NCBI GenBank assembly: GCA_029001845.1 | Contig: JAREWP010000033.1 | Coordinates: forward strand, 124,001-188,000 | DNA length: 64,000 nucleotides | Reading direction: 5' to 3' | Source: Candidatus Magnetocorallium paracelense | GTDB lineage: Bacteria > Nitrospirota > Thermodesulfovibrionia > Thermodesulfovibrionales > Magnetobacteriaceae | In this document: piece by piece, positions 1 to 64,000 of the stretch | Layout of the letters: each line of letters opens with the position of its first letter | Position numbering within the stretch: position 1 is the first letter of the stretch | Notes under the pieces: generated by a model | Seen by the model: only the letters and a program-made list of their open reading frames with translations | Told to the model about the DNA's origin: nothing | Databases searched by the model: none | Program-made: the position numbers and the translations under genes

Positions 1-1411
1 GGGGGTTTGCATAACTGATAAAATTAAACTCCTTTTCACCGGTTTTGGTCGAATGCCAAATGTCGTATTGATCGGGATCCAACCCGATGGACCATCCTAA
101 AATGACTGCCTGGAATCTCTTTTTATCTATGAATTCGTTAATAAATGTGCTCCATTCCACTGCTCTTATATGCACCTTAATTCCGATTTTTTGGAGTCTC
201 CACTGAATAATAGTCGCTGTTCTCATCCGGAGACTGTTTCCCATATTTGTAATAATCGTAAATTCAAAGGGAGTACCGTTTTTGTCTAGAACGCCATTTT
301 TGTCACTGTCTTTCCAGCCTGCCTCTGAAAGAAGGCCCAGTGCTTTATCGGGATTGTAATTATATTTTTTAACATTGCCGTTATAGGGCCAGGTATCGGG
401 TACAAAGGGGCCGGTGGCGGGAGAGCCGAGCCCGAAGAGTACAACATCTATGATTTCCTCCTTATCTACTGCATAGGCGATTGCCTGCCTTACCTTTTTA
501 TCTTTAAAAAAGGGGTGGAGGAGATTGAATCCGAAATATGTGTACGAAAAAACAGGATAACGAAATTTTTGATAGTTTTCACTGAAATAGAGAGTGTCTG
601 TCTGTTTAGTATACTGAATAGGCGTTAGCCCCATGTAGTCTACCCCCCCTGACTGGAGTTCGAGAAACATTGTGGCCTGATCAGGTATGATCCTGTATAT
701 ATAGTTTTCAATAAAGGGTCTCCCCTCAAAATAATCGTGATTGGATACGAGCCTGAGTTGTTGCCCGGGCTCCCACTTATTGATTATATAAGGCCCCATC
801 CCCACAGGCTCTCTCATAAGAGGCGTCTTTGTAATATCTTTACCTTCAAGAAGGTGTTTGGGGAGAATCGGGAGGTTTCCCCAGGAGCTCAAAGCAGGGG
901 CAAAGGGTTTTTTATAGCTCACCCGGAATGTATACCTGTCAATGACAAGTGCACTGTCTACCTGTAAAAAATCCTCCTTATAGGGTGTCGGCGTTTTGTC
1001 GTCTATAATCGTTTTATAACCGAACATGATGTCTTCGGCAGTAAATTCTGTTTTATCGGTCCAGTAAACACCTCTTCTTAAATGGAATGTTATGGTAAGA
1101 CCGTCAGGGCTGATATCCCAGCTTTCAGCCAAATCTCCGATTATGCTCAGGTCCGTATCGTATTTTACCAATCCGTTAAATATAAGCCCGCCTACATCAT
1201 GAGATGCGCTGTCCCCTGCAAGCATTGGTATGAGTACGCTCGGTTCTCCTATTGTACCTACAATCAAAGCATCTCCATAAGAGGGAGTGCTGTTTTTGGA
1301 ATCGTATCCGGGGGATTCCGACTTTGTCAGTACCTCTGTACCGGAATCACATCCGAAACAAAAAAGCAATGAAAGCATCATTGTGCATATAAACAAACCT
1401 TTTATCATCAT
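1..1411 (-). CDS. Oligopeptide/dipeptide ABC transporter substrate-binding lipoprotein, C-terminus cut by window edge
   Basis: This is the periplasmic binding component of a peptide (Opp/Dpp-type) ABC importer, family SBP_bac_5. Reading the minus strand from the ATG at 1411 gives an open frame to the window edge. It begins with a lipoprotein signal (lipobox ending FGC, Cys21). Family-typical stretches follow, such as GLVKYDTDLSIIGDLAESW near residue 80 and a KKVRQAIAYAVDKEEI segment about residue 270. A good Shine-Dalgarno (AGGAAGGG) lies about 9 bases upstream of the 1411 ATG. About 470 residues are visible of a family length near 520-560, so only the end is missing. The permease and ATPase genes are not in view. 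The family is clear; the real substrate (peptide, nickel, sugar) cannot be read from sequence alone. Confidence 0.9.
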   Translation of the reverse strand, partial: MMIKGLFICTMMLSLLFCFGCDSGTEVLTKSESPGYDSKNSTPSYGDALIVGTIGEPSVLIPMLAGDSASHDVGGLIFNGLVKYDTDLSIIGDLAESWDISPDGLTITFHLRRGVYWTDKTEFTAEDIMFGYKTIIDDKTPTPYKEDFLQVDSALVIDRYTFRVSYKKPFAPALSSWGNLPILPKHLLEGKDITKTPLMREPVGMGPYIINKWEPGQQLRLVSNHDYFEGRPFIENYIYRIIPDQATMFLELQSGGVDYMGLTPIQYTKQTDTLYFSENYQKFRYPVFSYTYFGFNLLHPFFKDKKVRQAIAYAVDKEEIIDVVLFGLGSPATGPFVPDTWPYNGNVKKYNYNPDKALGLLSEAGWKDSDKNGVLDKNGTPFEFTIITNMGNSLRMRTATIIQWRLQKIGIKVHIRAVEWSTFINEFIDKKRFQAVILGWSIGLDPDQYDIWHSTKTGEKEFNFISYANP

Positions 1412-1432
1412 TACGTTATTCCCTTCCTGCTT

Positions 1433-3184
1433 TCACTCCAGCCATCTCTCATCACCTGTATAAGCGATCCCCTTTTCATTGCAAAACTGCTCTGCTTCAT
1501 TTGTAAATCCCGATCTTGAAAAAACAAAACATATGTACTTCCCGATATTCTCCCTCTCCTTCAACTTCTCCGTTTTTTGTAATAACTCCTCCCCCTCTTC
1601 CCGGGAAAATTTCTTTGTGCTTCTGTTTTTTACCTCTCCGATTAGGGAATATCCCTCTCCCTTCGCCTTTGCGTATATGTCTATATTCAGATCCGTCGTT
1701 GCATCGGGCGTTGTCCTGTACTTCCATACCCTCTTATACTCGGTAAACTCGAAATCTTCGGGCAGATTCTCTGTCATTTTTCTAAAATACTCGTTCTCCC
1801 GAAAGGCCCTGAGCCTCAACTTGTCTATTATTAAATACTCCCCATACAAACCCTTGCGATAGTTATACTCTCCCAACAATCGATTATATCTCTCCTTCAT
1901 CTCCTCAAACATGGCCTTATACTCATTTGACAGCTCCCGAACGTCGAAAAGCTCGATCTCTTTTTGATATACTCCCCTGAATACTTTGTCGAATATATTA
2001 TCTTTCACTCCCTTATAGTCAAAATTCGATCTTCCCTGCTCTATTATATCCGCCTTTATAAGCACCTTAAGCTTCCTTTCGAGCTCCGCATCCGTCATAT
2101 CGAGATTCAATTTCTCCAATAACTCCTTCCTGGTCACCTCTCTCTCCCGGTTCTTACACAAATAGAGCACTATGTTTTTTGCATTTACATCGTTCACCCT
2201 GTAAAAGGCCGTTGTTACATACTCCATCCACGTTGACTTGATCTCTCCCTCATAACTCAATGTCTCGAACTCCATTACCCTCAATAAGCCCTCTGTTGTG
2301 GTTAAATCCTTTTCTTCGAAATTCGATCTGATTATGGAACTTATGTAAAAGGGACTTCCCTCTGTCAGCTCAAGAAGCAGATACACAATCTCTTCGCTTA
2401 CAGGTACATCAAAAAAACGGCAGTACAGGGAGATCATTTCGATCGCCTCCTCTTCGGGCATGTTTCTCAAAAACTTAAACTTAAACCGCGCAGGAAGCAA
2501 CATAATTAAATCGTTCATAAGCCAACCCACCCAACTGCCGGATACAAGGAGAGGCGATATCTTGCTCTCCGCCGTGTTCAGATAAGCGCCGGCAAAATCA
2601 TCGGCCTTTCTCGTCTTGTTTTTATCCCAGTATATCTCGCTGTTCATGAACTGAAACTCGTCTATTATCTGCAATATAAACTCATCCCTTCTCTCTGCTA
2701 TCCACCGCGGAGCGTTTCTCACCATCTCCCACATGGCGTCCACGCTCTCGTCCAGCGCGGCCTGCTCGATCTCCTCTATAAAGCCCGTTAAATACTCGAC
2801 TCCTTCCTTTTTTGCCGCTTTGACTGCATTGCCGAAGATATGTTTTCCTTCAGGGACAAGATACTCTCTCTTTCTTGACTTAAAGGCTATATACTGGTAT
2901 ATGAAGGTAAGAAAAAAATCCTTACAAAACTCGATCGCCCACTTGCTCCCCTCTTTCACCTCATAATAAAAGGGGATTACGTCGTTGTTCCGTGCAAAGG
3001 TTATGTTGTAGAGCCTCTCCAGCAGAGCCGACTTACCTGTTTTTCTCCTGGAAAGAAGGGCTGTGCTTTTAGATTTTTCCTCTTTTATCTCCTCTATCCA
3101 TTTCAGAAAAAAAGTGAGCTCCTTTTTTCTCCCCACAAATAATTGAGGGTTACCTATTCTCTCTTTTAAATAGTATTCCATCAT
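1433..3184 (-). CDS. AAA-type ATPase fused to a C-terminal PD-(D/E)XK-like nuclease domain
   Basis: This resembles the archaeal-type ATPase_2 (PF01637-like) group of P-loop ATPases. Numbering from the chosen start at 3184, a Walker A-like SRRKTGKS is at about residues 45-52 and a Walker B-like IIDEF near 180. A winged-helix-like stretch follows about residues 330-390. The C-terminus carries a D-x-n-E-V-K pattern (NIDIYAK...GEVKNRS, about residues 500-520) typical of PD-(D/E)XK or restriction-endonuclease-like folds. I chose the ATG at 3184 (or 3181) because the 19 codons of the longer frame upstream overlap the dispersed repeat at 3205-3335. No strong Shine-Dalgarno is visible. The gene stands alone between the peptide-binding protein and repeat DNA. 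Role unknown; mobile-element or defence related is possible but unproven. Confidence 0.75.
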   Translation of the reverse strand: MMEYYLKERIGNPQLFVGRKKELTFFLKWIEEIKEEKSKSTALLSRRKTGKSALLERLYNITFARNNDVIPFYYEVKEGSKWAIEFCKDFFLTFIYQYIAFKSRKREYLVPEGKHIFGNAVKAAKKEGVEYLTGFIEEIEQAALDESVDAMWEMVRNAPRWIAERRDEFILQIIDEFQFMNSEIYWDKNKTRKADDFAGAYLNTAESKISPLLVSGSWVGWLMNDLIMLLPARFKFKFLRNMPEEEAIEMISLYCRFFDVPVSEEIVYLLLELTEGSPFYISSIIRSNFEEKDLTTTEGLLRVMEFETLSYEGEIKSTWMEYVTTAFYRVNDVNAKNIVLYLCKNREREVTRKELLEKLNLDMTDAELERKLKVLIKADIIEQGRSNFDYKGVKDNIFDKVFRGVYQKEIELFDVRELSNEYKAMFEEMKERYNRLLGEYNYRKGLYGEYLIIDKLRLRAFRENEYFRKMTENLPEDFEFTEYKRVWKYRTTPDATTDLNIDIYAKAKGEGYSLIGEVKNRSTKKFSREEGEELLQKTEKLKERENIGKYICFVFSRSGFTNEAEQFCNEKGIAYTGDERWLE

Positions 3185-3204
3185 AAAGAGGTAACGACTC
3201 AGGT

Positions 3205-3335
3205 ACAAGGCTGAAGACTGAAAGCTGAAGCAAAAAATCAAATGACTTGGGAGTGTTGCCGGTAAAAAACTTAGATTTTATCGACAACACATGTTTTGCC
3301 CACCTGATAGTTTTCAGCCTTCAGTCTATACACCC
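3205..3335. repeat. Dispersed repeat, 'ctgaaggctga' family
   Basis: The segment starts with a purine-rich copy of the motif (3209-3230) and ends with its approximate inverse (3311-3335). The right-hand block TCAGCCTTCAGTCTATACACC recurs at 61898-61918, and related blocks bound the repeats at 16724-16859 and 17314-17450. It is probably a small non-autonomous element or the remnant of one. The start of the neighbouring ATPase reading frame overlaps it. Confidence 0.6.
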
Positions 3336-3378
3336 AACCCGGCAAGACGGAACCAAAAAGGTTTCCTGCTACATATTA

Positions 3379-3499
3379 ATGACAAATGACAAAAACCAAA
3401 TGTCAAATCAAATCCAAATGACTAAATGTCAAAGCCTGCTGATTTTCCTTTTTTTTGACATTGATTTGGTCTTAGAGCTTTGAAATTTGACATTTGGAA
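3379..3499. repeat. Imperfect inverted repeat rich in 'caaatgtcaaa'
   Basis: The left side holds several tandem variants of CAAATGTCAAA/CAAATGAC (3379-3433). The right side ends with the inverse TTTGACATTTGG (about 3486-3497). The reading frame that spans 3247-3483 is made entirely of repeat sequence and I do not treat it as a gene. Confidence 0.5.
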
Positions 3500-3918
3500 A
3501 TATTGTTGCTTTTTGCGCACGATTTTATTTATAAGCGACTAAGTAGTTACATGTAATATACAAAAAATACGCCTTTTCAGTAAACAACACAAATAAGAAG
3601 CAAAATACTTCACCCCTATGCTCACCATTTTACTATCGCAGGTAGTTACATTTTTTCTTTTTTCTGCTTTGAAATTCCTATGCAATCAAGTTAGCGTTTC
3701 TGACAGATTTAAAGGGATCGGATATTGTGAGAGTCATTCATACATAAGGCGACCTTGCCGGTCCAGGTCATCTGTGAGCAGGCATCTCTAACAGCGATCT
3801 CTGTAAAACTGTATAATCTGCAGTTAAAGAAAATATTGCGCCTTATTATGTTAAAATAGTTGAGTTCTTTGCAGAACAGGCGCAGAAAAAAGAAATAATC
3901 GATATTTATGAGGTGGTA
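3500..3918. other. Intergenic, no clear gene; coding-like tail next to the YkgJ gene
   Basis: There is no convincing gene, promoter or RNA in this gap. From 3817 onward the frame of the downstream gene is open and reads like protein (for example YYVKIVEFFAEQAQKKE), but it has no ATG, GTG or TTG until 3913. It may be a decayed upstream exon-like remnant, or chance. Confidence 0.4.
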
Positions 3919-4719
3919 ATGGAAGAGATATGGAATAAATTTAAAAAGAGTCCGGTGGAGCCGTTGAGACTTTCACTTGATTCCAGGTTTACATTTCGCT
4001 GTCATAAAGATATCTCCTGTTTTAACAGATGTTGCGGCGAACTCGATCTGTTTTTAACTCCCTACGATATTATAAGGATGAAAAAGAGATTAAACATAAC
4101 ATCAGGGGAATTGCTTCTCCAGTACAGTGAGCCGGTAATATTGGAAAAGACTCAAATACCTATGATTAAGCTAAAGATGAAAGAAAGCGGACGTTGCAGG
4201 TTTGTATCGGAAGAGGGCTGTACTATCTACACGGACAGACCGGCGGTGTGCCGATACTATCCTCTTGGAATGGGTACGTTGAAGAGTAAAGAGGTTGACG
4301 ACGACGAATTCTTCTTCTTTGTCAAAGAGGCCCACTGCAGAGGATATGAGGAAGAGAGGGAGTGGAGCGTTCAGGAGTGGAGAGACGATCAGGAAATAAC
4401 TCTGTACGATGAAATGAATAAAGAGTGGTTTGAAATCATATTAAATAAAAAACTTAGTTCCGGTAAAGCCGAGTCTGACGAAAAGAGCGTAAGGATGTTT
4501 TTTATGGGCAGCTATGATGTGGACTCTTTTAGAGATTTTGTCTTTAAAAGCAAATTTCTCCAAATATTCGATATATCGGACGATGAGTTGAATTCAATAA
4601 AAGAAAATGAAGACGAATTAATGAAATTTGCACACAGATGGCTAAAATATGTGCTCTATAAAGAACCTACAATGAAACTCAGAGAGGGTGCGGAAAAGAA
4701 TTTCAGTAACCGTTCATAG
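3919..4719 (+). CDS. YkgJ family cysteine-cluster protein (putative Zn/Fe-chelating)
   Basis: The N-terminal half carries the cysteine cluster of the YkgJ/CxxCxxCC family: FRCHKDISCFNRCC near residues 26-39, then CRFVSEEGCTIYTDRPAVC about residues 95-113. The cysteines are thought to bind zinc or an iron-sulfur centre, but the biochemical role of the family is not established. The C-terminal ~130 residues are acidic and specific to this protein. I prefer the ATG at 3919. The in-frame GTG at 3913 lies inside the only purine-rich stretch (GAGGTGG), which is unusually close to either start. The gene is followed by an HD-domain protein 111 bases downstream on the same strand. Confidence 0.75.
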   Translation: MEEIWNKFKKSPVEPLRLSLDSRFTFRCHKDISCFNRCCGELDLFLTPYDIIRMKKRLNITSGELLLQYSEPVILEKTQIPMIKLKMKESGRCRFVSEEGCTIYTDRPAVCRYYPLGMGTLKSKEVDDDEFFFFVKEAHCRGYEEEREWSVQEWRDDQEITLYDEMNKEWFEIILNKKLSSGKAESDEKSVRMFFMGSYDVDSFRDFVFKSKFLQIFDISDDELNSIKENEDELMKFAHRWLKYVLYKEPTMKLREGAEKNFSNRS

Positions 4720-4830
4720 AGATCAGGAATCTGAGGTCTGTTTCAAAAAATTTAACAGAATGAACTCCCTTTAACTGACCTCCGGCCTCAGTACCCCGTG
4801 AACAGATAGGAATATCAAAAGAGACAAAAA

Positions 4831-5337
4831 ATGAGTCATGAGCAGGAAATAGTTATATTGAAAAAAGCCGGTTGCGCCGATAATGTAATAGACCATTGCA
4901 TGGCTGTTAAAGAGTGCGCCCTGAATATATCTTCAATGCTGAAATTCGAGACAGACATGGAGCTTATAAGAAAGGGCGCGATATATCACGATATAGGGAG
5001 AAGTAAAACCCACGGAATCAGTCATGCCGTGGAGGGAGCAAAAATAGCAGAAGAATACCGATTTAAGAGGGACGTCATACAGATTATAGAACGTCATATA
5101 GGCGCTGGCATTACGACAGAGGAGGCTGTGGAGCTTGCTCTTCCGCCGGGGAATTACATGCCCGAGACATTTGAGGAAAAAATAGTCTCCTATGCCGACA
5201 ACTTACTCAGCGGTGCAAAATTGCTCACCTTTGACAAGGCATTGCTTAGAATGCAAAAATTTCTTGGAAAGGGGCATCCCGCTTTGAATCGTTTCAAAGA
5301 AATGCACCTTGAGATACAGTCATGGATGGGAGCATGA
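4831..5337 (+). CDS. HD-domain phosphohydrolase (TIGR00295-type HDIG protein)
   Basis: A 168-residue metal-dependent phosphohydrolase of the small HDIG group. The metal-binding pattern is visible: a histidine in IDHCMAVKECA near residue 22, the HD pair in YHDIGRSK near 54, and a later ERHIGAGIT near 87. Such proteins hydrolyse phosphate esters, often nucleotides, but the substrate is not known here. The stop overlaps the start of the acyltransferase gene, so the two are probably co-translated. It starts with ATG after an AAGAGACAAAA stretch. Confidence 0.8.
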   Translation: MSHEQEIVILKKAGCADNVIDHCMAVKECALNISSMLKFETDMELIRKGAIYHDIGRSKTHGISHAVEGAKIAEEYRFKRDVIQIIERHIGAGITTEEAVELALPPGNYMPETFEEKIVSYADNLLSGAKLLTFDKALLRMQKFLGKGHPALNRFKEMHLEIQSWMGA

Positions 5338-6212
5338 AGATTAAATGGCTTGTCGAGATTTTTTTTGTAGCTCTCATCGCCCTGCCCCTGGCTCTCCTTC
5401 CATACGCGATATCGTTGCGCATTGGCGGTTTTCTGGGCGTATCACTCTTTTACTTATGGAACCGGCGCAGGAAAATCGCAATTGATAACATCGACAAATC
5501 CGGCATAGCGGCGCAAAACGCCTCACACTCATTGGCGCAGGAGAGTTTCGCCAATCTGGGCAGATCTCTTGCGGAAATTTTCAAAGTCTATTTTGGCCTT
5601 GGCAGGAGCATTATCGACAATATCGAAATCCAAGGCATTGAAAACTTTGAAAAGGCCGCAGGAAAAAAGAGAGGCGTTATTTTAATAACAGGACACTGTG
5701 GAAATTGGGAGTTGATGGCGATAACACTGGCTGTGAGAGTCGCCCCTGTAAGTGTGGTTGTAAGAGGGCAAAACAATCCCCTCTTTGATAAATTTATAAA
5801 ATCAGTCAGACTTTCCCATGGCAATCAGGTAATTTACAAACAGGGCGCACTGAAAAAAATATTAACGGAATTGAAAAAGTCCGGTAATGTAGGAATACTG
5901 ATCGATCAGGCGGTAGTCAAGGACGAGGGTTATATTACCGACTTTCTCGGCAGAAAGGCATGGTCTACAAAAATGCCGGCTCTGATTGCCAGGAAAACGG
6001 GAACTCCCATCGTCCCGATATTTATCCACAGAGAAGGGAGCAGGCATACGATTACTTTTCATTCTGAAATGACTCTTTCCGGTGAGCCGGACAGAGAGTC
6101 GGCTTTGACAGAGGACACTCAAAAATTGACGACAATAATAGAAAACCATATCCGCCAACATCCCTCCGAGTGGCTCTGGATGCACAAAAGATGGAAAAGA
6201 GCGGGGAATTAA
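5322..6212 (+). CDS. LpxL/HtrB-like lysophospholipid (lipid A) acyltransferase family protein
   Basis: A membrane-associated acyltransferase of the LpxL/HtrB family, which moves acyl chains onto lipid A or related lipids at the inner face of the inner membrane. The catalytic H-x4-E motif is GHCGNWE about residue 125. An N-terminal hydrophobic segment at about 9-28 anchors the protein. Later blocks (GNVGILIDQAV, GTPIVPIFI, PSEWLWMHKRWK) also fit the family. The length of 296 is normal. Two starts are possible: ATG 5322, or ATG 5334 in an ATGA overlap with the HD gene. The gene supports a Gram-negative envelope. The exact acceptor lipid cannot be told. Confidence 0.85.
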   Translation: MDGSMKIKWLVEIFFVALIALPLALLPYAISLRIGGFLGVSLFYLWNRRRKIAIDNIDKSGIAAQNASHSLAQESFANLGRSLAEIFKVYFGLGRSIIDNIEIQGIENFEKAAGKKRGVILITGHCGNWELMAITLAVRVAPVSVVVRGQNNPLFDKFIKSVRLSHGNQVIYKQGALKKILTELKKSGNVGILIDQAVVKDEGYITDFLGRKAWSTKMPALIARKTGTPIVPIFIHREGSRHTITFHSEMTLSGEPDRESALTEDTQKLTTIIENHIRQHPSEWLWMHKRWKRAGN

Positions 6213-6226
6213 GAAGAGGTTTGATT

Positions 6227-6628
6227 ATGAATACCGGCTATAAACATACAGGGTTGCTCTATCATGACAGGAATAAGGCGGAACTCTTTTTTACTGAAAT
6301 ACTTGGTCTGCCGAAAGTAAAGAGCTATGTATTGTCTGAAACACTGACGGAAGCTCTTTTCGGAATAAAGGAAAAAACAGAGGCAGATCTTTTTGACAAC
6401 GGCAAAATAAGTTTTGAAGTCTTTTACGGCAACCTGCCTGTGAACACGAACTTTAACCACACATGCCTGGAGGTCGAAAGTAAAAACGAATTTGTCGAGT
6501 TGACCAAAAAACATGGCCTTGCCCCCAGAATTGTTAAAAAGGAGGGAAAGGATCTGTTGTTTATAGAGGATTTTTCCGGCAATCTTTATGAAGTTAAAGA
6601 ATCCGTAAAAGATCGGGAAACCTACTGA
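6227..6628 (+). CDS. VOC (glyoxalase-like) family protein
   Basis: A 133-residue single-domain protein of the vicinal oxygen chelate fold. It reads YKHTGLLYHDRNKAELFFTE at the start, has a central NFNHTCLEV strand and ends with DLLFIEDFSGNLYEV, the usual place for the third metal ligand. I chose the ATG at 6227 because AGAAGAGG lies about 8 bases upstream. The longer frame from 6170 runs inside the end of the acyltransferase gene. Substrate unknown: the family includes glyoxalases, dioxygenases and resistance proteins. It may be co-transcribed with the two genes upstream. Confidence 0.75.
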   Translation: MNTGYKHTGLLYHDRNKAELFFTEILGLPKVKSYVLSETLTEALFGIKEKTEADLFDNGKISFEVFYGNLPVNTNFNHTCLEVESKNEFVELTKKHGLAPRIVKKEGKDLLFIEDFSGNLYEVKESVKDRETY

Positions 6629-6691
6629 TAAGAGATTGTTTCGTCACGTATAAGGCGCCCCGATACACACGACAAAAGACTATGGAGAAGG

Positions 6692-7162
6692 CTAAAGCTC
6701 CTGCATCTTCTCTTCCTCTTCCTGCGCAGTCTTACAGTCTATACACATCGTTGTAACCGGCCTCGCTTCAAGCCTCTTCGTGCCTATATCCTGGCCGCAA
6801 CTGTCACATACGCCATAATTACCCTCATCGATTCTCTCAATAGCCAGTTCGATTTTTCGCAATAACTTCTGTTCTCTGCCCCTCAACATGAGCATGAAAT
6901 TCCTGTCGATCTCAGCGCTTGCCTGATCGCCAAGATCAGGGAAAGAAATGTTACCGGGCATCTCGTTTAACGCAGCTTCAGCTTCGGACAGGAGTTGCTG
7001 CTTCTGAAAAATCAGCTTTTCTTTTATAAAGTATAATGCCTTCTCTCTTTCCGATAGGCCCTCGAGTTCCGGAATTTCTCCTTCATTGTCATCAGGATCA
7101 TGGCCCGGATTGATTTTATCCGGCATCTCTTTACTCTTATTGGTATCCACATCCTTTTCCAT
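6692..7162 (-). CDS. DksA/TraR family zinc-finger protein
   Basis: A 156-residue protein. Its C-terminus carries the C4 zinc finger (CDSCGQDIG...TMCIDC) and the central part a coiled coil (EKALYFIKEKLIFQKQQLL) typical of DksA/TraR proteins, which bind RNA polymerase in its secondary channel. The N-terminal ~50 residues are acidic and of low complexity. The start is the ATG at 7162, preceded by GGAAAGGAG at good spacing; the ATG at 7186 lies upstream of that site. It could instead be a YteA/YocK-like member of the family. It is read in the same direction as rluD, which lies upstream, with a 125-base gap. Confidence 0.85.
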   Translation of the reverse strand: MEKDVDTNKSKEMPDKINPGHDPDDNEGEIPELEGLSEREKALYFIKEKLIFQKQQLLSEAEAALNEMPGNISFPDLGDQASAEIDRNFMLMLRGREQKLLRKIELAIERIDEGNYGVCDSCGQDIGTKRLEARPVTTMCIDCKTAQEEEEKMQEL

Positions 7163-7287
7163 AACAAACTCCTTTCCTGTCATCAAAGGTCAGTACTGGA
7201 AATCCGACAATTAGACATAGTAATTGAACAAGTAAGGATATAGGTTATCAAAAAAAAAGGAAATTAGTCAATAAACAATCTCGTAAT

Positions 7288-8220
7288 TCAAACACCTGTT
7301 AATTCCGCCAAAATTATTTCCATATCCTCGGGAAGTGGAGTTTCGAATTTCATCTGCTCTTTTGTATAGGGATGGATAAATCCCAGGGTTTTGGCATGAA
7401 GCATTTGTCGTGGTATTACAATCTTCCTGTTACCCTGTATCTCGACATGATTTTTTTTCCCGTACACAATGTCTCCAAGGATCGGATGACCTGAAGAGGA
7501 GAAGTGTACTCTGATCTGATGCGTCCTTCCTGTCAACAATACAGCTTCTATGAGAGAGGCTTTTTCGAATCTCTTTATCAGCTTCCACTTTGTATGCGCC
7601 GGCTTACCGCTCTTTGTTTTTACGGACATCTTTTTTCTATCCGATTGGGAGCGACCGATAGGAGCAGATATCTCTCCGCTCTCGCTCCCGGGATATCCGG
7701 AAATAATCGCTATGTACCTTCTCTCTATTGTCCTGTTGCTGAATTGAGTTACAAGGCCATAATAGGAATCGTTAGTAAGAGCTATGACGACAAGACCGGA
7801 AGTATCTTTGTCGATTCGATGCACCACGCCGGGTCGCAAAGGAGCACCAATCGTCGGAAGGGTATCCGCCAGAAATGCGACTGCATTCATAAGCGTCGAT
7901 CTTCCATGCCCGGCCGAAGGGTACATTACCATCCCCGGAGGTTTATTCACTATCATGATATGAGGATCTTTGTACAGAACTTCTATATCGATAGATTCGG
8001 GAATCAATGTCTCTTCTTCCGGTTCATTATATTCAAGACATATGATGTCTCCCGGTTTAATCTTATAATTTCCCTTTAAAACGATTGAATTTATATTGAC
8101 CTTTCCCTCTTTTATCGCCCTTGTTATTCGAGATCGGGTAACACCTGATTTGATTGCAAGGAAAATATCCAACCTTTTATTTGCATCCTCTTTTTCTGCT
8201 TTATAATGGAAAACTTCCAT
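7288..8220 (-). CDS. rluD: Ribosomal large subunit pseudouridine synthase, RluD type
   Basis: A tRNA/rRNA pseudouridine synthase of the RluA/RluD family. An S4 RNA-binding domain is at about residues 14-60 (KRLDIFLAIKSGVTRSRITR). The catalytic domain follows, with the signature HRIDKDTSGLVVIA about residues 134-147; its aspartate is the nucleophile. The GRTHQIRVHFSSSGHPILGD block supports the call. The length of 310 is normal. RluD modifies 23S rRNA helix 69, but the family has paralogues with other targets, so the symbol is by best resemblance. The gene is divergent from the YfhO-like gene, with only 32 bases between the starts. Confidence 0.85.
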   Translation of the reverse strand: MEVFHYKAEKEDANKRLDIFLAIKSGVTRSRITRAIKEGKVNINSIVLKGNYKIKPGDIICLEYNEPEEETLIPESIDIEVLYKDPHIMIVNKPPGMVMYPSAGHGRSTLMNAVAFLADTLPTIGAPLRPGVVHRIDKDTSGLVVIALTNDSYYGLVTQFSNRTIERRYIAIISGYPGSESGEISAPIGRSQSDRKKMSVKTKSGKPAHTKWKLIKRFEKASLIEAVLLTGRTHQIRVHFSSSGHPILGDIVYGKKNHVEIQGNRKIVIPRQMLHAKTLGFIHPYTKEQMKFETPLPEDMEIILAELTGV

Positions 8221-8252
8221 TTTTTACCTCAGATTGTTGTAATATAACAAAA

Positions 8253-10430
8253 ATGTTTACACATAGAACATTCATTCGTTTTTTTTATTACTTTCTTATT
8301 CCTTCCGTTCCGGCGATCCTGATAATGCTAAAGGTTTTTCTCTTGCCTGGCTGCTTTGCATTTGATTCCAATGACGACGCAAACCATACCTTTGTCAACC
8401 TCTTTATATCGCAAAAGATTATGAGAGATGGAGAGATTCCGATGATTAACCTGTTTAACAATTTCGGGACGCCTCTTTTAGGTGACAATCTGACCTATCC
8501 CTTTTCCTTTCTATCGATTACCTATCTTTTCTTTCCCGATTATGTAGCCATGACACTAAACAGAGCGGCTGTTATATTTCTAACGATCGTTGCGCTGACT
8601 CGCTATTTCAGATATTTCATGTCTTTTTTCTCATCCTCTGTATGCTCGATTTTGACTTTTACGGCAGGGCCTTCATTTCTTTGGCATTCTGCGCACCACC
8701 ATTTTCAGGCGTCTTTACTGTTGTTTGCAATTATTTTAATTCTTCAAATGAGGATAAAAGAGAGTGATAGTCTGTTAAATTACCTCCTTCTCTATATCGT
8801 CTTTGTGTTGCTCACATTAAGCGTAAGTATGAATATTGTTATTATTATGATTCCCTTTTTGCTTGCCAATCAGTTTTTTCTGGAAAAAATGCGTTTTAAC
8901 AGAAAGATGATATTGTCAATTCTTTTAATGGTATGTGCGTTTATTTTTTCTTTTACCGATGTGTCAATGTTTTTTAAACATCTGGCCCTAAGTTCCAGAA
9001 CCGATGTCAATTATGGAGATAGTGTTGTAGATATAAGTCTAAGAGAACTGATATTGAAGATAGGCTGGCAGAATCCTCCTAATAGTTTTCACCTCCATTA
9101 CGCCCTGTACTTTTCCATACATCTTCTTCTGATGGTCATATTCGGTACAATATTTTTATTCAGTAAGAATGGATATCGATTGCTGGCAATGAATACAACC
9201 ATGCTTGGAATTTTGCCACTCATCGGAGTGTTGTGTCTCATCATCTTTAAAGAATTCTGGTGGTCAATACCGCTTTTAAAGGCCATGGATATTACGCGTT
9301 TTTGGTGGTGTTCGAACGTCTTTTTAATGATACCTGTCGGAATCGGTCTGGATGTCATAAAAAAAGAGCAATGGTCCTTCAGGTATTTTTTTCTCCTGCC
9401 TCTTTTGTTATTGAGTTTAATAGCCCTTAAATACTCTTATTTTATGAAATCCTTTCTCCTGGCATACACGAAACCTCTGGTTGTTTTTCTCTTCATTATG
9501 CTCTTTTACTCTATTTTTAAGGGTGTTATGAGAACCAGAGTATTACTGTACTCACCCTTTACTTTTGTCCATATCCTGTTGGGAATAACGCTTGTCTGGG
9601 CTCATTTACCCTCTGTAAAAAGAATTGCCGGTCTTAACAACTTAGATGTCTGCAAAACTACACACTATTATTCACCTGCTTACAAGTCTGTTTTTCAGCC
9701 CTATGATTTGCTTGAAAAAATGGAGCCCTATTATCGTCTGGCTACTGAAGCGGAGAGTGTTATGGGGCATGATTTAAAATCTAATCGTCATTTTATATTC
9801 GGTAGTAACTGCCAATCGACGCTCTCAAGCAAATCTCTTTTGAATTACCTTGACAGTCAGGGGTTGATAAATACTCTGCAGTGTTGCTCCATCGGCTATC
9901 ATTTTAAAAGACCGTGGAGTGTTGAAATGCTGACTTCCCTGGGAGTCAGATACATTATTCAGGGCGGCCCGAGTGATCACTTTAAAGAAAAGGGGTGGTC
10001 ACTTGTGGCTACAAGCCGGATTATTCAAAATCCATATCCCGGCAAACCAAGTATCATGCATCTTTATGAAAATCCTGAAAAACCATCCCTTATATACCTT
10101 TTAGAAAACGGTAAAAAAAGGTTTTTAACCACAGAGGTCACCTTCAGGGGGAACGGAATATTTATACACTTGCCTGATATGACCCGGGAAGCCGTGCTGA
10201 AGGCGACATTTGTAGACTTGCCGGGCTGGCGGGCCCGGGTTGACGGAGTGGAGAGGCAGATATACTCATCTGAGGACGATCCTTTTATAAAAGTTGAGGT
10301 TACGTCAGAGGATAAGTTATTATATTTGAAATATGAGCCTTATAAAATGCATCATTTTATATCGACAATATTACTCTCTATTGTGTCCGGCGCTATCTTA
10401 CTTTTTATAATAAAAGTAAAGTACAGATAA
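8253..10430 (+). CDS. YfhO-like multi-spanning membrane protein (GT-C type)
   Basis: A 725-residue protein with roughly a dozen hydrophobic segments between residues 10 and 470, followed by a soluble region and one final membrane segment about residues 700-722. The C-terminal part has the pattern of YfhO-family proteins: a PGWRARVDGVE block and a closing membrane helix. In Gram-positive bacteria YfhO takes part in glycosylating envelope polymers. The start at 8253 is the first ATG after the rluD start; the longer frame from 8154 runs antisense through rluD. No sugar donor or acceptor can be inferred. Confidence 0.7.
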   Translation: MFTHRTFIRFFYYFLIPSVPAILIMLKVFLLPGCFAFDSNDDANHTFVNLFISQKIMRDGEIPMINLFNNFGTPLLGDNLTYPFSFLSITYLFFPDYVAMTLNRAAVIFLTIVALTRYFRYFMSFFSSSVCSILTFTAGPSFLWHSAHHHFQASLLLFAIILILQMRIKESDSLLNYLLLYIVFVLLTLSVSMNIVIIMIPFLLANQFFLEKMRFNRKMILSILLMVCAFIFSFTDVSMFFKHLALSSRTDVNYGDSVVDISLRELILKIGWQNPPNSFHLHYALYFSIHLLLMVIFGTIFLFSKNGYRLLAMNTTMLGILPLIGVLCLIIFKEFWWSIPLLKAMDITRFWWCSNVFLMIPVGIGLDVIKKEQWSFRYFFLLPLLLLSLIALKYSYFMKSFLLAYTKPLVVFLFIMLFYSIFKGVMRTRVLLYSPFTFVHILLGITLVWAHLPSVKRIAGLNNLDVCKTTHYYSPAYKSVFQPYDLLEKMEPYYRLATEAESVMGHDLKSNRHFIFGSNCQSTLSSKSLLNYLDSQGLINTLQCCSIGYHFKRPWSVEMLTSLGVRYIIQGGPSDHFKEKGWSLVATSRIIQNPYPGKPSIMHLYENPEKPSLIYLLENGKKRFLTTEVTFRGNGIFIHLPDMTREAVLKATFVDLPGWRARVDGVERQIYSSEDDPFIKVEVTSEDKLLYLKYEPYKMHHFISTILLSIVSGAILLFIIKVKYR

Positions 10431-10507
10431 TTATTGTTGGCAATGTTTTCCTTTGTCCATATAACCAAATCTGGTTTCAGCTTATAAGCTCCTAAGTTTT
10501 CGGATGT

Positions 10508-10687
10508 TTACGGCATATTGGTAGTAGACAAGAAAAGAATAACTAAATCTGTCTTATACTCTGTTTCCGGTTCATGGTAAAAAAGTATGAAGGAATAGCA
10601 TTCGGTTTTAAAAATCGTGATATCTTTTAAAACGATGAAAAAACAGGAACTGCCTGATATTATATTCGTATCAAAAAGTATCACCAT
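10508..10687 (-). CDS. Small ORF translationally overlapping comEC end, unknown
   Basis: A 59-residue frame whose ATG overlaps the comEC stop (ATGGTGA arrangement), which is a common form of translational coupling. It has no recognisable domain and no cysteine pattern, and is rich in Phe, Ile and Leu. It may be a real small protein at the end of the purF-comEC unit or a chance frame. Confidence 0.3.
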   Translation of the reverse strand: MVILFDTNIISGSSCFFIVLKDITIFKTECYSFILFYHEPETEYKTDLVILFLSTTNMP

Positions 10688-13158
10688 ATCATAAACAGTC
10701 TCTTCATGTTCTTCCACTCCGCATCAAAGGAATCGGCTTTTTTCAGTTTATAATCGGAATACTTTTTTACGAACAATCCATTGATCGTCTCTTCGAACCC
10801 TACAGCGCCTTGCCTGTCCGTTCTGTAAAGTCTCCGACCTCTCAATCTGTCGATAACCCCTTTATCGGGATGATTAAAATTGTTGCCCGCACCGACACTG
10901 ATAACAGCAAACTCAGGATTTACAGAGGCGAGGAATGCTTCTGTCGATGAAGTTTTGCCGCCGTGGTGCGCAACTTTGAGCACATCGGCTCTGAGATACC
11001 CATCAAGGATGAGAAGATCGTATTCGGCCTCTCTTTCGATATCGCCTGTAAAAAGGTATGTCCCATATCTCCCTTTTAAACTCATTACCAAAGAAAAATT
11101 GTTGTCCTGAGATGCTTCGTTCCTGTTGATCGGTGAAAAACCGGGGTAAGGATGCAGCACGGACATAGAGGCTTCTTTTGATAATCTTATGATATCTCCT
11201 CTTTTGAGATGTTTTAAATCCACCCCCTTTTCCTTTAACAGATTAAGTATGTTTTCAGCGTAATTTATAGCCCCGTTGTCCCATAAACGTCTGACATCGA
11301 AACGCTTTAACAGATATCCAAGACCTCCTGCATGATCGTTTCCGGCATGACTTAAAATTAGAGCATCGATTGTCGTTTTACCAATATATTCCAGGTAATT
11401 CGCAGCTTCTCTGCCCGATGAACCGGTGTCTATTACAACAATTTTTCCTTTAGGCAGCTCTACAACTGAAGAGTCTCCCTGACCTGCATCAAGGAATGTA
11501 ACCTTGATGCTCCTATTTTTCATTACGTGAGTTATCAATAAAATAATAAAAATTGCACTAAAAGCAATCAGGGATACTATTATCCGGATATTACCGGTTG
11601 CCGAAGTCTGTCTCTTTTGGGTAGTGGAAACGTCATTCACGGCGGGGATGTTATTTTGTTTCTCTCTGTCGTTTTTTTTAATCGAAAGGGAGAACAGAAT
11701 CAGATAAACAAGGGGGACTATTATTAACGGGAAAGTTGGGATTGTGATTGAAGAAAAGGGGATTTTTTCCAATAATTGCACAATTGTGATTAATGTTTCA
11801 AACATTCTTGAGACAGGTTCCGTAAAAGGAAGTATACCTGTTAATAAATAGATTATGGAAGTTGCGATTGTTATCGGTAAAATTATAAAACAGAGCAAAG
11901 GCACGACAATGAGGTTCGCCACAGGTGAAATCAGTGAAAGAGTGTTGAATTCATAAATTATCACAGGAAGTGTGCCTGCATAGGCAGCGACTGTAATTAT
12001 AAGCATATTCTTCGGATATTCCAATATCCTGATAAAAAGAGTTTTCTCTTCAACTTTGTTGTTGTCAATCCTGCTGACTGAAAGTCCAATAAATAATACG
12101 GCCGCAAAGGATAAGAGAAAAGAAATTGAAAACATCGCGTCCGGTTGAATGATGGCAATTATAAAGGCCGCAAAAAAAAGCGAATTAAGCCATGCGCCTT
12201 TTCTGCCAAGCAAAATGCCCCATAAAAAGATGTTAATCATAATGAACGATCTCATGGCAGGTATCCTCATACCGGAAAACATAAGATAGATGGTTATGAC
12301 AGGTATAGTCAGTATGGCGGCTAATTCTGACGGAGTCAGATAGAGTGTAATTTTCAAAAGAGTTCTGTAAGGGAGTGCGTGTATAATCAATCTGCAAATG
12401 CCGAAGACAATCAGGGAAAAAAGGCCAAAGTGTGTTCCCGATATACTGAGAAGATGGGCCAGTCCTGTATTATTGAAAACCTCCCTTATTTCGTCGCTTA
12501 ATCCTCCTCTGTAACCGATAATTACCGCATTGAGGAATCCGCTTATATCTTTGTTAAAAGTGTTCTCGAAAAAATTCGACAATTGGTATCGCAATCGTTG
12601 ATGAACCCATACAACCGAGTCCGAGCTGCTCAGAGAATATATCTCCCTTATCCGCCCTGACAGACCTGCTTGCATGGTTGATGCTCCGGGATTCATCCTC
12701 ATAGATGTTTTAAAAATCTCTATTAACACCTCGGCTTTGGTTCCCGGTGTGTAAGAGATTTGAGGATAAGTAGTTATTTCGATGCCTAGAAATTCTCCGG
12801 ACGAAGTAATCGTAAACATCTGCCTTACATAATTATTTCTTTTAACCGGCAAAGAGGAGAAAACGCCCTTAAGTCTAAACGTTTGCGGCAGGTCGCGAGG
12901 CAATTCCTCATAGCGAAGTAAGGCATAGATAATACCAATGGCAAGAAAGGAAAGGACTACAATAAATGCCTTAACAGGTTTTTTGACAATTGGGAAAGAC
13001 CTTAAAAGTTTATGCGCCTCTCCTGCCTGTCCCCTGTTTGTCAAAAAAAAATTGATAGAAATTACAATGGTAAGAAGAGATAATCCTGAAATTAGAGGGA
13101 AATAGAGATATGAATAAAAGATGATAATGCCTGTAATAAATGGAATAAATACAGGCAT
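10681..13158 (-). CDS. comEC: ComEC/Rec2 DNA-uptake channel protein
   Basis: The inner-membrane channel for single-stranded DNA uptake in natural transformation. The first ~520 residues are strongly hydrophobic and include the Competence domain block (FNNTGLAHLLSISGTHFGL). Residues about 555-800 form a metallo-beta-lactamase-like domain (LDAGQGDSSVVELP, then HHGGKTSS). Length 825 is normal. In the usual H-x-D/H-x-D-H motif this protein reads SHAGNDHAGG (from residue 603), with glycine in place of the second ligand. The ATG overlaps the stop of the GlmM-domain ORF (TAATG). It belongs to the leftward unit purF-cdaA-cdaR-'glmM-comEC. No other competence gene is in view. Confidence 0.9.
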   Translation of the reverse strand: MPVFIPFITGIIIFYSYLYFPLISGLSLLTIVISINFFLTNRGQAGEAHKLLRSFPIVKKPVKAFIVVLSFLAIGIIYALLRYEELPRDLPQTFRLKGVFSSLPVKRNNYVRQMFTITSSGEFLGIEITTYPQISYTPGTKAEVLIEIFKTSMRMNPGASTMQAGLSGRIREIYSLSSSDSVVWVHQRLRYQLSNFFENTFNKDISGFLNAVIIGYRGGLSDEIREVFNNTGLAHLLSISGTHFGLFSLIVFGICRLIIHALPYRTLLKITLYLTPSELAAILTIPVITIYLMFSGMRIPAMRSFIMINIFLWGILLGRKGAWLNSLFFAAFIIAIIQPDAMFSISFLLSFAAVLFIGLSVSRIDNNKVEEKTLFIRILEYPKNMLIITVAAYAGTLPVIIYEFNTLSLISPVANLIVVPLLCFIILPITIATSIIYLLTGILPFTEPVSRMFETLITIVQLLEKIPFSSITIPTFPLIIVPLVYLILFSLSIKKNDREKQNNIPAVNDVSTTQKRQTSATGNIRIIVSLIAFSAIFIILLITHVMKNRSIKVTFLDAGQGDSSVVELPKGKIVVIDTGSSGREAANYLEYIGKTTIDALILSHAGNDHAGGLGYLLKRFDVRRLWDNGAINYAENILNLLKEKGVDLKHLKRGDIIRLSKEASMSVLHPYPGFSPINRNEASQDNNFSLVMSLKGRYGTYLFTGDIEREAEYDLLILDGYLRADVLKVAHHGGKTSSTEAFLASVNPEFAVISVGAGNNFNHPDKGVIDRLRGRRLYRTDRQGAVGFEETINGLFVKKYSDYKLKKADSFDAEWKNMKRLFMIW

Positions 13159-13427
13159 TACGTCATGCTGTTACTCACTGCCTTGATCAGTTCGTCGGTG
13201 ACCTTTGTCATTAGCAATTCATCAGAGGTTTCGACCTTTATTCTTATTTTCGGTTCTGTTCCCAATGGACGCACCGGGATTCTTCCGTTGTCCTTTAACA
13301 TGTTTTCTGCACTTTGAATGGCTTTAACGATTGCAGGGCAGCTGTTTATGTCATTTTTTTCAGAGACCTTTATATTTCTAAAATCCGAGGGTATCATACG
13401 ACACCAAATAACTTCATTTATATTCAC
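13158..13427 (-). pseudogene. GlmM C-terminal domain only (truncated phosphoglucosamine mutase or stand-alone domain)
   Basis: The 89 residues match domain 4 of phosphoglucosamine mutase. The phosphate-binding signature VRPLGTEPKIRIKVE is at about residues 52-66, preceded by the usual linker region (IVKAIQSAENML). The active-site serine and the metal- and sugar-binding domains 1-3 (about 360 residues) are absent, so it cannot be a mutase. The frame is intact. The GTG start lies inside the end of cdaR and its stop overlaps the comEC ATG; an ATG at 13397 is the alternative start. In many bacteria the order is cdaA-cdaR-glmM, so this is the expected place for glmM and it has shrunk by internal or 5' deletion. 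It could be a decaying remnant kept for coupling, or a retained regulatory domain. Confidence 0.7.
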
Positions 13428-13827
13428 CTGCTATAAGTATCTTGATTTTTACTCTTTTTTTATCAATTGTAATTGTTCTGTTATCTTCTATAATTTGAAC
13501 ATGCTCTTCAAAGCTTACGTTCCTGCCGCTTATATCCACAGGTTCTGTTGTTAAAAATTCTATTTCCTGTAATAATGTATTCGCCCCCCTGACGACAATT
13601 TGCTCGGGAAAAACCATTATACTCTTTATATAATACCCCTTTCCCGGAAATCCTGAAAAGAGAGGCTTTACAGGAACGCTCTTAGTATCGATTTCATTAA
13701 AGCGAAGCACCTGTAAAGCCTCTCTTTTCTCACCATTTATATTTATAGCCACCCAAAACCACAGTGTAACGGAGATCACAAGGGAGAGCACTTTCAGGCC
13801 GATGTTTTTTGTCAGAATTTTCTTCAT
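13414..13827 (-). CDS. cdaR: CdaR/YbbR-domain protein, regulator of diadenylate cyclase
   Basis: A 137-residue protein with an N-terminal membrane anchor (about residues 11-29, VLSLVISVTLWFWVAI) and a single YbbR-type beta domain outside (MVFPEQIVVRGANTLLQEI and VDISGRNVSFEE blocks). CdaR modulates the membrane-bound diadenylate cyclase CdaA. Firmicute CdaR has several YbbR repeats, so a one-repeat form is short. Its ATG lies at the stop of cdaA (one-base overlap at 13827), and its end overlaps the GlmM-domain frame by 14 bases. Confidence 0.8.
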   Translation of the reverse strand: MKKILTKNIGLKVLSLVISVTLWFWVAININGEKREALQVLRFNEIDTKSVPVKPLFSGFPGKGYYIKSIMVFPEQIVVRGANTLLQEIEFLTTEPVDISGRNVSFEEHVQIIEDNRTITIDKKRVKIKILIAGEYK

Positions 13828-14582
13828 TATGTAAAAATTTTTGAAAGCACCGCCCGTAAAGCAGTCATGTCCATATCCGAATCGAACCTCCCTGCCATGG
13901 CTACGGAGATCTTCCCTGTCTCTTCCGATACGATTACTGCTACGGCATCGGTCTCCTCTGTTATTGCCAGTGCGGCCCTGTGCCTGGTGCCAAGAACTTT
14001 ATCGATATCGTGACGAAGACTTATCGGCAGGAAACAGCCGGCGGACAGAATTCTGTTGCCCTTTATAACGACGGCGCCGTCATGTATAGGGGATGCCGGA
14101 TGGAATATGCTCAATATTATCTCTCTTGAGACCCTGGCGTCCAGACCTGTGCCTATTTCAATCAGATCTTTCGGATCGGAGTTGCGCACAATAACAATTA
14201 TTGCGCCTATCTTTCTTGATGACAGAGATACAGTGGCCTTAATAATTTCATCCATGGATTTTAATTCAACGGCAGGTGCGAAACGCATAATACCTGTTTT
14301 CCTTAAGCCTGCCAAAGCCCTTCTGATTTCAGGTTGAAAAAGTACGATAACGGCAATGGTTATATAAGCCCACAGACTTTCGACAATCCAGTGCAAAGTG
14401 TGCAAATTCAAATATTTTGAAAAGACAGATAGAAGAAATAGAAGAGAAAGAGCTGTTAAAAGATCTGCAAAACGGGAGCCTCTTGCCGTCAAGAGGAGCT
14501 TGTAGACAATAATCCACAAAATCAGTATATCAAGGAAATCCTGCCATTGTATCAAAGTAGACATTGCCTGGTAAAGATTCAT
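13827..14582 (-). CDS. cdaA: Membrane diadenylate cyclase CdaA (c-di-AMP synthase)
   Basis: Makes cyclic di-AMP from two ATP at the inner membrane. Three hydrophobic helices occupy about residues 14-85. The DAC domain follows, with the catalytic DGAVVIKG (about 168) and GTRHRAAL (about 198) motifs and the typical SEETGKISVA end. Length 251 is normal. It starts 6 bases after the purF stop and is coupled to cdaR. In other bacteria c-di-AMP controls potassium and osmotic balance and cell-wall homeostasis. No phosphodiesterase (GdpP, PgpH) is in the window. Confidence 0.93.
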   Translation of the reverse strand: MNLYQAMSTLIQWQDFLDILILWIIVYKLLLTARGSRFADLLTALSLLFLLSVFSKYLNLHTLHWIVESLWAYITIAVIVLFQPEIRRALAGLRKTGIMRFAPAVELKSMDEIIKATVSLSSRKIGAIIVIVRNSDPKDLIEIGTGLDARVSREIILSIFHPASPIHDGAVVIKGNRILSAGCFLPISLRHDIDKVLGTRHRAALAITEETDAVAVIVSEETGKISVAMAGRFDSDMDMTALRAVLSKIFT

Positions 14583-14588
14583 ATAATT

Positions 14589-15995
14589 TTACGTGCAAAA
14601 CAGCTCCATCTGAGTAAATCGCTCTTCAGGAAAACTTATGGGATAATCGTTATTAAAGCAGGCATAACAAAAATCTTCGCAATTGGGAACTACCTTTCTC
14701 AATCCGTCGATAGAGAGGTAGGAGAGTGTGGTTGCCGTTATGTACTTCCTGATTTCTTCTACCAGGTGGGTTGAGGCAATCAACTCTCCCCTTGTCGGGG
14801 TGTCGATTCCGTAAAAGCAGGGGCCTATAATACAGGGTGAGCTTATTTTTAAATGCACCTCTTTGGCGCCACCGATTTCCCGAATCATTTTTACGATCTT
14901 TTTGCTTGTTGTCCCTCTTACCAAAGAATCGTCGACAACAATTACTCTTTTATCTTTAAGTAGTTTTTTAACGGCATTAAGCTTGATTTTAACTCCAAAG
15001 TGACGAATATTTTGTCTTGGTTCTATAAATGTGCGGCCTACATAGTGATTTCTTATCAATCCGAAATCAAAGGGAATCCCGCCGGCTTCGGAAAATCCCA
15101 ATGCCGCCGGTACGCCGGAGTCCGGAACAGGTATTACCAAGTCAGCTTCTATGTCAGATTCCGCAGAGAGTTGCCTTCCCAGTCCCTTTCTGATATCATT
15201 TACATTAACGCCTCCGTAAATGTCACTGTCCGGTCTCGCGAAATAAATATACTCGAATACACAATGGGCTCTTTTTTTACTGTATATGGCTTTTACGGAT
15301 TTTTCTCCGGCGCCATTTAATACAAGCATTTCACCGGGCTCGATATCTCTTATATATTCTGCGCTTACAAGATCGAATGCGCAGGTCTCGGAAGACACGA
15401 CATATCCGTTTTCATATTTACCAAGACTCAGTGGTCTGACTCCGTGACGGTCTCTTATAACAATGAGCTCGTTTTCCCTGAGTATCATCAGGCTGAAAGC
15501 GCCCCTAATCTCGTTGACAGCTTCCTGTATCCTCTCTTCTATTGTAGCTCCCTTAGAATGGGCAATAAGATGAATAATTACCTCGCTGTCAGCATTTGAT
15601 TGAAATATCGCACCCTCCTCTTCAAGTTTTGCCCTCAATTTATCTGCATTTGTGAGGTTGCCGTTGTGGACTATTGCGAGAGAACCGAGAGAAAAATTTA
15701 CTACAATGGGTTGAACGTTTTTTAAAGAACTGGCGCCGGATGTCGAGTAACGATTATGTCCTATCGAAATGTCTCCGGGCAGACTTTTCAGTCTTTTCTT
15801 ACTGAAAATATCGGCTACCAGGCCCATCGATTTCTCGATAAAGATATTTTCTCTGTCAGAAGAGCATATTCCCGCACCTTCCTGGCCTCTGTGTTGCATT
15901 GCATATAAACCGAGATAGGTAAGATTGGCCGCTTCAGGATGGCCGTAAACTCCGAATATCCCGCATTCTTCGTGTATATCGAATAATTTTTTCAT
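14589..15995 (-). CDS. purF: Amidophosphoribosyltransferase (glutamine PRPP amidotransferase)
   Basis: First committed step of purine synthesis: PRPP plus glutamine gives phosphoribosylamine. The N-terminal glutamine amidotransferase domain starts after a short propeptide, with CGIFGVYGH at residue 11 (Cys nucleophile) and an MQHRGQEGAG block. The PRPP-binding signature VIVVDDSLVRGTTS is at about residues 345-358. The C-terminal CYAC near residue 448 fits the Bacillus-type enzyme with a 4Fe-4S cluster. Length 468 is normal. It appears to head the leftward unit with cdaA. The 240-base region upstream holds no riboswitch I can recognise. Confidence 0.95.
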   Translation of the reverse strand: MKKLFDIHEECGIFGVYGHPEAANLTYLGLYAMQHRGQEGAGICSSDRENIFIEKSMGLVADIFSKKRLKSLPGDISIGHNRYSTSGASSLKNVQPIVVNFSLGSLAIVHNGNLTNADKLRAKLEEEGAIFQSNADSEVIIHLIAHSKGATIEERIQEAVNEIRGAFSLMILRENELIVIRDRHGVRPLSLGKYENGYVVSSETCAFDLVSAEYIRDIEPGEMLVLNGAGEKSVKAIYSKKRAHCVFEYIYFARPDSDIYGGVNVNDIRKGLGRQLSAESDIEADLVIPVPDSGVPAALGFSEAGGIPFDFGLIRNHYVGRTFIEPRQNIRHFGVKIKLNAVKKLLKDKRVIVVDDSLVRGTTSKKIVKMIREIGGAKEVHLKISSPCIIGPCFYGIDTPTRGELIASTHLVEEIRKYITATTLSYLSIDGLRKVVPNCEDFCYACFNNDYPISFPEERFTQMELFCT

Positions 15996-16334
15996 TTAAA
16001 CTATCCTCATTAAGTATTTAGCAGAGTATAACGATTAATAAAGTGAGGAGTACATTTGTCAGGGATCGGATGTATGTAAGGCTGTGCAAGCCTCTGGCAA
16101 ACTGTAACAATATTGTAACATAAAATAGTATTTATGGTCTTTTAATTTTTCCACTCATCAGAATAGCCAATATCTGCTGCCGAAGAGGCAGGAGACATAT
16201 GGATCTGCTATTGCATTTCGTGTCGTTATATGTAATAATAGTTGCATTCGACTTTTCAGTTATTCATTATCCCTTCGGTTAGAACAGAGCTTTATACCGG
16301 CTTGCCTGCCGGAAATGAACGGAGCCTGATCGTC

Positions 16335-16697
16335 ATGATCGTTACATTTAATATTATACTTATACTTCTGATCATAAGTGTTTCTACAATTATACCTGCT
16401 ATCTTAAGCAAGAACAGGTCGAGAATTACATGGTGGGATTATGTTTATCCTGCTTCGGGCGTATTGCTGTGGTTTATTTTACAAATGGGCGATCTGGGTG
16501 GCGAGATAAGCAAATTCAATATTATTATCGAGCTTTTTATAATATTACTTATCTCTGTTACAATCCCCTGGCTGCGCTTTGCTTTTACGTTTATTAATAA
16601 TCGTTTACTGCACCTGTTATCTTTTTCCATAACATTTGCGCCTGTAATCGTGGCGCTCCTTATTCGGTTAACCATGCCTTTACTGCCTGAGAAATGA
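16335..16697 (+). CDS. Small multi-spanning membrane protein, unknown
   Basis: I do not recognise a family. From the ATG at 16335 (120 residues) the protein has about four hydrophobic helices (residues 1-22, 35-50, 58-76 and 90-112). The longer frame from 16242 adds 31 residues without hydrophobic pattern. A possible GGAG site lies about 11 bases before 16335. The size and topology suggest an integral inner-membrane protein, perhaps an immunity or regulator-like protein, but no function can be assigned. It lies just before the repeat-flanked OsmC gene. Confidence 0.5.
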   Translation: MIVTFNIILILLIISVSTIIPAILSKNRSRITWWDYVYPASGVLLWFILQMGDLGGEISKFNIIIELFIILLISVTIPWLRFAFTFINNRLLHLLSFSITFAPVIVALLIRLTMPLLPEK

Positions 16698-16723
16698 CAG
16701 TTATCTAAAAACAGTAGTCAGGT

Positions 16724-16859
16724 ATCAGCTGTCAGCCTTCAGCTAAAGAAAATACCGATATTACACCAATAAAAAGCATCACCTTAAGGGTAAAAGAGTT
16801 TTGAACAGCAAAGTTTTGTAGTTAAAAAGCTGATAGCTGATGGCTGACAGCTAAATGCT
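16724..16859 (+). repeat. 137-bp dispersed repeat, left copy flanking osmC
   Basis: The sequence begins near AGCTGTCAGCCTTCAGCT and ends with AGCTGATGGCTGACAGCT, so the element has terminal inverted repeats of about 18 bases. Its reverse complement, with moderate divergence, lies at 17314-17450 on the other side of the OsmC gene. Related ends occur at 3205-3335 and 61838-61918. Confidence 0.75.
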
Positions 16860-16895
16860 TTTTAGATTAATTCAAATTTTACAAAGGAGGTTTCT

Positions 16896-17306
16896 GTGGA
16901 TATAAATATTACTTTCCCCGGAGGGAAAAGAGTAAACGCCGAGTATGGTGAGATCACTATCGAGACGGATCAATCATTAAAAAACGGAGGCCGGGGAGCG
17001 GCTCCTGAACCCTACATGTATTTCCTTTCATCTATCGGCACCTGCGCGGGCATCTATGTGTTGAGCTTTTGTCAAAACAGGGGTATTCCGACAGAGGGAT
17101 TATCTTTAGTTCAACATAATGAGTTTACGACAGGAGACAGCGGGAAATCTCGTTTGTCCAAAGTGACGGTAGAAATTCTCATACCCGATAGTTTTCCAGA
17201 AAAATATCGCGATGCATTGATAAAGGTAGCAGATAAATGTGCTGTAAAAAAGTCAATTATCGAACCGCCGGAATTCGAAATAATAACTGTATCGCCCGGC
17301 TGTTAA
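16896..17306 (+). CDS. OsmC/Ohr family protein
   Basis: A 136-residue protein of the OsmC superfamily, mostly thiol-dependent peroxidases that reduce organic hydroperoxides. Two cysteines sit in family-typical places: GTCAGIYVLSFCQNRG about residues 49-64, and ADKCAVKKSI about residues 110-119. The start is GTG at 16896 preceded by AAAGGAGG, a strong site. It could be of the YhfA-like branch, whose substrates are unclear. The gene is bracketed by inverted copies of a 137-bp repeat, which is unusual for an ordinary housekeeping gene. Confidence 0.85.
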   Translation: MDINITFPGGKRVNAEYGEITIETDQSLKNGGRGAAPEPYMYFLSSIGTCAGIYVLSFCQNRGIPTEGLSLVQHNEFTTGDSGKSRLSKVTVEILIPDSFPEKYRDALIKVADKCAVKKSIIEPPEFEIITVSPGC

Positions 17307-17313
17307 CTAAAAA

Positions 17314-17450
17314 GAGCATTTAGCTGTCAGCCATCAGATGTCAGCTTTTAAATTGCAACACTTTACTGTTCAAAACACTCCCCGTAAAGTGAAGCTTTTT
17401 ATTGGTATAATATCAATACTTTCCTAAGCTGAAGGCTGATTGCTGCTTTA
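17314..17450 (-). repeat. 137-bp dispersed repeat, right copy flanking osmC (inverted)
   Basis: Its reverse complement aligns along the whole length with 16724-16859. Shared internal blocks include CCAATAAAAAGC and TTTTGAACAG. The two copies are inverted about the OsmC gene and lie only 450 bases apart. The element ends just before the stop of the diguanylate cyclase gene. Confidence 0.75.
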
Positions 17451-17458
17451 GGGTTAAA

Positions 17459-18448
17459 TCAGCCCCAAAGCTCAATATCGTCGGAGTCGAATCCTTTGTC
17501 TTCAAGGCTTCCATTCTTTATCAAAATATCATATGAACAGACTTTGTTCCTCCCGGAGTTTTTGGCGTAATATAATGCCTTATCGGCTTTTTCGATAAGG
17601 GTAGTAGGCATATCGACTTCATTTATTAAAGTAAAACCGACACTGACTGTGACACGGTCCACAAGTGGAAAAGGATTCTCTTCCACTGACTGCCTGAACC
17701 GTTCCAAAGTAAGGAAAGCATTATCTTCCGATATTTCATTCAACAAAACCACGAACTCCTCGCCTCCGAATCTGAAAAGGAAATCGGTAAATCTAAAGCA
17801 CTTATCCATTAATTTTGCGAAATTGAGTAACACCTCATCCCCTATCAAATGGCCATATGTATCGTTTACCTTCTTGAAATGGTCTATGTCGAGCACTGCA
17901 AGACATGCCTGATTTACACGGTCCGAGTTCCTTTGAAAAGAAGATCTGTAAAAGAGGAGCACTTGGTTAATCCTTTCGTCAAATGCCTGGCGATTCAGGA
18001 GTCCCGTTAAGGTGTCGCGTTCTTTTTTGCTGAGGAGGAGGCAGAGGTTTTCATAGACTCTGAGCAATTTTAAAACATAATTATGTTCTTTTTGTATAAA
18101 AAAAGATCTGTCCACGACCAGGAAGGCCAAAATATCCTGACATGCAAAAATCGGATAAACGTTCCTGATGTTTTCAGATTCCTTAAAACAAAAAGATACG
18201 ACGTCGCCTATTGTCAGGCATTCATTAAGTCCTTTTATAGATTGTATTTGCATTCTCTTTTTCTGAGGATCCAGGGGATTGACGATGATATGCTCTTCTT
18301 CGTCCAGTTTATATAACTCATAGTATGCAATAGAGTTGGCTTCAATATTTCTGTTTAGAGCTTTGATCAGACAATATGTAAGCCCTATCATGTTGTCCTG
18401 GCCCGTTAAATCTATAACCGGTTCTAAATGATCCAAAAGCTCCATCAT
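17459..18448 (-). CDS. Diguanylate cyclase (GAF-like sensor plus GGDEF domain)
   Basis: A cytoplasmic c-di-GMP synthase. Residues about 1-150 look like a GAF-type sensory domain. The GGDEF domain spans about 155-310 and begins with the DTLTGLLNRQAF hallmark. The active site reads RFGGEEFVVLL, so it should be catalytically competent. An RxxD inhibitory site (RFTD) sits five residues before it, as in product-inhibited cyclases. The start overlaps the STAND/TPR gene by four bases (ATGA), so the two are translationally coupled. There is no transmembrane segment. The sensory input is unknown, but the coupling suggests it works with the NTPase. Confidence 0.9.
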   Translation of the reverse strand: MMELLDHLEPVIDLTGQDNMIGLTYCLIKALNRNIEANSIAYYELYKLDEEEHIIVNPLDPQKKRMQIQSIKGLNECLTIGDVVSFCFKESENIRNVYPIFACQDILAFLVVDRSFFIQKEHNYVLKLLRVYENLCLLLSKKERDTLTGLLNRQAFDERINQVLLFYRSSFQRNSDRVNQACLAVLDIDHFKKVNDTYGHLIGDEVLLNFAKLMDKCFRFTDFLFRFGGEEFVVLLNEISEDNAFLTLERFRQSVEENPFPLVDRVTVSVGFTLINEVDMPTTLIEKADKALYYAKNSGRNKVCSYDILIKNGSLEDKGFDSDDIELWG

Positions 18449-20925
18449 CTTGTCGGATTGCTTTCATATGTCGATAAAAAATTTCTGTCTTCGTCGATTT
18501 CGGGATCGTTCAACCTCTCTCCTATTTCAATGGAAACTCTGAATTGTTCGATTGCCTCATCATGTCTTTCAAGCTCTCTCAATATAAGGCCCATGTTCCA
18601 ATAGCAGATTCTTGCGCCTGCCCAGTCTTCCAGTTTATTTTTTACATCAGCCTGCTTACGAAGGAACTCGACAGCCTGAGAAAGTTTGCCGCACTCGGAC
18701 ATTATCATCGCCTGACTGCCGTAATTGGCTGAAAGCCCGTTAAGGTCTTCCAACTCCTCACGAATTTCTTCCTCCATTTTTAGCAGGTCCACAGCTTCCT
18801 CTATCCTGCCAAGAGTTTTAAGAAGATTGGCCTGATTGAAATAACACAGAGCAAGTCCTTTTTGGTCGCCCCGTTCACGGCACAGCTCTCCCTCTCTTCG
18901 GTGAAGCTCAATCGCGTCGTCATAACGACCCCAGGTCTTTTGAATAACTGCCTGATTCCCCAAATTTTTCGAAAGACATTCCATATCTCTGCCTGCCTCG
19001 CACAACTCTTCCTGTTTCCTGTATAAGTCCAGCGCCTCACTGAGTCTCTCCATGGATGTCAGAGATATTGCCTGATTGCCAAGACTCTGTAACAGTTTCG
19101 ATCTGTCATCCATTGACAAAGCGATTTTCTCTTGTGAGCGATACAAAACAAGCGCATCTTCGTTTCGTCCGATCCTGCGATATAAAAGCGCCTGATTTCC
19201 ATAGCACTTAAACAGTCCTTCCATATCATTATTCTCTTCCAATATCTCTTCCTGTCTCTTATACACTTTAAATGTCTCGTCGATCATATTCCAGCTTTTA
19301 AATAAAAGCGCCTGATTTCCCAGTATCGCCTGATATATATCGTTATCTTCTTTGATATCTAAATGATAGAGAAGGTCCTCTCCCAATTCGTAGGCCCATA
19401 AAAGATATTTACTTATGAATAAATCCCTGAAGAAATCACTATAGAGTGTTTCCAGAGCATATCTGTTTTCCCTTTGCAGCAATATAACATGTCTGAGATA
19501 ACTTAGAAGACGCCCCTTCTGCTTTTCACTCAAACCAATATTGGAGAGTGTCTCCCTGATATACCCCTGAAATTCATTTAACCTTTCGGTATCGTCCGAT
19601 TTACGCAGCAAAGTAAGTACAGGCGTCTGAAGAGAAATCATCTTCCTCTCTCCGTCGCTTACACTTGTAACAAGCTCAGTATCCAACAAGGCAAGCTCAT
19701 GTGCGCGCTTTAAAGCTTCCTGAATATCATTTTTTGACAGCCCCATCTTTTCCTGCCAATCGATAAAGTCATCCATATTTATTTCACCGTTAGGGCAAAG
19801 GGCAATGTCATAGAGAATGTTACGGGATGCCGGAAATTTCTCGCTTAGAAGTGAAACAGCGTATTTCAATACTTGAAACAACGTCTGTCGGGCTTCGTTC
19901 TCTATAGGGGCGTCATCCTCTTCAGGGACGACAACAGCATTGAGTAAAGGTGAGGGATCGGCGCCTTCGGGGGATACTTTTAAACACAAAGCAGCTACTC
20001 GAATTCCATAGGGATTGTTAAACAGAGTGTTGGCGAGTTTTCGGTACTCCTGAGTGCTCTCTTGTTTGTAAGAAGGGCCCAGCAGTTTTTGAAAGAGTTC
20101 GATCGATTCGTTCGGCTTAAAGTGTTCAATCGGAAAAAGGTCGTTAGTAATCTCCTGAACACTCTCTTTTCTGCGGCTTGTCGCCAAAACGCGCCAGTTT
20201 GTAGTCTCCGGGATGAGATAAGATGCTTCATCGTTATCGATGTCGTCAAGTATAAGAATTCCTGCCGATTGGCGCATTGAGGCTGTCAATACTTCTTTAA
20301 GCTTCATTAAGGAGTTGACCTGGCCTGTATCAGCAGAAAGCTCTGCAAGTAAAATTATTCCGGCGTCAATGACTGATCGTTCTCCAAGGCGAACCCTGAG
20401 AAAGTCCGCCCGATCTCTGTTTCTTCCGGCAAAGATGTTTGCAATCAAGGTTTTTCCCACACCGGATATTTCATTATCTGAGATAAGAGCGACATTGTCG
20501 TCATGCTCCAAAAAAAGCTTTTCCTCCAGCCATAGGAGTGCTTTGTCCGCTCCAATAAGAGTGTCGGCAGGGCTGAAAATTTTTTCGTCCATAGATTCGC
20601 CGCGAACCTGAGTTTGACTGAAAATCCTGCTTCTTTTTAAAGCCAAAGAGGTTTCTTTTCGATGAAGCAGGTAAAAGAAGAGAAAAAAGAGAGAAAGTAC
20701 GGAGAAACTCAAAAAAGAGTATCCGCCGATAGTCACATTTTGAACGAACACTCCTGCAGCGGTTCCCCATTTCCCGTCGCCTGTATATTGCCTGAGATCG
20801 GCGGCAGCCTCAGGATTAAGCCACTTCTCAAATTCACTGCCTCCCAAGTCAGCAAATGCAAATAGAAAAAGCAGAAGTTGAGCAATGATTGTAATTGTAA
20901 GTAATATGCCGGATTTTTTTACCAT
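18445..20925 (-). CDS. Membrane-anchored STAND (NB-ARC-like) NTPase with C-terminal TPR repeats
   Basis: An 826-residue protein. Two hydrophobic helices (about residues 8-26 and 67-87) should place it in the inner membrane with the rest in the cytoplasm. The NTPase has Walker A SGVGKTLI at 154-161 and Walker B ILILDDID at 223-230, with the order typical of NB-ARC/STAND signalling ATPases. Residues about 535-810 are tandem TPRs, recognisable by repeated NQA(L/I) and GxxxEA steps about 40 residues apart. STAND proteins act as switches that oligomerise on ligand binding; animal, plant and bacterial immunity uses are known. Here it is coupled to a diguanylate cyclase, so it may gate c-di-GMP synthesis. 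The ligand cannot be predicted. Confidence 0.8.
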   Translation of the reverse strand: MVKKSGILLTITIIAQLLLFLFAFADLGGSEFEKWLNPEAAADLRQYTGDGKWGTAAGVFVQNVTIGGYSFLSFSVLSLFFLFFYLLHRKETSLALKRSRIFSQTQVRGESMDEKIFSPADTLIGADKALLWLEEKLFLEHDDNVALISDNEISGVGKTLIANIFAGRNRDRADFLRVRLGERSVIDAGIILLAELSADTGQVNSLMKLKEVLTASMRQSAGILILDDIDNDEASYLIPETTNWRVLATSRRKESVQEITNDLFPIEHFKPNESIELFQKLLGPSYKQESTQEYRKLANTLFNNPYGIRVAALCLKVSPEGADPSPLLNAVVVPEEDDAPIENEARQTLFQVLKYAVSLLSEKFPASRNILYDIALCPNGEINMDDFIDWQEKMGLSKNDIQEALKRAHELALLDTELVTSVSDGERKMISLQTPVLTLLRKSDDTERLNEFQGYIRETLSNIGLSEKQKGRLLSYLRHVILLQRENRYALETLYSDFFRDLFISKYLLWAYELGEDLLYHLDIKEDNDIYQAILGNQALLFKSWNMIDETFKVYKRQEEILEENNDMEGLFKCYGNQALLYRRIGRNEDALVLYRSQEKIALSMDDRSKLLQSLGNQAISLTSMERLSEALDLYRKQEELCEAGRDMECLSKNLGNQAVIQKTWGRYDDAIELHRREGELCRERGDQKGLALCYFNQANLLKTLGRIEEAVDLLKMEEEIREELEDLNGLSANYGSQAMIMSECGKLSQAVEFLRKQADVKNKLEDWAGARICYWNMGLILRELERHDEAIEQFRVSIEIGERLNDPEIDEDRNFLSTYESNPTR

Positions 20926-21200
20926 AATTTTGAAAAATTAATGATCATAACACAAATTTACGGGATAAACGTCTATGACTCTCCCAGTCACCACAAAGCA
21001 TGAAGTTAAAAAAAAATCTTTTTTATCGTGTCTGGTTTCATGATTATTTAAGTTAAGCTGCCTTTGAATGCCTCTATATTGTATACTTTACATTAAAGAT
21101 TTTACAATTTAATTTAGCAGGTAATCAGGTTCTTCAGATTGAAGCAAGGAGTATCTTTGAAGTTCAGCACTCCATTAAAAACAGTAAACATCTCAGCTTC
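20926..21200. other. Intergenic region with one copy of a dispersed 18-bp motif
   Basis: Contains GTCACCACAAAGCATGAA at 20987-21004, the reverse complement of a motif also seen (with small changes) at 32591-32606 and 60596-60611. It is AT-rich, with no gene or convincing terminator. Confidence 0.5.
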
Positions 21201-22904
21201 TCATGACACCGCTTTTCCTGTTTCGAGCCAGTCATAGGATTTAAATCTATATAGAATTACCCTTCTAAACCCGGCCCCTCCAATAAGCAAAGGATATCTC
21301 TTAATTTCTTCAAGACTCTTCATAAACAAAGGCGCAGTCCGGCTCCATTTCAGGTCATTAAATTCAACTATTATGAAATGAGTAGGTCTCCTGCCTTGCC
21401 TTTTAAAGAACTCTCCAATGAAATTATCGTCTATCTCATCCATCAGGAAATATGTGGGCAGAACCTCTATGTCAGCGTGAAGTGCGATATCCTGTACCAT
21501 GTCTCCGGAAAAAATTGTATTATTATTTTGTGAGGCAATCTCCTCGACATCCTTTGACAGGCTTTCCCATTGGCTGATTCTGTGATATGAAGGCAGCAAA
21601 TATGCGGAATGAAGCGGTATCTGTGCTGCTATTTCCAAAACAATTACTGCCGTGATTATCGCCTTTTTTGTTTCGATCTTAAAACTGACGGTTATTAAGA
21701 AGGTAATAAAAAAAATGGAAAAGAGTATAGCCGCAATCAAGGGGTGGCTGAAAATTCCTCTGCCGGGAACTATCGTGTCTGTTTTTAAAAAGGTATCCGT
21801 TATCAAAGCATAAAACAGGGAAAGCGACAAAGCGAAGAAAAGTGAAAATAACAGAACCTTCCTGCTTTTGTTATTAAACAAAAACATCAGTCCCGTACAA
21901 ATAACAGGAGGAAAAATAATAAGTTGCCAGCGGGCAGGTTGATCAAGTGATGTGGAAAGTATCGCGAAGCCAAAAACAATCCAGAGAAAAAGCAGAGATT
22001 CGATTAAGCTGTTTTCTCTCTTCCTCAGATTTGGGAGAAAATGAAAAATACACCAACACAGAGACATAGGCCAGATTAGCGGCATCGCCAACAATGCAGG
22101 AGATAATAACAGACTGAGCAGAGAAAAAGACATCTGAAACAATGTTTTCGGCATATGATCTCTCGCCCCTGAGGTCAGGGCCTCTTGAAGAGTACTCCAT
22201 TCATTATAATAAGGGATTATGACAAATGCACACCAAATCAAAAGACCTGCTGCAATCCCAATAGAAACTCCTGACAGATAAAGGTTCCGCTTGCTATTTT
22301 CAGTTTTACACAGAAAAACAGCCAGAATAATTACCGGAAAAATAAATATACCCGATATTTTTATTGCAGGAGAAGCGGCAGCGAATATGCCTGCAAGGAA
22401 AGCGAGGGAGAAACTTCTTTTCTCAAAGGAAAGCCATGCAAGTAAAACCGAGACCTGAATGCAAAGTGTCAGTGTCATTTCAGGATTACCCAGACGGGAA
22501 TATACAATTCCGATAAATGAAAAAGCCCACAGAGCGGCCGTTGTTAAGCGCATCCTGTTATTGTGGAAAAAAAATGCAAGGACAATGACGGAAAGAACAC
22601 CTGACAATAAATTTATGGAACGGAGCCTTACAACATAGGAAAAACCATCAAGAGTTTTGGCGGTATAATATTGAAGCAGTGAAAACAGAGGGGTCAACAA
22701 AGAGTACTTTGCGTCATTAAGAAACCATTGATCCTGCTTTAGTTTATTGAGTGCATTATAAGCATAGTAACTCTCATCGGTATTATATACATAGCTCCAA
22801 TGGGGCGGATCCGCACCGGGCATATAAATTCTCATGGCAAATCCGGTAATAATGATAAGCACCGGAAACAACAGATAGAACTTTTTTGTTAACTGAGTAT
22901 GCAT
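21201..22904 (-). CDS. GT-C family integral membrane glycosyltransferase (PMT/ArnT-like)
   Basis: A 567-residue protein with about eleven hydrophobic helices. The first external loop contains YNTDESYYAYNAL (about residues 40-52), where the D-E pair matches the catalytic acidic site of lipid-phosphate-sugar-dependent GT-C enzymes (PMT, ArnT and relatives). A small soluble C-terminal part (about residues 435-560) follows the helices. Such enzymes use polyprenyl-phosphate sugars outside the inner membrane. The acceptor is unknown. It lies 31 bases after the TMTC-like gene and probably shares its transcript. Confidence 0.75.
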   Translation of the reverse strand: MHTQLTKKFYLLFPVLIIITGFAMRIYMPGADPPHWSYVYNTDESYYAYNALNKLKQDQWFLNDAKYSLLTPLFSLLQYYTAKTLDGFSYVVRLRSINLLSGVLSVIVLAFFFHNNRMRLTTAALWAFSFIGIVYSRLGNPEMTLTLCIQVSVLLAWLSFEKRSFSLAFLAGIFAAASPAIKISGIFIFPVIILAVFLCKTENSKRNLYLSGVSIGIAAGLLIWCAFVIIPYYNEWSTLQEALTSGARDHMPKTLFQMSFSLLSLLLSPALLAMPLIWPMSLCWCIFHFLPNLRKRENSLIESLLFLWIVFGFAILSTSLDQPARWQLIIFPPVICTGLMFLFNNKSRKVLLFSLFFALSLSLFYALITDTFLKTDTIVPGRGIFSHPLIAAILFSIFFITFLITVSFKIETKKAIITAVIVLEIAAQIPLHSAYLLPSYHRISQWESLSKDVEEIASQNNNTIFSGDMVQDIALHADIEVLPTYFLMDEIDDNFIGEFFKRQGRRPTHFIIVEFNDLKWSRTAPLFMKSLEEIKRYPLLIGGAGFRRVILYRFKSYDWLETGKAVS

Positions 22905-22935
22905 GACACTCCTTTATTTTCTTTCTCTATTACTT

Positions 22936-24543
22936 TTATTTGCTTTTATTATTTTTTCTTTCTTCGAGCGCTCTTGTCAGATTGTGTTTTGCCCCTTCAA
23001 AGGCAGAGTCTATTTTTAAGGCTTCTGTGAAGTTGTTTATTGCTTCTTTCAAATTTCCCGATTTTGCCAGCGCCACGCCGAGTCCGTTATATGATTTTGC
23101 GTCGGCCGGATCGAACTTAATCGCCTCTCTGTAGTGATGCGCAGAGCTGTCGATAACTCCTGCATCGTTCAGCACTAAGCCGAGGTTATAGTGAGCGTCA
23201 CTGTAATTATACTTGATTTTTAAGGAGCTTTGAAAGTGGTGGATCGCTTTGTCCGTCAAGTTCATTTCTGCATATACTCCGCCAAGGTTATTATGGATCA
23301 GATAGTTGTCTTTCGTTACTTTAAGAGTGTGCTCGAATAAAGTGATACTGTCCCGCCAATAATGAATCTGTTTCGATGTATTCGCAGAACAGTAGAGTAT
23401 AAAAAACACTGTGATCGATGTAATAAATGCTTTCTTGTATCTTACTGTTTGTAGCAGTTCAGGTATTGACCAACCCAACATAATGAATAGCCCGATTAAA
23501 GAGATATATGAGTACCTGTCCGCCATACCGTGAGGGCCTACCTGTATAATACCGATTACAGGGAGCAATGTAATGGCGTACCAGAACCAACCGACAAAAA
23601 ACCAAGGGTGTTTCGCTGCTCCGATTAGGGATATAACAGTTACGAAAGCCAAAAAAAACAATGGCAACACAATGACACCGAGATTGAGGGAATCTAATGG
23701 ATGCGGGTACAGTATGGCTAGATCGAATGGCAGAAACATTTTTTCAATGTAAAAAAAATATGCATTAATTGCATTGTAGATTCTTTGCACTGGCGGAATC
23801 GCTCCAAACTCTGTCAGCGAACCTCCGCTTTTCTGAGCGACAAAAGAAAGTATGCCAAAGATGAGTGACAATAAAAAAAAAGGAATCTTCTCGACAAATA
23901 AGCGAGTAATCGTTTTTTTATCGCAATTTTCAAAACGACCCAATGGCCAGTAATCTATAAGAAGGAGTAGAATCGGCAAGGTAACTATCATCGATTTAGC
24001 CATTAGCCCTGAAAGATACCATATAAAAACAGTTACGTAATGTTTCAGTGATTGCATCTTTGTGTATTTGTGATAAGCGGATAAGGAGAGCAACAAAAAA
24101 AAAGAACTAAGCAGATCTTTACGTTCGGAAAGCCAGACGACCGATTCGGTATGAAGGGGATGGATGGCGAACAGTGAAGCCACAAAAGCGCTTTGCCAAA
24201 CTTTTGTAGTCATGGCAACTAAAACGACATAAAGGAATACTGTATTTAAGATATGAAAAAAGAGATTTGACAGATGATGAAAACCCGGGGACAACCCAAA
24301 AATAGAGAAGTCGATCATATGGGAAATCCATGTTAGGGGGTGCCAAAAATTGGCGTGCAGTGTTGAAAAGGCCCAGACGATGTTGTCATATGTAACACCG
24401 GCCTGTACTTTTAAATTCTCGGTTAAGTATATATCGTCATCGTAATGGATGAAACCATAATGCACGACTCTGTAATACAGTGCAATGGTTAAAAAGACTA
24501 TCAGCAGGCAGGGTATTATAGTTTCGTATTTTATGCCGGCCAT
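22936..24543 (-). CDS. TMTC-like GT-C membrane protein with C-terminal TPRs
   Basis: A 535-residue protein. About ten hydrophobic helices cover residues 8-385. The first loop, HYGFIHYDDDIYLTEN, is typical of the TMTC/GT-C group, and later blocks WHPLTWISHMID and AIHPLHTESVVWLSERKDLLS are strongly characteristic. Residues about 395-525 are three or four TPRs (for example HYNLGLVLNDAG, YNGLGVALAKSG). Bacterial members are often annotated as TPR-containing O-mannosyl or O-GlcNAc-like transferases, but few have been tested. The gene is not obviously part of the secretion operon: a strong terminator at 24617-24655 separates them. Confidence 0.75.
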   Translation of the reverse strand: MAGIKYETIIPCLLIVFLTIALYYRVVHYGFIHYDDDIYLTENLKVQAGVTYDNIVWAFSTLHANFWHPLTWISHMIDFSIFGLSPGFHHLSNLFFHILNTVFLYVVLVAMTTKVWQSAFVASLFAIHPLHTESVVWLSERKDLLSSFFLLLSLSAYHKYTKMQSLKHYVTVFIWYLSGLMAKSMIVTLPILLLLIDYWPLGRFENCDKKTITRLFVEKIPFFLLSLIFGILSFVAQKSGGSLTEFGAIPPVQRIYNAINAYFFYIEKMFLPFDLAILYPHPLDSLNLGVIVLPLFFLAFVTVISLIGAAKHPWFFVGWFWYAITLLPVIGIIQVGPHGMADRYSYISLIGLFIMLGWSIPELLQTVRYKKAFITSITVFFILYCSANTSKQIHYWRDSITLFEHTLKVTKDNYLIHNNLGGVYAEMNLTDKAIHHFQSSLKIKYNYSDAHYNLGLVLNDAGVIDSSAHHYREAIKFDPADAKSYNGLGVALAKSGNLKEAINNFTEALKIDSAFEGAKHNLTRALEERKNNKSK

Positions 24544-24616
24544 ATTATCGTCTTTTTATTTTCGGGCCAAAAGAGCTTCTTATAGAGGAGGGAGCTTTAT
24601 CTAAAGTGAGGTTATG

Positions 24617-24655
24617 CAAAAAAAAAAAAAGGAGACCAATGGCCTCCTTTTTTTC
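24617..24655 (-). terminator. Rho-independent terminator after the small secreted protein gene
   Basis: On the minus strand, a GGAGGCCATTGGTCTCC hairpin (24631-24647) is flanked by A-rich sequence on the 5' side and a run of more than ten T on the 3' side. It lies 13 bases past the stop of the secreted-protein gene and closes the leftward transcription unit. Confidence 0.85.
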
Positions 24656-24667
24656 GATGTCCACATA

Positions 24668-25219
24668 CTAATATGCGAGATAATTGCTATACGTAGTGGT
24701 TGTAGCATCATCGTTACACAATATGGAAAGAGCCCTTCTTGTCGTAGTTCCGGCGTTGTTCTGGAAACACACAATAGGCATATCTTTACAATCGCCCTTC
24801 CAGTTTGAGGAACTGCTTCCAAAGCTCAATTTTCCTGAATACCATTTAGCGTCACCAATAGTAGACAACAAGTCAGTACCGTTTTCAGTACCGTTTTCTT
24901 TAACTTCAAATCCCTCGAACAGGTAGTTCATAGTCTCATAGGTCTGGAGTTTAGTAATGCTGATGTTTTGAAGCGCCGTGCTGATTGTAGAACTGTTACC
25001 TCTCATTGCAAGAACTGTAAAGGTTACATTATCGGTTGTGTTGCTGGTTGTATTGCTTACTATACAGTTTGTCTGAATTGTCGTACTTGTGCCGGAATAG
25101 AGATAGGGGATATAGAAGTCTACGTTAGTACCCTGACCGACTGCGTCGTCATTGTTCATTAATCCCGCAGCTATAAATAGCGCTATTAATATGGAAAAAA
25201 GAATTATTCGTTTTGTCAT
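24668..25219 (-). CDS. Small secreted protein of unknown function next to the T2SS operon
   Basis: A 183-residue protein with a Sec signal peptide (MTKRIILFSILIALFIAAG) and a mature part rich in Asn, Thr and Ser. Four cysteines (in TNCIV, GDCKD, IVCFQ and ILCND) could form two disulfides. No known domain is recognised. The start is ATG 25219, because AAAGGAGG lies just upstream and overlaps the ATG at 25237, which would be too early. It lies directly after gspD on the same strand and ends at a strong terminator. This makes it a plausible secretion substrate or an envelope accessory, which is inference. Confidence 0.65.
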   Translation of the reverse strand: MTKRIILFSILIALFIAAGLMNNDDAVGQGTNVDFYIPYLYSGTSTTIQTNCIVSNTTSNTTDNVTFTVLAMRGNSSTISTALQNISITKLQTYETMNYLFEGFEVKENGTENGTDLLSTIGDAKWYSGKLSFGSSSSNWKGDCKDMPIVCFQNNAGTTTRRALSILCNDDATTTTYSNYLAY

Positions 25220-25237
25220 TCTCAAACCTCCTTTCAT

Positions 25238-25627
25238 TGTATAGTCCTGTACACTTTAAATTACCAATAGTTTTCACTGCAAATGTTTTAAATGAATTCC
25301 ACCCCCTTATGTATAAAATAATCTCCTGGCTTTAGAGCTTTCACTCTAACGTTCCACCATCCTGGCCATTCCTGATGCTAAAAAACTTTTGAGAAGGATG
25401 CCTTATTTATTATTTTGCACGTATATGATGTCAGTTTTAAGGTAAAAGGGTTATTACCGGATTTGTTAATTTAACATAATTTTTTTGAATTGTCAAGCTG
25501 TCTGTGAGAAGACCACAAAGTGAAAAATTCATATCCCGAGACTCCTAATCGGCCCGGTATGCAGCCTGAGATGATAAAGTATCTCTTACTGTTATCGGAT
25601 ATTTTATAAGGAACTTTAGGGTTGAAA
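25238..25627. other. Intergenic region with a hairpin in the possible leader of the secreted-protein gene
   Basis: A perfect six-base stem TTAGAG/CTCTAA (25332-25349) lies about 115 bases upstream of the start, read on the minus strand. It is flanked by two direct copies of the motif CCAGGA. This could be a structured leader RNA, but I could not match it to a known riboswitch. The frame overlapping the gspD end (25471-25659) has no recognisable feature and is not called. Confidence 0.35.
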
Positions 25628-27769
25628 TTAATATCGATAAAATTCTCTCTGAAGTTCATTGGTTATAGCCGATGTCTCATTTCTGGTGGTTAGTATCCTT
25701 GGAGTAATCAGCACTATTAATTCCTTTTTAATTTCAGTCCTGTTTCTGGATTTAAAAACATTGCCAATCAGAGGTATATCACCAAGAAAGGGGACTTTAT
25801 CTTCACCTTTTGTTTTATGTTTCTTCATAATACCTCCAAGAACTATCGTTTGTCCGTCATATGCGACGATGGAAGTTGTGATACTGCTGGTAGTAACTGT
25901 AGGAGAATCTATACCGGATGTATTGGTTTGAGATGCAACACTGTCCTCCCATGCCACATTCAAAGTCAAAAGTCCTTCGGCGTTGATCGTAGGGCTGATT
26001 CTTAAAATCAGGCCTGTATTTATATAATTAACGCTGGTGGTTGTGGTCGTGGTTTCCCCTGCAAGCTGTGTTTCGCTGCTTTGAGTCGGAACATTATCTC
26101 CCAATTGTATAAAGGCCTCCTCGTTGTTTAGTATCATGAGACGCGGTTTTGAAATGATTTCAATATCGCCCCTGGATGCATGAGTATTTATTAATGCCTC
26201 TAATTTATTGCCACTTGAAATTATATTATACGAAAGCCCGGAGGAAGGATTCGAAAAATCGAGAGTCCAGTCGCTGATTACGTCAGGCCAGTTCTTTTGC
26301 ATATACCAGGCAAAACCCAGCTGAAAACTGTCGGTCATATCTACATCGGCGATGGTTACCTCAACAAGCACCTGTTTTGGAGGGATATCCATCTCTCTGA
26401 GAAGATCAAGCAGATATTTGTACTTTAAAGGAGTCGTTACAATCAGGACAACATTTCTTCTGTCATCGGCGGCAATATGTATGCCCGGTATTGCAGAAGA
26501 CTGAGACTTTACAGTCCTTATCCTGCTTGACGGTTCCCTGGTTGTAGGGTATCCGCCGGTTGTTTGAGATTCCGCAGTCGAGACAAATTCGCTATTGTCG
26601 GAACTCCTGTTAACATTTGAGCTCCCTCCCGTTTCCTCAATGACACTCTCCTGCGATTTGACCCCGTACAGTGTCTTTATAGAATCGACAAGATCGGAGG
26701 CTTTCGTATATTGTGGGGCAAAGGTAAAAGTTTTCTCTTCGTCTCCCGCCGCCTCAGGAGTATCCAGTCTCTCTTTCCACTCCAGAACAACGTCCATGGT
26801 TTTTTTATCAGGTGTGATGACAAGTATGGTGTTAAGAAACTTAATTTCTATAAACAGGATGCCAGGCTCATTTGGCTGTTTTGCTATGGAAAAGCCGATA
26901 CCTTTAAGGATTTTTGTTAACTGTTCGAGAAAGTCCCCAGATCTCCAGTAAATAAGCTTTGTTAACATAAAGCTTTTTTCCCTGAGGTATGGCGCATCGA
27001 CAAGAGAGATAAAGCTCAGGACATCCTTCATCGATGCCGCCGGCCCTTTTAACATAAGTGCGTTGTCGTTACTGTAAGCCTTTACTTCCACGCCGGTTTT
27101 ATAAAGACTATTTATAAGAGGCGTCATTTGTCCCGCTGTTACATGATCGAGAGTGACAATTTGTACGACAGTCGATGGTGTGGAAGGCAGGCTTTTTCCG
27201 ATTCTTACGTCAATGGGTTTCTCCGGCCCGGCGCTCGGTTTTAAAATATAAAGACTGCCTGCTTTTTCACCTATGTGGAGTCCGTGCTGTCTGAGAATCT
27301 CTATCGCAATTTCCAACGCTCTTTCAGAGGGTATTTCCTTTGTCATTCTCAGAGTTACGGGGGCCTTCATGCCCTTTACTGTCTCGTCCATAAAAAAGGT
27401 TACTCTCAATGTATCTCCTATAGCATGAATAATGAAATCGGAGAGAGGCATACCATCGACATTAATGATTACGGGCTTATCCTCGAGCACCAGTTTTTTC
27501 GTATTTACAGGGGCCAGTTTAATAAGCCTGTCAACATCGTGCATTATACTGTAGCGTGGCAGTACGATTTCATCGGTTTTATTGTTCAGGCTCCTTTCCT
27601 GAGAAATATCGCCCTCATACAACTGTTTGTTCGAATCTTTTTCTTCTTTCGTTTCCTCCTCATTTTTAAGTAAAATACTGTCCAAGTCAGAGGTCGTAAT
27701 TAATTTATCTTTACCGGCGCAACCTGCAAAGATAAATAATACAATTAACAGAGTATAAAAATTCCGCAT
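25628..27769 (-). CDS. gspD: Type II secretion outer-membrane secretin GspD
   Basis: The outer-membrane channel of the T2SS. A lipoprotein signal (IFAGC at about residues 13-17) replaces the usual Sec signal peptide. N-domains run from about residue 95 to 400 with KH-like folds (VRIGKSLPSTPSTVVQIVTL). The C-terminal secretin domain (about 440-690) has the VLVEVTIADV and VPFLGDIPLIGNVFK signatures. Length 713 is normal. Serine- and threonine-rich linkers sit near residues 360-430. It is the last Gsp gene of the leftward operon, after gspC, with 9 bases between them. Confidence 0.93.
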   Translation of the reverse strand: MRNFYTLLIVLFIFAGCAGKDKLITTSDLDSILLKNEEETKEEKDSNKQLYEGDISQERSLNNKTDEIVLPRYSIMHDVDRLIKLAPVNTKKLVLEDKPVIINVDGMPLSDFIIHAIGDTLRVTFFMDETVKGMKAPVTLRMTKEIPSERALEIAIEILRQHGLHIGEKAGSLYILKPSAGPEKPIDVRIGKSLPSTPSTVVQIVTLDHVTAGQMTPLINSLYKTGVEVKAYSNDNALMLKGPAASMKDVLSFISLVDAPYLREKSFMLTKLIYWRSGDFLEQLTKILKGIGFSIAKQPNEPGILFIEIKFLNTILVITPDKKTMDVVLEWKERLDTPEAAGDEEKTFTFAPQYTKASDLVDSIKTLYGVKSQESVIEETGGSSNVNRSSDNSEFVSTAESQTTGGYPTTREPSSRIRTVKSQSSAIPGIHIAADDRRNVVLIVTTPLKYKYLLDLLREMDIPPKQVLVEVTIADVDMTDSFQLGFAWYMQKNWPDVISDWTLDFSNPSSGLSYNIISSGNKLEALINTHASRGDIEIISKPRLMILNNEEAFIQLGDNVPTQSSETQLAGETTTTTTSVNYINTGLILRISPTINAEGLLTLNVAWEDSVASQTNTSGIDSPTVTTSSITTSIVAYDGQTIVLGGIMKKHKTKGEDKVPFLGDIPLIGNVFKSRNRTEIKKELIVLITPRILTTRNETSAITNELQREFYRY

Positions 27770-27777
27770 ATCGGCAC

Positions 27778-28488
27778 CTAATTTTTCTTTATTTTAAAAA
27801 TTTTAAATTCTTCCGATTCCTCTCCCTTTCTCAGTGTGACAGATATGTCATCCATATCGATAATTTCCGACCCGTCTTCAAAAACATGCCCTCCTTCAAG
27901 AATAACGATCTCTTCCTCTTTTGCCTTTCCTTCTTCTGTCTCCTCTATTTTCCTAAACACAGCCGTTTTCTTTTCATTTGTTATCAGCACTCCGATTAAT
28001 CGATGTGTCTTGTCCGGAGGGGGGGGAGTCGGTGTTGGCGTAGGAGTCGGAGTCGGAGTTGGAGTAGGCGTCGGTGTCGGAGTAGGTGTCGGCGTCGGAG
28101 TAGGTGTCGGAGTAGGTGTCGGAGTAGGTGTCGGTACGGGAGTTGGCGTAGGCCGATCGTATTTTCCGTTCTGTGCGAATATATTGCGTGCTTCAATATC
28201 ATGATATTCTCTATCCCTCTTTACTCCAGGAAGAGCTTCCTTATCCGAATACGCATCTTGTCGAATTTCTGACTCTTCAGGAAGGTTATTATAACTTAAC
28301 TCAGGCTTAAATACAATAAATGCAGGTATTGCGGCGAAAAGGAAAACAAAGCAAATAATATCTGACTTATATTTACCGGAAAACCGTTTCCATTTAATGA
28401 AAGTTCCCGAGAAACTTTCCTTTGAAGGAATAAGCTTTTCTTTTATTCGGTGTAGTAAAATATGTAAAGAATCTCCCTGCAGCTTCAT
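27778..28488 (-). CDS. gspC: Type II secretion inner-membrane protein GspC-like, with a long Pro-Thr linker
   Basis: GspC links the inner-membrane platform to the secretin. A single transmembrane helix lies at about residues 43-60. It is followed by a periplasmic region with the RNIFAQ motif seen before the homology-region domain in GspC/PulC. A Pro-Thr repeat linker occupies about residues 112-155 with some 22 PT units. A C-terminal HR-like domain (HRLIGVLITNEKKTAVF) ends the protein. There is no PDZ domain, so this is the short form. The call rests on position in the operon and the HR pattern. Confidence 0.75.
   Translation of the reverse strand: MKLQGDSLHILLHRIKEKLIPSKESFSGTFIKWKRFSGKYKSDIICFVFLFAAIPAFIVFKPELSYNNLPEESEIRQDAYSDKEALPGVKRDREYHDIEARNIFAQNGKYDRPTPTPVPTPTPTPTPTPTPTPTPTPTPTPTPTPTPTPTPTPTPPPPDKTHRLIGVLITNEKKTAVFRKIEETEEGKAKEEEIVILEGGHVFEDGSEIIDMDDISVTLRKGEESEEFKIFKIKKN
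28020..28150. repeat. Low-complexity PT-encoding tract in gspC
   Basis: A near-perfect run of six-base units (for example GTCGGAGTAGGT on the plus strand) encodes alternating Pro-Thr. It is likely to vary in copy number between strains through slippage. It is not a CRISPR array. Confidence 0.85.
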
Positions 28489-28497
28489 AATAATGGA

Positions 28498-29043
28498 CTA
28501 CTTGTCGATATACCCTGCAACTCTCATATGAACATGATAGTCGTTACCTCTCCTGGTGATATCCAACTCTTTTATTTTCAGAACCGGCTTGTGTCGCGAT
28601 ATCTCTTTTAGAAGTTCCAAGAATAAATACATTTTACCTCTCAACCTGATTATTATAGCTATCTCTATCATCGTAGTGTCTTCACGGCTATCCAGAATTT
28701 CAAAGTTATCGTAGGACAAACCTTTATCTTTAGCCCTGTTGGTAATAAATGTCAGAATATCTGTTTGTATCGTCGTATCCTTACTGCCCACAGGGAAAAA
28801 AAGAGGTTCTCTCGCCGGTTCTCCTCGATCTCCACCCTTTGTGGCAAGTACTTTCGATTCGTATCTTTTGTGAAGATCTGCTTTTAAACGGTATGAAAAA
28901 CGTTTATCGTCGAAAAGCTTCTTTTTTTTGTCCAGAGAATCGCTTAGAGGAACGAAAACAAATCTGATAATGCATAGTATTATCAGGATAAACAACCCCA
29001 GTCTCTTAATATTTTCAGGTTTCTGTCCGATTTCGTTAATCAT
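28498..29043 (-). CDS. gspM: Type II secretion assembly protein GspM-like (PilO-type)
   Basis: A 181-residue bitopic protein with one helix at about residues 15-33 and a C-terminal ferredoxin-like domain resembling PilO/GspM (TTMIEIAIIIRLRGKMYLFL). GspM pairs with GspL in the inner-membrane platform. The call rests on topology and place between gspL and gspC. Sequence similarity between GspM proteins is low. Confidence 0.7.
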   Translation of the reverse strand: MINEIGQKPENIKRLGLFILIILCIIRFVFVPLSDSLDKKKKLFDDKRFSYRLKADLHKRYESKVLATKGGDRGEPAREPLFFPVGSKDTTIQTDILTFITNRAKDKGLSYDNFEILDSREDTTMIEIAIIIRLRGKMYLFLELLKEISRHKPVLKIKELDITRRGNDYHVHMRVAGYIDK

Positions 29044-29063
29044 TTGCTATTCTTCTATCAATG

Positions 29064-30287
29064 TCAATTCATTTCCATTAGAAAGTGCATGCGGTAGTTA
29101 CCCGATCTGTCTTTATTAGGAGTTCCCTTTAGCCGAACATTGTTCACTAAATCCGAGTCGCCCAAGTCCCTGATCGTCAAAGTAGGTTCTTTCGTGTGTA
29201 ACCACACTTCCAAGGTTTTTTCATTTATTTTAAGCCTCGTTAAGTAACAATTTTCAGGGAGTATTTGCGCCAGGATGTCCATGGCCTCAAGTGGCGATGG
29301 AATACTATGAATCCCTGACTTAATAGAATCCTCGGATTCGCTGTCATCGTCGCTGTCAGCAGACATCAATAAAGGGTTGAGTTCCTTGTCAATTGCATGG
29401 ATTTTAAGGGAGACCTCTTCTAACGAGCTGTTATGCCCTACTATTGACAAGTATAAAAAAAATGAAAGCAAAATGACAAAATAAAGAATACCCCTCAAAA
29501 CAGCTTCAGGTTTAAATGCCGGCCAGAGTGACTTGACCTGAAATGGCTTCAGATCGAACCCCTGTAAATATTCCATCGAAAGGGGATAGGTTTCAGCAGA
29601 TAATTTTACAACGGGGATGTTTAAAGGAGAGGCCATATCTTCTGGTAAATAATTCTTAATTTTTACGACTTTTTCTCTGTATTCTCCCAAGCTTCTAAGA
29701 AAAAAATCTAAGTCATTTGCTTTCGGTTTAGTCATCATTGTCATAGAACCTAAAAACCCTTTTTCGGAATAAGCAACGGTATACACCTTATCGGCGCCGA
29801 TGAAGACGGAAATTTCAGGATTATCTGAAGAGAAAACGATGTCCTCGGGAATGACATAGTGAAATTCCTTGTCAAAGTCGTCATCCGGTAAAGCAGGCTG
29901 TTCCCATGCCCATATATCGACAAGTTCATAATTCTTAAACTTTTTGAATATTTTATACTGAAAAGTCGGTTCCTTTAACATCGGGAAGATGTCCGATATA
30001 TCGTTATATATTATACCGGCGATGTTTTTTTCTGAAGTGGACGGATATTTTTCGCGTGTATAATAAAGAAGCTCCTTGCTGATAAGCAGAATCTTTCTGG
30101 TGAATATCTCCTCCGGCTTAAGAGAAGGAGGCTTTTTTAAGGGAATTTTCTTTATTTCATTATTGTTAATTTCAAATCTCTCTATCCCTTTGGTGGTAGC
30201 ATAACAGACTGTTATATAATGGCCTTTAAAGGCATTTAATAAATTCCTGTAAGATTCGTCGATTCTTTTTCTTATTTCTTTTTTCAT
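29064..30287 (-). CDS. gspL: Type II secretion inner-membrane protein GspL-like
   Basis: A 407-residue protein. An N-terminal cytoplasmic actin-like domain (about residues 1-230) would bind GspE. A single membrane helix lies at about 262-280 (LRGILYFVILLSFFLYLSIV), and a C-terminal PilN-like periplasmic domain follows (SPLEAMDILAQILPENCYLTR). The topology matches GspL. Its ATG overlaps the gspK stop by four bases. Most of the evidence is topology plus order, as GspL sequences diverge quickly. Confidence 0.75.
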   Translation of the reverse strand: MKKEIRKRIDESYRNLLNAFKGHYITVCYATTKGIERFEINNNEIKKIPLKKPPSLKPEEIFTRKILLISKELLYYTREKYPSTSEKNIAGIIYNDISDIFPMLKEPTFQYKIFKKFKNYELVDIWAWEQPALPDDDFDKEFHYVIPEDIVFSSDNPEISVFIGADKVYTVAYSEKGFLGSMTMMTKPKANDLDFFLRSLGEYREKVVKIKNYLPEDMASPLNIPVVKLSAETYPLSMEYLQGFDLKPFQVKSLWPAFKPEAVLRGILYFVILLSFFLYLSIVGHNSSLEEVSLKIHAIDKELNPLLMSADSDDDSESEDSIKSGIHSIPSPLEAMDILAQILPENCYLTRLKINEKTLEVWLHTKEPTLTIRDLGDSDLVNNVRLKGTPNKDRSGNYRMHFLMEMN

Positions 30288-31210
30288 CCTTCTTTCCAGT
30301 AAACCACGGTATAGGGATAATTAATTGTCTGACTAAGACTTATCCCTGCTTTAATTGTATACATACTATCCTCTGTTCCGTAAGAGAGTATCAGATCGTA
30401 ATTAACATAGGGGAAAAAAAACGTCCCTTCGAGCTTTTCGATTTTTCTTCCGGTAAGGAAATGGAGTGTGCGGTCCGTTACAATCGGTGCGTTGGCACGA
30501 TATTCGTGAAGTGCTCTTAAAGAATTTTCGTCTATATCCAGATAAGCCATTATTACTTCATCGGAAGCGGTGTTCGGGTTAAAACCTCCGGAAGGCAGAA
30601 TTGTAATATAAGGTTCCAATTTTTTAAAAAGTTCCTTGTCCATCCCTTTAATTAAAGAAAATTCGCTTAAATACTGTACCGGATAGTTGCGCGGTGAATA
30701 GGGGACATTACGAGTCTTATAGTAAAATTCCTCTGCTCCTTTAAATTTTCTGAAGCTGTCATTATCGATCCAATCCTCCAGACTGTCAGTAATAGTCGAT
30801 GCATCCCTGCCGGGATCCAAATTTTTAATAAGCCTTTTTAGAGCATCGCTGTTTAAACTGGTCAGAGAAAGTTTACCATTCGCATCCTGAAGTATAAGAG
30901 TCATACCATCTTTTATTTTTGACATCGAATTATCAAGAGAAATCTCGACGACTCCGAGATCGCTTCCGGCGGAAAGTATAAAGCTGTCATTTGTGCGTTT
31001 CCCGCTTAGCAGATAAAATATAAGTGTGTCAAATGTCGACGTAATCTTCAACATGGCTTCGGTTTTATTCTTAAGCGCCCTTGCTCCGTTTATATGCTCC
31101 TTAACTATCCAGTTAAAGCCTATGCCAACGGTTAAAAGAATAGCAGAGACAAAAATCGTCAACAACACTGCCGAGCCGGACTCTCCATAAAAAGCGTTCT
31201 TTTTCATCAT
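30284..31210 (-). CDS. gspK: Type II secretion minor pseudopilin GspK
   Basis: A 308-residue protein starting with a prepilin-like leader and helix (GESGSAVLLTIFVSAILL). A large periplasmic domain follows, with the GspK-type helix-hairpin-helix insertion and the GGFNPNTAS motif (about residue 210). GspK caps the pseudopilus tip with GspI and GspJ. Its start is contiguous with the gspJ stop, with alternatives at 31210 and 31207. Confidence 0.88.
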   Translation of the reverse strand: MMKKNAFYGESGSAVLLTIFVSAILLTVGIGFNWIVKEHINGARALKNKTEAMLKITSTFDTLIFYLLSGKRTNDSFILSAGSDLGVVEISLDNSMSKIKDGMTLILQDANGKLSLTSLNSDALKRLIKNLDPGRDASTITDSLEDWIDNDSFRKFKGAEEFYYKTRNVPYSPRNYPVQYLSEFSLIKGMDKELFKKLEPYITILPSGGFNPNTASDEVIMAYLDIDENSLRALHEYRANAPIVTDRTLHFLTGRKIEKLEGTFFFPYVNYDLILSYGTEDSMYTIKAGISLSQTINYPYTVVYWKEG

Positions 31211-31873
31211 CTATATTAATTTGTTATAGTCACCGTATTTTTGCGATGTGTTTGTATTTATTTTATAAACCATTACATTCGGTTTTCCCCTTTCCTTGTA
31301 GTTTATTTTTAGAATATTCGGTAAGACACCGGAGCCTCTGGCGTTGTAATCGCTGTACCATTCCGCCTCTCCTGTATTCAGATCTCTGACAAAACATTCA
31401 AAATATACATCGGTTATATTTTCTCTTATCGTAAAGGAGTTCCCTTTCTTATAATTCCCGGTCATGAAGTCTCTGTTTATCTCTTTGTAGTTTTTTGTTA
31501 ACAAAGGGAGTTCATAATACCTGATGGAATAATTTTTTTTGCTCTTTTCTTTAACGATCCAGGCAATGACAGGCATGTCACCCATAAGAGGAGAGAGCGT
31601 TGTGTAGCTGACCCTGCCAAATCCGGATTCGAAATAGGGGAACCATTTTTGCCTGTCCTCGACATAATAATCTATCATTCCGCTGATGCTTTTTGTAAGC
31701 CAAAGGTTCCGGGCATGCACCCAGAAATCGATCCCTTTGTCCAGAACTCCTCTATAGTTCCTTAGCCCCTGGTTCAGGCCGGTTGCAGCAAGCAACAACA
31801 TGGATGAAAAAATAGCCGTGGCAATTAACACCTCAATTAGTGTATAACCGGATTGTCTGTTTGCCGAATTCAT
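31211..31873 (-). CDS. gspJ: Type II secretion minor pseudopilin GspJ
   Basis: The prepilin signal SGYTLIEVLIATAIF sits after a 7-residue leader (cleavage after Gly8). A 210-residue mature protein follows with GspJ-like aromatic-rich strands (WVHARNLWLTKSI). GspJ forms the pseudopilus tip complex with I and K. It is followed directly by gspK; the 83-base gap before it on the gspI side holds a dispersed repeat. Confidence 0.85.
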   Translation of the reverse strand: MNSANRQSGYTLIEVLIATAIFSSMLLLAATGLNQGLRNYRGVLDKGIDFWVHARNLWLTKSISGMIDYYVEDRQKWFPYFESGFGRVSYTTLSPLMGDMPVIAWIVKEKSKKNYSIRYYELPLLTKNYKEINRDFMTGNYKKGNSFTIRENITDVYFECFVRDLNTGEAEWYSDYNARGSGVLPNILKINYKERGKPNVMVYKINTNTSQKYGDYNKLI

Positions 31874-31956
31874 AATTATAATAATTACGGATTAATAATT
31901 ATGGATTAAGGGATTTAGGAATTATAAAATAAGGAATTCCTCAATCCCTCAATTTC
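31874..31956. repeat. AT-rich repeat copy between gspI and gspJ
   Basis: Contains GGAATTCCTCAATCCCT (31933-31949), also seen at 44194-44210. The two copies lie in unrelated contexts, so this is a dispersed short repeat rather than an operon-specific site. Confidence 0.5.
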
Positions 31957-32421
31957 TTATAGTAAAGGCATGTCTTTTAAGACACCCTCCTTCTGTTTTG
32001 ATCTGAAGACATTTATTTCATAATCTCTCTTAAGAGTCCTGTATGTCAAAGAAAAACGTACTTTATACAAAAAAATATCATGTATAGAAGGATTCTCGTC
32101 ATTGCCGAATTCGTCCTTCCTCATCAAAATAGTGGGGACTGTGCTATTGATTAACTTTGCTTCCCATTCCAAAGACACGTTGTCTCCGATTTCCTCATTC
32201 CCTTTACTTTTTTTGTCGAACTCGTGGTTTCTCAGCAAACCGATTGCCTGAGGAAGTTTGGAAGAGACTATATTTGATTCTTCTGCAAGTTCAAGAGAAG
32301 AATATCCAATCCTGAAGAGATACATCGTTGCGGCAATGCTTGCAGTCAGTATCATTCCTGAAATCAATATTTCAATTACCAGAAATCCCTCAGAATTACT
32401 CTGCTTTTTATATATTTTCAT
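31957..32421 (-). CDS. gspI: Type II secretion minor pseudopilin GspI
   Basis: The prepilin leader and helix (SEGFLVIEILISGMILTASI) come after an 11-residue leader from the ATG at 32421. This is the usual leader length, so I prefer it to the TTG frame at 32448. The mature part is about 143 residues. The glutamate at position 5 after the cleavage site is present. The gene is the I-position neighbour of gspJ and gspK. Confidence 0.8.
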   Translation of the reverse strand: MKIYKKQSNSEGFLVIEILISGMILTASIAATMYLFRIGYSSLELAEESNIVSSKLPQAIGLLRNHEFDKKSKGNEEIGDNVSLEWEAKLINSTVPTILMRKDEFGNDENPSIHDIFLYKVRFSLTYRTLKRDYEINVFRSKQKEGVLKDMPLL

Positions 32422-32466
32422 AAGGTTTGTCCCGGAAATAAGCTCCAAAAGGACTTAATTTAAATA

Positions 32467-32620
32467 ACCACGAAGATCACGAAGAAGAAAAAACTCTTTT
32501 TTTAAAAAAACTTCGTGCTCTTCGCGACCTTCGTGGTCAAAATATAATGTGCTCCTATTACAACTAAAATATTTTGTACCGCTAATTTTTCATGTTTTGT
32601 GGTGACCCGCCGGGCCATGG
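32467..32620. repeat. Inverted repeat 'accacgaag' element between gspH and gspI
   Basis: ACCACGAAGATCACGAAG (32467-32484) is matched by CTTCGTGCTCTTCGCGACCTTCGTGGT on the other side (about 32511-32537). It is followed by a copy of the CATGTTTTGTGGTGAC motif at 32591-32606. Related sequences at 20987-21004 and 60596-60611 mark it as dispersed. It may form a strong hairpin in the operon mRNA. Confidence 0.7.
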
Positions 32621-32624
32621 ACTC

Positions 32625-33056
32625 TTATTCCTGAATAATCGATATGTCCCCAAAGACAGGCTTGATATTTATTCTGTATGCCGATTCTTTTAAATAGAGT
32701 TTTATCGTCCCGCCGGTTGTCGTACCGTTACCATAAAATTCAATAGGATTTTTAATCTCTACAAAGATATCTTTGAACTTATAAACTTCTCTGTTTATTA
32801 CCAGTGCTCCTTCGATAGATTCCAAAAACTTCTCCCTGCCGTACAAGAAGGATTCTCTCCTCAGCCTTGACAAAAAAATCAAAACCTCCTCTGCACGTAC
32901 AGACGACTTATATCTGTTATACATCTTTATTGATACGGGAATGGTTACCGAAAAAATAAGTCCTGTTATAAATATAACAAGAATAAGTTCTATAAGGGTA
33001 AATCCTCGTGTAAACGATTTTTCGCCAAAAGAGTTGAAAAGAAAAGAATGCTTCAT
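32625..33056 (-). CDS. gspH: Type II secretion pseudopilin GspH
   Basis: A 143-residue protein with the prepilin signal RGFTLIELILVIFITGLI, cleaved after Gly18. The mature domain is small, as in GspH/FimT. Its ATG overlaps the gspF stop by four bases (ATGA). GspH connects the major pseudopilin to the tip complex. Confidence 0.88.
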   Translation of the reverse strand: MKHSFLFNSFGEKSFTRGFTLIELILVIFITGLIFSVTIPVSIKMYNRYKSSVRAEEVLIFLSRLRRESFLYGREKFLESIEGALVINREVYKFKDIFVEIKNPIEFYGNGTTTGGTIKLYLKESAYRINIKPVFGDISIIQE

Positions 33057-34252
33057 AATTGAATGTTCCCTACACTCATTACGGTTAATATTAACGAGAT
33101 TACTATAAATCCTACGATCAGCCCCATAATTGTGATGATCACAGGCTCTATCAGTGTGACCATCGTTTTTACGCTTCCCTGAAATCTATCGTCAAAAACA
33201 TGAAATATTTCCAAAAAAATTTCTTCCATGTTTCCGCTCTTTTCGCCTACGCTTATCATATTTACGACAATATCGGGCAGCATATCTATTTGTGAAAATA
33301 CCTCGGCAATTCCTCTTCCCTCTTTAATCAGCTTAACGGAAGGCTCAAGGGCATGTCTGATTTTTTTGTTTTGTATCAACCCTGTAGAAAGCCTGAGTGC
33401 GTTAATAAACTCGATACCGCTTGCTATCATCGTATGCATAGAGTAAGAGAAACGGGACATTTCCAGATTAAGTATCAACGTCTTGAGTAAAGGCAGGGAA
33501 AAGGCGAAGGAATATCCCAGGCTGAACAGTTTTTTCATATTCGTCAGCTTTAAAATTATGATAACTGCTGCGAGGACAGCGATAAGCACATAAATATTCA
33601 ATGCTTCGCCTATGGTATAGAGTACTTTTGCGGTAAAAGGAAGAAACTGCTCCTGCCCTTGTCCAAAAACAGAGAAAAATCGTGGTATTATAAATTTAAA
33701 AATAACGAATAATGTAACAAAACTTGCGAATATTAAGAAAACAGGATAGGTTAGTGCATTACGTATTTCCGATTTAAAGGCGATTTGGAATTTTAAATGA
33801 CGGGCGATATATTCAAATACCATCTTTAAATCCCCTACGCTCTCGCCTACCCTGAGCATGGTGATTATCAGAGGAGAAAATATCCCTGTCCTTTGAAATG
33901 CCTCTGAAACTGTGGCGCCTTCTCTCATATCCTGCTTTACACTCGAGATGCCCGATCTGAGATTTTCATTGGGAGTAGACTCGATAAGCGTTTCAAGAGA
34001 TATATCTATTCTGAGACCGGCCCTCAGCAGTACACTAAGTTCCTTTACCAGGTTGTAAAGATCGCTCTCTTTTATTCTGCCTTTACCTGCAAAAGAACGC
34101 TTTAAGGAAGAGGCTTTTTGAATCTGTTCTAACGAAACGACGTTAAGTCCTCTTTCTTTTAAAAGACGCTTTGCTTTTTCTCTATTCTCAGACGACAGAT
34201 TTCCGGTTAACTCCCTGCCAGATGGATCTATGCAGAGATATTTAAAATCCAT
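33053..34252 (-). CDS. gspF: Type II secretion inner-membrane protein GspF
   Basis: The polytopic platform protein. Two duplicated T2SSF domains are visible, with the motifs LSVLLRAGLRIDISLETL (about 70-87) and SYSMHTMIASGIEFINALRL (about 270). Three membrane helices lie about 165-190, 215-235 and 370-395. Length 399 is normal. It starts two bases after the gspE stop, so they are probably co-translated. Confidence 0.95.
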   Translation of the reverse strand: MDFKYLCIDPSGRELTGNLSSENREKAKRLLKERGLNVVSLEQIQKASSLKRSFAGKGRIKESDLYNLVKELSVLLRAGLRIDISLETLIESTPNENLRSGISSVKQDMREGATVSEAFQRTGIFSPLIITMLRVGESVGDLKMVFEYIARHLKFQIAFKSEIRNALTYPVFLIFASFVTLFVIFKFIIPRFFSVFGQGQEQFLPFTAKVLYTIGEALNIYVLIAVLAAVIIILKLTNMKKLFSLGYSFAFSLPLLKTLILNLEMSRFSYSMHTMIASGIEFINALRLSTGLIQNKKIRHALEPSVKLIKEGRGIAEVFSQIDMLPDIVVNMISVGEKSGNMEEIFLEIFHVFDDRFQGSVKTMVTLIEPVIITIMGLIVGFIVISLILTVMSVGNIQL

Positions 34253-34254
34253 AT

Positions 34255-35931
34255 TTACGATACTCTGAGTACTTCTTCAATAGTAGTAACTCCTTTCATT
34301 ACTTTGATAAGTCCGTCGTCTCTGAGTACCCTGAAACCCCATTTCCCGATCAGCTGCTTCTTTAGGGCTTCAATAGAGTGACCCTTTAAAAAAATCTCTT
34401 TTAAATCGTCGGTATATTTAAATAACTCGAAAACAGCCATCATGCCTTTGTATCCCGTGTTTGCGCATTTGCGACATCCGGCGCCTTTTCTAAACTTTAA
34501 TCCCGGTCCGACCAGGGCGGCGTATTTGTCGAAAAGTTCCATAATCTTATATTTTTTCATCATTTCGTCGGACAGCTCTGAAGGCATTGCACAGGCTTCA
34601 CAAACTCTTCTCACAACTCTTTGGGCAGCGATGCCAAGGACAGAGGCATTGAGAAGATAGTCTTCAAGTCCCATCTCTATGAGCCTGAAGAGACTGCTTG
34701 CCGCGTCATTGGTATGGAGTGTGGACAGTACAAGATGTCCTGTCAGAGCCGACTGTACCGCCATTTCCGCAGTTTCCGGGTCCCTGATTTCACCTACCAT
34801 AATCACATCGGGGTCATGTCTTAAAATTGAGCGCAGAGATGCGGCGAAATTAAGCCCTATGTCGCTCTTTACCTGGATTTGATCGATACCGTCCAGTTGA
34901 TATTCAACGGGATCTTCTACTGTAATGATCTTCTTTTCCCTGCTGTCCAGGCATGATAACATCGAATAGAGTGTCGTTGTCTTTCCAGACCCAGTAGGCC
35001 CTGTAACGAGGATAATCCCATAGGGCATATTGATAAGTTCGAGGATTGTTTCGGCAATATCCTGTTCTATGCCCAATCGCGTGATATCGAAAGTCAGTCG
35101 CTCCCTGTATAAAAGTCTCATGACAACTCCTTCGCCAAGTGCAAAAGGGATGGATGAGACCCTTACATCTATCAATGTGGCTGCTATTTTAGTACTAAAC
35201 TTACCGTCTTGGGGAAGCCTTTTTTCAGCAATATCAAGGCCTGCCAGCAGCTTAACTCTGGAAACAACGGCCAGGTATAGTTTTTCGTCGATTGTATCAA
35301 TCCCGTGCAAAACTCCGTCTATTCTGAATCTGACAATATTGCTCGTTCCCGAAGGTTCCAGGTGCAGGTCCGATGCTTTTAGTTCAACGGCGTTGCTTAA
35401 CAGATTATTGAGAAACTTGATAACAGGCGCTTCTGCAGCCATCTCTTTTAAGGTATCGGGATCGTCGTTAATGGAAAAGGAGATAACTTCCCTGCCTGTC
35501 TCTTTAATTACAGATCTGGATAGTTCGTCTATTGTCTGGTCAGAGGCGAGAAAGAGATTGATTCTGCATGACAGTGACTTTAGAATATAATCGATAATGG
35601 AATTTTTAAGGGGATCGTTAGTCAGGAGCGTCAGTTTGTCGTTATTGAAATCGACGGGTAGAAATCTGTTTTTTATTAAATAATCAAGATTGATTTTTTT
35701 AGACAGTGTTGTGATTATGCTCTCGTCCGTCCCTTCAAAACCATCCTTTTCAAAAAGAGGAATATTAAGCTGGCGAGACAAAGATTGAAGGAGCTGTGTC
35801 TCTGTAATGGTCCCCATACTGATGAGAATCTGACCTATATAACCGCCCAGCTCTTTTTGTAATTCCAGCGCCTTTTCAAGATTCTCCTGCTTAATACCAA
35901 AGAGGTCGGTCAGGATTTCTCCTATAAGCAT
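34255..35931 (-). CDS. gspE: Type II secretion ATPase GspE
   Basis: The cytoplasmic assembly ATPase that powers pseudopilus extension. The N-terminal N1E-type domain is at about residues 1-140. The Walker A is GPTGSGKTTTL about residue 310, and the Asp box and Walker B (DPDVIMVGEIRDPETAEMAVQ) are about residue 375. A tetracysteine zinc motif (CEAC...CRKC) at about 450-500 is intact. Length 558 is in range. It lies between gspG and gspF. Confidence 0.95.
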   Translation of the reverse strand: MLIGEILTDLFGIKQENLEKALELQKELGGYIGQILISMGTITETQLLQSLSRQLNIPLFEKDGFEGTDESIITTLSKKINLDYLIKNRFLPVDFNNDKLTLLTNDPLKNSIIDYILKSLSCRINLFLASDQTIDELSRSVIKETGREVISFSINDDPDTLKEMAAEAPVIKFLNNLLSNAVELKASDLHLEPSGTSNIVRFRIDGVLHGIDTIDEKLYLAVVSRVKLLAGLDIAEKRLPQDGKFSTKIAATLIDVRVSSIPFALGEGVVMRLLYRERLTFDITRLGIEQDIAETILELINMPYGIILVTGPTGSGKTTTLYSMLSCLDSREKKIITVEDPVEYQLDGIDQIQVKSDIGLNFAASLRSILRHDPDVIMVGEIRDPETAEMAVQSALTGHLVLSTLHTNDAASSLFRLIEMGLEDYLLNASVLGIAAQRVVRRVCEACAMPSELSDEMMKKYKIMELFDKYAALVGPGLKFRKGAGCRKCANTGYKGMMAVFELFKYTDDLKEIFLKGHSIEALKKQLIGKWGFRVLRDDGLIKVMKGVTTIEEVLRVS

Positions 35932-35938
35932 GAAGTGT

Positions 35939-36343
35939 TTACCAGTTCGTTATGCTGTGGTCGTCAAGAACGCCTTTTGGTCCAAGGGAATAGAGATCGA
36001 ATCGCCCGTGTTCTCCGGGGCATTTGTACTGATACTCCCTTCCCCAAGGGTCTTCAGGGATGTTTTGTTTTTGAAGGTAGGGGCCTCGCCACTTTTTGTG
36101 ATCCGATTTGATGAGCTCTCCCAACTCCTTGGGGCATCTGCCCGTGTCCAGAATAAACGAAAGCACCGACGAGGAGAGCGTCTCCACTTGAGCTTTGGTT
36201 ACCTCTACCTGAGATTTTTCGAACTTACCAAGGAGGTTAGGAGCTATTAAGGATGCAATTAATCCGATTATCATAACAACGATGAGTATTTCTATTAGAG
36301 TGAAGCCTGATTCACTTATATATTTTTTTTCTTTTGATGACAT
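35939..36343 (-). CDS. gspG: Type II secretion major pseudopilin GspG
   Basis: The prepilin signal SGFTLIEILIVVMIIGLIAS is cleaved after Gly13. The mature part has the GspG hallmark C-terminal region with DPWGREYQYKCPGEHGRFD, where calcium is bound in homologues. Length 134 is normal. A clear stop-to-start gap of seven bases separates it from gspE. Confidence 0.95.
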   Translation of the reverse strand: MSSKEKKYISESGFTLIEILIVVMIIGLIASLIAPNLLGKFEKSQVEVTKAQVETLSSSVLSFILDTGRCPKELGELIKSDHKKWRGPYLQKQNIPEDPWGREYQYKCPGEHGRFDLYSLGPKGVLDDHSITNW

Positions 36344-36401
36344 ATCTTGTTTTTTTACTGTAAAGCGTTGTCTTAAATATTATCAGATAAACGTTAAATT
36401 G

Positions 36402-37385
36402 TCAATGGTCGGGCCGCAGCCTGGCGGAGCCGCGACTGAACTTTTGATTTGCCCTCTCAATATAGTTGAGAAAAATGCTTAAAAAAATACCAAAGGCAAG
36501 AGCGACAAGTCCGGAGAGAGTAATATTTTTCAGCTTAAAAGGCTTATAAGGTTTTACAGAGTCGTCAGGAGATTTCACAAGTTCAAATTCTTTTATTGAT
36601 ATGCTTTCAGAGTTATTTTTCATTAGCAATTTCCTATTCTCAGAGACATCTCTCTCCATTTTTTTTATATCGTCGCTAAGACTTAGCAACTTCATTCTGT
36701 CGCTTACTACACTGTCTAAAATTGTAAAAGGATTTATTTGATATGAAAAGCTATCATTCGATTCAATCGTTGAAGTAAGCTCCTTTTTTATCTCTTCCTT
36801 TTTTTGTAAATTGTTTGATAAATATTCATACTCTTTTTTATATCTCTTTAACTGACTCTCCCTTCCAGCAACCTCTTCTTCTTGTTTTTTTATTTTTACT
36901 TTATGATTTTGTATGATAATCTCTGTTTTTTTTTTAAAAAAATCATTTTGGTTTAAGTATTTCAAAATAGCCTTAGCGATATCGTTAATCTTAATAATAT
37001 CCAGATGTTTATAGAGAATTGTCACTTTTAAATAGTGTGCCCCTTCGGGAACAGATTTAATAGACTTTACATAACTTTTATCGACACCATAGTATTTCGA
37101 GTCCATTACACGAAGGAGCGCCACTGAATCATTGTTAGATATGATATTTTCCGGATTTATGGAGCCGTCGTTGCTTACATTGTTAAATGAGGGAAGACTT
37201 ATTATAAAATGATTTTTATATATAGGCGGTATAAAAAAGAAATTGACTATGGACGCCGATGCAACCGTTACTGAAACAATCATCAAAATCAAAAGCCTTT
37301 TGCGCCAGACAACTATCATCATGTCGAACATATTTTCTATCTGATCATTGCCATTATCTTTTTCTAAAACAGTTGCTTCTGCCAT
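36402..37385 (-). CDS. Wzz-like chain-length determinant / polysaccharide co-polymerase family protein
   Basis: A 327-residue protein with two membrane helices (about residues 32-51 and 290-310) around a large periplasmic coiled-coil domain (about 150-260, rich in Lys and Glu). This is the topology of Wzz/FepE/Etk-like co-polymerases, which set polysaccharide chain length. It lies inside the secretion cluster between gspN and gspG on the same strand. This is an uncommon neighbour for Gsp genes and suggests a link to surface glycans. No cytoplasmic kinase domain is present. Confidence 0.75.
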   Translation of the reverse strand: MAEATVLEKDNGNDQIENMFDMMIVVWRKRLLILMIVSVTVASASIVNFFFIPPIYKNHFIISLPSFNNVSNDGSINPENIISNNDSVALLRVMDSKYYGVDKSYVKSIKSVPEGAHYLKVTILYKHLDIIKINDIAKAILKYLNQNDFFKKKTEIIIQNHKVKIKKQEEEVAGRESQLKRYKKEYEYLSNNLQKKEEIKKELTSTIESNDSFSYQINPFTILDSVVSDRMKLLSLSDDIKKMERDVSENRKLLMKNNSESISIKEFELVKSPDDSVKPYKPFKLKNITLSGLVALAFGIFLSIFLNYIERANQKFSRGSARLRPDH

Positions 37386-37483
37386 AATCTCTAAACCTGA
37401 AGAATACTACACATAATACAAAAAAACAACAGATTTTGTACAGGTATAAACCAATCCACCGGAATATGGCTCATACCGACAGA

Positions 37484-38272
37484 TTAAAAAATTTTTTTAT
37501 TTACAGGAATGGAATAAAAACCGGACGAGACCTCATATTGTTTAAGCAGAGCCAATTGATCCATTTTTGTAAATTCCGGCTCAGGCATAATTTCTATCGT
37601 TAACTTAGCAATACCTCTGTTTATACCACCCTTAATTCTGGCGAAGATGTTCTTTCCTTCGAATGTTACGGAGGAAAGCGTTATCTCTCTTCTCTTGATG
37701 ATGGCAACGCCTTTGATTGTGTCAAACAGTTCCAGAGGTAGAAAAAAGTTATGAACAAAAAGATTCTTTAATTCCGCATTTTGAATTAAGACATTTACTA
37801 AACTCTCCTTCCCGGTGTAACTGACATTACCGTACAACTCCCCTTTTCCTGTTATCCCTTGCACCTTTAGATAATCAATTTCCTGAACTGATATTTTCGA
37901 TAATCGACAATTCGCAACAATGCTCTCCCAATTTCCGACTATTTCCAGATCAATAAATCCGCTTGCAAAGGACGCACTCATTTTTATTAACATTCGCTTT
38001 AAAAGAAAACGTAAAGGGTTTGTGGAAAGTTCGATCTTCTGCAATGAGAGGATTTTTTTCCCTTTAACTCCGACTTCAGCCGCGGTAATTTTTATTTTAA
38101 AAGGTCTCCCCTTAGAGAGGTCGTGAAGAGAGAGAGACAATCCTCTTTCTTCGGCCTTGTTGACTAAGATATCTTCTAAAAAAACTTCGGGTATGGCGAT
38201 ATACCAGAGAGATAATAAAAGGATAGTGAATAAAAAGACGGGAGCCGTTAATATTACAATGATTCGTTTCAA
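37484..38272 (-). CDS. gspN: Type II secretion protein GspN-like
   Basis: A 262-residue protein with an N-terminal membrane helix (about residues 5-24) followed by an all-beta periplasmic domain, as in GspN (T2SSN family). It is the first gene of the leftward Gsp cluster as far as visible. GspN is not needed in all systems and its exact role is unclear. Sequence resemblance is moderate, so the call leans on gene order and topology. Confidence 0.65.
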   Translation of the reverse strand: MKRIIVILTAPVFLFTILLLSLWYIAIPEVFLEDILVNKAEERGLSLSLHDLSKGRPFKIKITAAEVGVKGKKILSLQKIELSTNPLRFLLKRMLIKMSASFASGFIDLEIVGNWESIVANCRLSKISVQEIDYLKVQGITGKGELYGNVSYTGKESLVNVLIQNAELKNLFVHNFFLPLELFDTIKGVAIIKRREITLSSVTFEGKNIFARIKGGINRGIAKLTIEIMPEPEFTKMDQLALLKQYEVSSGFYSIPVNKKIF

Positions 38273-38368
38273 TTCAGAGTGTTATCCTTTTTGTTGGATT
38301 ATACACCATGAAATCCTTTTTGCGCTATGCAAAGGGTTGTAAAAAATTCGGTCAGGCCGGGGACCCTG

Positions 38369-38398
38369 TTGACATTACTGCATCCGGAGATGTATAAA
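38369..38398 (+). promoter_or_regulatory. Sigma-70-type promoter of the cold-shock gene
   Basis: TTGACA (38369-38374), an 18-base spacer and TATAAA (38393-38398), with an extended TG just before. The predicted transcript has a leader of about 80 bases before the ATG at 38488. Long leaders are usual for cold-shock genes. Confidence 0.7.
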
Positions 38399-38487
38399 TA
38401 TATATGACTACTCGAACAGAATAGTTACAAACTACAGATACTCTTATGTCTGAGAGTATTAACCATTATTATTAAGGAGAAAAACCA

Positions 38488-38691
38488 ATGTCACAGGAAG
38501 GAACAGTAAAATGGTTTAGTGAGAAAAAAGGCTATGGATTCATAACAAAAGATAGCGGCGGAGATGTATTTGTGCATTACTCGGGTATTGAGGGAAGCGG
38601 CTATAAAACCCTGGCTGAAGGTCAAATGGTGTCGTTCGATGTAATAGATGATAATGGGCGTGAAAAAGCGGAGAATGTCAGAAAATTGTAA
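38488..38691 (+). CDS. csp: Cold-shock protein (CspA family)
   Basis: A 67-residue single cold-shock domain with both RNA-binding motifs: KGYGFIT (RNP1) and VFVHYSGI (RNP2). It binds single-stranded nucleic acid and acts as an RNA chaperone. Shine-Dalgarno AAGGAG lies about 8 bases upstream. The length is normal. Whether this copy is cold-inducible cannot be read from sequence. Confidence 0.95.
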
Positions 38692-38726
38692 TATTGCTTA
38701 ATAATGGCGAAAACTGAATTATAATA

Positions 38727-39005
38727 ATGACTAAAGCGGATATCGTCAAGTCTATAATCAAGGAAACCAGACTAAGCCAATATGAATCGGCTGTCGCTCT
38801 AAACGCAATTCTGGCAAATATTATGCTGGCTCTTAAAAACGATCATAAAGTTACATTGCCTGGTTTCGGTACATTTTCGGTTACTTCTAAAAAAGCCATT
38901 TCCCACCGCAGGCGATCCGCCAATGGTGCTTTCATGGTAAAAACACCCAAATTTACGGCAGGTAAGGCTTTTAAAGAGGCTGTAAAAGAGCTGCACAGAC
39001 TATAA
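38727..39005 (+). CDS. HU/IHF family DNA-binding protein
   Basis: A 92-residue histone-like protein. The family signature about residues 45-65 is close to GFGTF...RR..., here VTLPGFGTFSVTSKKAISHRR. It bends DNA as a dimer. The HU and IHF-alpha/beta branches cannot be told apart with certainty here. There is no strong Shine-Dalgarno. It lies 35 bases after the cold-shock gene. Confidence 0.9.
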   Translation: MTKADIVKSIIKETRLSQYESAVALNAILANIMLALKNDHKVTLPGFGTFSVTSKKAISHRRRSANGAFMVKTPKFTAGKAFKEAVKELHRL

Positions 39006-39018
39006 TCATAATGTTACG

Positions 39019-39148
39019 GTTCACCGCACAGACGCAAAGAAAGCCCGTTTCATTTGCAGCTGTAACTTTGGATATAATCAGTATATCCACAAATATACGT
39101 TGTACCGAAAGGGGAAATTTCTTTTGATTTAGTGTCTTTGCGGTGAAA
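39019..39148. repeat. Inverted repeat 'caccgcaaagacgc' element
   Basis: TTCACCGCACAGACGCAAAG (39020-39039) is matched by the inverse GTCTTTGCGGTGAA (39134-39147). This kind of inverted motif is widespread in repeat-rich environmental genomes. It lies between the HU-like gene and recA. Confidence 0.65.
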
Positions 39149-39550
39149 CAGAGAGTTAATCTGTTAAAAAGGCAATACATTAATTCTCTGTTCTTTAAAA
39201 GAGGAAAATTTTTTGCACTTAAATTTATTGCGCCTGTTCTCAGACGTTAGTAGCCGGTTTAGAATAAAGGACCATCTTTGTCGCCATTTTTTAGCGCCAT
39301 AAACAAGAACCTGACTCATCGACGTGTATAGCTTTTCTAAAGTTTACTCTCCCCATTAGAACCCCTTGCCTATCCCTGATGTTTCCGCCTCTCTGCCGTA
39401 CATGAAGACTGCTTACCGGACTTTTTCTTTTACACCTGTAAAAAAGTTCCCAACATTTGATAAGATATATGCTTTGTATACTTTAAATATAGCTCCATGA
39501 TTCAGACCGATCGTTTCCGGCTGCATGGTGTACACTGTGGAGGTTTAGAA
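39149..39550. other. recA upstream region
   Basis: About 400 bases without a gene. I found no convincing SOS box and no clear -35/-10 pair at standard spacing. AT-rich stretches near 39457-39490 are the likeliest promoter region. Confidence 0.4.
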
Positions 39551-40579
39551 ATGGATAAAAAAAAGGCCCTTGAAATGGCTATTTCTCAAGTAGAAAAGAG
39601 CTTTGGCAAAGGTTCTATAATGCGGCTCGGAGAAGATGCCATTGCAGAGGGTATTAAGGTTATACCGACAGGCTCTCTAAGCCTTGACATAGTTACAGGA
39701 GTAGGCGGATTCCCCAGAGGAAGGGTCATAGAAATCTACGGGCCTGAATCCTCCGGTAAGACAACCCTCGCTTTGAGCGCTATTGCACAGGCCCAGAAAT
39801 TAAACGGAGTAGCTGCCTTTATCGATGCCGAGCATGCTTTGGACATAAATTATGCAACAAGATTGGGAATCAAAGTAGCCGATCTTCTAATTTCCCAGCC
39901 CGACAGCGGCGAACAGGCTCTGGATGTTGCCGAGACACTTGTCAGGAGTGGTGCGTTGGATATACTTGTAATCGATTCTGTGGCGGCTCTGGTTCCAAGG
40001 GCGGAAATCGAGGGGGAGATGGGAGATCAGTTGCCGGGACTCCAGGCAAGGCTGATGAGCAGGGCCTTGAGAAAACTGACGGCTACGATTTCGAAATCTC
40101 ATACAACGGTGATTTTTATCAACCAGATAAGACTAAAAATAGGAGTAATGTTTGGAAACCCGGAAACCACGACAGGCGGTAATGCCCTTAAGTTTTATTC
40201 CTCTATGAGACTGGACATTAGAAAGATAGAAAATCTGAAAGATAACCAGGAGATAATAGGCGGCAGGGTAAGAGTAAAGGTCGTTAAAAACAAAGTGGCC
40301 CCGCCTTTTAAGCAGGCCGAGTTCGATATATATTATAATCAGGGGATATCCAGAGAGGGAGAGCTGGTTGACATCGGTCTGTCCATGGGTATTGTCGAAC
40401 GTTCCGGTACATGGTACAGTTGTAAAGGAAAGAAGATAGGACAGGGTAGGGAAAACGTCAAAAAGTATCTTCAGGAAAACAACGATATAGCCGAAGAGAT
40501 CGAGAATCAGGTGCTTGAGACTCATAAACTGATTAGAAAGAAGTCAGACCACCAGGTAGAGGAACAGGAGAATGGTTGA
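39551..40579 (+). CDS. recA: Recombinase RecA
   Basis: Homologous recombination and SOS co-protease. The Walker A is GPESSGKTT at about residues 61-69, with the L1/L2 region ([19 protein letters not shown]) at about 192-210. Length 342 is normal. I chose the ATG at 39551 (MDKKKALEM) since GTGGAGG lies about 8 bases upstream; the frame back to 39497 adds 18 unsupported residues. It heads the run recA-recX-lipoprotein-alaS. Confidence 0.97.
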
Positions 40580-40664
40580 CAATTGACAGTTTACAGCATA
40601 GGTACATTAAAGGCAAACCACAAATCATTAATAAATTTCTCCACTCTTACATGCAGGTAGGATT

Positions 40665-41120
40665 GTGGATAGCAATGATCTAAAAGAAGTTAAGAAATAT
40701 GCATTAAAACTGCTGGGGCATAGAGACAGGAGCGAGAGAGAGATCCGGCAGAGGCTTGAGTTAAAAGGCTATTCCGAACCTCTGATAAAAGAAACAGTAG
40801 AGTATTTAAAGGAAAAGGCCCTGATCGATGACAGCGAACTGGCTAAAGCCTTAATGAGATATTGCAGAGAGGTAAAATACCTTGGTCTTTACGGGTGTAA
40901 GCATTTCCTCCATGATCGGGGTATTCCCGAAGATATTATAAAAGAAATTTTTTTTAACAGAGAGGATGAATTCGAGACTGCCATGCGTCTGACGGGGAAA
41001 AAGTTGTCAACTTTTAAAGCATACGGTGCTGACAAAGGAAAAAAGAGGCTCATGGGGCTTCTCAGAAGAAGAGGTTTCGATTCAGGTACAATTACCTGTG
41101 TACTAAAGGAGGTACTGTGA
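40665..41120 (+). CDS. recX: RecX regulatory protein
   Basis: A 151-residue all-helical protein that binds and limits RecA filaments. The recognisable first repeat is KKYALKLLGHRDRSEREIRQRL (residues 9-30), followed by a DDSELAKALMRYC block. It starts with GTG. The stop overlaps the next gene's GTG (GTGA), so translation is coupled. The place directly after recA supports it. Confidence 0.9.
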   Translation: MDSNDLKEVKKYALKLLGHRDRSEREIRQRLELKGYSEPLIKETVEYLKEKALIDDSELAKALMRYCREVKYLGLYGCKHFLHDRGIPEDIIKEIFFNREDEFETAMRLTGKKLSTFKAYGADKGKKRLMGLLRRRGFDSGTITCVLKEVL

Positions 41121-41449
41121 GGAGGGTTATAATCTTTTTAGCAGCAACATTCTTCGTACTCTCCGCCTGCGCAAGGGAGATGAGATACTCATCCGACGAA
41201 ATAGCCGCTTTCCCCATAGATGTGCAGGAGCACATCAAAAAGGGCGAGGTTGTTCCTAAAATGACGCCTCAGCATGTCAGGTATGCCTGGGGAGCTCCTG
41301 CAAGAATAAGGGTGCTCGAGCCAAGTAACAATAATAAGGAAAGGCTGGAGTGGATATACCAAAGCCTTGGGGTTTTCAACACAAAACTGATATTTGAAGA
41401 TAGTAAGCTGGTTGAAATTATAACCAATGAACCGGGAGTTGTAAAGTAA
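41117..41449 (+). CDS. Small lipoprotein, SmpA/OmlA (BamE)-like
   Basis: A 110-residue protein with a lipoprotein signal (LSACA, cleavage before Cys17). The mature part has a helix-strand pattern near MTPQHVRYAWGAPARI, as in the BamE/SmpA fold. The GTG start overlaps the recX stop and its own stop overlaps the alaS ATG (TAATG). Some BamE-like lipoproteins aid outer-membrane assembly; that role is inferred only from fold resemblance. Confidence 0.6.
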   Translation: MRRVIIFLAATFFVLSACAREMRYSSDEIAAFPIDVQEHIKKGEVVPKMTPQHVRYAWGAPARIRVLEPSNNNKERLEWIYQSLGVFNTKLIFEDSKLVEIITNEPGVVK

Positions 41450-44082
41450 TGAACAGTAAAGAAATCAGAACGACATTTTTGGAGTATTTCAGAGAAAAGG
41501 GCCATGAGACAGTACGGAGTTCAAACCTTATCCCCGCAGGAGATCGGAGTCTTCTCTTTACCAATGCCGGTATGGTCCAGTTTAAAAGTCTCTTTCTCGG
41601 TGAAGAAAAGAGGGATTACACCAGAGCAGCGACATGTCAGAAGTGTATGCGTGCAGGCGGTAAACAGAGTGACATCGAAAATGTAGGTCTTACTGCCAGG
41701 CATCACACATTCTTCGAGATGTTGGGGAACTTCTCTTTTGGCGATTACTTTAAAAGAGACGCCATTATTTTCGCCTGGGAGCTTCTAACGGAGCGTTATA
41801 AACTCCCAGTCGAAAAGCTGTGGGTCACTGTATTCAGAGACGACGATGAGGCGGCCGCACTGTGGCCCGAACTTACCGGTATTTCAGAAGAAAGAATCGT
41901 CAGACTCGATGAAAAAGATAATTTTTGGCGAATGGGAGACACCGGCCCCTGCGGTCCCTGTTCGGAGATAATTATAGATCAAGGTGAAGCTCTTGGTTGC
42001 GGCAGAGAGGACTGCGCCGTAGGCTGTGACTGTGACAGATATCTGGAGCTTTGGAACCTCGTGTTTATGCAGTTCGACAGTAGCGAAGCCGGCGAACTGA
42101 CTCCTCTTCCCTCTCCCAGTATAGATACCGGAATGGGTCTGGAGAGACTAACGGCTGTTATGCAGGGTAAATCCAATAATTTCGATACGGACCTCTTCGT
42201 TCCAATTATAGATGTCATATCTTCAAAGCTTGACAAACCTTACGGGAAAAATAATTCCGACGATATCTCTCTACGCGTTATAGCTGACCATATCAGAACC
42301 ATCACCTTCCTTCTTTCGGAAAATTTAATGCCATCCAATGAAAAGAGGGGATATGTTTTGAGGAGAATAATCCGCAGGGCTATGAGATATACAAAAAAAA
42401 TGGGTATAGACGAACCTTTTCTTCATACATTGATCGACCCTGTTATCGAGGCGACAAGGGAAATCTATCCTGAGGTCGACAATCATAAAAAGGGAGCTGT
42501 GGAGATACTCAAATTTGAAGAGGAGAGCTTTCTCGAAACCTTTGAAAAGGGTCTGTTCATTCTTGAGGATATAAAGGAAGGATTGAAAAAATCCAATTCA
42601 ACCATTATTTCAGGTACAGAGGTATTCAAACTTTATGATACTTTCGGGTTTCCACCGGAGAATACGGAAGAAATTGCCGGTGAAGAGGGGCTGAAGATAG
42701 ATTGGGATGGTTTTCACAGAGAGATGGATGCACAAAGAGCAAGAGCAAGAGTAAAGCTTACTGAAAAGGATTTTAAAATTAATACACCCTCTGATCGTAA
42801 GACATTCGCAAATATTCTTAAGAAAACAGGAAAGACGGACTTCAGGGGGTACGAAAATCTTGAGACCGCTTCTGTTGTTCTCTGTTTAATGAAAGACAAT
42901 GAAACAACAAACGAGTTAAAAGAAGGAGACCATGGAGAGGCAATACTGGATATTACTCCCTTTTATGGAGAGTCCGGCGGTCAGGTCGGGGATAGAGGAA
43001 AGATCGATTCCAACGACATGAGCGCTGTTGTCTCGGATGTGAAAAAAACACCTGACAATCTCTTTATTCACTCCATAAAGATCGAGAAGGGAGTTTTAAA
43101 GTTATCGGATCAGGTGACCTGTCATGTAAAAAGAGACGACAGAAAAGCTGTAATGCGCAATCACACGGCGACACATCTTCTTCATGCAGCTCTCCGAAAT
43201 GTGCTGGGTGAACACATTAAGCAGGCCGGTTCTCTGGTCGAGCCTGAAAGGTTGAGATTCGATTTCACCCATTTTTCGCCCCTTTCAGGTCAGGAGAGGG
43301 GTGAGCTGTCTCGAATTGTTAATGAAAAAATTCTGGAAAGCATATCTGTAAGAACTCGGGACATGGCTTTGCAGGAAGCAGTCGATTCAGGCGCCACGGC
43401 TTTGTTTGACGAAAAATACGGAGATAAAGTCAGAGTCGTAGGTATCGGCGATTTCAGCAAAGAACTTTGCGGCGGTACTCACTGCGAAAGGACGTCCGAT
43501 ATCGGATCTTTTACAATACTTTCGGAAAACGGTATTGCCTCCGGTGTAAGAAGAATCGAGGCTCTGACAGGTGCAAATGCCTTGAGTCACTTTGAAAAAA
43601 ACATTGAGAAACAGAGAGAAATAGCGGATTATCTGAAAACTGAGGACCCTCTGGAAAAAATTAAGTCCATGGCAAAGAGGATCAGATCCCTTGAAAAAGA
43701 GCTGGAGCATGTAAAGATAAAGGGAGGCGGCAATGATCTTTCCACTCTTCTCGATAATGTAAGGATCGTTAAAGGGGCCAAAATTATTGTCGCAAGAAAC
43801 GATAATTTGGGGCAGAAGGAATTAAGGGGGTTTGCCGACGGATTGCGGGACAAAATCGGATCGGGAGTTGTCTTTGTTACTGCTGTCAGAGACGGACAGG
43901 CTCTTTTTGTTTCCATGGTGACAAAGGACCTTGCCGGCAAGTTCAACGCCGGAAATATAGTTAAAGAGATATCCGTCCTTGCAGGCGGTAAAGGAGGAGG
44001 CCGCCCCGATATGGCCCAGGGAGGAACCAAGGATTTGGATAAACTGGACGCCGCTTTGAAGAAGATTTACGAGGTGGTTTGA
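41449..44082 (+). CDS. alaS: Alanyl-tRNA synthetase
   Basis: Charges tRNA-Ala. The class II catalytic core is at about residues 1-240. The editing domain has the zinc-binding HTATHLLHAAL (about 570) and CGGTHCERTSDIGS (about 670) motifs. The C-Ala domain follows, with a glycine-rich GGKGGGRPDMAQGG block near residue 850. Length 877 is normal. Translation is coupled to the lipoprotein gene. Confidence 0.97.
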   Translation: MNSKEIRTTFLEYFREKGHETVRSSNLIPAGDRSLLFTNAGMVQFKSLFLGEEKRDYTRAATCQKCMRAGGKQSDIENVGLTARHHTFFEMLGNFSFGDYFKRDAIIFAWELLTERYKLPVEKLWVTVFRDDDEAAALWPELTGISEERIVRLDEKDNFWRMGDTGPCGPCSEIIIDQGEALGCGREDCAVGCDCDRYLELWNLVFMQFDSSEAGELTPLPSPSIDTGMGLERLTAVMQGKSNNFDTDLFVPIIDVISSKLDKPYGKNNSDDISLRVIADHIRTITFLLSENLMPSNEKRGYVLRRIIRRAMRYTKKMGIDEPFLHTLIDPVIEATREIYPEVDNHKKGAVEILKFEEESFLETFEKGLFILEDIKEGLKKSNSTIISGTEVFKLYDTFGFPPENTEEIAGEEGLKIDWDGFHREMDAQRARARVKLTEKDFKINTPSDRKTFANILKKTGKTDFRGYENLETASVVLCLMKDNETTNELKEGDHGEAILDITPFYGESGGQVGDRGKIDSNDMSAVVSDVKKTPDNLFIHSIKIEKGVLKLSDQVTCHVKRDDRKAVMRNHTATHLLHAALRNVLGEHIKQAGSLVEPERLRFDFTHFSPLSGQERGELSRIVNEKILESISVRTRDMALQEAVDSGATALFDEKYGDKVRVVGIGDFSKELCGGTHCERTSDIGSFTILSENGIASGVRRIEALTGANALSHFEKNIEKQREIADYLKTEDPLEKIKSMAKRIRSLEKELEHVKIKGGGNDLSTLLDNVRIVKGAKIIVARNDNLGQKELRGFADGLRDKIGSGVVFVTAVRDGQALFVSMVTKDLAGKFNAGNIVKEISVLAGGKGGGRPDMAQGGTKDLDKLDAALKKIYEVV

Positions 44083-44102
44083 TTGACGATTTTCGGTTGA
44101 CT

Positions 44103-44216
44103 ATTGAGGAATTAAGGGATTGGGAACGTATGGGTTGTCGATAATTGCGGCGACAATTATTTTAAACCTACCTGTGTCTTAATTCCTGAATCGGGAATTC
44201 CTCAATCCCTGAATTT
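44103..44216. repeat. Dispersed repeat with imperfect terminal inverted repeats
   Basis: TTGAGGAATTAAGGGATTGGG (44104-44124, here given as its first 20 bases plus one) faces GGAATTCCTCAATCCCT (44194-44210), so the ends are roughly inverted. The right block also occurs at 31933-31949. It lies between alaS and the phasin-like gene. Confidence 0.55.
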
Positions 44217-44241
44217 TTATTATTTATATGAGGAGGATATA

Positions 44242-44562
44242 ATGACTATTTTTGACGCTTTTAGAAACACGATGCTTGTCGGGCTTGGAGCTCAGGAAAA
44301 GGCCAGGGAGTTTATGGAGGAACTGGTAAAAAAAGGAGAGTTAAGTGAATCTCAGGGTGCTAAAATTTTTAAGGAGTGGTCCGAAAAAACCGGAAAAACT
44401 TCTATGGAAATACCTTTGACCTTTATAGAAATGATATCGAAACCAATGGAGAAGCTGAACCTTGCAACAAAAGAGGATATAGAAAAAATCAATAAAAAAA
44501 TTAGCACCCTCACTGCCAGAGTGAGTAAACTGGAAGACAGCGAAGAAGCGGACAACAAGTAG
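44242..44562 (+). CDS. Phasin-like / polyhydroxyalkanoate granule-type coiled-coil protein
   Basis: A 106-residue highly helical protein. The N-terminal part (LVGLGAQEKAREFMEELVKKGE) and a Lys/Glu-rich coiled coil near the end (KKISTLTARVSKLED) match the PhaF/PhaI-like phasin group. A strong AGGAGGATATA site precedes the ATG. In genomes without PHA synthesis such proteins often sit beside UbiB/AarF genes and have an unknown role; here UbiB lies 18 bases downstream. Confidence 0.7.
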   Translation: MTIFDAFRNTMLVGLGAQEKAREFMEELVKKGELSESQGAKIFKEWSEKTGKTSMEIPLTFIEMISKPMEKLNLATKEDIEKINKKISTLTARVSKLEDSEEADNK

Positions 44563-44580
44563 TGGAGCGCTGTAGACTCA

Positions 44581-46281
44581 ATGTTTCTTGAACTCTTAAA
44601 GCTGAAGCGAACTTACAGGAATATCAACAGAATTACTCAGATTTTAAATATACTTGTAAAGCACGGATTTGGTCAGTTCGTAGAACAGCTTAACCTTCAC
44701 AGCCTCATTCCCTTCAGTAAAAGGCTGAAGATAATGACTGAAGGCGATATTCCCGACACCTCTCTCCCCGACAGGTTGAGAATCGTCTTTGGAGAACTTG
44801 GCCCTTCATTTATCAAGCTCGGTCAGTTACTTTCGTCAAGGCCGGATCTGATAACCGATAAACTCGCAGACGAATTTAAAAAACTCCAGGATAAGGTTCC
44901 TCCCTTTTCATTCGAAGAAGCAGGGCGTATCATTGAAGAGGATATAGGAGCGCCTGTTTTCGATATTTTCAGCGATTTCAGTGAGCAACCCATTGCTGCG
45001 GCTTCTATATCTCAAGTACATACCGCTGTTTTGAAAGAGGGGACGAAAGTCGTTGTTAAGGTGCAACGTCCGGATATAAGAGCTACGATAGAGACCGATA
45101 TCAGCATAATGAAGATTTTAGCCGGCCTGATGCTCAAATATATTCCCGAGACAGAAGTATTCAATCCCGCCGGTATTGTTGATGAATTTGCAAAGACAAT
45201 AAGAAAGGAACTCAATTTTCTTGACGAAAAAAGAAATATCGAGAGATTTGCTCTGAGTTTTAAAGATGTCCCGAGCCTGACCATACCCGAGGTTCATTCC
45301 CATATCTCTTCAGAGAGGGTCATAACGATGGAATATGTAGACGGCATAAGGATCGACGATGTGAAATCGATAGACCGGGCCGGCCTGGACAGAAGCGAGA
45401 TAGCCAGGATTGCAGTAAACGCCTATTTCAAGATGATGCTTGAAGACGGCTTTTTTCATGCGGACCCTCATCCAGGCAATATATTTGTTTTACCCGACGG
45501 GAAAGTCGCTCTCGTAGATTTCGGAATGGTAGGCTGGCTCTCACCGGCGATTATGGAGAGTATAGCAACTGTGCTCATATCTATAGTGAATAAAGATTTT
45601 GATACTCTTATAGATCAGTTTATAGCATTGGGTATGGTTACGAACGAATCCGACCTCGAGAGATTCAGGCAGGAGTTTATGACCGATATAGTGGATTTCA
45701 TAATTCCACTATATGACCTTGCCCTTTCGGAGATTAATTATGCCGAATATCTGAATACAATTACTAATCTCGCAATAAAGCACAAATTAAAGATACCCTC
45801 CTCGATCCTTCTTGTCAATAAATGCAATGTTATTCTTGACGGAATAGTAAGGGACCTGGACCCTGAATTCAATTTTATTGACGTGGCCACGCCCTATGCG
45901 ACAAAGCTCATCAGAAAGAGATATGGACCCAAGAAAGTAGTTGAGAAATTAAACAGAAACCTGTCGGAATTAAGTGATTCCCTTATAACCATTCCCAGAC
46001 AGATAAGGCTTCTTTTACGACAGATGTCAAGGGATGAACTCAATATTAAGATTACTCACGTCGGAATGGAGAGCCTGAAGAGGGATATTGATAAATCAAC
46101 AAACCGCCTCTCTTTCAGTATAGTAATCGGTTCGATAATCATGAGTTCTTCCGTTCTGACCTTATCGGGACTTGGAGGTAAAATCTTTGACATTCCCGCC
46201 TTGGGTATAACCGGCTTTATAATGGCTTTTATCCTTGGAGTTTGGTTACTCATCTCGATACTACGCTCAGGAAGGCTTTGA
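44581..46281 (+). CDS. ubiB: UbiB/AarF (ABC1) atypical kinase family protein
   Basis: A 566-residue protein of the UbiB/COQ8 family, linked to quinone synthesis. Family motifs are visible: KLGQLLSSRPDLI (KxGQ motif, about residue 80), VVVKVQRP (about 158), HADPHPGNIF (about 296) and VDFGMVG (about 313). Two C-terminal membrane helices lie about 512-560. The biochemical activity is a matter of debate; UbiB proteins are needed for ubiquinone or menaquinone pathways and lipid transport. Convergent with the Hpt-REC gene with only 20 bases between. Confidence 0.92.
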   Translation: MFLELLKLKRTYRNINRITQILNILVKHGFGQFVEQLNLHSLIPFSKRLKIMTEGDIPDTSLPDRLRIVFGELGPSFIKLGQLLSSRPDLITDKLADEFKKLQDKVPPFSFEEAGRIIEEDIGAPVFDIFSDFSEQPIAAASISQVHTAVLKEGTKVVVKVQRPDIRATIETDISIMKILAGLMLKYIPETEVFNPAGIVDEFAKTIRKELNFLDEKRNIERFALSFKDVPSLTIPEVHSHISSERVITMEYVDGIRIDDVKSIDRAGLDRSEIARIAVNAYFKMMLEDGFFHADPHPGNIFVLPDGKVALVDFGMVGWLSPAIMESIATVLISIVNKDFDTLIDQFIALGMVTNESDLERFRQEFMTDIVDFIIPLYDLALSEINYAEYLNTITNLAIKHKLKIPSSILLVNKCNVILDGIVRDLDPEFNFIDVATPYATKLIRKRYGPKKVVEKLNRNLSELSDSLITIPRQIRLLLRQMSRDELNIKITHVGMESLKRDIDKSTNRLSFSIVIGSIIMSSSVLTLSGLGGKIFDIPALGITGFIMAFILGVWLLISILRSGRL

Positions 46282-46301
46282 AAATAAAGCCGGTTAGAGG
46301 A

Positions 46302-47153
46302 TCAATCAATAAGTCTGTATTTCTTCAGCAATTCAATAAATTTACTTTTTATCACAGGCTTAACCAGATAATCCGTACAACCGCCTCGGTAATAGGCTTT
46401 AAATACCTCTTTGGGAGTGTCCATCGCTGTCGTCATGATAATAACAACCTCTTTGTTTTGTTTGATTCCCCTGGTCTTTTCATGTTCTCGTATCTTCCTC
46501 AGCGCTTCCTGACCGTTCATTACCGGCATCATTATATCAAGACAAACAAGGTCATAAGGTTTTCTCTCCGATAGCGCGAGCATAAATGCCTCTACAGCCT
46601 CTCCGCCATTTACGACCAGATCGCACTCACCATAAACAGATAGAATGCTTTTTAACAGCTTTCTGCTGTTAAAGTCGTCTTCGGCAATCAGAATCCTGAT
46701 TTTTGGGGAAACAACGGAAGTATCGTCAGTGCTTTCTTCAGATGCATTGAAAGTGACGCCCATACTTTTCAGCTTTTCCAGTTCGGTTACAGCGCTTTCA
46801 CACTTTGAGTAATCGTAGGGCTCTCCTGTTGTTTCAGCCTCTATCGACTCTCTTAGCAGATCTGTGGACCTCAGAAAAAGAGTGATGAATTTTTTATCCA
46901 CTTTTACCTGTTTTTGACGTGCAACATCCAAGACTTCCTCAAGGGACTCTGCAAAGCGGGATGTACATTCAAAACCGAAAGTGCTGCTGTTGCCTTTTAT
47001 AGAGTGTAAAAACCTGAAAAGATTATTAATCAGCTCCATATCGTCAGGAGAGTCTTCAAGACTCAACAGCGCCTCATCCATTTCATTTAATTCTTCACCG
47101 GACTCTTCAACAAAGGCTTTGTAAACCTCATTTAAATCGTCATTGGTCAACAT
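46302..47153 (-). CDS. Hpt-REC two-domain phosphotransfer/response regulator
   Basis: An N-terminal Hpt domain (about residues 1-110) has the phosphohistidine in FRFLHSIKGNSSTFGF (His about 49). A C-terminal CheY-type receiver (about 150-280) has DLVCLDIMMPVMNG (phosphoaspartate) and a conserved lysine in VKPV. There is no output domain, so it is a signal relay. It lies in the leftward run HDOD-CheY-Hpt/REC. No histidine kinase is in view. Confidence 0.88.
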   Translation of the reverse strand: MLTNDDLNEVYKAFVEESGEELNEMDEALLSLEDSPDDMELINNLFRFLHSIKGNSSTFGFECTSRFAESLEEVLDVARQKQVKVDKKFITLFLRSTDLLRESIEAETTGEPYDYSKCESAVTELEKLKSMGVTFNASEESTDDTSVVSPKIRILIAEDDFNSRKLLKSILSVYGECDLVVNGGEAVEAFMLALSERKPYDLVCLDIMMPVMNGQEALRKIREHEKTRGIKQNKEVVIIMTTAMDTPKEVFKAYYRGGCTDYLVKPVIKSKFIELLKKYRLID

Positions 47154-47175
47154 TGTTTACCTCACTCCGGAAACA

Positions 47176-47550
47176 TTAGGTTACGAATTTTTTAACTATT
47201 TCTACAAGTTGCTCCGTTCTGAAGGGTTTAATAATCCACCCGTTGGCCCCTGCTTTTCTTCCTTTTTCAATCATTTGCTTTTGTGATTCCGTTGTAAGCA
47301 TGACAATGGGTTTGAATCTGAATTCATGCAGGGAACGGAGTTTCTTTATAAGTTCGATCCCGTCCATATCGGGCATATTGAGATCGGTTATAACCATATC
47401 GACATCTATATCGACGATCTTTTCCATCGCTTCGGCGCCACCGGCTGCTTCTATGGCCTCATAGCCCCCTCTTGTTAATGTCAAAGAAATAAGCTTTCTC
47501 ATAGAAGGGGCGTCATCGACGATCAAAACAGTTCTTTTCATTGAGAGCAC
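47176..47550 (-). CDS. CheY-like single-domain response regulator
   Basis: A 124-residue receiver domain: DDAPSMRKL near residue 12, phosphoaspartate in VITDLNMPDMDG (about 56) and IKPF (about 108). No output domain is present. It is most similar in style to CheY, although no chemotaxis genes are in the window. It sits between the Hpt-REC and HDOD genes and may receive phosphate in the same relay. Confidence 0.9.
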   Translation of the reverse strand: MLSMKRTVLIVDDAPSMRKLISLTLTRGGYEAIEAAGGAEAMEKIVDIDVDMVITDLNMPDMDGIELIKKLRSLHEFRFKPIVMLTTESQKQMIEKGRKAGANGWIIKPFRTEQLVEIVKKFVT

Positions 47551-47569
47551 TCAAAAGTAATTGGAAAAT

Positions 47570-48406
47570 TTAAATAAAATCATTTTTAAGCTCGTTATAA
47601 CTTTTTACGATCTTTGCTTTCAGTTCCTCAAAGGACTCTCCCTCAAAAATTGTGTTTCCCAGTTCCATCTTGTTAATTTCGATTTCTCTGCCTAACCCCA
47701 ACCCGAGGTTTTGACACAATTCATCTGAAAGAATGACAATTTTGTTAAGAGCTTCGCACTCTTTATCCAATGAAAGGGCATATTCTTTGGAATGATGATT
47801 TTCTATAACGAATTCCAGTTTCTCGGGAATCCTCCATTTCCTGGCAACATACCCTCCCACAACGGCATGATTGAAACCTAAGGCATCCTCTTCTGCATCT
47901 CTGAAACCGATTCCATCGTTGTTTACTCTTTCCAATATCCCGGCGTAGGTTTCAGGAATACTGTTATTCAGAACATTTTTGCCGACGTCATGTATCAGGC
48001 CGGCGACAAGAGACTCGTTAGGATTGGCCAGCCTGCTCTCCCCCGCCAATATCGCAGAAGCAGCCGATACTGCCAAACTGTGCTCCCACAGGCTGAATTC
48101 GAAGGGATCCTGCCTTCTGTGAAGATCCTTTAAAGACGCCGCTATGATGAGAGATTTCATTGTGTTAAATCCGATCAGTAAAATTGCGGCCTCTATACTG
48201 TCCACCTTTCTGAAGCTCCCGTAATATACGGAATTCGCTATTTTAAGCAGTCTCATGGTTAATGTCTGATCAGAGGCGATGAACTTTTCTACCTGAGATA
48301 CGGAAGGTTCGTTATCTATAATTTCAAGCGCCCTGGACGCAATAGAAGGGAGTCCAGGCAGATCGACCATTTCAAGGATTATTTTTTCGAGGTTGTCATT
48401 ATTCAT
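47570..48406 (-). CDS. HDOD domain protein
   Basis: A 278-residue protein of the HDOD family. Key blocks are VDLPGLPSIASRALEIIDN (about 12-30), IANSVYYG (about 75) and an HD-like GLIHDVGKNVL (about 138). HDOD proteins are thought to act in signalling, and most lack hydrolase activity. The visible H-D and later histidines are partly kept here. It is transcribed with the two phosphorelay genes. Confidence 0.9.
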   Translation of the reverse strand: MNNDNLEKIILEMVDLPGLPSIASRALEIIDNEPSVSQVEKFIASDQTLTMRLLKIANSVYYGSFRKVDSIEAAILLIGFNTMKSLIIAASLKDLHRRQDPFEFSLWEHSLAVSAASAILAGESRLANPNESLVAGLIHDVGKNVLNNSIPETYAGILERVNNDGIGFRDAEEDALGFNHAVVGGYVARKWRIPEKLEFVIENHHSKEYALSLDKECEALNKIVILSDELCQNLGLGLGREIEINKMELGNTIFEGESFEELKAKIVKSYNELKNDFI

Positions 48407-48425
48407 AGTTTTCCTGTAAGGGACT

Positions 48426-49151
48426 TCATTCCAACTCTTTCAGTAACTCCCGCCAGCTTTCTTCCTCCTCTTCATCATCGGAAAAGGTATATCTCTTATC
48501 AGCCAATGAAGAGGTTGCCGCCAGGATTTCTGGAGAAGCGATTACCGCATAAATGGAAACGTCGAGGTTTTTTAAATCCTCTCCCAAATCTGTATCGGAC
48601 CATTTGTATATTACGGAAAGGGGCAGATTTTTTTCATTTATCCATTTTTTAGAATATCTTGGTCCCAACATAGTAGTCACATAAATTACCCTGTATTTGT
48701 CGATCAGTTTTAGAATATCCTCTTCAGACTCACTTTCAGACTCGCTTAGGGCCTTGAGCATAATTCCCGGCTTAATAAAAACCTCCTCGATCTCTATCAG
48801 AAGATAGGGGTCGTCTTTAACAGGGACAAGAAGGAGCCCCTTATCACTTTCCTTTCCCGAACGCGCCTGTATATCGATAAAACCTGTCCTATGAGGTAAA
48901 TATTCCATAAAGGCCAGACCGTCTCCTCCGCTGAGTCTTTTGCCGACCGGCTCTCCGTTTACAAAGAATTCCACCAACTTTCCTCCATTGGAAAAGAAGA
49001 AACCCTTTGTTTCAGCCTTTAGTACAATTGGCTCATTGATACGGCCGAGAGAATCATATATCATTATTTCGGCTGTTGAAACTGCGTAAAAAAAGAGAGT
49101 AAAAAAAAGAATCGATGCTACCTGCACCGCCTTCTTTAACATCAACCGCAT
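48426..49151 (-). CDS. Exported protein of unknown function, signal peptide
   Basis: A 241-residue protein with a Sec signal (VASILFFTLFFYAVSTAEIM). The mature part has two possible domains: a beta-rich N-terminal part, and a C-terminal half (VIYVTTMLGPRYSKKWI, about 165-181) distantly like a HAD/LNS2-type phosphatase region, but no catalytic DxD is clear. An acidic low-complexity patch lies near 130-150 and at the C-terminus. The start overlaps the end of the 83-residue gene by 10 bases, so it may be coupled. Confidence 0.55.
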   Translation of the reverse strand: MRLMLKKAVQVASILFFTLFFYAVSTAEIMIYDSLGRINEPIVLKAETKGFFFSNGGKLVEFFVNGEPVGKRLSGGDGLAFMEYLPHRTGFIDIQARSGKESDKGLLLVPVKDDPYLLIEIEEVFIKPGIMLKALSESESESEEDILKLIDKYRVIYVTTMLGPRYSKKWINEKNLPLSVIYKWSDTDLGEDLKNLDVSIYAVIASPEILAATSSLADKRYTFSDDEEEEESWRELLKELE

Positions 49152-49393
49152 TCTTCTTTGGAAAGTATATAGAAATTAAGACCCTGCCAGGAAAAAAGCT
49201 TTACCTTTCCCTCTTCGTCCGGCACTATGCCTTCTATTCCTTTTGAAAGGAGATAATTCTCGCCTTTATCTATTATTCCTCTGCTCATAACGATCAATGA
49301 GATATCGTTCTCTTTGATATCCTTGATAAGGAGCTTCATATGAAAGTTGTGCTTTAAAAACTTTATAATATCTTTTAATTTATCGCTGCTCAT
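49142..49393 (-). CDS. Small protein of unknown function (83 aa)
   Basis: A short soluble protein without recognisable domain (basic start, mixed alpha/beta). It overlaps the next gene by 10 bases in a manner typical of coupled genes. I could not assign a function. Confidence 0.5.
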   Translation of the reverse strand: MSSDKLKDIIKFLKHNFHMKLLIKDIKENDISLIVMSRGIIDKGENYLLSKGIEGIVPDEEGKVKLFSWQGLNFYILSKEECG

Positions 49394-49667
49394 TTTTTTC
49401 TATCCTCTGGCCGAAAAATGCGGGGATAGCGCCCCGGGAACAGAAATATATGTTAGTATTAAAATTATATTATTAATTTTCTTAAAAAAGAAAGGTGTCA
49501 TTCGCAAATTACATAAAAGCTCTGCTACACAGAAATAATCAGATAATAATAATACAACGAATAATCTGCTATACTTACAAGCAATTATCACTTCGATCGA
49601 TGGGAAGGGGAATTCTCTGATATAGTGTCTGAATTACAGTTTAAAACTGTAGATCATGCTTCAATAC

Positions 49668-49789
49668 CATTAACTTAAGGGGTGAATCACTTTCCGACGG
49701 AAGCGGGTCATGTTTGAGAGGGCGCAGCTAAGCGGAGCCTTCGAGTTTAGCCGGTGAAGGCGGATGGTGCTTTGCTCCTTAAGTTAATG
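49668..49789 (+). mobile_element. 122-bp palindromic miniature inverted-repeat element, copy 1
   Basis: Terminal inverted repeats start CATTAACTTAAGG at both ends; the inner parts have diverged. The sequence is homologous over its full 122 bases to the reverse complement of 63185-63306. The flanking dinucleotide is AC on both sides, which could be a 2-bp target duplication. No reading frame for a transposase fits inside, so it would need one in trans. Confidence 0.8.
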
Positions 49790-49969
49790 ACATTGGATCA
49801 TGCTTAATATATAGCAAACATGGTATTATAGTGCTTCCTTAAATATGGGCTTCTTTTAAGAGCACCAAGGTTCTGAAAACAAAAACATTTGTCATAGAAT
49901 TTTTTGTAGAATTTATGGATGACGAGCAAGGCGCACGATCGGTCATTTTTTCTGGTTTAAGTAACGGTT

Positions 49970-51298
49970 ATGGCGGACAAAATATCTAAATATATTTTAA
50001 TTGTGATCGCAATGGCCTGTTTAGGTGTCGTGACTCTTACGGTCATTCAGCGCTATCCGTTTTTGCATTACAGTTGGAGCGACTGGATTCATTACCTTTC
50101 GTTTTATGTTCTACCACTTGGATTAGTCGCGAGCGTTTTAACGTTTATTGCCTTTTATAAGAAACCCATTCAATTATTAACAATCATCATAACGGCTTCC
50201 ATTCTAATTCCATTTTACGCAATGGAGTTTTATTATCAGTATAACACCTACAACGACTGGGGGAAAGTCGAAAAAGCCGCCAAAGAATGGGGGCGCAAGG
50301 TGGACAAACGATCTGCCAAGGAAGTGGTTAAGCAACTGCTTGATGATGGAGTGGACGCCAGTCCCCACATAGGTGTTCTCAATGATTACCGGCGGGTTGT
50401 CCCATTGGGCGTTGCACCAGACAAACACATAGTTTTCTGCAACGAACTGGGCTCCTATTTAGAGTTCCGCTCTGATCGACATGGATTTAACAATCCGGAT
50501 TCGGTTTGGGATCATCCTGTTGATGTTGTGACCTTGGGTGATTCGTTTACCGAAGGCGCCTGCGATCCTGATAATAAGGGTTTCGTGAATTTACTTAGAA
50601 AAAAAATACCTAATCTTGTGAATCTGGGACTTGGAGGCAACGCTCCCCAAAATAATCTTGCCGCCCTGAAGGAGTATGGCGTCCCTGCTAATCCCAAATA
50701 CGTTTTGTGGTTCCATTTTGCCGGCAACGACATGGCCGGACTACATGCCCGCTGGAATCATTCGATCCTAAAAAAATACGTGGAAGATCAAAATTTCACC
50801 CAAGGTTTAATCAATCAATCCGAGTTGGTTAAAAAGGAGTTTGTACGGCCAACAGAAAAGTGGCTGAACAAGGAGGAGAATCATTTATCTGTGATCGATA
50901 AAATAAACTGGAACCACTTGGCGAAACTATATTTTGTCCGTCAATCACTCGGTCAAACCCATTATGTTCATGACTCTGACCTTTTTAAAAGATTTGCGCA
51001 AGTCATGACAAAGGCCAAAGAACACACTGACACTATTGGATCAAGGCTTATTTTTGTCAATATTCCCGATGGCAGGAAATTGATGATGGTCAAAGATATA
51101 CAAAAAGAAAAGACATTCGCAGTTATCAAAAAGCTTGGAATCGATTGTTTTGATTTGGCTGAGGTTATCATGAAAAATGGGAGAGAACAAAACTACAGTT
51201 TTGGCTCCCATGGCGGTCATTTCTCGCCAAAGGGAAATAAACTTGCGGCTCATTTTGTGATGAATACGATTTTTGCAAAAAAACTTGTAAAAAAATAA
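49970..51298 (+). CDS. SGNH/GDSL hydrolase family protein with N-terminal membrane helices
   Basis: A 442-residue protein. Three hydrophobic helices (about residues 9-25, 42-66 and 70-84) precede a soluble SGNH-type domain with the block I motif VVTLGDSFTEGA (Ser in DSF, about residue 187), a block III-like FHFAGNDMAG (about 248) and a C-terminal GSHGGHFSPKGN (about 415, Asp/His region). Esterases of this kind act on acetylated sugars or lipids. Arg codons are mostly CGN (10 of 15), unlike the AGA/AGG preference nearby, so it may have been transferred. It sits between the 122-bp element and the hisS operon. Confidence 0.7.
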   Translation: MADKISKYILIVIAMACLGVVTLTVIQRYPFLHYSWSDWIHYLSFYVLPLGLVASVLTFIAFYKKPIQLLTIIITASILIPFYAMEFYYQYNTYNDWGKVEKAAKEWGRKVDKRSAKEVVKQLLDDGVDASPHIGVLNDYRRVVPLGVAPDKHIVFCNELGSYLEFRSDRHGFNNPDSVWDHPVDVVTLGDSFTEGACDPDNKGFVNLLRKKIPNLVNLGLGGNAPQNNLAALKEYGVPANPKYVLWFHFAGNDMAGLHARWNHSILKKYVEDQNFTQGLINQSELVKKEFVRPTEKWLNKEENHLSVIDKINWNHLAKLYFVRQSLGQTHYVHDSDLFKRFAQVMTKAKEHTDTIGSRLIFVNIPDGRKLMMVKDIQKEKTFAVIKKLGIDCFDLAEVIMKNGREQNYSFGSHGGHFSPKGNKLAAHFVMNTIFAKKLVKK

Positions 51299-51674
51299 TA
51301 CGAACCGGCCTGGTAAGAGTACTTCTCTGATTTTAGCAAAAATGATCACGTCTATTACCAAGCTCTGGCAAATTAAATCTAATGGATATCTGCCCATTGT
51401 CGATATACATGATGTTGCTTTCTGGCTTTACGTCACCATCAGCCATCCCGCAAACCGTGTTAACGGGGCTCCATCACCTCAGCACAACGGCTTACGGCCT
51501 GCGATATCCCTGTCTGCGCTATCCTAGGGTGTTACTGACATAAGCCCAAGACTTGGTACAAGGTGTGTCGGGTCAACACTTCTCTGGTGGCTCTTGCAGC
51601 CACTGGCAGAATAGGCGCTTCGTGGCGCACCGTAGGTACACACCAACGTTTTTTTGCTGCTGAAACCTTGATGA
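51299..51674. other. Gene-free stretch between the SGNH gene and hisS; origin unclear
   Basis: No supported gene. Base composition is mixed and a few frames look decayed (for example reading ISHPANRVNGAPSPQHNGL). A candidate leader motif resembling a T-box was looked for and not found. It may be the remnant of an inserted element. Confidence 0.35.
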
Positions 51675-51728
51675 GTCAATTGGAGACAATTCGTCTCATT
51701 GACCTAATGAGGTCTAATATAATATGAT
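51675..51728 (+). promoter_or_regulatory. Candidate promoter and palindrome before hisS
   Basis: A palindrome GTCAAT-GAGAC-aattc-GTCTC-ATTGAC (51675-51703, with a two-base bulge) overlaps a possible -35 TTGACC (51699-51704). The -10 TATGAT (51723-51728) is 18 bases away. A second inverted pair GACCT/AGGTC (51701-51714) overlaps the -35. This is what an operator would look like, but no regulator gene is identified. Confidence 0.45.
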
Positions 51729-51778
51729 AGATCGCTCGTTTTTGGTTTAACGGGACATTGAGGAATAGTTATCGGACG

Positions 51779-53101
51779 ATGTTAAAAAAAGACGATATAA
51801 AACCTGCAAAAGGAGTAAGGGACTGGTACGGCAGAGAGGCTCTCCTGCGCAACAGAGTGCGTGACACACTGCAGGAGATATTTCAGAGGTACGGTTATGT
51901 TCCTTTGGAAACCCCTGTCATCGAGAGAGAAGACATCCTGAGTTTCAAGGGTGGAGGGGAAATACAGAAAGAGATTTTTAAATTGAGTGATCAGGGTAAA
52001 AGGAGTCTTGCCCTCCGTTTCGACCACACGCTCCCTCTTGCAAGATTTTTCACTACCCATAAAGAGCTGAAAAAACCCTTTAAACGATATGTCATGGGCG
52101 AAGTATTCAGAGACGGTCCCACTCAGCCGGATCAGGGACGATACAGAGTATTTTCTCAATGCGATGTCGATATAATCGGCGTAAAAGGCATGGCAGCCGA
52201 AGCGGAACTTCTTACTCTTGCTTCAGACGCCGTTACGGAACTCGGTCTCGGAAAAGTGACAATCCGGATTAACAACAGAAAGGTTTTGGACGGTATTATG
52301 GACAATGCCGATATCTCCGAAACCTCAAAGTTACAGGCAATTCTTGTTCTCGATAAACTGGACAAAATAGGGGTTGAGGGAGTAGAAAAGGAGTTTTCTG
52401 CTCTTGGCAGTACTGTTATCTCCGATTCCGCCATAAAAAAATTAATTGGTAACACCCTGATAGAGGGAGATAATAAAGAAAAAACCGATTTTCTCCACGG
52501 AATTATATCTTCAGAAAAGGGCAAGGAAGGATTGGAGGAAATCGGACATCTCCTCGATTATTGTAAGGAGATGAATTTCGATTTCGTGGAGTTCACTCCC
52601 TCCCTGGCAAGAGGTCTGGATTATTATACAGGAACGACTTTAGAGGTCTTTTTGGAGAATAAGGAGGTTATTGATTCCGCACTTCTGGCAGGAGGCCGTT
52701 TTGATAATCTGCTTGGAGATTTTTCCGGTTCCGACGAACCGATATATGCAATAGGCATATCTTTCGGACTGGAAAGGATATGTACGGCAATCGAGTCTTC
52801 CTCTTTGAATGGGAAGGAGACAACTACGGAGCTTTTTATCATTCCCATGAAAACAATGGCTCAAAGCCTGAAAAGGGCCCATATGTTAAGAAAGGAAAAG
52901 ATAAATACAGACGTCGAACTTAATGGAAGAAGCCTTAAAGCGGCAATGCGCTATGCCAATTCTTCCAACATTCCCTTTGTCGGGATTATCGGAGAAGATG
53001 AAATAAACAATGATGTTATTTCCATAAAAAGATTGAGCGACGGTATGCAAAATAAAGTCAAAATTAACGATGTCAAATCCTATTTAAAAGAAAACAGGTA
53101 A
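51779..53101 (+). CDS. hisS: Histidyl-tRNA synthetase
   Basis: Charges tRNA-His. The class II motif 2 (VFRDGPTQPDQGRYRVF) is about residues 109-125, and the HisRS-specific SLARGLDYYTGTTLEV lies near 275. A C-terminal anticodon-binding domain (AHMLRKEKINTDVELNGRSL) covers about 360-440. All HisRS-specific elements are present, so I call it the synthetase and not HisZ. I prefer ATG 51779; the TTG at 51758 adds seven residues. It opens the five-gene run to 56969, where each gene follows the last within 0-4 bases. Confidence 0.9.
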   Translation: MLKKDDIKPAKGVRDWYGREALLRNRVRDTLQEIFQRYGYVPLETPVIEREDILSFKGGGEIQKEIFKLSDQGKRSLALRFDHTLPLARFFTTHKELKKPFKRYVMGEVFRDGPTQPDQGRYRVFSQCDVDIIGVKGMAAEAELLTLASDAVTELGLGKVTIRINNRKVLDGIMDNADISETSKLQAILVLDKLDKIGVEGVEKEFSALGSTVISDSAIKKLIGNTLIEGDNKEKTDFLHGIISSEKGKEGLEEIGHLLDYCKEMNFDFVEFTPSLARGLDYYTGTTLEVFLENKEVIDSALLAGGRFDNLLGDFSGSDEPIYAIGISFGLERICTAIESSSLNGKETTTELFIIPMKTMAQSLKRAHMLRKEKINTDVELNGRSLKAAMRYANSSNIPFVGIIGEDEINNDVISIKRLSDGMQNKVKINDVKSYLKENR

Positions 53102-53104
53102 AAA

Positions 53105-54352
53105 ATGGATATGTATAAAAATAAGAACGATCTTCTTTCCGGCGATATCGTAAAGTTCAGAAAGCTGGAAAGAATATTCCTTGAGAGATGCAGACAGTTC
53201 GGGTATAGGGAAATAAAGACCTCGACGATAGAGCCTCTTCATATTTTCACAACGGCGGAAGCTCTTTCTCCTGAATCACTGAAGAGAATTTACTCTTTCA
53301 TCGATTGGGGAGGCTGGAGCGGTGAACGAGTAGTTCTGAGACCGGACTCTACCGTATCGACGGCAAGGTACTACCTCGGTCATCTGAACGATGAACCACT
53401 TGCAAAGGTTTGCTATGTGGAGAACCACTTTTTCCTGGATGATACGGGACAAGGCGTTTCCGAGAGATGGCAGTTCGGGCTTGAAACCATTGGAGACGAT
53501 TCGTCGCTGTCCGATGTGGAAACTGTTTTTATTGCTTTCGATACCCTACATGCTGCAAAATTGCCAAAAACCTTTATTCATCTTTCCTATCCGAGAATTG
53601 TTAAAGAATGCATAAAACATACATTCCCCGAAGAGTCGGACAAACAAAGAGCACTGGAACTAATCAAGACCAACCGGTATGAAGAGCTGCAATCGTTAAA
53701 GACCGGGGAAAACGGGCTTGATACCCTGCTTACGCTTCTCCATTTCAAAGGCAAGGGCGCTTCTTTTTTAAAAAATATCAAAAGCAGCTTCAGCGAATCG
53801 GATGGCATACAACAATACCTCAACAGATTTATCGAAGTTTGCCTGGTCCTGGATCGACTGAATTGCAGTTATGAAATAAACTTTTCTCTTTCAAAAAATT
53901 TCGATTACTATACAGGAATACAATTTGAAATTCTCTCACGTCCACAAAAAAGATACGCCAGAGATGTCTTATGCTCCGGCGGTCGCTACAATAACCTGAT
54001 CGGCTCTCTGGGAAAGGGAGACAAAGAGACGCCTTCCGTCGGATTCGCTTTCTATATTAAAAACATCGTTGCTCTATTGCATCTCTCCCATGACAGCCTC
54101 CGTCATATCGCCATTACAATGAGTAATATTACACATCAGAACATGAACGGCGCCAGGGGACTGTGCAATAAACTAAGCAACCTTGGTTTTGTGGCCTCCA
54201 TTACTTTGAACGAGATAAAAAGAGAATATCGTGAAAAATACGGTCTCATTATCGAAGTGGACTACGATAAATTCAGGGACGGATACGCTGTTATCTACAG
54301 TCAGGATATCGGCAAATCTCTTCTAAAACAAATCTTCGGAGAATCATTCTGA
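53105..54352 (+). CDS. HisZ-like ATP phosphoribosyltransferase regulatory subunit homologue
   Basis: A class II synthetase-like protein of the HisZ type. It has a class II core with LRPDSTVSTARYY (about 78-90), FDYYTGIQFEI (about 266-276) and GGRYNNLIG (about 292-300). At the position of the HisRS catalytic Arg-Gly (RGLDYYT) it has KNFDYYT, so tRNA charging is unlikely. The C-terminal ~80 residues (about 333-415) recall an anticodon-type domain, unusual for HisZ, which normally lacks it. HisZ forms the octameric ATP-phosphoribosyltransferase with short HisG. Here two HisG-like genes follow. Confidence 0.8.
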   Translation: MDMYKNKNDLLSGDIVKFRKLERIFLERCRQFGYREIKTSTIEPLHIFTTAEALSPESLKRIYSFIDWGGWSGERVVLRPDSTVSTARYYLGHLNDEPLAKVCYVENHFFLDDTGQGVSERWQFGLETIGDDSSLSDVETVFIAFDTLHAAKLPKTFIHLSYPRIVKECIKHTFPEESDKQRALELIKTNRYEELQSLKTGENGLDTLLTLLHFKGKGASFLKNIKSSFSESDGIQQYLNRFIEVCLVLDRLNCSYEINFSLSKNFDYYTGIQFEILSRPQKRYARDVLCSGGRYNNLIGSLGKGDKETPSVGFAFYIKNIVALLHLSHDSLRHIAITMSNITHQNMNGARGLCNKLSNLGFVASITLNEIKREYREKYGLIIEVDYDKFRDGYAVIYSQDIGKSLLKQIFGESF

Positions 54353-54354
54353 TT

Positions 54355-55023
54355 ATGAAAGAGACTTCTCTGTGTCTGCCAAAGGGAGATAACCTGAAAG
54401 CCGTTTCCGCGATCCTGGAGGAGATATCCTTTCCCATAGAAGGGTATACATCGGACAACCGGACCTATCGCCCTGTAATTGAAACACTGAAAAATACCAG
54501 GGCTAAGATATTCGCGGAAAAGGATGTGGCCATTCAGGTATCGGTAGGCAATTACGACATCGGTTTTTGCAGTCTCGACTGGATAGAGGAACAACTGGCG
54601 AAATCTCCGAAATCGGATCTCAAGATTTTGAAGAGAGTGGGAAGGAGTTATAAAAAAATATTCGCCTGCTGTCACAAAAGTTTTAAAGGGGAGAGCATCG
54701 AAGAGTTCTTGAAACTTCACGATGACTGCAGAATTATCAGCGAATACCCCGGTATTTCGGAACACTTCGCTATTGACAGGGGAATGAAGAAATACACAAT
54801 CTTTCCGGCATGGGGAAGCGTGGAAGTCTATCCTCCCGAACATGGGGAAATCGTTATCCTTGCCGCAGAGGACGATAAATCTCTTGAACCTCTGAATCTG
54901 AAACCATTGGATTTGATACTGGAATCGGAACTTTGTATTATTATTAACCAAAGGGCCTATGAAACAAGGGATATCTCTACGGTTCTGAACTTTTTCAGAA
55001 AAATCGAGGTAAAGGAAAAATGA
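54355..55023 (+). CDS. HisG-like protein A, ATP phosphoribosyltransferase fold with degenerate PRPP loop
   Basis: A 222-residue protein aligning to the short-form HisG. It has an LPKG motif (residues 8-11), YDIGFCSLDWIEEQ (about 67-80), IISEYPGISEHF (about 127-138) and GSVEV (about 154-158). The PRPP-binding loop, normally D-I-V-S-T-G-x-T-L, reads instead LAAEDDKSL (about 169-177), so the T-G pair is lost. It probably has no own transferase activity, or uses a different ligand. The family role is ATP plus PRPP to phosphoribosyl-ATP, the first step of histidine synthesis. It overlaps the next gene by four bases. Confidence 0.75.
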   Translation: MKETSLCLPKGDNLKAVSAILEEISFPIEGYTSDNRTYRPVIETLKNTRAKIFAEKDVAIQVSVGNYDIGFCSLDWIEEQLAKSPKSDLKILKRVGRSYKKIFACCHKSFKGESIEEFLKLHDDCRIISEYPGISEHFAIDRGMKKYTIFPAWGSVEVYPPEHGEIVILAAEDDKSLEPLNLKPLDLILESELCIIINQRAYETRDISTVLNFFRKIEVKEK

Positions 55024-55730
55024 TAAATCTGGCCATTCCCGACGGTCACCAAATGAAGCATGTCCTAAAGTTTTTCGATAACATAGGATTATGTCTGGAT
55101 GGTTATAACAACGGAACTCTGAATCGCAGACCTCTTCTGCCGCCGGATAGGGCGCCGAAAATGCTGAAGTCTCCTGAATCGATTTATACAAAGGTTATCA
55201 GACCTCAGGATATGCCCACCCATGTGGCCTCCAATGATTTCGATCTGGGCATAACAGGTACGGACTGGTTAAAGGAGCATACCATACGCTTTCCCTTAAG
55301 CCCGGTGGAAAAACTGCTTGGTCTTGGTTTCGGTAAAGTCAGAATCGTAGCGGCGCTTCATGAATCTCTGCCGGTATACTCCATAGAGGAACTGCGCAAT
55401 TTTCTTTCCTCCTTTACTCCCCTCGATTACTTCAGAATCGCCTCTGAATACACTTATATTGCCGACGATTACGCCAGGAGAAAAAAACTCCACAAGTACA
55501 GAGTGATCATGACCTACGGCGCGACCGAGTCACTCATACCGGAAGACGCTGAAATGATTTTGGAAAATACCGAAACAGGCAGTACTCTCCGTAAGAACCG
55601 CCTTAGGATTATCGACACTCTTTTCGAGTCCGAAGGGTGTCTGATTGTCAATAAAAACAGTCTTGACAACAAAGAAAAAAAAGGCGTTATAGAATCGCTT
55701 TGCGATCTGTTTCAAAGGGGCCTTACATAG
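55020..55730 (+). CDS. HisG-like protein B, ATP phosphoribosyltransferase fold with PRPP loop kept
   Basis: A 236-residue paralogue of the preceding gene. It has a LAIPDGH start (lysine of PKG replaced by Asp), FDLGITGTDWLKEH (about 74-87) and an IASEYTYIADDYA block (about 140-152). The PRPP loop ENTETGSTL (residues 182-190) is recognisable, with Asp to Glu at its first position. It starts in an ATGA overlap with the previous gene. With the HisZ-like protein it could form a heteromeric assembly; the true substrate may not be ATP. Confidence 0.75.
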   Translation: MINLAIPDGHQMKHVLKFFDNIGLCLDGYNNGTLNRRPLLPPDRAPKMLKSPESIYTKVIRPQDMPTHVASNDFDLGITGTDWLKEHTIRFPLSPVEKLLGLGFGKVRIVAALHESLPVYSIEELRNFLSSFTPLDYFRIASEYTYIADDYARRKKLHKYRVIMTYGATESLIPEDAEMILENTETGSTLRKNRLRIIDTLFESEGCLIVNKNSLDNKEKKGVIESLCDLFQRGLT

Positions 55731-55733
55731 AAC

Positions 55734-56969
55734 ATGAGATATCAGAACAATATAAAGCTTACTGAAGAGAATTATATTCAATATAAAAACCCCTTCATAA
55801 AACTTTATGTCGAAGCTTTTTCGGGAATTCTCGACAAAGAAGAACTGAATCCCGATGAGATAGAGAAGAAAATCAAGCGTTGGCTCTCCCATAAGGACAA
55901 CCTTATTCTCCTTAAGTTTGAAAACGATCATCTTGCAGCCTTCTGTGCAGGATACAACACCTGTTGCGCGGAAAGCCAAAAAAACAACACCGGGAAGACA
56001 AAAGATATCTGGGAGACATTTTGCGGACTTGGTCATTTTAGAGAGGAGCAGGAGACAAAGGAACTCTATTTTATAGACAGTCCTGTCGCATCGCAGCAAT
56101 ACAAAGACCGAGGCTATGTAGAAGAATTAATCGAACAGGTAATTTTTTCCAAGAGTGACGACTATTGTCGTTTTTTATTAATGACCCACAGACGGGAGAA
56201 AGAGCTGGAGATTTATAAAGAGAGGTTTCGTTTCATCCCTCTTGAGTATCCGGGCCCTGACAAAGGATTTACTTTTCTCGAGTTAAACAGAGCAGTTAAA
56301 AAGGTCACCTACATGATGCTCCTCGCAACCGTTGTAAAGGAGTGTGGAGAGGAGTTGACAGAGGCGAATTATTATGATAGTGATATTATCCTGAGACAAT
56401 CGGAAATCGGCCTGACCCCTTACAATGGGGATCGTGGATTTGGCAGGGTACGAAAAACCGTGGCCGAGAAACTGAGCATTGTTAATTCGAAGTTAAAGAC
56501 CTATAACAGGGATCAGGGGACAGATTACAGACTCCTCCTGTTACAAGGTTACAAGAGTTTGGAATCTCAGAATGAAGCATTTCATGCTTACAGGCAAAAG
56601 CTGGCTCAAAGGAGACTGCAATTCAATAACCTATATGATTTTATTGAAGAAATCCACAGACATGTCGCCGTTCCCACTGTGGCCGGCTATCCCACCGGAG
56701 GCGCAGTAAACGTCACGATCTTTGACAACCAAAACAGATCCTTCCCGGACATGGGTTCTCACCTTTACGAATATACATCGGATAAAACAACATGGGACGT
56801 AAAAGGTCTTACTCCGGAACAAAAGGCCAACAGGCAGTTACTATTTGACCTGATGACCGGCCAGGGATTCGCCCCGTTTCACGACGAGTGGTGGCGTTAC
56901 TCCTACGGAGACAGAGAGTGGGCCGTATATTACAACGAACCACACGCCATTTACGATCATCTGGTCTGA
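55734..56969 (+). CDS. GNAT domain fused to a D-Ala-D-Ala dipeptidase (VanX/DdpX)-like domain lacking the zinc ligands
   Basis: A 411-residue protein. Residues about 1-185 look like a GNAT acetyltransferase fold, with the CoA-loop-like block SQQYKDRGYVEELIE at 120-134. Residues about 205-411 resemble VanX/DdpX: LLLLQGYKSLESQNEAF (about 267-283), AGYPTGGAVN (317-326), PDMGSHLYEY (338-347) and DEWWRYSYG (384-392). In VanX the zinc ligands are His, Asp and His in SxHxxGxAxD and ExxH. Here they are Tyr319, Asn326 and Arg388, while Glu385 remains and the catalytic Arg is Lys274. So it is unlikely to be a zinc dipeptidase. It is the last gene of the hisS-HisZ-HisG-HisG run. Function unknown. Confidence 0.7.
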   Translation: MRYQNNIKLTEENYIQYKNPFIKLYVEAFSGILDKEELNPDEIEKKIKRWLSHKDNLILLKFENDHLAAFCAGYNTCCAESQKNNTGKTKDIWETFCGLGHFREEQETKELYFIDSPVASQQYKDRGYVEELIEQVIFSKSDDYCRFLLMTHRREKELEIYKERFRFIPLEYPGPDKGFTFLELNRAVKKVTYMMLLATVVKECGEELTEANYYDSDIILRQSEIGLTPYNGDRGFGRVRKTVAEKLSIVNSKLKTYNRDQGTDYRLLLLQGYKSLESQNEAFHAYRQKLAQRRLQFNNLYDFIEEIHRHVAVPTVAGYPTGGAVNVTIFDNQNRSFPDMGSHLYEYTSDKTTWDVKGLTPEQKANRQLLFDLMTGQGFAPFHDEWWRYSYGDREWAVYYNEPHAIYDHLV

Positions 56970-57051
56970 ACCGAACGCTGTCCCCCTAAAACAAGAGGGA
57001 GCATCCCATTGTCTAAGGTGTAATTTCAATATTTTTTTGTAGTTGGGCGGG

Positions 57052-58707
57052 TTAACTGTATCGATTTTTTAAGTCCTTCAGTCTTTCCTTTGCCTTTTCC
57101 ACCCACTCTTGTTGAGAAGGCGAGTCCTGAGCCGCTTTTAAATATCTCTGCCATGACTTGATGGCCTTTTTCATATCTCCATAGTCTTCGAATGAGAGAG
57201 CAAGGTTATAATAGGCCTCTGCATATTTGGGATTAATTTTTATGGCGGCGATGTGATCTTTGATGGCCTGCTCCAGATTCCCCTGCTCGTAATAGATATT
57301 TCCTCTGTTATAGTATGCCTTTGCATACCCCTTTTTGTACTTAATAGCGTTATCATAATCGTTTATAGCCTTGTCCGACTCACCTACAGCTCTGTAAGCC
57401 AGCCCTCTGTTATAATATGCCTCGATATAGTTGGACTTCAATTTTATCGCCTCGTCGTAATCTTTTATTGCAGCTTCGAATTCCGACATTGTGTGGTATG
57501 TTATGCCGCGATTATAATATGCTTCCGCATAGGTAGGTTTAAGCCGAATCGCCTCATTGTAATCCTTTAGCGCGCTTTCCTGTTTCTTTAAAGCGCGATA
57601 GACGATGCCTCTGTTGTGATAGGCCTCTGCGTAATAAGGCTCCTTTGCAAGGGCTTCGTTATAACACTCCATGGCTTCATTGTGATGGCCCAGGTTATAG
57701 AGGGATATCCCTTTGTTTACAAGCTCCCAGACCTCCATATTTCCTTCCTCATCTTCCTCTTTAAGCTCCTCCCCGGTTAACTCACCGTAAATCCTGCCGA
57801 TATCCTGCCTGAGGGTCTTAAAATCCTTGTATCTCTCTTCCTTCTCTTTACTGAGACACTTTAAAATAATCTGATTGATGACTTTCGGTATATATGTTAC
57901 AGGAGCAGGCGCTTCTTTAAGGTGCCTTCCCATGAATTCCGCCAGATTGGAACAAACAAAGGGAGGTTTACCGGTGATCATTTCATAAAAAACGCAACCG
58001 AATGCATAGATGTCCGTTCTGATGTCAATATCCTTACCCAACCACTGCTCAGGAGACATATATGCCGGAGTCCCCATAATGGTGCCCGGCATTGTAAGCT
58101 CCATATTTTGTTGATTTATATCGATGCTTAGGGTCTTTGTCAGCTCCTCGCCTTCAATGTCGCGTAAAATTTTGACCAGTCCGAAATCGGTTATTTTTAC
58201 TTTCATATCCGCCGTGATCATTATATTGTCGGGTTTTATGTCCCTGTAAACAAAAGGTTTCTTCATCCTGGCGAACTTTTCCTGGGCATAGATCATACCT
58301 GCGCAGAACTGGGCGGCCACATTGAGGGCCATATTCATATCGAGCCCCATGCTTTTTATCCAGCCTTTCAGATCGGGACCGAATTTTTCATGACCGGTAA
58401 TATATTCAAGAAATATAAAAGGCCTGCCGTCGATCTTATAGACATAATAAGCCTTTACTATGTTTGTGTGCTTTTCGAGCCTCACCCATGTTTCCGCTTC
58501 CAGCATGAATCTGTTTACGAGCATTGGGGTGGAGAGATATTTGTCCTGGAGAGTTTTTAAGGCTACGGGAGTTTTGAATTCATGGTCATAGCAGAGGTAA
58601 ACAACACCCATTCCACCCGATTTAATGTCATGAATTTCATACCGGTCTTCAATCTTATAGCCGACACTCCATTTATCGGAGGGAGTATTGTTACGGTCTG
58701 TTGTCAT
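57052..58707 (-). CDS. Ser/Thr protein kinase with C-terminal TPR repeats
   Basis: A 551-residue protein. An N-terminal Hanks-type kinase (about residues 15-310) has VALKTL (Lys about 47), YRDIKPDNIMI (catalytic Asp about 151), DFGLVKI (about 173) and GTPAYMSPEQW (about 209). The HRD motif is YRD. Seven or so TPRs occupy about 325-540, with tell-tale YAEAYYNRG steps. It should be active. It follows an HDOD-GAF gene by 45 bases on the same strand and so probably shares a promoter. Target unknown. Convergent with the GNAT/VanX-like gene. Confidence 0.9.
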   Translation of the reverse strand: MTTDRNNTPSDKWSVGYKIEDRYEIHDIKSGGMGVVYLCYDHEFKTPVALKTLQDKYLSTPMLVNRFMLEAETWVRLEKHTNIVKAYYVYKIDGRPFIFLEYITGHEKFGPDLKGWIKSMGLDMNMALNVAAQFCAGMIYAQEKFARMKKPFVYRDIKPDNIMITADMKVKITDFGLVKILRDIEGEELTKTLSIDINQQNMELTMPGTIMGTPAYMSPEQWLGKDIDIRTDIYAFGCVFYEMITGKPPFVCSNLAEFMGRHLKEAPAPVTYIPKVINQIILKCLSKEKEERYKDFKTLRQDIGRIYGELTGEELKEEDEEGNMEVWELVNKGISLYNLGHHNEAMECYNEALAKEPYYAEAYHNRGIVYRALKKQESALKDYNEAIRLKPTYAEAYYNRGITYHTMSEFEAAIKDYDEAIKLKSNYIEAYYNRGLAYRAVGESDKAINDYDNAIKYKKGYAKAYYNRGNIYYEQGNLEQAIKDHIAAIKINPKYAEAYYNLALSFEDYGDMKKAIKSWQRYLKAAQDSPSQQEWVEKAKERLKDLKNRYS

Positions 58708-58752
58708 TTTTCAGATGCAGTATGACAGGGGCGTGCTCCCGGGGTGTTTTGT

Positions 58753-60357
58753 CTAGAGACTCTGTTTTATTGCCATAACCGCCTGATTTCTCAGAGTCTT
58801 TAAAAGAGTCAGTTGCTGAGGCGGAATGTTTATTTTTCCGGCATTGGTGTTATCAGCATAAATCATTCCAACAGGAACGTTGTTTATGATTAAAGGAAAT
58901 ACGATGAATGTCTCGGCGTCCAGAGCTTTTCTGTACCATTCGGGGATATAATTCCTTATTCTCGGTTCATTGATATCTTTCAGAAAAATATCCGATTCCT
59001 TGGAAAGAGCGACATTAAAGACATCTTGGGAATCTCCGATCTTAAATTGAAAGGATGAAACGACTTTGTCAATATCGGCGCCAAAGCCGAATCTGCCCAT
59101 CATCGTCGGCGTCCTGGTATCTTTTATGCAAATCAGGGCTCTTGTAGATTTCAGTCCCCTGTACATAATCTCCAGAATCATGCGAAGAATGTCGTTTATC
59201 GAGAAGTCAGCTCCCAACAAAGAGTTGGTTACATCCTGTATACCCCTTGTTAGGATGGCGTCCGGATCGTCGCTCAGCTCCGATTCACCGCTTGTAACGA
59301 TTATGTCCAGCGCCTGAGTGCTGGCAAGGTCGAGATCAGTATCGGAAGAAGGCATTATGGTCTCTCCTTCGGGCAGTTCGTCTATCTGTTCGCCCCTGGA
59401 GACCTTGGACATTTTATTAATAAAATTGCTCTGGCCCATATTGAAACTGTAAAGTTTAGAGTATTCGTCCATCTCTTGCAAAGAGGCGTCGATTAACCCC
59501 ATAATTTCGCTTTCGTCCATGGAAAAACACTTGTCGAATCTCTCTCTCAGCGTATTTAACGCCTTTCTCTGTCGCTCCGGATCTCCTTCAAGATTATTGA
59601 TTACAGTACTGAGTTCATTTGAGAAGGAGGTTACTACCTGATATTTTTGAGCGGCGCCGGCGGGTTTTTCCACCTTTGTTTTAGGTAATCTGTGCATGCT
59701 TGTCACAATCTGGTCAGGAAACTGCCATCCCTTTGCAATACTGGCCCCCAGTTTTTCATAAGAAAGCCCCAGAACGCCACGTGACGCCGTATCTTCGTCT
59801 ACGCCCTTTTGCCTGACAATGGTTTTAATCTTTTTCGCTTCTTCAGGCAGATAGAATGAGGCCAGTAGTTTGCCGAGATTGTAAAACATCGAGCATATGA
59901 AAACCTCTTCCTTATCCCTTATTTCGACTTTCCCGGCTATCTGTTTGGATATAATGCCGCTCATAAAGGCTATCAATATATTGTCTTTCACGTCTGCGGC
60001 GGCGTCCTTATTTTGGAGGTGATCAAAGAGCTTCATGGTGAGAGCTATATTTCGGACCTGCTCGAAACCCAGTATAAAAACGGCGCGTGAAATAGTGCTG
60101 ATTCTTTCTCCAAGTTGGTATTGGCTGTAATAAACGGAGTTTATGAGCTTTAAAAGTTTATTGGAAAGCGCGTAATCGTTAAGAATGGTATTGGTCAACT
60201 CGGTAACGGAAGCGTCACTGGCGTCGGAGGTTTGTTTGTTAATGATGTGCATCGTATGGGAAAGCGCAGGGAAATCACTGTTTTCCTTCATCCTCTGCTG
60301 AAGGAGCTTTACGGTTTTATGGATATGCTGTTCCGTACTTTTATTGCTTTGTGCCAT
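58753..60357 (-). CDS. HDOD domain protein with C-terminal GAF domain
   Basis: A 534-residue signalling protein. An HDOD domain spans about residues 20-215 (SNKLLKLINSVYYSQYQLGE, ISTISRAVFILG) and a GAF-type sensor about 385-530 (LLGADFSINDILRMILEIM at its start). A linker with acidic stretches joins them. It probably senses a ligand and signals by binding partners, since HDOD hydrolase activity is usually missing. It is co-oriented with the kinase gene downstream, so the pair may form one pathway. Confidence 0.88.
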   Translation of the reverse strand: MAQSNKSTEQHIHKTVKLLQQRMKENSDFPALSHTMHIINKQTSDASDASVTELTNTILNDYALSNKLLKLINSVYYSQYQLGERISTISRAVFILGFEQVRNIALTMKLFDHLQNKDAAADVKDNILIAFMSGIISKQIAGKVEIRDKEEVFICSMFYNLGKLLASFYLPEEAKKIKTIVRQKGVDEDTASRGVLGLSYEKLGASIAKGWQFPDQIVTSMHRLPKTKVEKPAGAAQKYQVVTSFSNELSTVINNLEGDPERQRKALNTLRERFDKCFSMDESEIMGLIDASLQEMDEYSKLYSFNMGQSNFINKMSKVSRGEQIDELPEGETIMPSSDTDLDLASTQALDIIVTSGESELSDDPDAILTRGIQDVTNSLLGADFSINDILRMILEIMYRGLKSTRALICIKDTRTPTMMGRFGFGADIDKVVSSFQFKIGDSQDVFNVALSKESDIFLKDINEPRIRNYIPEWYRKALDAETFIVFPLIINNVPVGMIYADNTNAGKINIPPQQLTLLKTLRNQAVMAIKQSL

Positions 60358-60645
60358 GATTTTAAGAATTAGTCAGCGCCTGAAATTTTAAAAGTTTTTA
60401 ACAAGTATAGACTTTTAAAAAAGAGATTGAAAGGAGCTTTTGACGGTTTATAAAAGAGGCCTGTAAAGGCAATCGATTAATTTATAGGATACACTATCAA
60501 TAATGATTAACACAAGGCAATAAGCATTTAATGTTCAGCTGAGCAGGGGCGAATAAAATTTAACTCCGAAAATAGACGAATGCTTCTAACCATTTTATGC
60601 TTTGTGGTGACTCGGAGAGTCACGGACGTTTAACCCGATTACAAA
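60358..60645. repeat. Intergenic region with dispersed repeat and hairpin
   Basis: Contains TATGCTTTGTGGTGAC (60596-60611), related to copies at 20987-21004 and 32591-32606. It is followed by a perfect seven-base stem GTGACTC/GAGTCAC (60607-60623). No gene is seen. The hairpin lies 20 bases beyond the stop of the DUF4126 gene and lacks a T-run, so terminator activity is not certain. Confidence 0.5.
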
Positions 60646-61632
60646 TCATCGGGAATTTGTTTTCTCTTTTAAAAACTCCGCCACAGCCATTACCTGAAGA
60701 GTTCTGTTTTTAAAAAAAATAAACTCCCCGGAAATTTCGTTATCACGGAAATGTATGATATCGAAGAGAAGTTTTTTTTCGGTCTTTACTTTACTTTTCC
60801 CTGAAAAGGCGGATACCCATGCCCTGATTTTGAAAAATTTCCTGTAAACAAAAAACAACTCTCTCTCTGTAATTACAATAAATCCGCTTCTGTATCTGCC
60901 TGCTTCCTTTATGCCCATGACTCTGCACGGCAGGCAACAGTGCATTTCATCTCCATTGCCAAGATAATTCTCTAAACAGTCTTCGTAACGATCAGGGATA
61001 AATTCAATTAACGTTTCCGCTTTTTTTTGTGTGAAGAAGGTGGAAAGCCTTACAGGAACAGCCTTTAGAACCATTACCGTAATTCTGAACAAACCGGGGC
61101 CGTACAGCAGCAGCAGGAGAATGAAAAACAGTGACAGAACCGATGAAACAACAGGATGGGCAAGGGACGCCCATGCCAGAGCGGCTACGGCAATATCTTC
61201 TCCTACGCTGACTGCCGTATTTGAAAAAGGTTCGGGGCTCATATTGACCACCAGCCTGGTTCCCATTTTTACGGTATGAGTGCAAAGAGCAAGAAAGGAA
61301 CATAATAAAACCGTTATGATTTCGATGCTTTGATCGCTTTCTCCCATTGCAGTCAATGTAATAAACGCAGACCCCACAGGTCTGATAAAGGTATGCAATG
61401 AATCCCAGAGAGTATCGAATCCGGGGATTTTGTCGGCAAAAAACTCCACAATATAAAGTAATATGGCAAGAGCTATGATATTGTCATTGTTAAATGCCTG
61501 AAATTCAACGGGCAGGCCCTTTACAACATCGTACTTTGTAACAAGTCCGACAACGGCGACTGTGGCGTAGAGGTTTATTCCCGATGTCAGCGACAGTCCC
61601 ATCAGAGTGCTTAACTTAATCAAGGCGTCCAT
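60646..61632 (-). CDS. DUF4126 membrane protein with C-terminal PH-like domain
   Basis: A 328-residue protein. The N-terminal 200 residues hold about five hydrophobic helices of the DUF4126 type (GINLYATVAVVGLV, FFADKIPGFDTLWDSLHTFI). The C-terminal ~110 residues are soluble and look like a small PH-like beta domain (FIVITERELFFVYRKFF). No function is known for DUF4126 proteins. It is divergent from the YeeE pair. Confidence 0.75.
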   Translation of the reverse strand: MDALIKLSTLMGLSLTSGINLYATVAVVGLVTKYDVVKGLPVEFQAFNNDNIIALAILLYIVEFFADKIPGFDTLWDSLHTFIRPVGSAFITLTAMGESDQSIEIITVLLCSFLALCTHTVKMGTRLVVNMSPEPFSNTAVSVGEDIAVAALAWASLAHPVVSSVLSLFFILLLLLYGPGLFRITVMVLKAVPVRLSTFFTQKKAETLIEFIPDRYEDCLENYLGNGDEMHCCLPCRVMGIKEAGRYRSGFIVITERELFFVYRKFFKIRAWVSAFSGKSKVKTEKKLLFDIIHFRDNEISGEFIFFKNRTLQVMAVAEFLKEKTNSR

Positions 61633-61977
61633 ACTTGTTATGTCTCCGTGATTGCAGTGATTTTGCTTGACAAAATAGTGAAAATGCTATAGTCTAATAT
61701 TGTGTTGCCCGTATAAGGATTGTTCTAATTATAACCTGAACAGATACAAATTTGCATTCAGAAGATGCGAAGAATCTAATTATTGTTTCAATCCGCTAAA
61801 CGTTAAAAAGAAAGTAACGACACCGGTATATCTACTGAAGGCTAAAGCAAAAGAACAAAGAACCCGGATGCGTTGGCTAATAAAAAGCTAACAGTACTCA
61901 GCCTTCAGTCTATACACCTAAGTAATTACAAAATAAATACAATTACATAAAAGCTTCAATTATAAGGAGGATGGTGA
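61633..61977. repeat. Intergenic region with 'ctgaaggctaa' repeat remnants before the YeeE pair
   Basis: CTGAAGGCTAAAG (from 61838) faces TCAGCCTTCAGTCTATACACC (61898-61918), the same right-hand block as at 3313-3333. The only frame here (61700-61891) runs through this repeat. The start of the first YeeE gene is preceded by AAGGAGG at 61962-61968. Confidence 0.55.
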
Positions 61978-62514
61978 ATGTTTTTTCTGGAAAAGAGGAG
62001 ATGGTGGCCTGTATGGGCCGGTATTGCCTTTGCTTTGGTCGAGCTGCTCTCTTTTTATCTGTGCGAAAGACCTTTGGGAGCATCAAGAGGCTATGCCACC
62101 ATGGGATCTATACTTGAGTATGTCTTTTTCCCGGAACATGCGGAAACAGTCGCATATTGGACAATATACGAACCCTATGTGGAATGGACGATGGCTGTAT
62201 TGCTCGGCATTCTCTGCGGGAGTTTTTTCTCTTCCATTCTTTCCGGTGAATTTAAGATAAGAGCTATACCGAGATTATGGAGGGTATGCCAGGGGCCTTC
62301 GATCGTTTCGAGATGGTTTTGGGCGTTGATAGGCGGAGTTCTGATAGGTTTTGGCGCCAGACTCTCCCTTGGTTGCACTCTTGGAGCACTAATCGGAGGA
62401 GTGGTGCAACTGGCTCCGGGGGGATTCGTTTTTATGATGCTTCTGTGGATGGGAGCAGTTTCTACGACAATCCTTTTTTACAGGACCAAAACATTCATAC
62501 CTGGCAGGGAGTAA
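61978..62514 (+). CDS. YeeE/YedE family sulfur-transport protein, N-terminal half
   Basis: A 178-residue membrane protein of the YeeE/YedE (DUF395) family, which carries thiosulfate or other sulfur species in characterised cases. It has about four helices. A conserved cysteine lies in LSLGCTLGALIGG (about residues 128-140), the family's GxC region. Length is about half of the single-chain form, and the second half is the next gene five bases downstream. A strong AAGGAGG site precedes it. Confidence 0.8.
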   Translation: MFFLEKRRWWPVWAGIAFALVELLSFYLCERPLGASRGYATMGSILEYVFFPEHAETVAYWTIYEPYVEWTMAVLLGILCGSFFSSILSGEFKIRAIPRLWRVCQGPSIVSRWFWALIGGVLIGFGARLSLGCTLGALIGGVVQLAPGGFVFMMLLWMGAVSTTILFYRTKTFIPGRE

Positions 62515-62518
62515 GGAT

Positions 62519-63166
62519 ATGGAAGAGATATTTTTAAGAATACAGGAAACATTCGATCCCTATACGATCGAGACACTCACCGGCCCCTTTAGTCTGTACG
62601 GGGGATTTATCGTGGGCACACTGTTGGGCATCGTTCTTCAGAAAGGCAGATTGTGCAAATATGATGTGATATCCGGTCTTTTCAGGATGCAGGATTTTAC
62701 TTTTTTCCGTGTGGGCACTCCGTTGTTGATCACGGCTATGGTCTTAATCTACCTTTTCAGGGACTTCGGACTGGTCTCTCTTTATGTGCCGAAAACCGTT
62801 TTGCCTGCCCAGATTATAGGCGGTATAATGTTTGGCGCCGGTCTTGCCATAGCGGGCTATTGTCCGGCCATAGCAATGGGAGCTCTCGGAGAAGGGGCTC
62901 TTGACGCGATTCCTACCATCATCGGAATGATCGGCGGTTCGATTTTATATGCTGAATTTTTCCACGGCACATGGAAAGACGACATTATTCAATACATCGA
63001 TCTTGGAAGGGTAACTTTTCCCGACTTATTTCTTATTTTTAACCATTGGTTCTTCATCTTCGCCTTTGCCTTTATGTGCACAATGTTTCTGATAGGCATA
63101 TCAATGTATGATTCTTTTTTGAATTATTCTTTAAAGTTTCTGGGGGTTTTCAGGAAGAAAGATTAA
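62519..63166 (+). CDS. YeeE/YedE family sulfur-transport protein, second half
   Basis: A 215-residue membrane protein with about six helices. Conserved cysteine motifs KGRLCKYDV (about 41-49) and AGYCPAIAMGALGEGALDA (about 117-135) are typical of the family. Together with the preceding gene it forms the two-subunit type of transporter, and both probably work as one channel. The sulfur substrate is not predictable. A 122-bp palindromic element follows the stop. Confidence 0.8.
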   Translation: MEEIFLRIQETFDPYTIETLTGPFSLYGGFIVGTLLGIVLQKGRLCKYDVISGLFRMQDFTFFRVGTPLLITAMVLIYLFRDFGLVSLYVPKTVLPAQIIGGIMFGAGLAIAGYCPAIAMGALGEGALDAIPTIIGMIGGSILYAEFFHGTWKDDIIQYIDLGRVTFPDLFLIFNHWFFIFAFAFMCTMFLIGISMYDSFLNYSLKFLGVFRKKD

Positions 63167-63184
63167 CTACGCCTTATGCAATGT

Positions 63185-63306
63185 CATTAACTTAAGGGGT
63201 GAAGCACCTTCCGCCTTCAGCGGCTAAACTCGAGGGCTCCGCTTCGCTGCGCCTTCTCAAACATGACCCGCTTCCGTCGGAAGGTGCTTCACCCCTTAAG
63301 TTAATG
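63185..63306 (-). mobile_element. 122-bp palindromic miniature inverted-repeat element, copy 2
   Basis: Perfect 29-base terminal inverted repeats beginning CATTAACTTAAGGGGTGAAG. The full length is homologous to 49668-49789 in inverse orientation. The flanks show GT on both sides, a possible 2-bp duplication. It lies between convergent genes and its right end supplies the last codon and the stop of cbiE. It may form a strong hairpin in both transcripts. Confidence 0.85.
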
Positions 63307-63981
63307 GTTGTTAAGAATAATTACTATGTTGGGGTCTGAAAAGGAGAGTCCTTCTATTTCTTCAGGTGATCCTGTAGTTATTTTTTCATCTTCATAACCA
63401 AGTCTCTCGCATACGTAGAAAATCGGTTTCACCTTTGAAACCAATTCTGCCGACCTGAATATTCCGGCTATGGTTGGAGGATTACTTACTCTGTCAGTGA
63501 GTATGGCTATCTTTCCGTGCCTTTCAAGGAGCAGGGGGATATCTTCAGGTGAGTACTCTGTTTTTCGTCTTTTTGCAGGGTCCGGACCTCCGTGCAAGCT
63601 CATGAGCAGGGCATTATCCCAAGGTTCTTTAATGCGCGAAAAAGCGACCTGCATACTTGACAGATCGGGTATTATCATTACAGAGTCCTTGCCGAACTCT
63701 CTGGCGATTCTCCTTCCTATTCCACAGAACAGCGGATCTCCCGATGCAAGAACAGTAATCTTTAAAGCGGTATGATTATTATGAAGAAATTCAAGGGTAT
63801 TGTCGACATTATTAATGACCCTCACTCTGTCAGTAACCTGCTCATATTCCCTGTACCTCATAAATACGTCATTAAGCCTTTTCGAAACCAGAATAGCATC
63901 GGAATCAAAAACAATTCCCGAAGCTTCCTCGGACAATGGTGTATACCCGACACCGATTACATAGATTATATTCGAAGCCAT
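63301..63981 (-). CDS. cbiE: Cobalt-precorrin-7 (C5)-methyltransferase CbiE
   Basis: SAM-dependent methylation of the corrin ring in cobalamin synthesis. The tetrapyrrole methylase fold is clear: IYVIGVGYTPLSEEA at the start, ASGDPLFCGIGRRIA (about 78-92) and SSMQVAFSRI (about 107). Length 226 is near normal. A separate CbiT or a fused CobL C-terminal half is not in view, so this is the single-domain form. The last His codon and the stop lie inside the mobile element. Confidence 0.88.
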   Translation of the reverse strand: MASNIIYVIGVGYTPLSEEASGIVFDSDAILVSKRLNDVFMRYREYEQVTDRVRVINNVDNTLEFLHNNHTALKITVLASGDPLFCGIGRRIAREFGKDSVMIIPDLSSMQVAFSRIKEPWDNALLMSLHGGPDPAKRRKTEYSPEDIPLLLERHGKIAILTDRVSNPPTIAGIFRSAELVSKVKPIFYVCERLGYEDEKITTGSPEEIEGLSFSDPNIVIILNNH

Positions 63982-64000
63982 AATTAGGATTTTATTATTT

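Follow-up and report, generated by a model that had tools for sequence, protein, structure and literature searches.

The window, by which we mean the whole stretch of 64,000 nucleotides analysed here, carries at positions 51779 to 56969 a run of five open reading frames, all on the plus strand:

51779..53101, plus strand: hisS (NCBIfam hisS 344.8 bits, cut-off 286.8)
53105..54352, plus strand: hisZ (PF13393 148 bits; TIGR00443 171 bits, under the cut-off of 271.7)
54355..55023, plus strand: HisG-A, with a degenerate PRPP loop (PF01634 65.7 bits, cut-off 25.5)
55020..55730, plus strand: HisG-B, with an intact PRPP loop, TETGxTL (PF01634 126.8 bits, cut-off 25.5)
55734..56969, plus strand: a GNAT-M15/VanX-like fusion (Peptidase_M15 43.6 bits)

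Only 3 bases separate hisS from hisZ, 2 bases hisZ from HisG-A and 3 bases HisG-B from the GNAT-M15 gene, while HisG-A and HisG-B share a 4-base ATGA overlap. The original prediction had described a compact same-strand run of five genes, with two diverged HisG copies and no other his gene in the 64 kb, and we observe all three: both copies match PF01634, with the scores of HisG-A and HisG-B differing as listed, and E. coli His protein queries found no further his gene in the window. Upstream of hisS, Rfam recovered no known histidine leader or T-box. The gap there holds an Rfam match to a group II catalytic intron element (D1-D4-6, RF02005; 51361-51594, minus strand; 52.8 bits, gathering threshold 49), and a search of about 1.2 Mb of this genome gave no second copy. 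Elsewhere in the window, a long Pro-Thr dipeptide repeat protein is encoded between type II secretion-like genes (27778-28488, minus strand).

The genome that contains the window (6.0 Mb, estimated 99.6% complete) has exactly two PF01634 genes and exactly two PF13393 genes, and all four belong to the cluster, as HisG-A and HisG-B and as hisS and hisZ, so that a canonical hisG or hisS hidden elsewhere in this genome can be rejected. Outside the cluster we find hisD (contig C2), hisC-hisB (C11) and a hisI-like gene (C9), whereas hisA, hisF and hisH were not found with E. coli queries in the 2.3 Mb examined of the 6.0 Mb genome. Since the cluster holds the sole HisG, HisZ and HisS, and the genome has hisB, hisC, hisD and a hisI-like gene at other places, it very probably encodes, judging by sequence, the ATP phosphoribosyltransferase (ATPPRT) of this genome. 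In a screen of 60 genomes (that of the window and 59 relatives), each same-family relative that gave a match has one long HisG, and its HisS matches the window HisS only in pieces, at about 26-40% identity. Further Nitrospirota from the same order encode a short HisG directly after murA as well as a long HisG (L003 1351-1989, L005 1480-2109), an arrangement that resembles the murA-hisG-hisD order of Acinetobacter.

The cluster recurs beyond this genome. The HisG-A query led to two same-class genomes with the A-B pair. Two short peptide patterns, which may miss distant homologues, were then scanned against about 85,000 species genomes and gave four loci, two of them apparently already among the same-class matches. 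In total, hisS-hisZ-A-B is contiguous in five genomes, that of the window and four further Nitrospirota, whose cluster proteins show 55-71% amino acid identity to those of the window. The co-occurrence that the original prediction had proposed to look for is seen for these four genes, and the contiguity in four other genomes indicates that the run is not a chance association. The two HisRS-family genes of the cluster are the only ones in all five genomes, hisB and hisD are likewise present in all five, and HisG-A and HisG-B are the only HisG genes in four of them, the window's included. The exception is G403, which has the cluster plus a native long HisG adjoining hisD, so that other ATPPRT genes can coexist with the cluster. 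Contamination is an unlikely source of this long HisG, which the tree places with a Nitrospirota HisG, that of G337, and which lies next to the only hisD of G403.

Identities between the window's genome and G403 are 0.69 for HisS, 0.61 for HisZ, 0.60 for HisG-A and 0.71 for HisG-B, roughly tracking those of hisD (0.62) and hisB (0.63), and the GC content of the cluster is similar to that of its flanking genes. Recent horizontal transfer is not supported by these values, and the cluster may have been inherited with differential loss or acquired by an old transfer. Plasmid searches found no close relatives of HisG-B, HisZ or HisS.

With respect to the first two genes, hisS retains R113, R121, R259 and R311 (E. 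coli numbering), which comprise class II and HisRS-specific catalytic residues, in all five genomes, and by these residues it is a genuine HisRS. In HisZ, R121 is absent, R259 is represented by K, G, E or R and R311 is replaced by N, while the histidine pocket is kept (Y264, Y288, Q127 and E131). HisZ is thus a HisRS paralog lacking aminoacylation residues and retaining the histidine pocket, although its score stays below the NCBIfam equivalog cut-off. Its C-terminal extension, which the original prediction had pointed out, is not unusual and has counterparts, since A. baumannii and P. arcticus HisZ carry such a domain and L. lactis and T. maritima HisZ do not (PMC10795190). In known short-form enzymes HisZ activates HisG and confers inhibition by histidine (PMC10795190), and with its catalytic arginines lost, its pocket kept and the arginines of hisS intact, the HisZ described here is expected to do both.

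The two HisG chains, of 222 (HisG-A) and 236 (HisG-B) residues, cover the PF01634 profile nearly fully, and each consists of the HisG catalytic domain and lacks the C-terminal regulatory domain. Residues are numbered here as in P. arcticus HisG, with Arg56 placed by means of the solved variant 7z6r, in which Ala takes its position. HisG-B has the PRPP loop [DE]xxTGxTL, as TETGxTL, in all five genomes and keeps Arg73. HisG-A has no Thr/Ser-Gly PRPP loop: Thr180 and Gly181 are replaced by D/N and D/E, respectively, in all five genomes, the acidic residue 176 is lost and Ala stands at position 73. Conversely, HisG-A keeps Lys30 and an invariant Arg56 motif, NR[ST]YRP, in which its Arg36 corresponds to P. 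arcticus Arg56, whereas HisG-B has Asp at the position of Lys30, His at that of Arg32 and a shortened LN[RK]RP in the Arg56 region, its nearest arginine being shifted and not invariant (R or K). The long HisG of Nitrospirota has Ser at position 32. We also note that two residues are inserted into the PRPP loop of HisG-B in G402 (ENTETETGATL versus ENTETGATL; L071 8660-9385).

A phylogeny of 34 HisG sequences places the paralogs A and B as sisters (support 98/97). The stem of HisG-A is long, at 2.75 versus 0.79 for HisG-B, and the tree program flagged the meeting of long branches at this point. The HisG-A reading frame is nevertheless intact in all five genomes, the other copies being 57-60% identical to that of the window. 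Its dN/dS values (0.056-0.086) lie below those of HisG-B (0.13-0.16) for pairs among G170, G326 and G402, the other pairs being saturated. HisG-A is under strong purifying selection despite the loss of its PRPP loop.

In the HisZ-activated P. arcticus enzyme, Arg56 crosses the HisG dimer interface to PRPP in the active site of the other subunit, and the R56A and R32A variants show 42-fold and 25-fold lower activity, respectively (PMC9734150). One chain of the cluster lacks the PRPP loop but has the Arg56 motif, and the other has the loop but only a shifted, non-invariant arginine, which suggests an A-B pair in which A serves the site of B. The operon is probably that of a HisRS and a three-component short-form ATPPRT, made up of a catalytic HisG-B, a pseudoenzyme HisG-A and a histidine-sensing HisZ. 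As the first, feedback-controlled step of histidine synthesis, HisG-B would bind PRPP and ATP and form phosphoribosyl-ATP; HisG-A, lacking standard PRPP binding, would pair with it as a pseudoenzyme subunit, probably lending Arg36 to its active site; and HisZ, the aminoacylation-dead HisRS paralog, would activate the A-B pair and shut it down when histidine is plentiful. The stricter version, with HisG-A as an obligate pseudoenzyme whose Arg36 serves the sole working active site of an A-B heterodimer, giving a naturally asymmetric, HisZ-controlled ATPPRT with one site per HisG pair, is a more tentative proposal, to which we give slightly less than even chances.

Several observations count against the three-component enzyme. 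The cluster of G403 coexists with a native long HisG; Asp30 and His32 of HisG-B could weaken catalysis, although the long Nitrospirota HisG also departs from arginine at position 32; HisZ falls short of the TIGR00443 cut-off; and hisA, hisF and hisH are missing from the portion of the genome searched for them. Furthermore, AlphaFold models of HisG-A and HisG-B are of low confidence (mean pLDDT 41 and 48, with five sequences per alignment), and the A-B pairing is predicted from conserved residues.

An ordinary short-form ATPPRT of HisG-B and HisZ, with HisG-A acting outside the active site as an independent stabiliser, an adaptor for HisZ or a sensor of some other ligand, would fit the lack of a PRPP loop and of Arg73 in HisG-A, and HisG-B, whose own loop is intact, could obtain an interface arginine from its NRRP motif. 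We consider this unlikely, as the invariant NR[ST]YRP of HisG-A corresponds to Arg56 of other HisG proteins, the nearest residue of HisG-B varies between R and K, and HisG is known to function as a dimer whose subunits share an interface arginine (PMC9734150).

The fifth gene had been proposed as a partner of the other four, but a GNAT-M15 gene follows HisG-B in only two of the five genomes, that of the window and G403 (locus L072), and does not form part of the conserved core. The M15 halves of the two copies are 58% identical. Pfam does not recognise the GNAT half of the window copy and assigns that of the L072 homologue to PF00583 (29.3 bits), and the VanX zinc ligands H, D and H, present in the L072 homologue, are Y, N and R in the window copy, which by these residues resembles a pseudopeptidase without zinc. 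In G403 the gene that comes directly after GNAT-M15 (L072 10615-11433) has the histidine racemase CntK as its best NCBIfam match; at 61.5 bits, against an equivalog cut-off of 300 bits, its sequence makes it at most a related racemase, and no homologue was found in 396 genomes of the phylum, the window's included. Both genes look like accessory genes. GNAT adjoining M15 is also seen in FxLD-type methyltransferase loci of Streptomyces, where nothing points to histidine.

These neighbours bear on whether the cluster might form a phosphoribosyl-transfer or D-histidine system of its own, in which HisG-like chains make another product with GNAT-M15 and racemase-like partners. In favour of such a system, G403 keeps a native long HisG alongside the cluster, and in that genome the cluster is followed by a GNAT-M15 with intact zinc ligands and then by the CntK-like gene. 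We regard it as very unlikely, considering that the cluster provides the only HisG genes in four of the five genomes, with hisB and hisD present, that three genomes have no GNAT-M15 after HisG-B and the window copy appears inactive by its residues, and that the racemase-like gene has no counterpart across the phylum genomes searched. The original prediction had left a choice between a heteromeric assembly making a modified nucleotide or conjugate and a divergent, regulated first step of histidine synthesis; the former is not supported and keeps a small probability through the native long HisG and racemase-like gene of G403, and a heteromeric form of the latter agrees with the single set of hisG, hisZ and hisS in a genome 99.6% complete that also has other his genes. 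Finally, that HisG-A is a decaying duplicate without function, as its lost catalytic motif and long stem branch might suggest, is highly improbable given its intact reading frame in five genomes and a dN/dS below that of HisG-B.

The three-component enzyme is in line with the short-form HisGS-HisZ enzymes of Psychrobacter arcticus (5M8H), Acinetobacter baumannii (8OY0), Lactococcus lactis (1Z7M) and Thermotoga maritima (1USY), which likewise combine a short HisG devoid of the C-terminal regulatory domain with a HisZ devoid of synthetase residues. These known enzymes have one type of HisG chain, whereas the cluster has two unequal chains, one of them without a working PRPP loop. The operon layout has precedents, with hisS-hisZ-hisG annotated in the same order, on the same strand and with overlaps or very short gaps in the Alphaproteobacteria Paracoccus, Paroceanicella and Ruegeria; their operons have a single hisG, whose product falls on a tree branch separate from A and B. 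The new element is therefore the second, degenerate HisG, and the cluster most likely encodes a variant of a known enzyme and not a new pathway. Among the matches listed in the open-licence literature there is no report of a hisG accompanied by a pseudoenzyme, or of a duplicated hisG of such kind, which lends weak support to novelty. A comparable division of labour exists in trypanosome AdoMetDC and its prozyme, where a duplicated catalytic chain has lost catalysis and selection maintains its role as a partner; the likeness to HisG-B and HisG-A is one of analogy only, without homology.

ATPPRT is a textbook allosteric enzyme, with current research directed at HisZ, the dimer interface and Arg56. 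The usual ATPPRT among relatives of the window's organism is the long-form HisG of other Nitrospirota, which belongs to the same HisG family, is some 290-300 residues long, includes a C-terminal regulatory part and works with no HisZ. In the genomes that carry the cluster, the whole hisS-hisZ-hisG unit replaces the usual HisRS and, in four of the five, also the usual long HisG, which the remaining genome keeps. If the division between a catalytic and a non-catalytic HisG is true, this natural split would allow the roles that residues play within a chain to be tested apart from those that they play across the interface.

Follow-up and report, generated by a model that had tools for sequence, protein, structure and literature searches.

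VanX-type enzymes cleave D,D-dipeptides; in VanX numbering the zinc ligands are His116, Asp123 and His184, the catalytic glutamate is Glu181 and the substrate arginine is Arg71. The D-Ala-D-Ala dipeptidases VanX and DdpX belong to subfamily D of the M15 peptidases, and VanX (1r44) is the closest solved structure to the protein described here. Inactive metallopeptidase homologues retained for protein interactions have also been documented, including the M15 protein Sonic hedgehog, whose inactivity is debated (PMC11266112).

The locus studied here encodes an M15 domain in which other residues occupy the three zinc-ligand sites, joined to a putative GNAT domain. It lies within the window, i.e. 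the whole stretch of 64,000 nucleotides that was analysed, and its features are listed in Table 1.

Table 1. Coordinates of the fusion gene, its active-site codons, the surrounding operon and the related genes of G442.
Feature	Position	Strand	Basis
hisS, histidyl-tRNA synthetase	51758..53101	+	TIGR00442 over cut-off
hisZ-like, HisRS paralogue of the ATP phosphoribosyltransferase regulatory type	53105..54352	+	TIGR00443 E=3e-50, under curated cut-off
hisG1, HisG paralogue without PRPP loop	54355..55023	+	PF01634 E=6e-18
hisG2, HisG with intact PRPP loop ETGSTL	55020..55730	+	PF01634 E=9.5e-37
Gene for the 411-aa GNAT + M15 (VanX-like) fusion	55734..56969	+	Pfam; 1r44 match; full-length orthologue in L078 (49% identity)
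N-terminal putative GNAT domain, aa 1-190	55734..56303	+	Orthologue PF00583 E=1.1e-6; alignment
C-terminal peptidase M15 / VanX-like domain, aa 191-411	56304..56966	+	PF01427 E=3.6e-11; 57% identity to G442 orthologue
Lys274, at VanX Arg71 (GYR motif)	56553..56555	+	Arg in 21/21 homologues
Tyr319, at first zinc ligand (VanX His116)	56688..56690	+	His in 21/21 homologues
Asn326, at second zinc ligand (VanX Asp123)	56709..56711	+	Asp in 21/21 homologues
Glu385, catalytic glutamate kept (VanX Glu181)	56886..56888	+	Glu in 21/21 homologues
Arg388, at third zinc ligand (VanX His184)	56895..56897	+	His in 19/21 homologues
G442 GNAT-M15 orthologue	L078:2610-3833	-	Same operon position and domain order as window fusion
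G442 histidine-racemase-like gene	L078:1792-2604	-	Directly after GNAT-M15 gene in G442

A GNAT-M15 fusion gene in a histidine operon

The open reading frame of the fusion gene runs from an ATG at 55734 to a stop codon at 56967-56969 and contains no internal stop. Amino acids 311-404 of its product matched Pfam Peptidase_M15 (PF01427) with 43.6 bits, over the gathering cut-off of 27, thereby confirming the M15 homology proposed in an earlier note made from the sequence. The NCBIfam VanX model (NF033115) was matched at E=6.7e-12 with 45.6 bits, far under its equivalog cut-off of 320. A phmmer search of solved structures returned VanX 1r44 (residues 249-397, E=1.8e-6) as the sole match at E<=10, and no better match to an unrelated family was found in Pfam, NCBIfam or the solved structures. 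A single-sequence AlphaFold2 model had a mean pLDDT of 32 and was not used.

The N-terminal part had no Pfam match even at E=10, and no GNAT was found for it among PDB sequences. The aligned part of its orthologue in G442, a draft genome of the same class (78% completeness, 3% contamination), matched PF00583 (Acetyltransf_1) with 29.3 bits against a cut-off of 20.7. The fusion to a GNAT-like domain, also proposed earlier, is thus borne out through this orthologue and not from the window sequence alone, and by orthology the N-terminal domain is a predicted GNAT. At the acetyl-CoA motif (R/Q)xxGx(G/A), the G442 protein reads QGQGYA; the window protein departs from the motif with KDRGYV, in which the Gly and the neighbouring Tyr are kept. 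The two proteins share 38% identity over the N-terminal part, lower than over the M15 part or the whole length.

The fusion gene is the fifth and last of a hisS-hisZ-hisG1-hisG2 operon, starting 3 bases past hisG2; the gaps between the five genes are, in order, 3, 2, -4 and 3 bases, and the genes downstream are convergent. Across the 6.0-Mb window genome (99.6% complete, 0.57% contamination), PF01634 matched HisG1 and HisG2 only, PF13393 matched the hisS and hisZ products only, and histidinol dehydrogenase is encoded elsewhere. Since no other HisG, HisS or HisZ was found in the genome, the operon most likely supplies both the ATP phosphoribosyltransferase and the histidyl-tRNA synthetase of the cell. 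A HisZ encoded beside a short HisG is the arrangement of short-form ATP phosphoribosyltransferases, the TIGR00443 match here being under its cut-off; relatives in the family and order have a long-form HisG of ~300 aa instead.

Elsewhere in the window, a match to group II intron D1-D4-6 (52.8 bits, 51361-51594, minus strand) lies just 5' of hisS. A gene for a Ser/Thr protein kinase with C-terminal TPR repeats (57052-58707, minus strand) adjoins one for an HDOD-GAF protein (58753-60357, minus strand). At 61978-63166, the upstream of two neighbouring open reading frames corresponds to the second half and the downstream one to the first half of Sulf_transp (PF04143), so that the pair is predicted to be a split, order-swapped transporter of this family.

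A phylum search with HisG2 recovered G202 (66% identity), and a class search with a HisG1 alignment recovered G202, G333, G449 and G442. All four genomes contain hisS-hisZ-hisG1-hisG2, with 55-71% identity to the window genes. Second short HisG genes in G023, G045, G054 and G028 were set aside, as they lie in another neighbourhood and not in the present operon. No fusion gene follows hisG2 in G202, G333 or G449, indicating that it is dispensable for the operon.

In G442, the gene directly after the orthologue resembles histidine racemase genes: its best NCBIfam match was the histidine racemase CntK (E=8e-17, under the equivalog cut-off) and its best solved structure the Fusobacterium histidine racemase 9cr1 (E=1.9e-6). 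Two cofactor-independent histidine racemases of such type have been characterised (PMC11602996). No homologue of this gene was found in the window genome, G202, G333 or G449.

The tandem HisG pair follows hisS-hisZ in the window (54355-55730) as well as on L067, L076, L077 and L078. None of the five HisG1 proteins retains the PRPP loop, the corresponding segment reading AAEDDKSL in the window and SVRDEESF, SVRDEETL, SVRDEESL and SVKNEMYL in the other four. HisG2 keeps ETGxTL in all five, with two extra residues before it in G449. HisG1 and HisG2 are the only HisG proteins of the window genome (G000), G202, G333 and G449, and G442 has a long-form HisG besides; judged from gene content, four of the five genomes thus use the pair where relatives have the long-form HisG. 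To our knowledge, a conserved dead HisG paralogue beside HisZ would be an undescribed form of ATP phosphoribosyltransferase, and the papers matched by title and abstract describe HisG plus HisZ forms only. Seen in five genomes, the conserved degenerate HisG1 may outrank the zinc-less fusion in interest.

Active-site residues of the M15 domain

The residue register between the window protein and VanX was set by the 1r44 alignment. With respect to the HxxxxxxD...ExxH pattern, His, Asp and His are absent and the Glu of ExxH is present; the codons at positions 274, 319, 326, 385 and 388 are AAG, TAT, AAC, GAG and CGT. The rarity of REPLACEMENTS in the window protein was judged against the column counts of 21 homologues drawn from plasmids, phylum members, viral contigs and genome contigs. 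Two homologues lack His at the third-ligand column, L047 having Ser and L048 Arg there; their first two ligands are intact, and both entered the set through a pattern scan aimed at exactly such exceptions. The VanX alignment and the homologue columns agree with the earlier note that the zinc sites are Tyr319, Asn326 and Arg388 and that the PDMGS and EWW blocks and Glu385 are kept; the replacement of Arg by Lys274 is a further change that it had not listed. With His, Asp and His lost, it follows from VanX chemistry that VanX-type zinc binding or peptide hydrolysis should no longer be possible. Because defining features of VanX/DdpX enzymes, the zinc ligands and the arginine, were looked for and not found, the protein is classed, on its predicted residues, as a homologous member of the M15 family and not as a VanX/DdpX enzyme.

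The G442 orthologue retains all of these residues: its motifs GHPTGGAVDL, EWWHYSYGD and GFR hold His, Asp, Glu, His and Arg. As the zinc ligands, the arginine and the GNAT motif are all present in it, the replacements are peculiar to the window copy. Ordinary HxxxxxxD...ExxH residues in a homologue from the same operon had been named in the earlier note as evidence against its reading, and the G442 protein is such a homologue.

Among 229 genomes of the class and 395 of the phylum, no other protein was seen to lack all the ligands. A scan of 11.3 million genome contigs of GTDB r220, which looked for EWW and then a codon with any middle base but A, revealed no further triple loss either, among the codons that it can see (it is blind to changes of His to Tyr, Asn, Gln, Lys, Asp or Glu). 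It gave two matches, one in Streptomyces phaeoluteigriseus, where the last His is Ser, and one in a Levyibacteriota MAG, where it is Arg. With the first His and the Asp kept in both, neither is a second triple loss. The match in the MAG, an M15 protein with EWWR for EWWH (L048:4184-4903, minus strand), is a single-ligand loss. Back-translated peptides detected no close homologue of the window protein in GTDB r220 genomes, and the window protein had no match in phages or in viral contigs; one ordinary M15 protein was found in the latter. The window protein is a singleton among the genomes searched. The replacement described earlier as consistent is so within this protein and not across the 21 homologues, where the substitutions are not fixed and the sole orthologue found has ordinary residues.

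Retention, decay and other explanations

With little more than even confidence, we lean towards the view that the window protein is a lineage-specific, young pseudoenzyme kept for a non-hydrolytic role, binding instead of cutting. Its ancestor would have combined a GNAT domain with an M15 domain that had a zinc peptidase site, and its gene would have been the last or penultimate one of a histidine operon. As far as two genomes and one neighbourhood suggest, this fusion is likely to have acted on a histidine-related D-amino-acid dipeptide or conjugate; a histidine-derived, possibly D-configured substrate is proposed because of the operon and the racemase-like neighbour on the one hand and the cleavage of D,D-dipeptides by VanX-type enzymes on the other. 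For the D-Ala-like or nucleotide ligand suggested earlier we found no specific support, as the operon and the racemase-like neighbour in G442 indicate histidine. In the window lineage, none of the three zinc ligands is left in the fusion; the substrate arginine is gone as well and the acetyl-CoA motif is no longer normal, with the fold-determining residues kept. The former pocket, which keeps Glu385 and gains the charged Arg388 and Lys274, might still bind a histidine-related ligand. Alternatively, the domain may use its surface to contact the co-translated complex of HisZ, HisG1 and HisG2, with a part in regulation or scaffolding.

Retention of such a pseudoenzyme has precedents in the metallopeptidase homologues kept for binding and is favoured by the intact frame of 411 codons within a tightly spaced operon, by the G442 orthologue with H/D/E/H and R at the same operon position, by the better conservation of the M15 part than of the GNAT part and by the absence of a racemase homologue from the window genome. 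Against it stand the dispensability of the fusion for the operon and the incomplete state of the G442 draft; moreover, loss of the GNAT motif and of the racemase would also suit a pathway being dismantled. One sequence alone carries the changes, and their selective fixation can therefore not be demonstrated.

Dismantling is the core of the strongest rival, in which this lineage gave up a histidine/D-amino-acid side branch and left the fusion gene as a recently inactivated remnant, drifting with its frame intact because the loss is recent. The catalytic residues would have gone first, perhaps since an orphan dipeptidase was harmful. We regard this as unlikely, yet deserving of real weight: besides the missing racemase, both active sites (M15 and GNAT) are affected, each of the four catalytic amino-acid changes requires no more than one transition, and the changes were found in no second genome. 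Uniform drift, however, predicts changes spread over conserved positions. We compared 26 columns whose conserved residue occurs in at least 17 of 20 outgroups as well as in the G442 orthologue, with the catalytic residues fixed beforehand from VanX: the window copy was changed at 4 of 5 catalytic columns compared to 1 of 21 others (P = 0.0016, one-sided Fisher's test). Its maximum-likelihood branch for the M15 domain (0.396) was hardly longer than that of the G442 orthologue with intact residues (0.352). Tajima-type counts with 20 outgroups gave no significant excess of changes for the window copy (all P > 0.16), whose count dropped further without the catalytic positions. Amino-acid-changing differences per site (pN) were 0.261 for the M15 part, lower than the 0.356 for the GNAT part and somewhat higher than the 0.19-0.23 for the his genes; no dN/dS is given because synonymous sites are saturated. 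The fusion gene also has no stop, frameshift or codon-position decay, and its GC3 resembles that of its operon neighbours.

The column, branch and Tajima tests on these sequences argue against a long or uniform decay. A recent loss is compatible with them, since each of them reflects the mean over the whole period after the divergence from G442. Selection for a non-hydrolytic role, as put forward in the earlier note, is thus in keeping with the catalytic bias of the changes, the intact frame and the lack of acceleration, but not with fixation in the family.

A pseudoenzyme kept for binding could also take a more specific form, which we consider improbable: the zinc-less GNAT-M15 protein would be a dedicated non-catalytic subunit, or a sensor of histidine or a histidine conjugate, of an undescribed ATP phosphoribosyltransferase whose other parts would be HisZ, a catalytic HisG2 and the conserved dead HisG1. 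Three of the five operon products would then be enzyme-derived and regulatory.

Even less probable, in our judgement, is that the protein is still an enzyme, in which the GNAT half would function despite its atypical acetyl-CoA motif, with the M15 half as its substrate-binding module. GNAT motifs are variable, the fusion has been kept, and the motif Gly and adjacent Tyr are retained; in addition, an unfused Streptomyces GNAT gene directly precedes an M15 gene, so the two activities can belong together. However, the motif has changed from Q to K and from A to V, no Pfam GNAT model matches the window domain whereas that of the G442 orthologue is matched, and the GNAT half is the less conserved one. 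An error of sequencing or assembly, or a chimaeric join of two genes, would fit a singleton but is very improbable given the full-length G442 orthologue with the same domain order, the completeness and contamination of the window genome, and several independent codons changed without frame errors.

Comparison with known systems

What is new here is a predicted M15 pseudopeptidase that a histidine operon encodes in fusion with a degenerate GNAT domain. Within the literature searched, no paper paired VanX or M15 with a pseudoenzyme, or histidine racemase with HisZ or VanX. The degenerate HisG paralogue and the histidine-racemase-like gene of a relative point to an unstudied branch of histidine metabolism.

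The window protein shares with VanX/DdpX the fold blocks G-Y-(R), G-x-x-x-G-x-A-V, D-M-G-S, N-R and E-W-W, and differs from them by the replaced zinc ligands and Arg71, the GNAT fusion, the his operon and its score under the VanX model. Outside the class, the closest relatives found (27-36% identity over ~200 aa) are M15 proteins with an EWWHxSxGDRxWA-type motif from Streptomyces (FxLD peptide clusters), Mesorhizobium (an ABC transporter operon) and Burkholderia; unlike the window protein, they keep the zinc ligands and are unfused. Two Streptomyces plasmid clusters (L013:4925-8962 and L014:4979-9079) encode a GNAT, an M15 protein with zinc ligands kept and an FxLD-type methyltransferase in a row. 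This GNAT was considered as kin of the window N-terminus, and homology was not detectable.

The GNAT-M15 protein of G442 is a true orthologue, with operon position and architecture common to both; it differs in having H/D/E/H, Arg, a proper GNAT motif and a histidine-racemase-like gene next to it. The M15 zinc site and the GNAT motif are thus complete in one member of this pair and missing in the other, which allows the direct question of what use an M15 domain has once it is unable to cut. The N-domain of Sonic hedgehog offers a likeness, as an M15-type fold described as serving binding and not hydrolysis (PMC11266112). There the zinc ligands are intact and the place of the catalytic acid is taken by Ala; in the window protein, conversely, the Glu is kept and the zinc ligands are lost.
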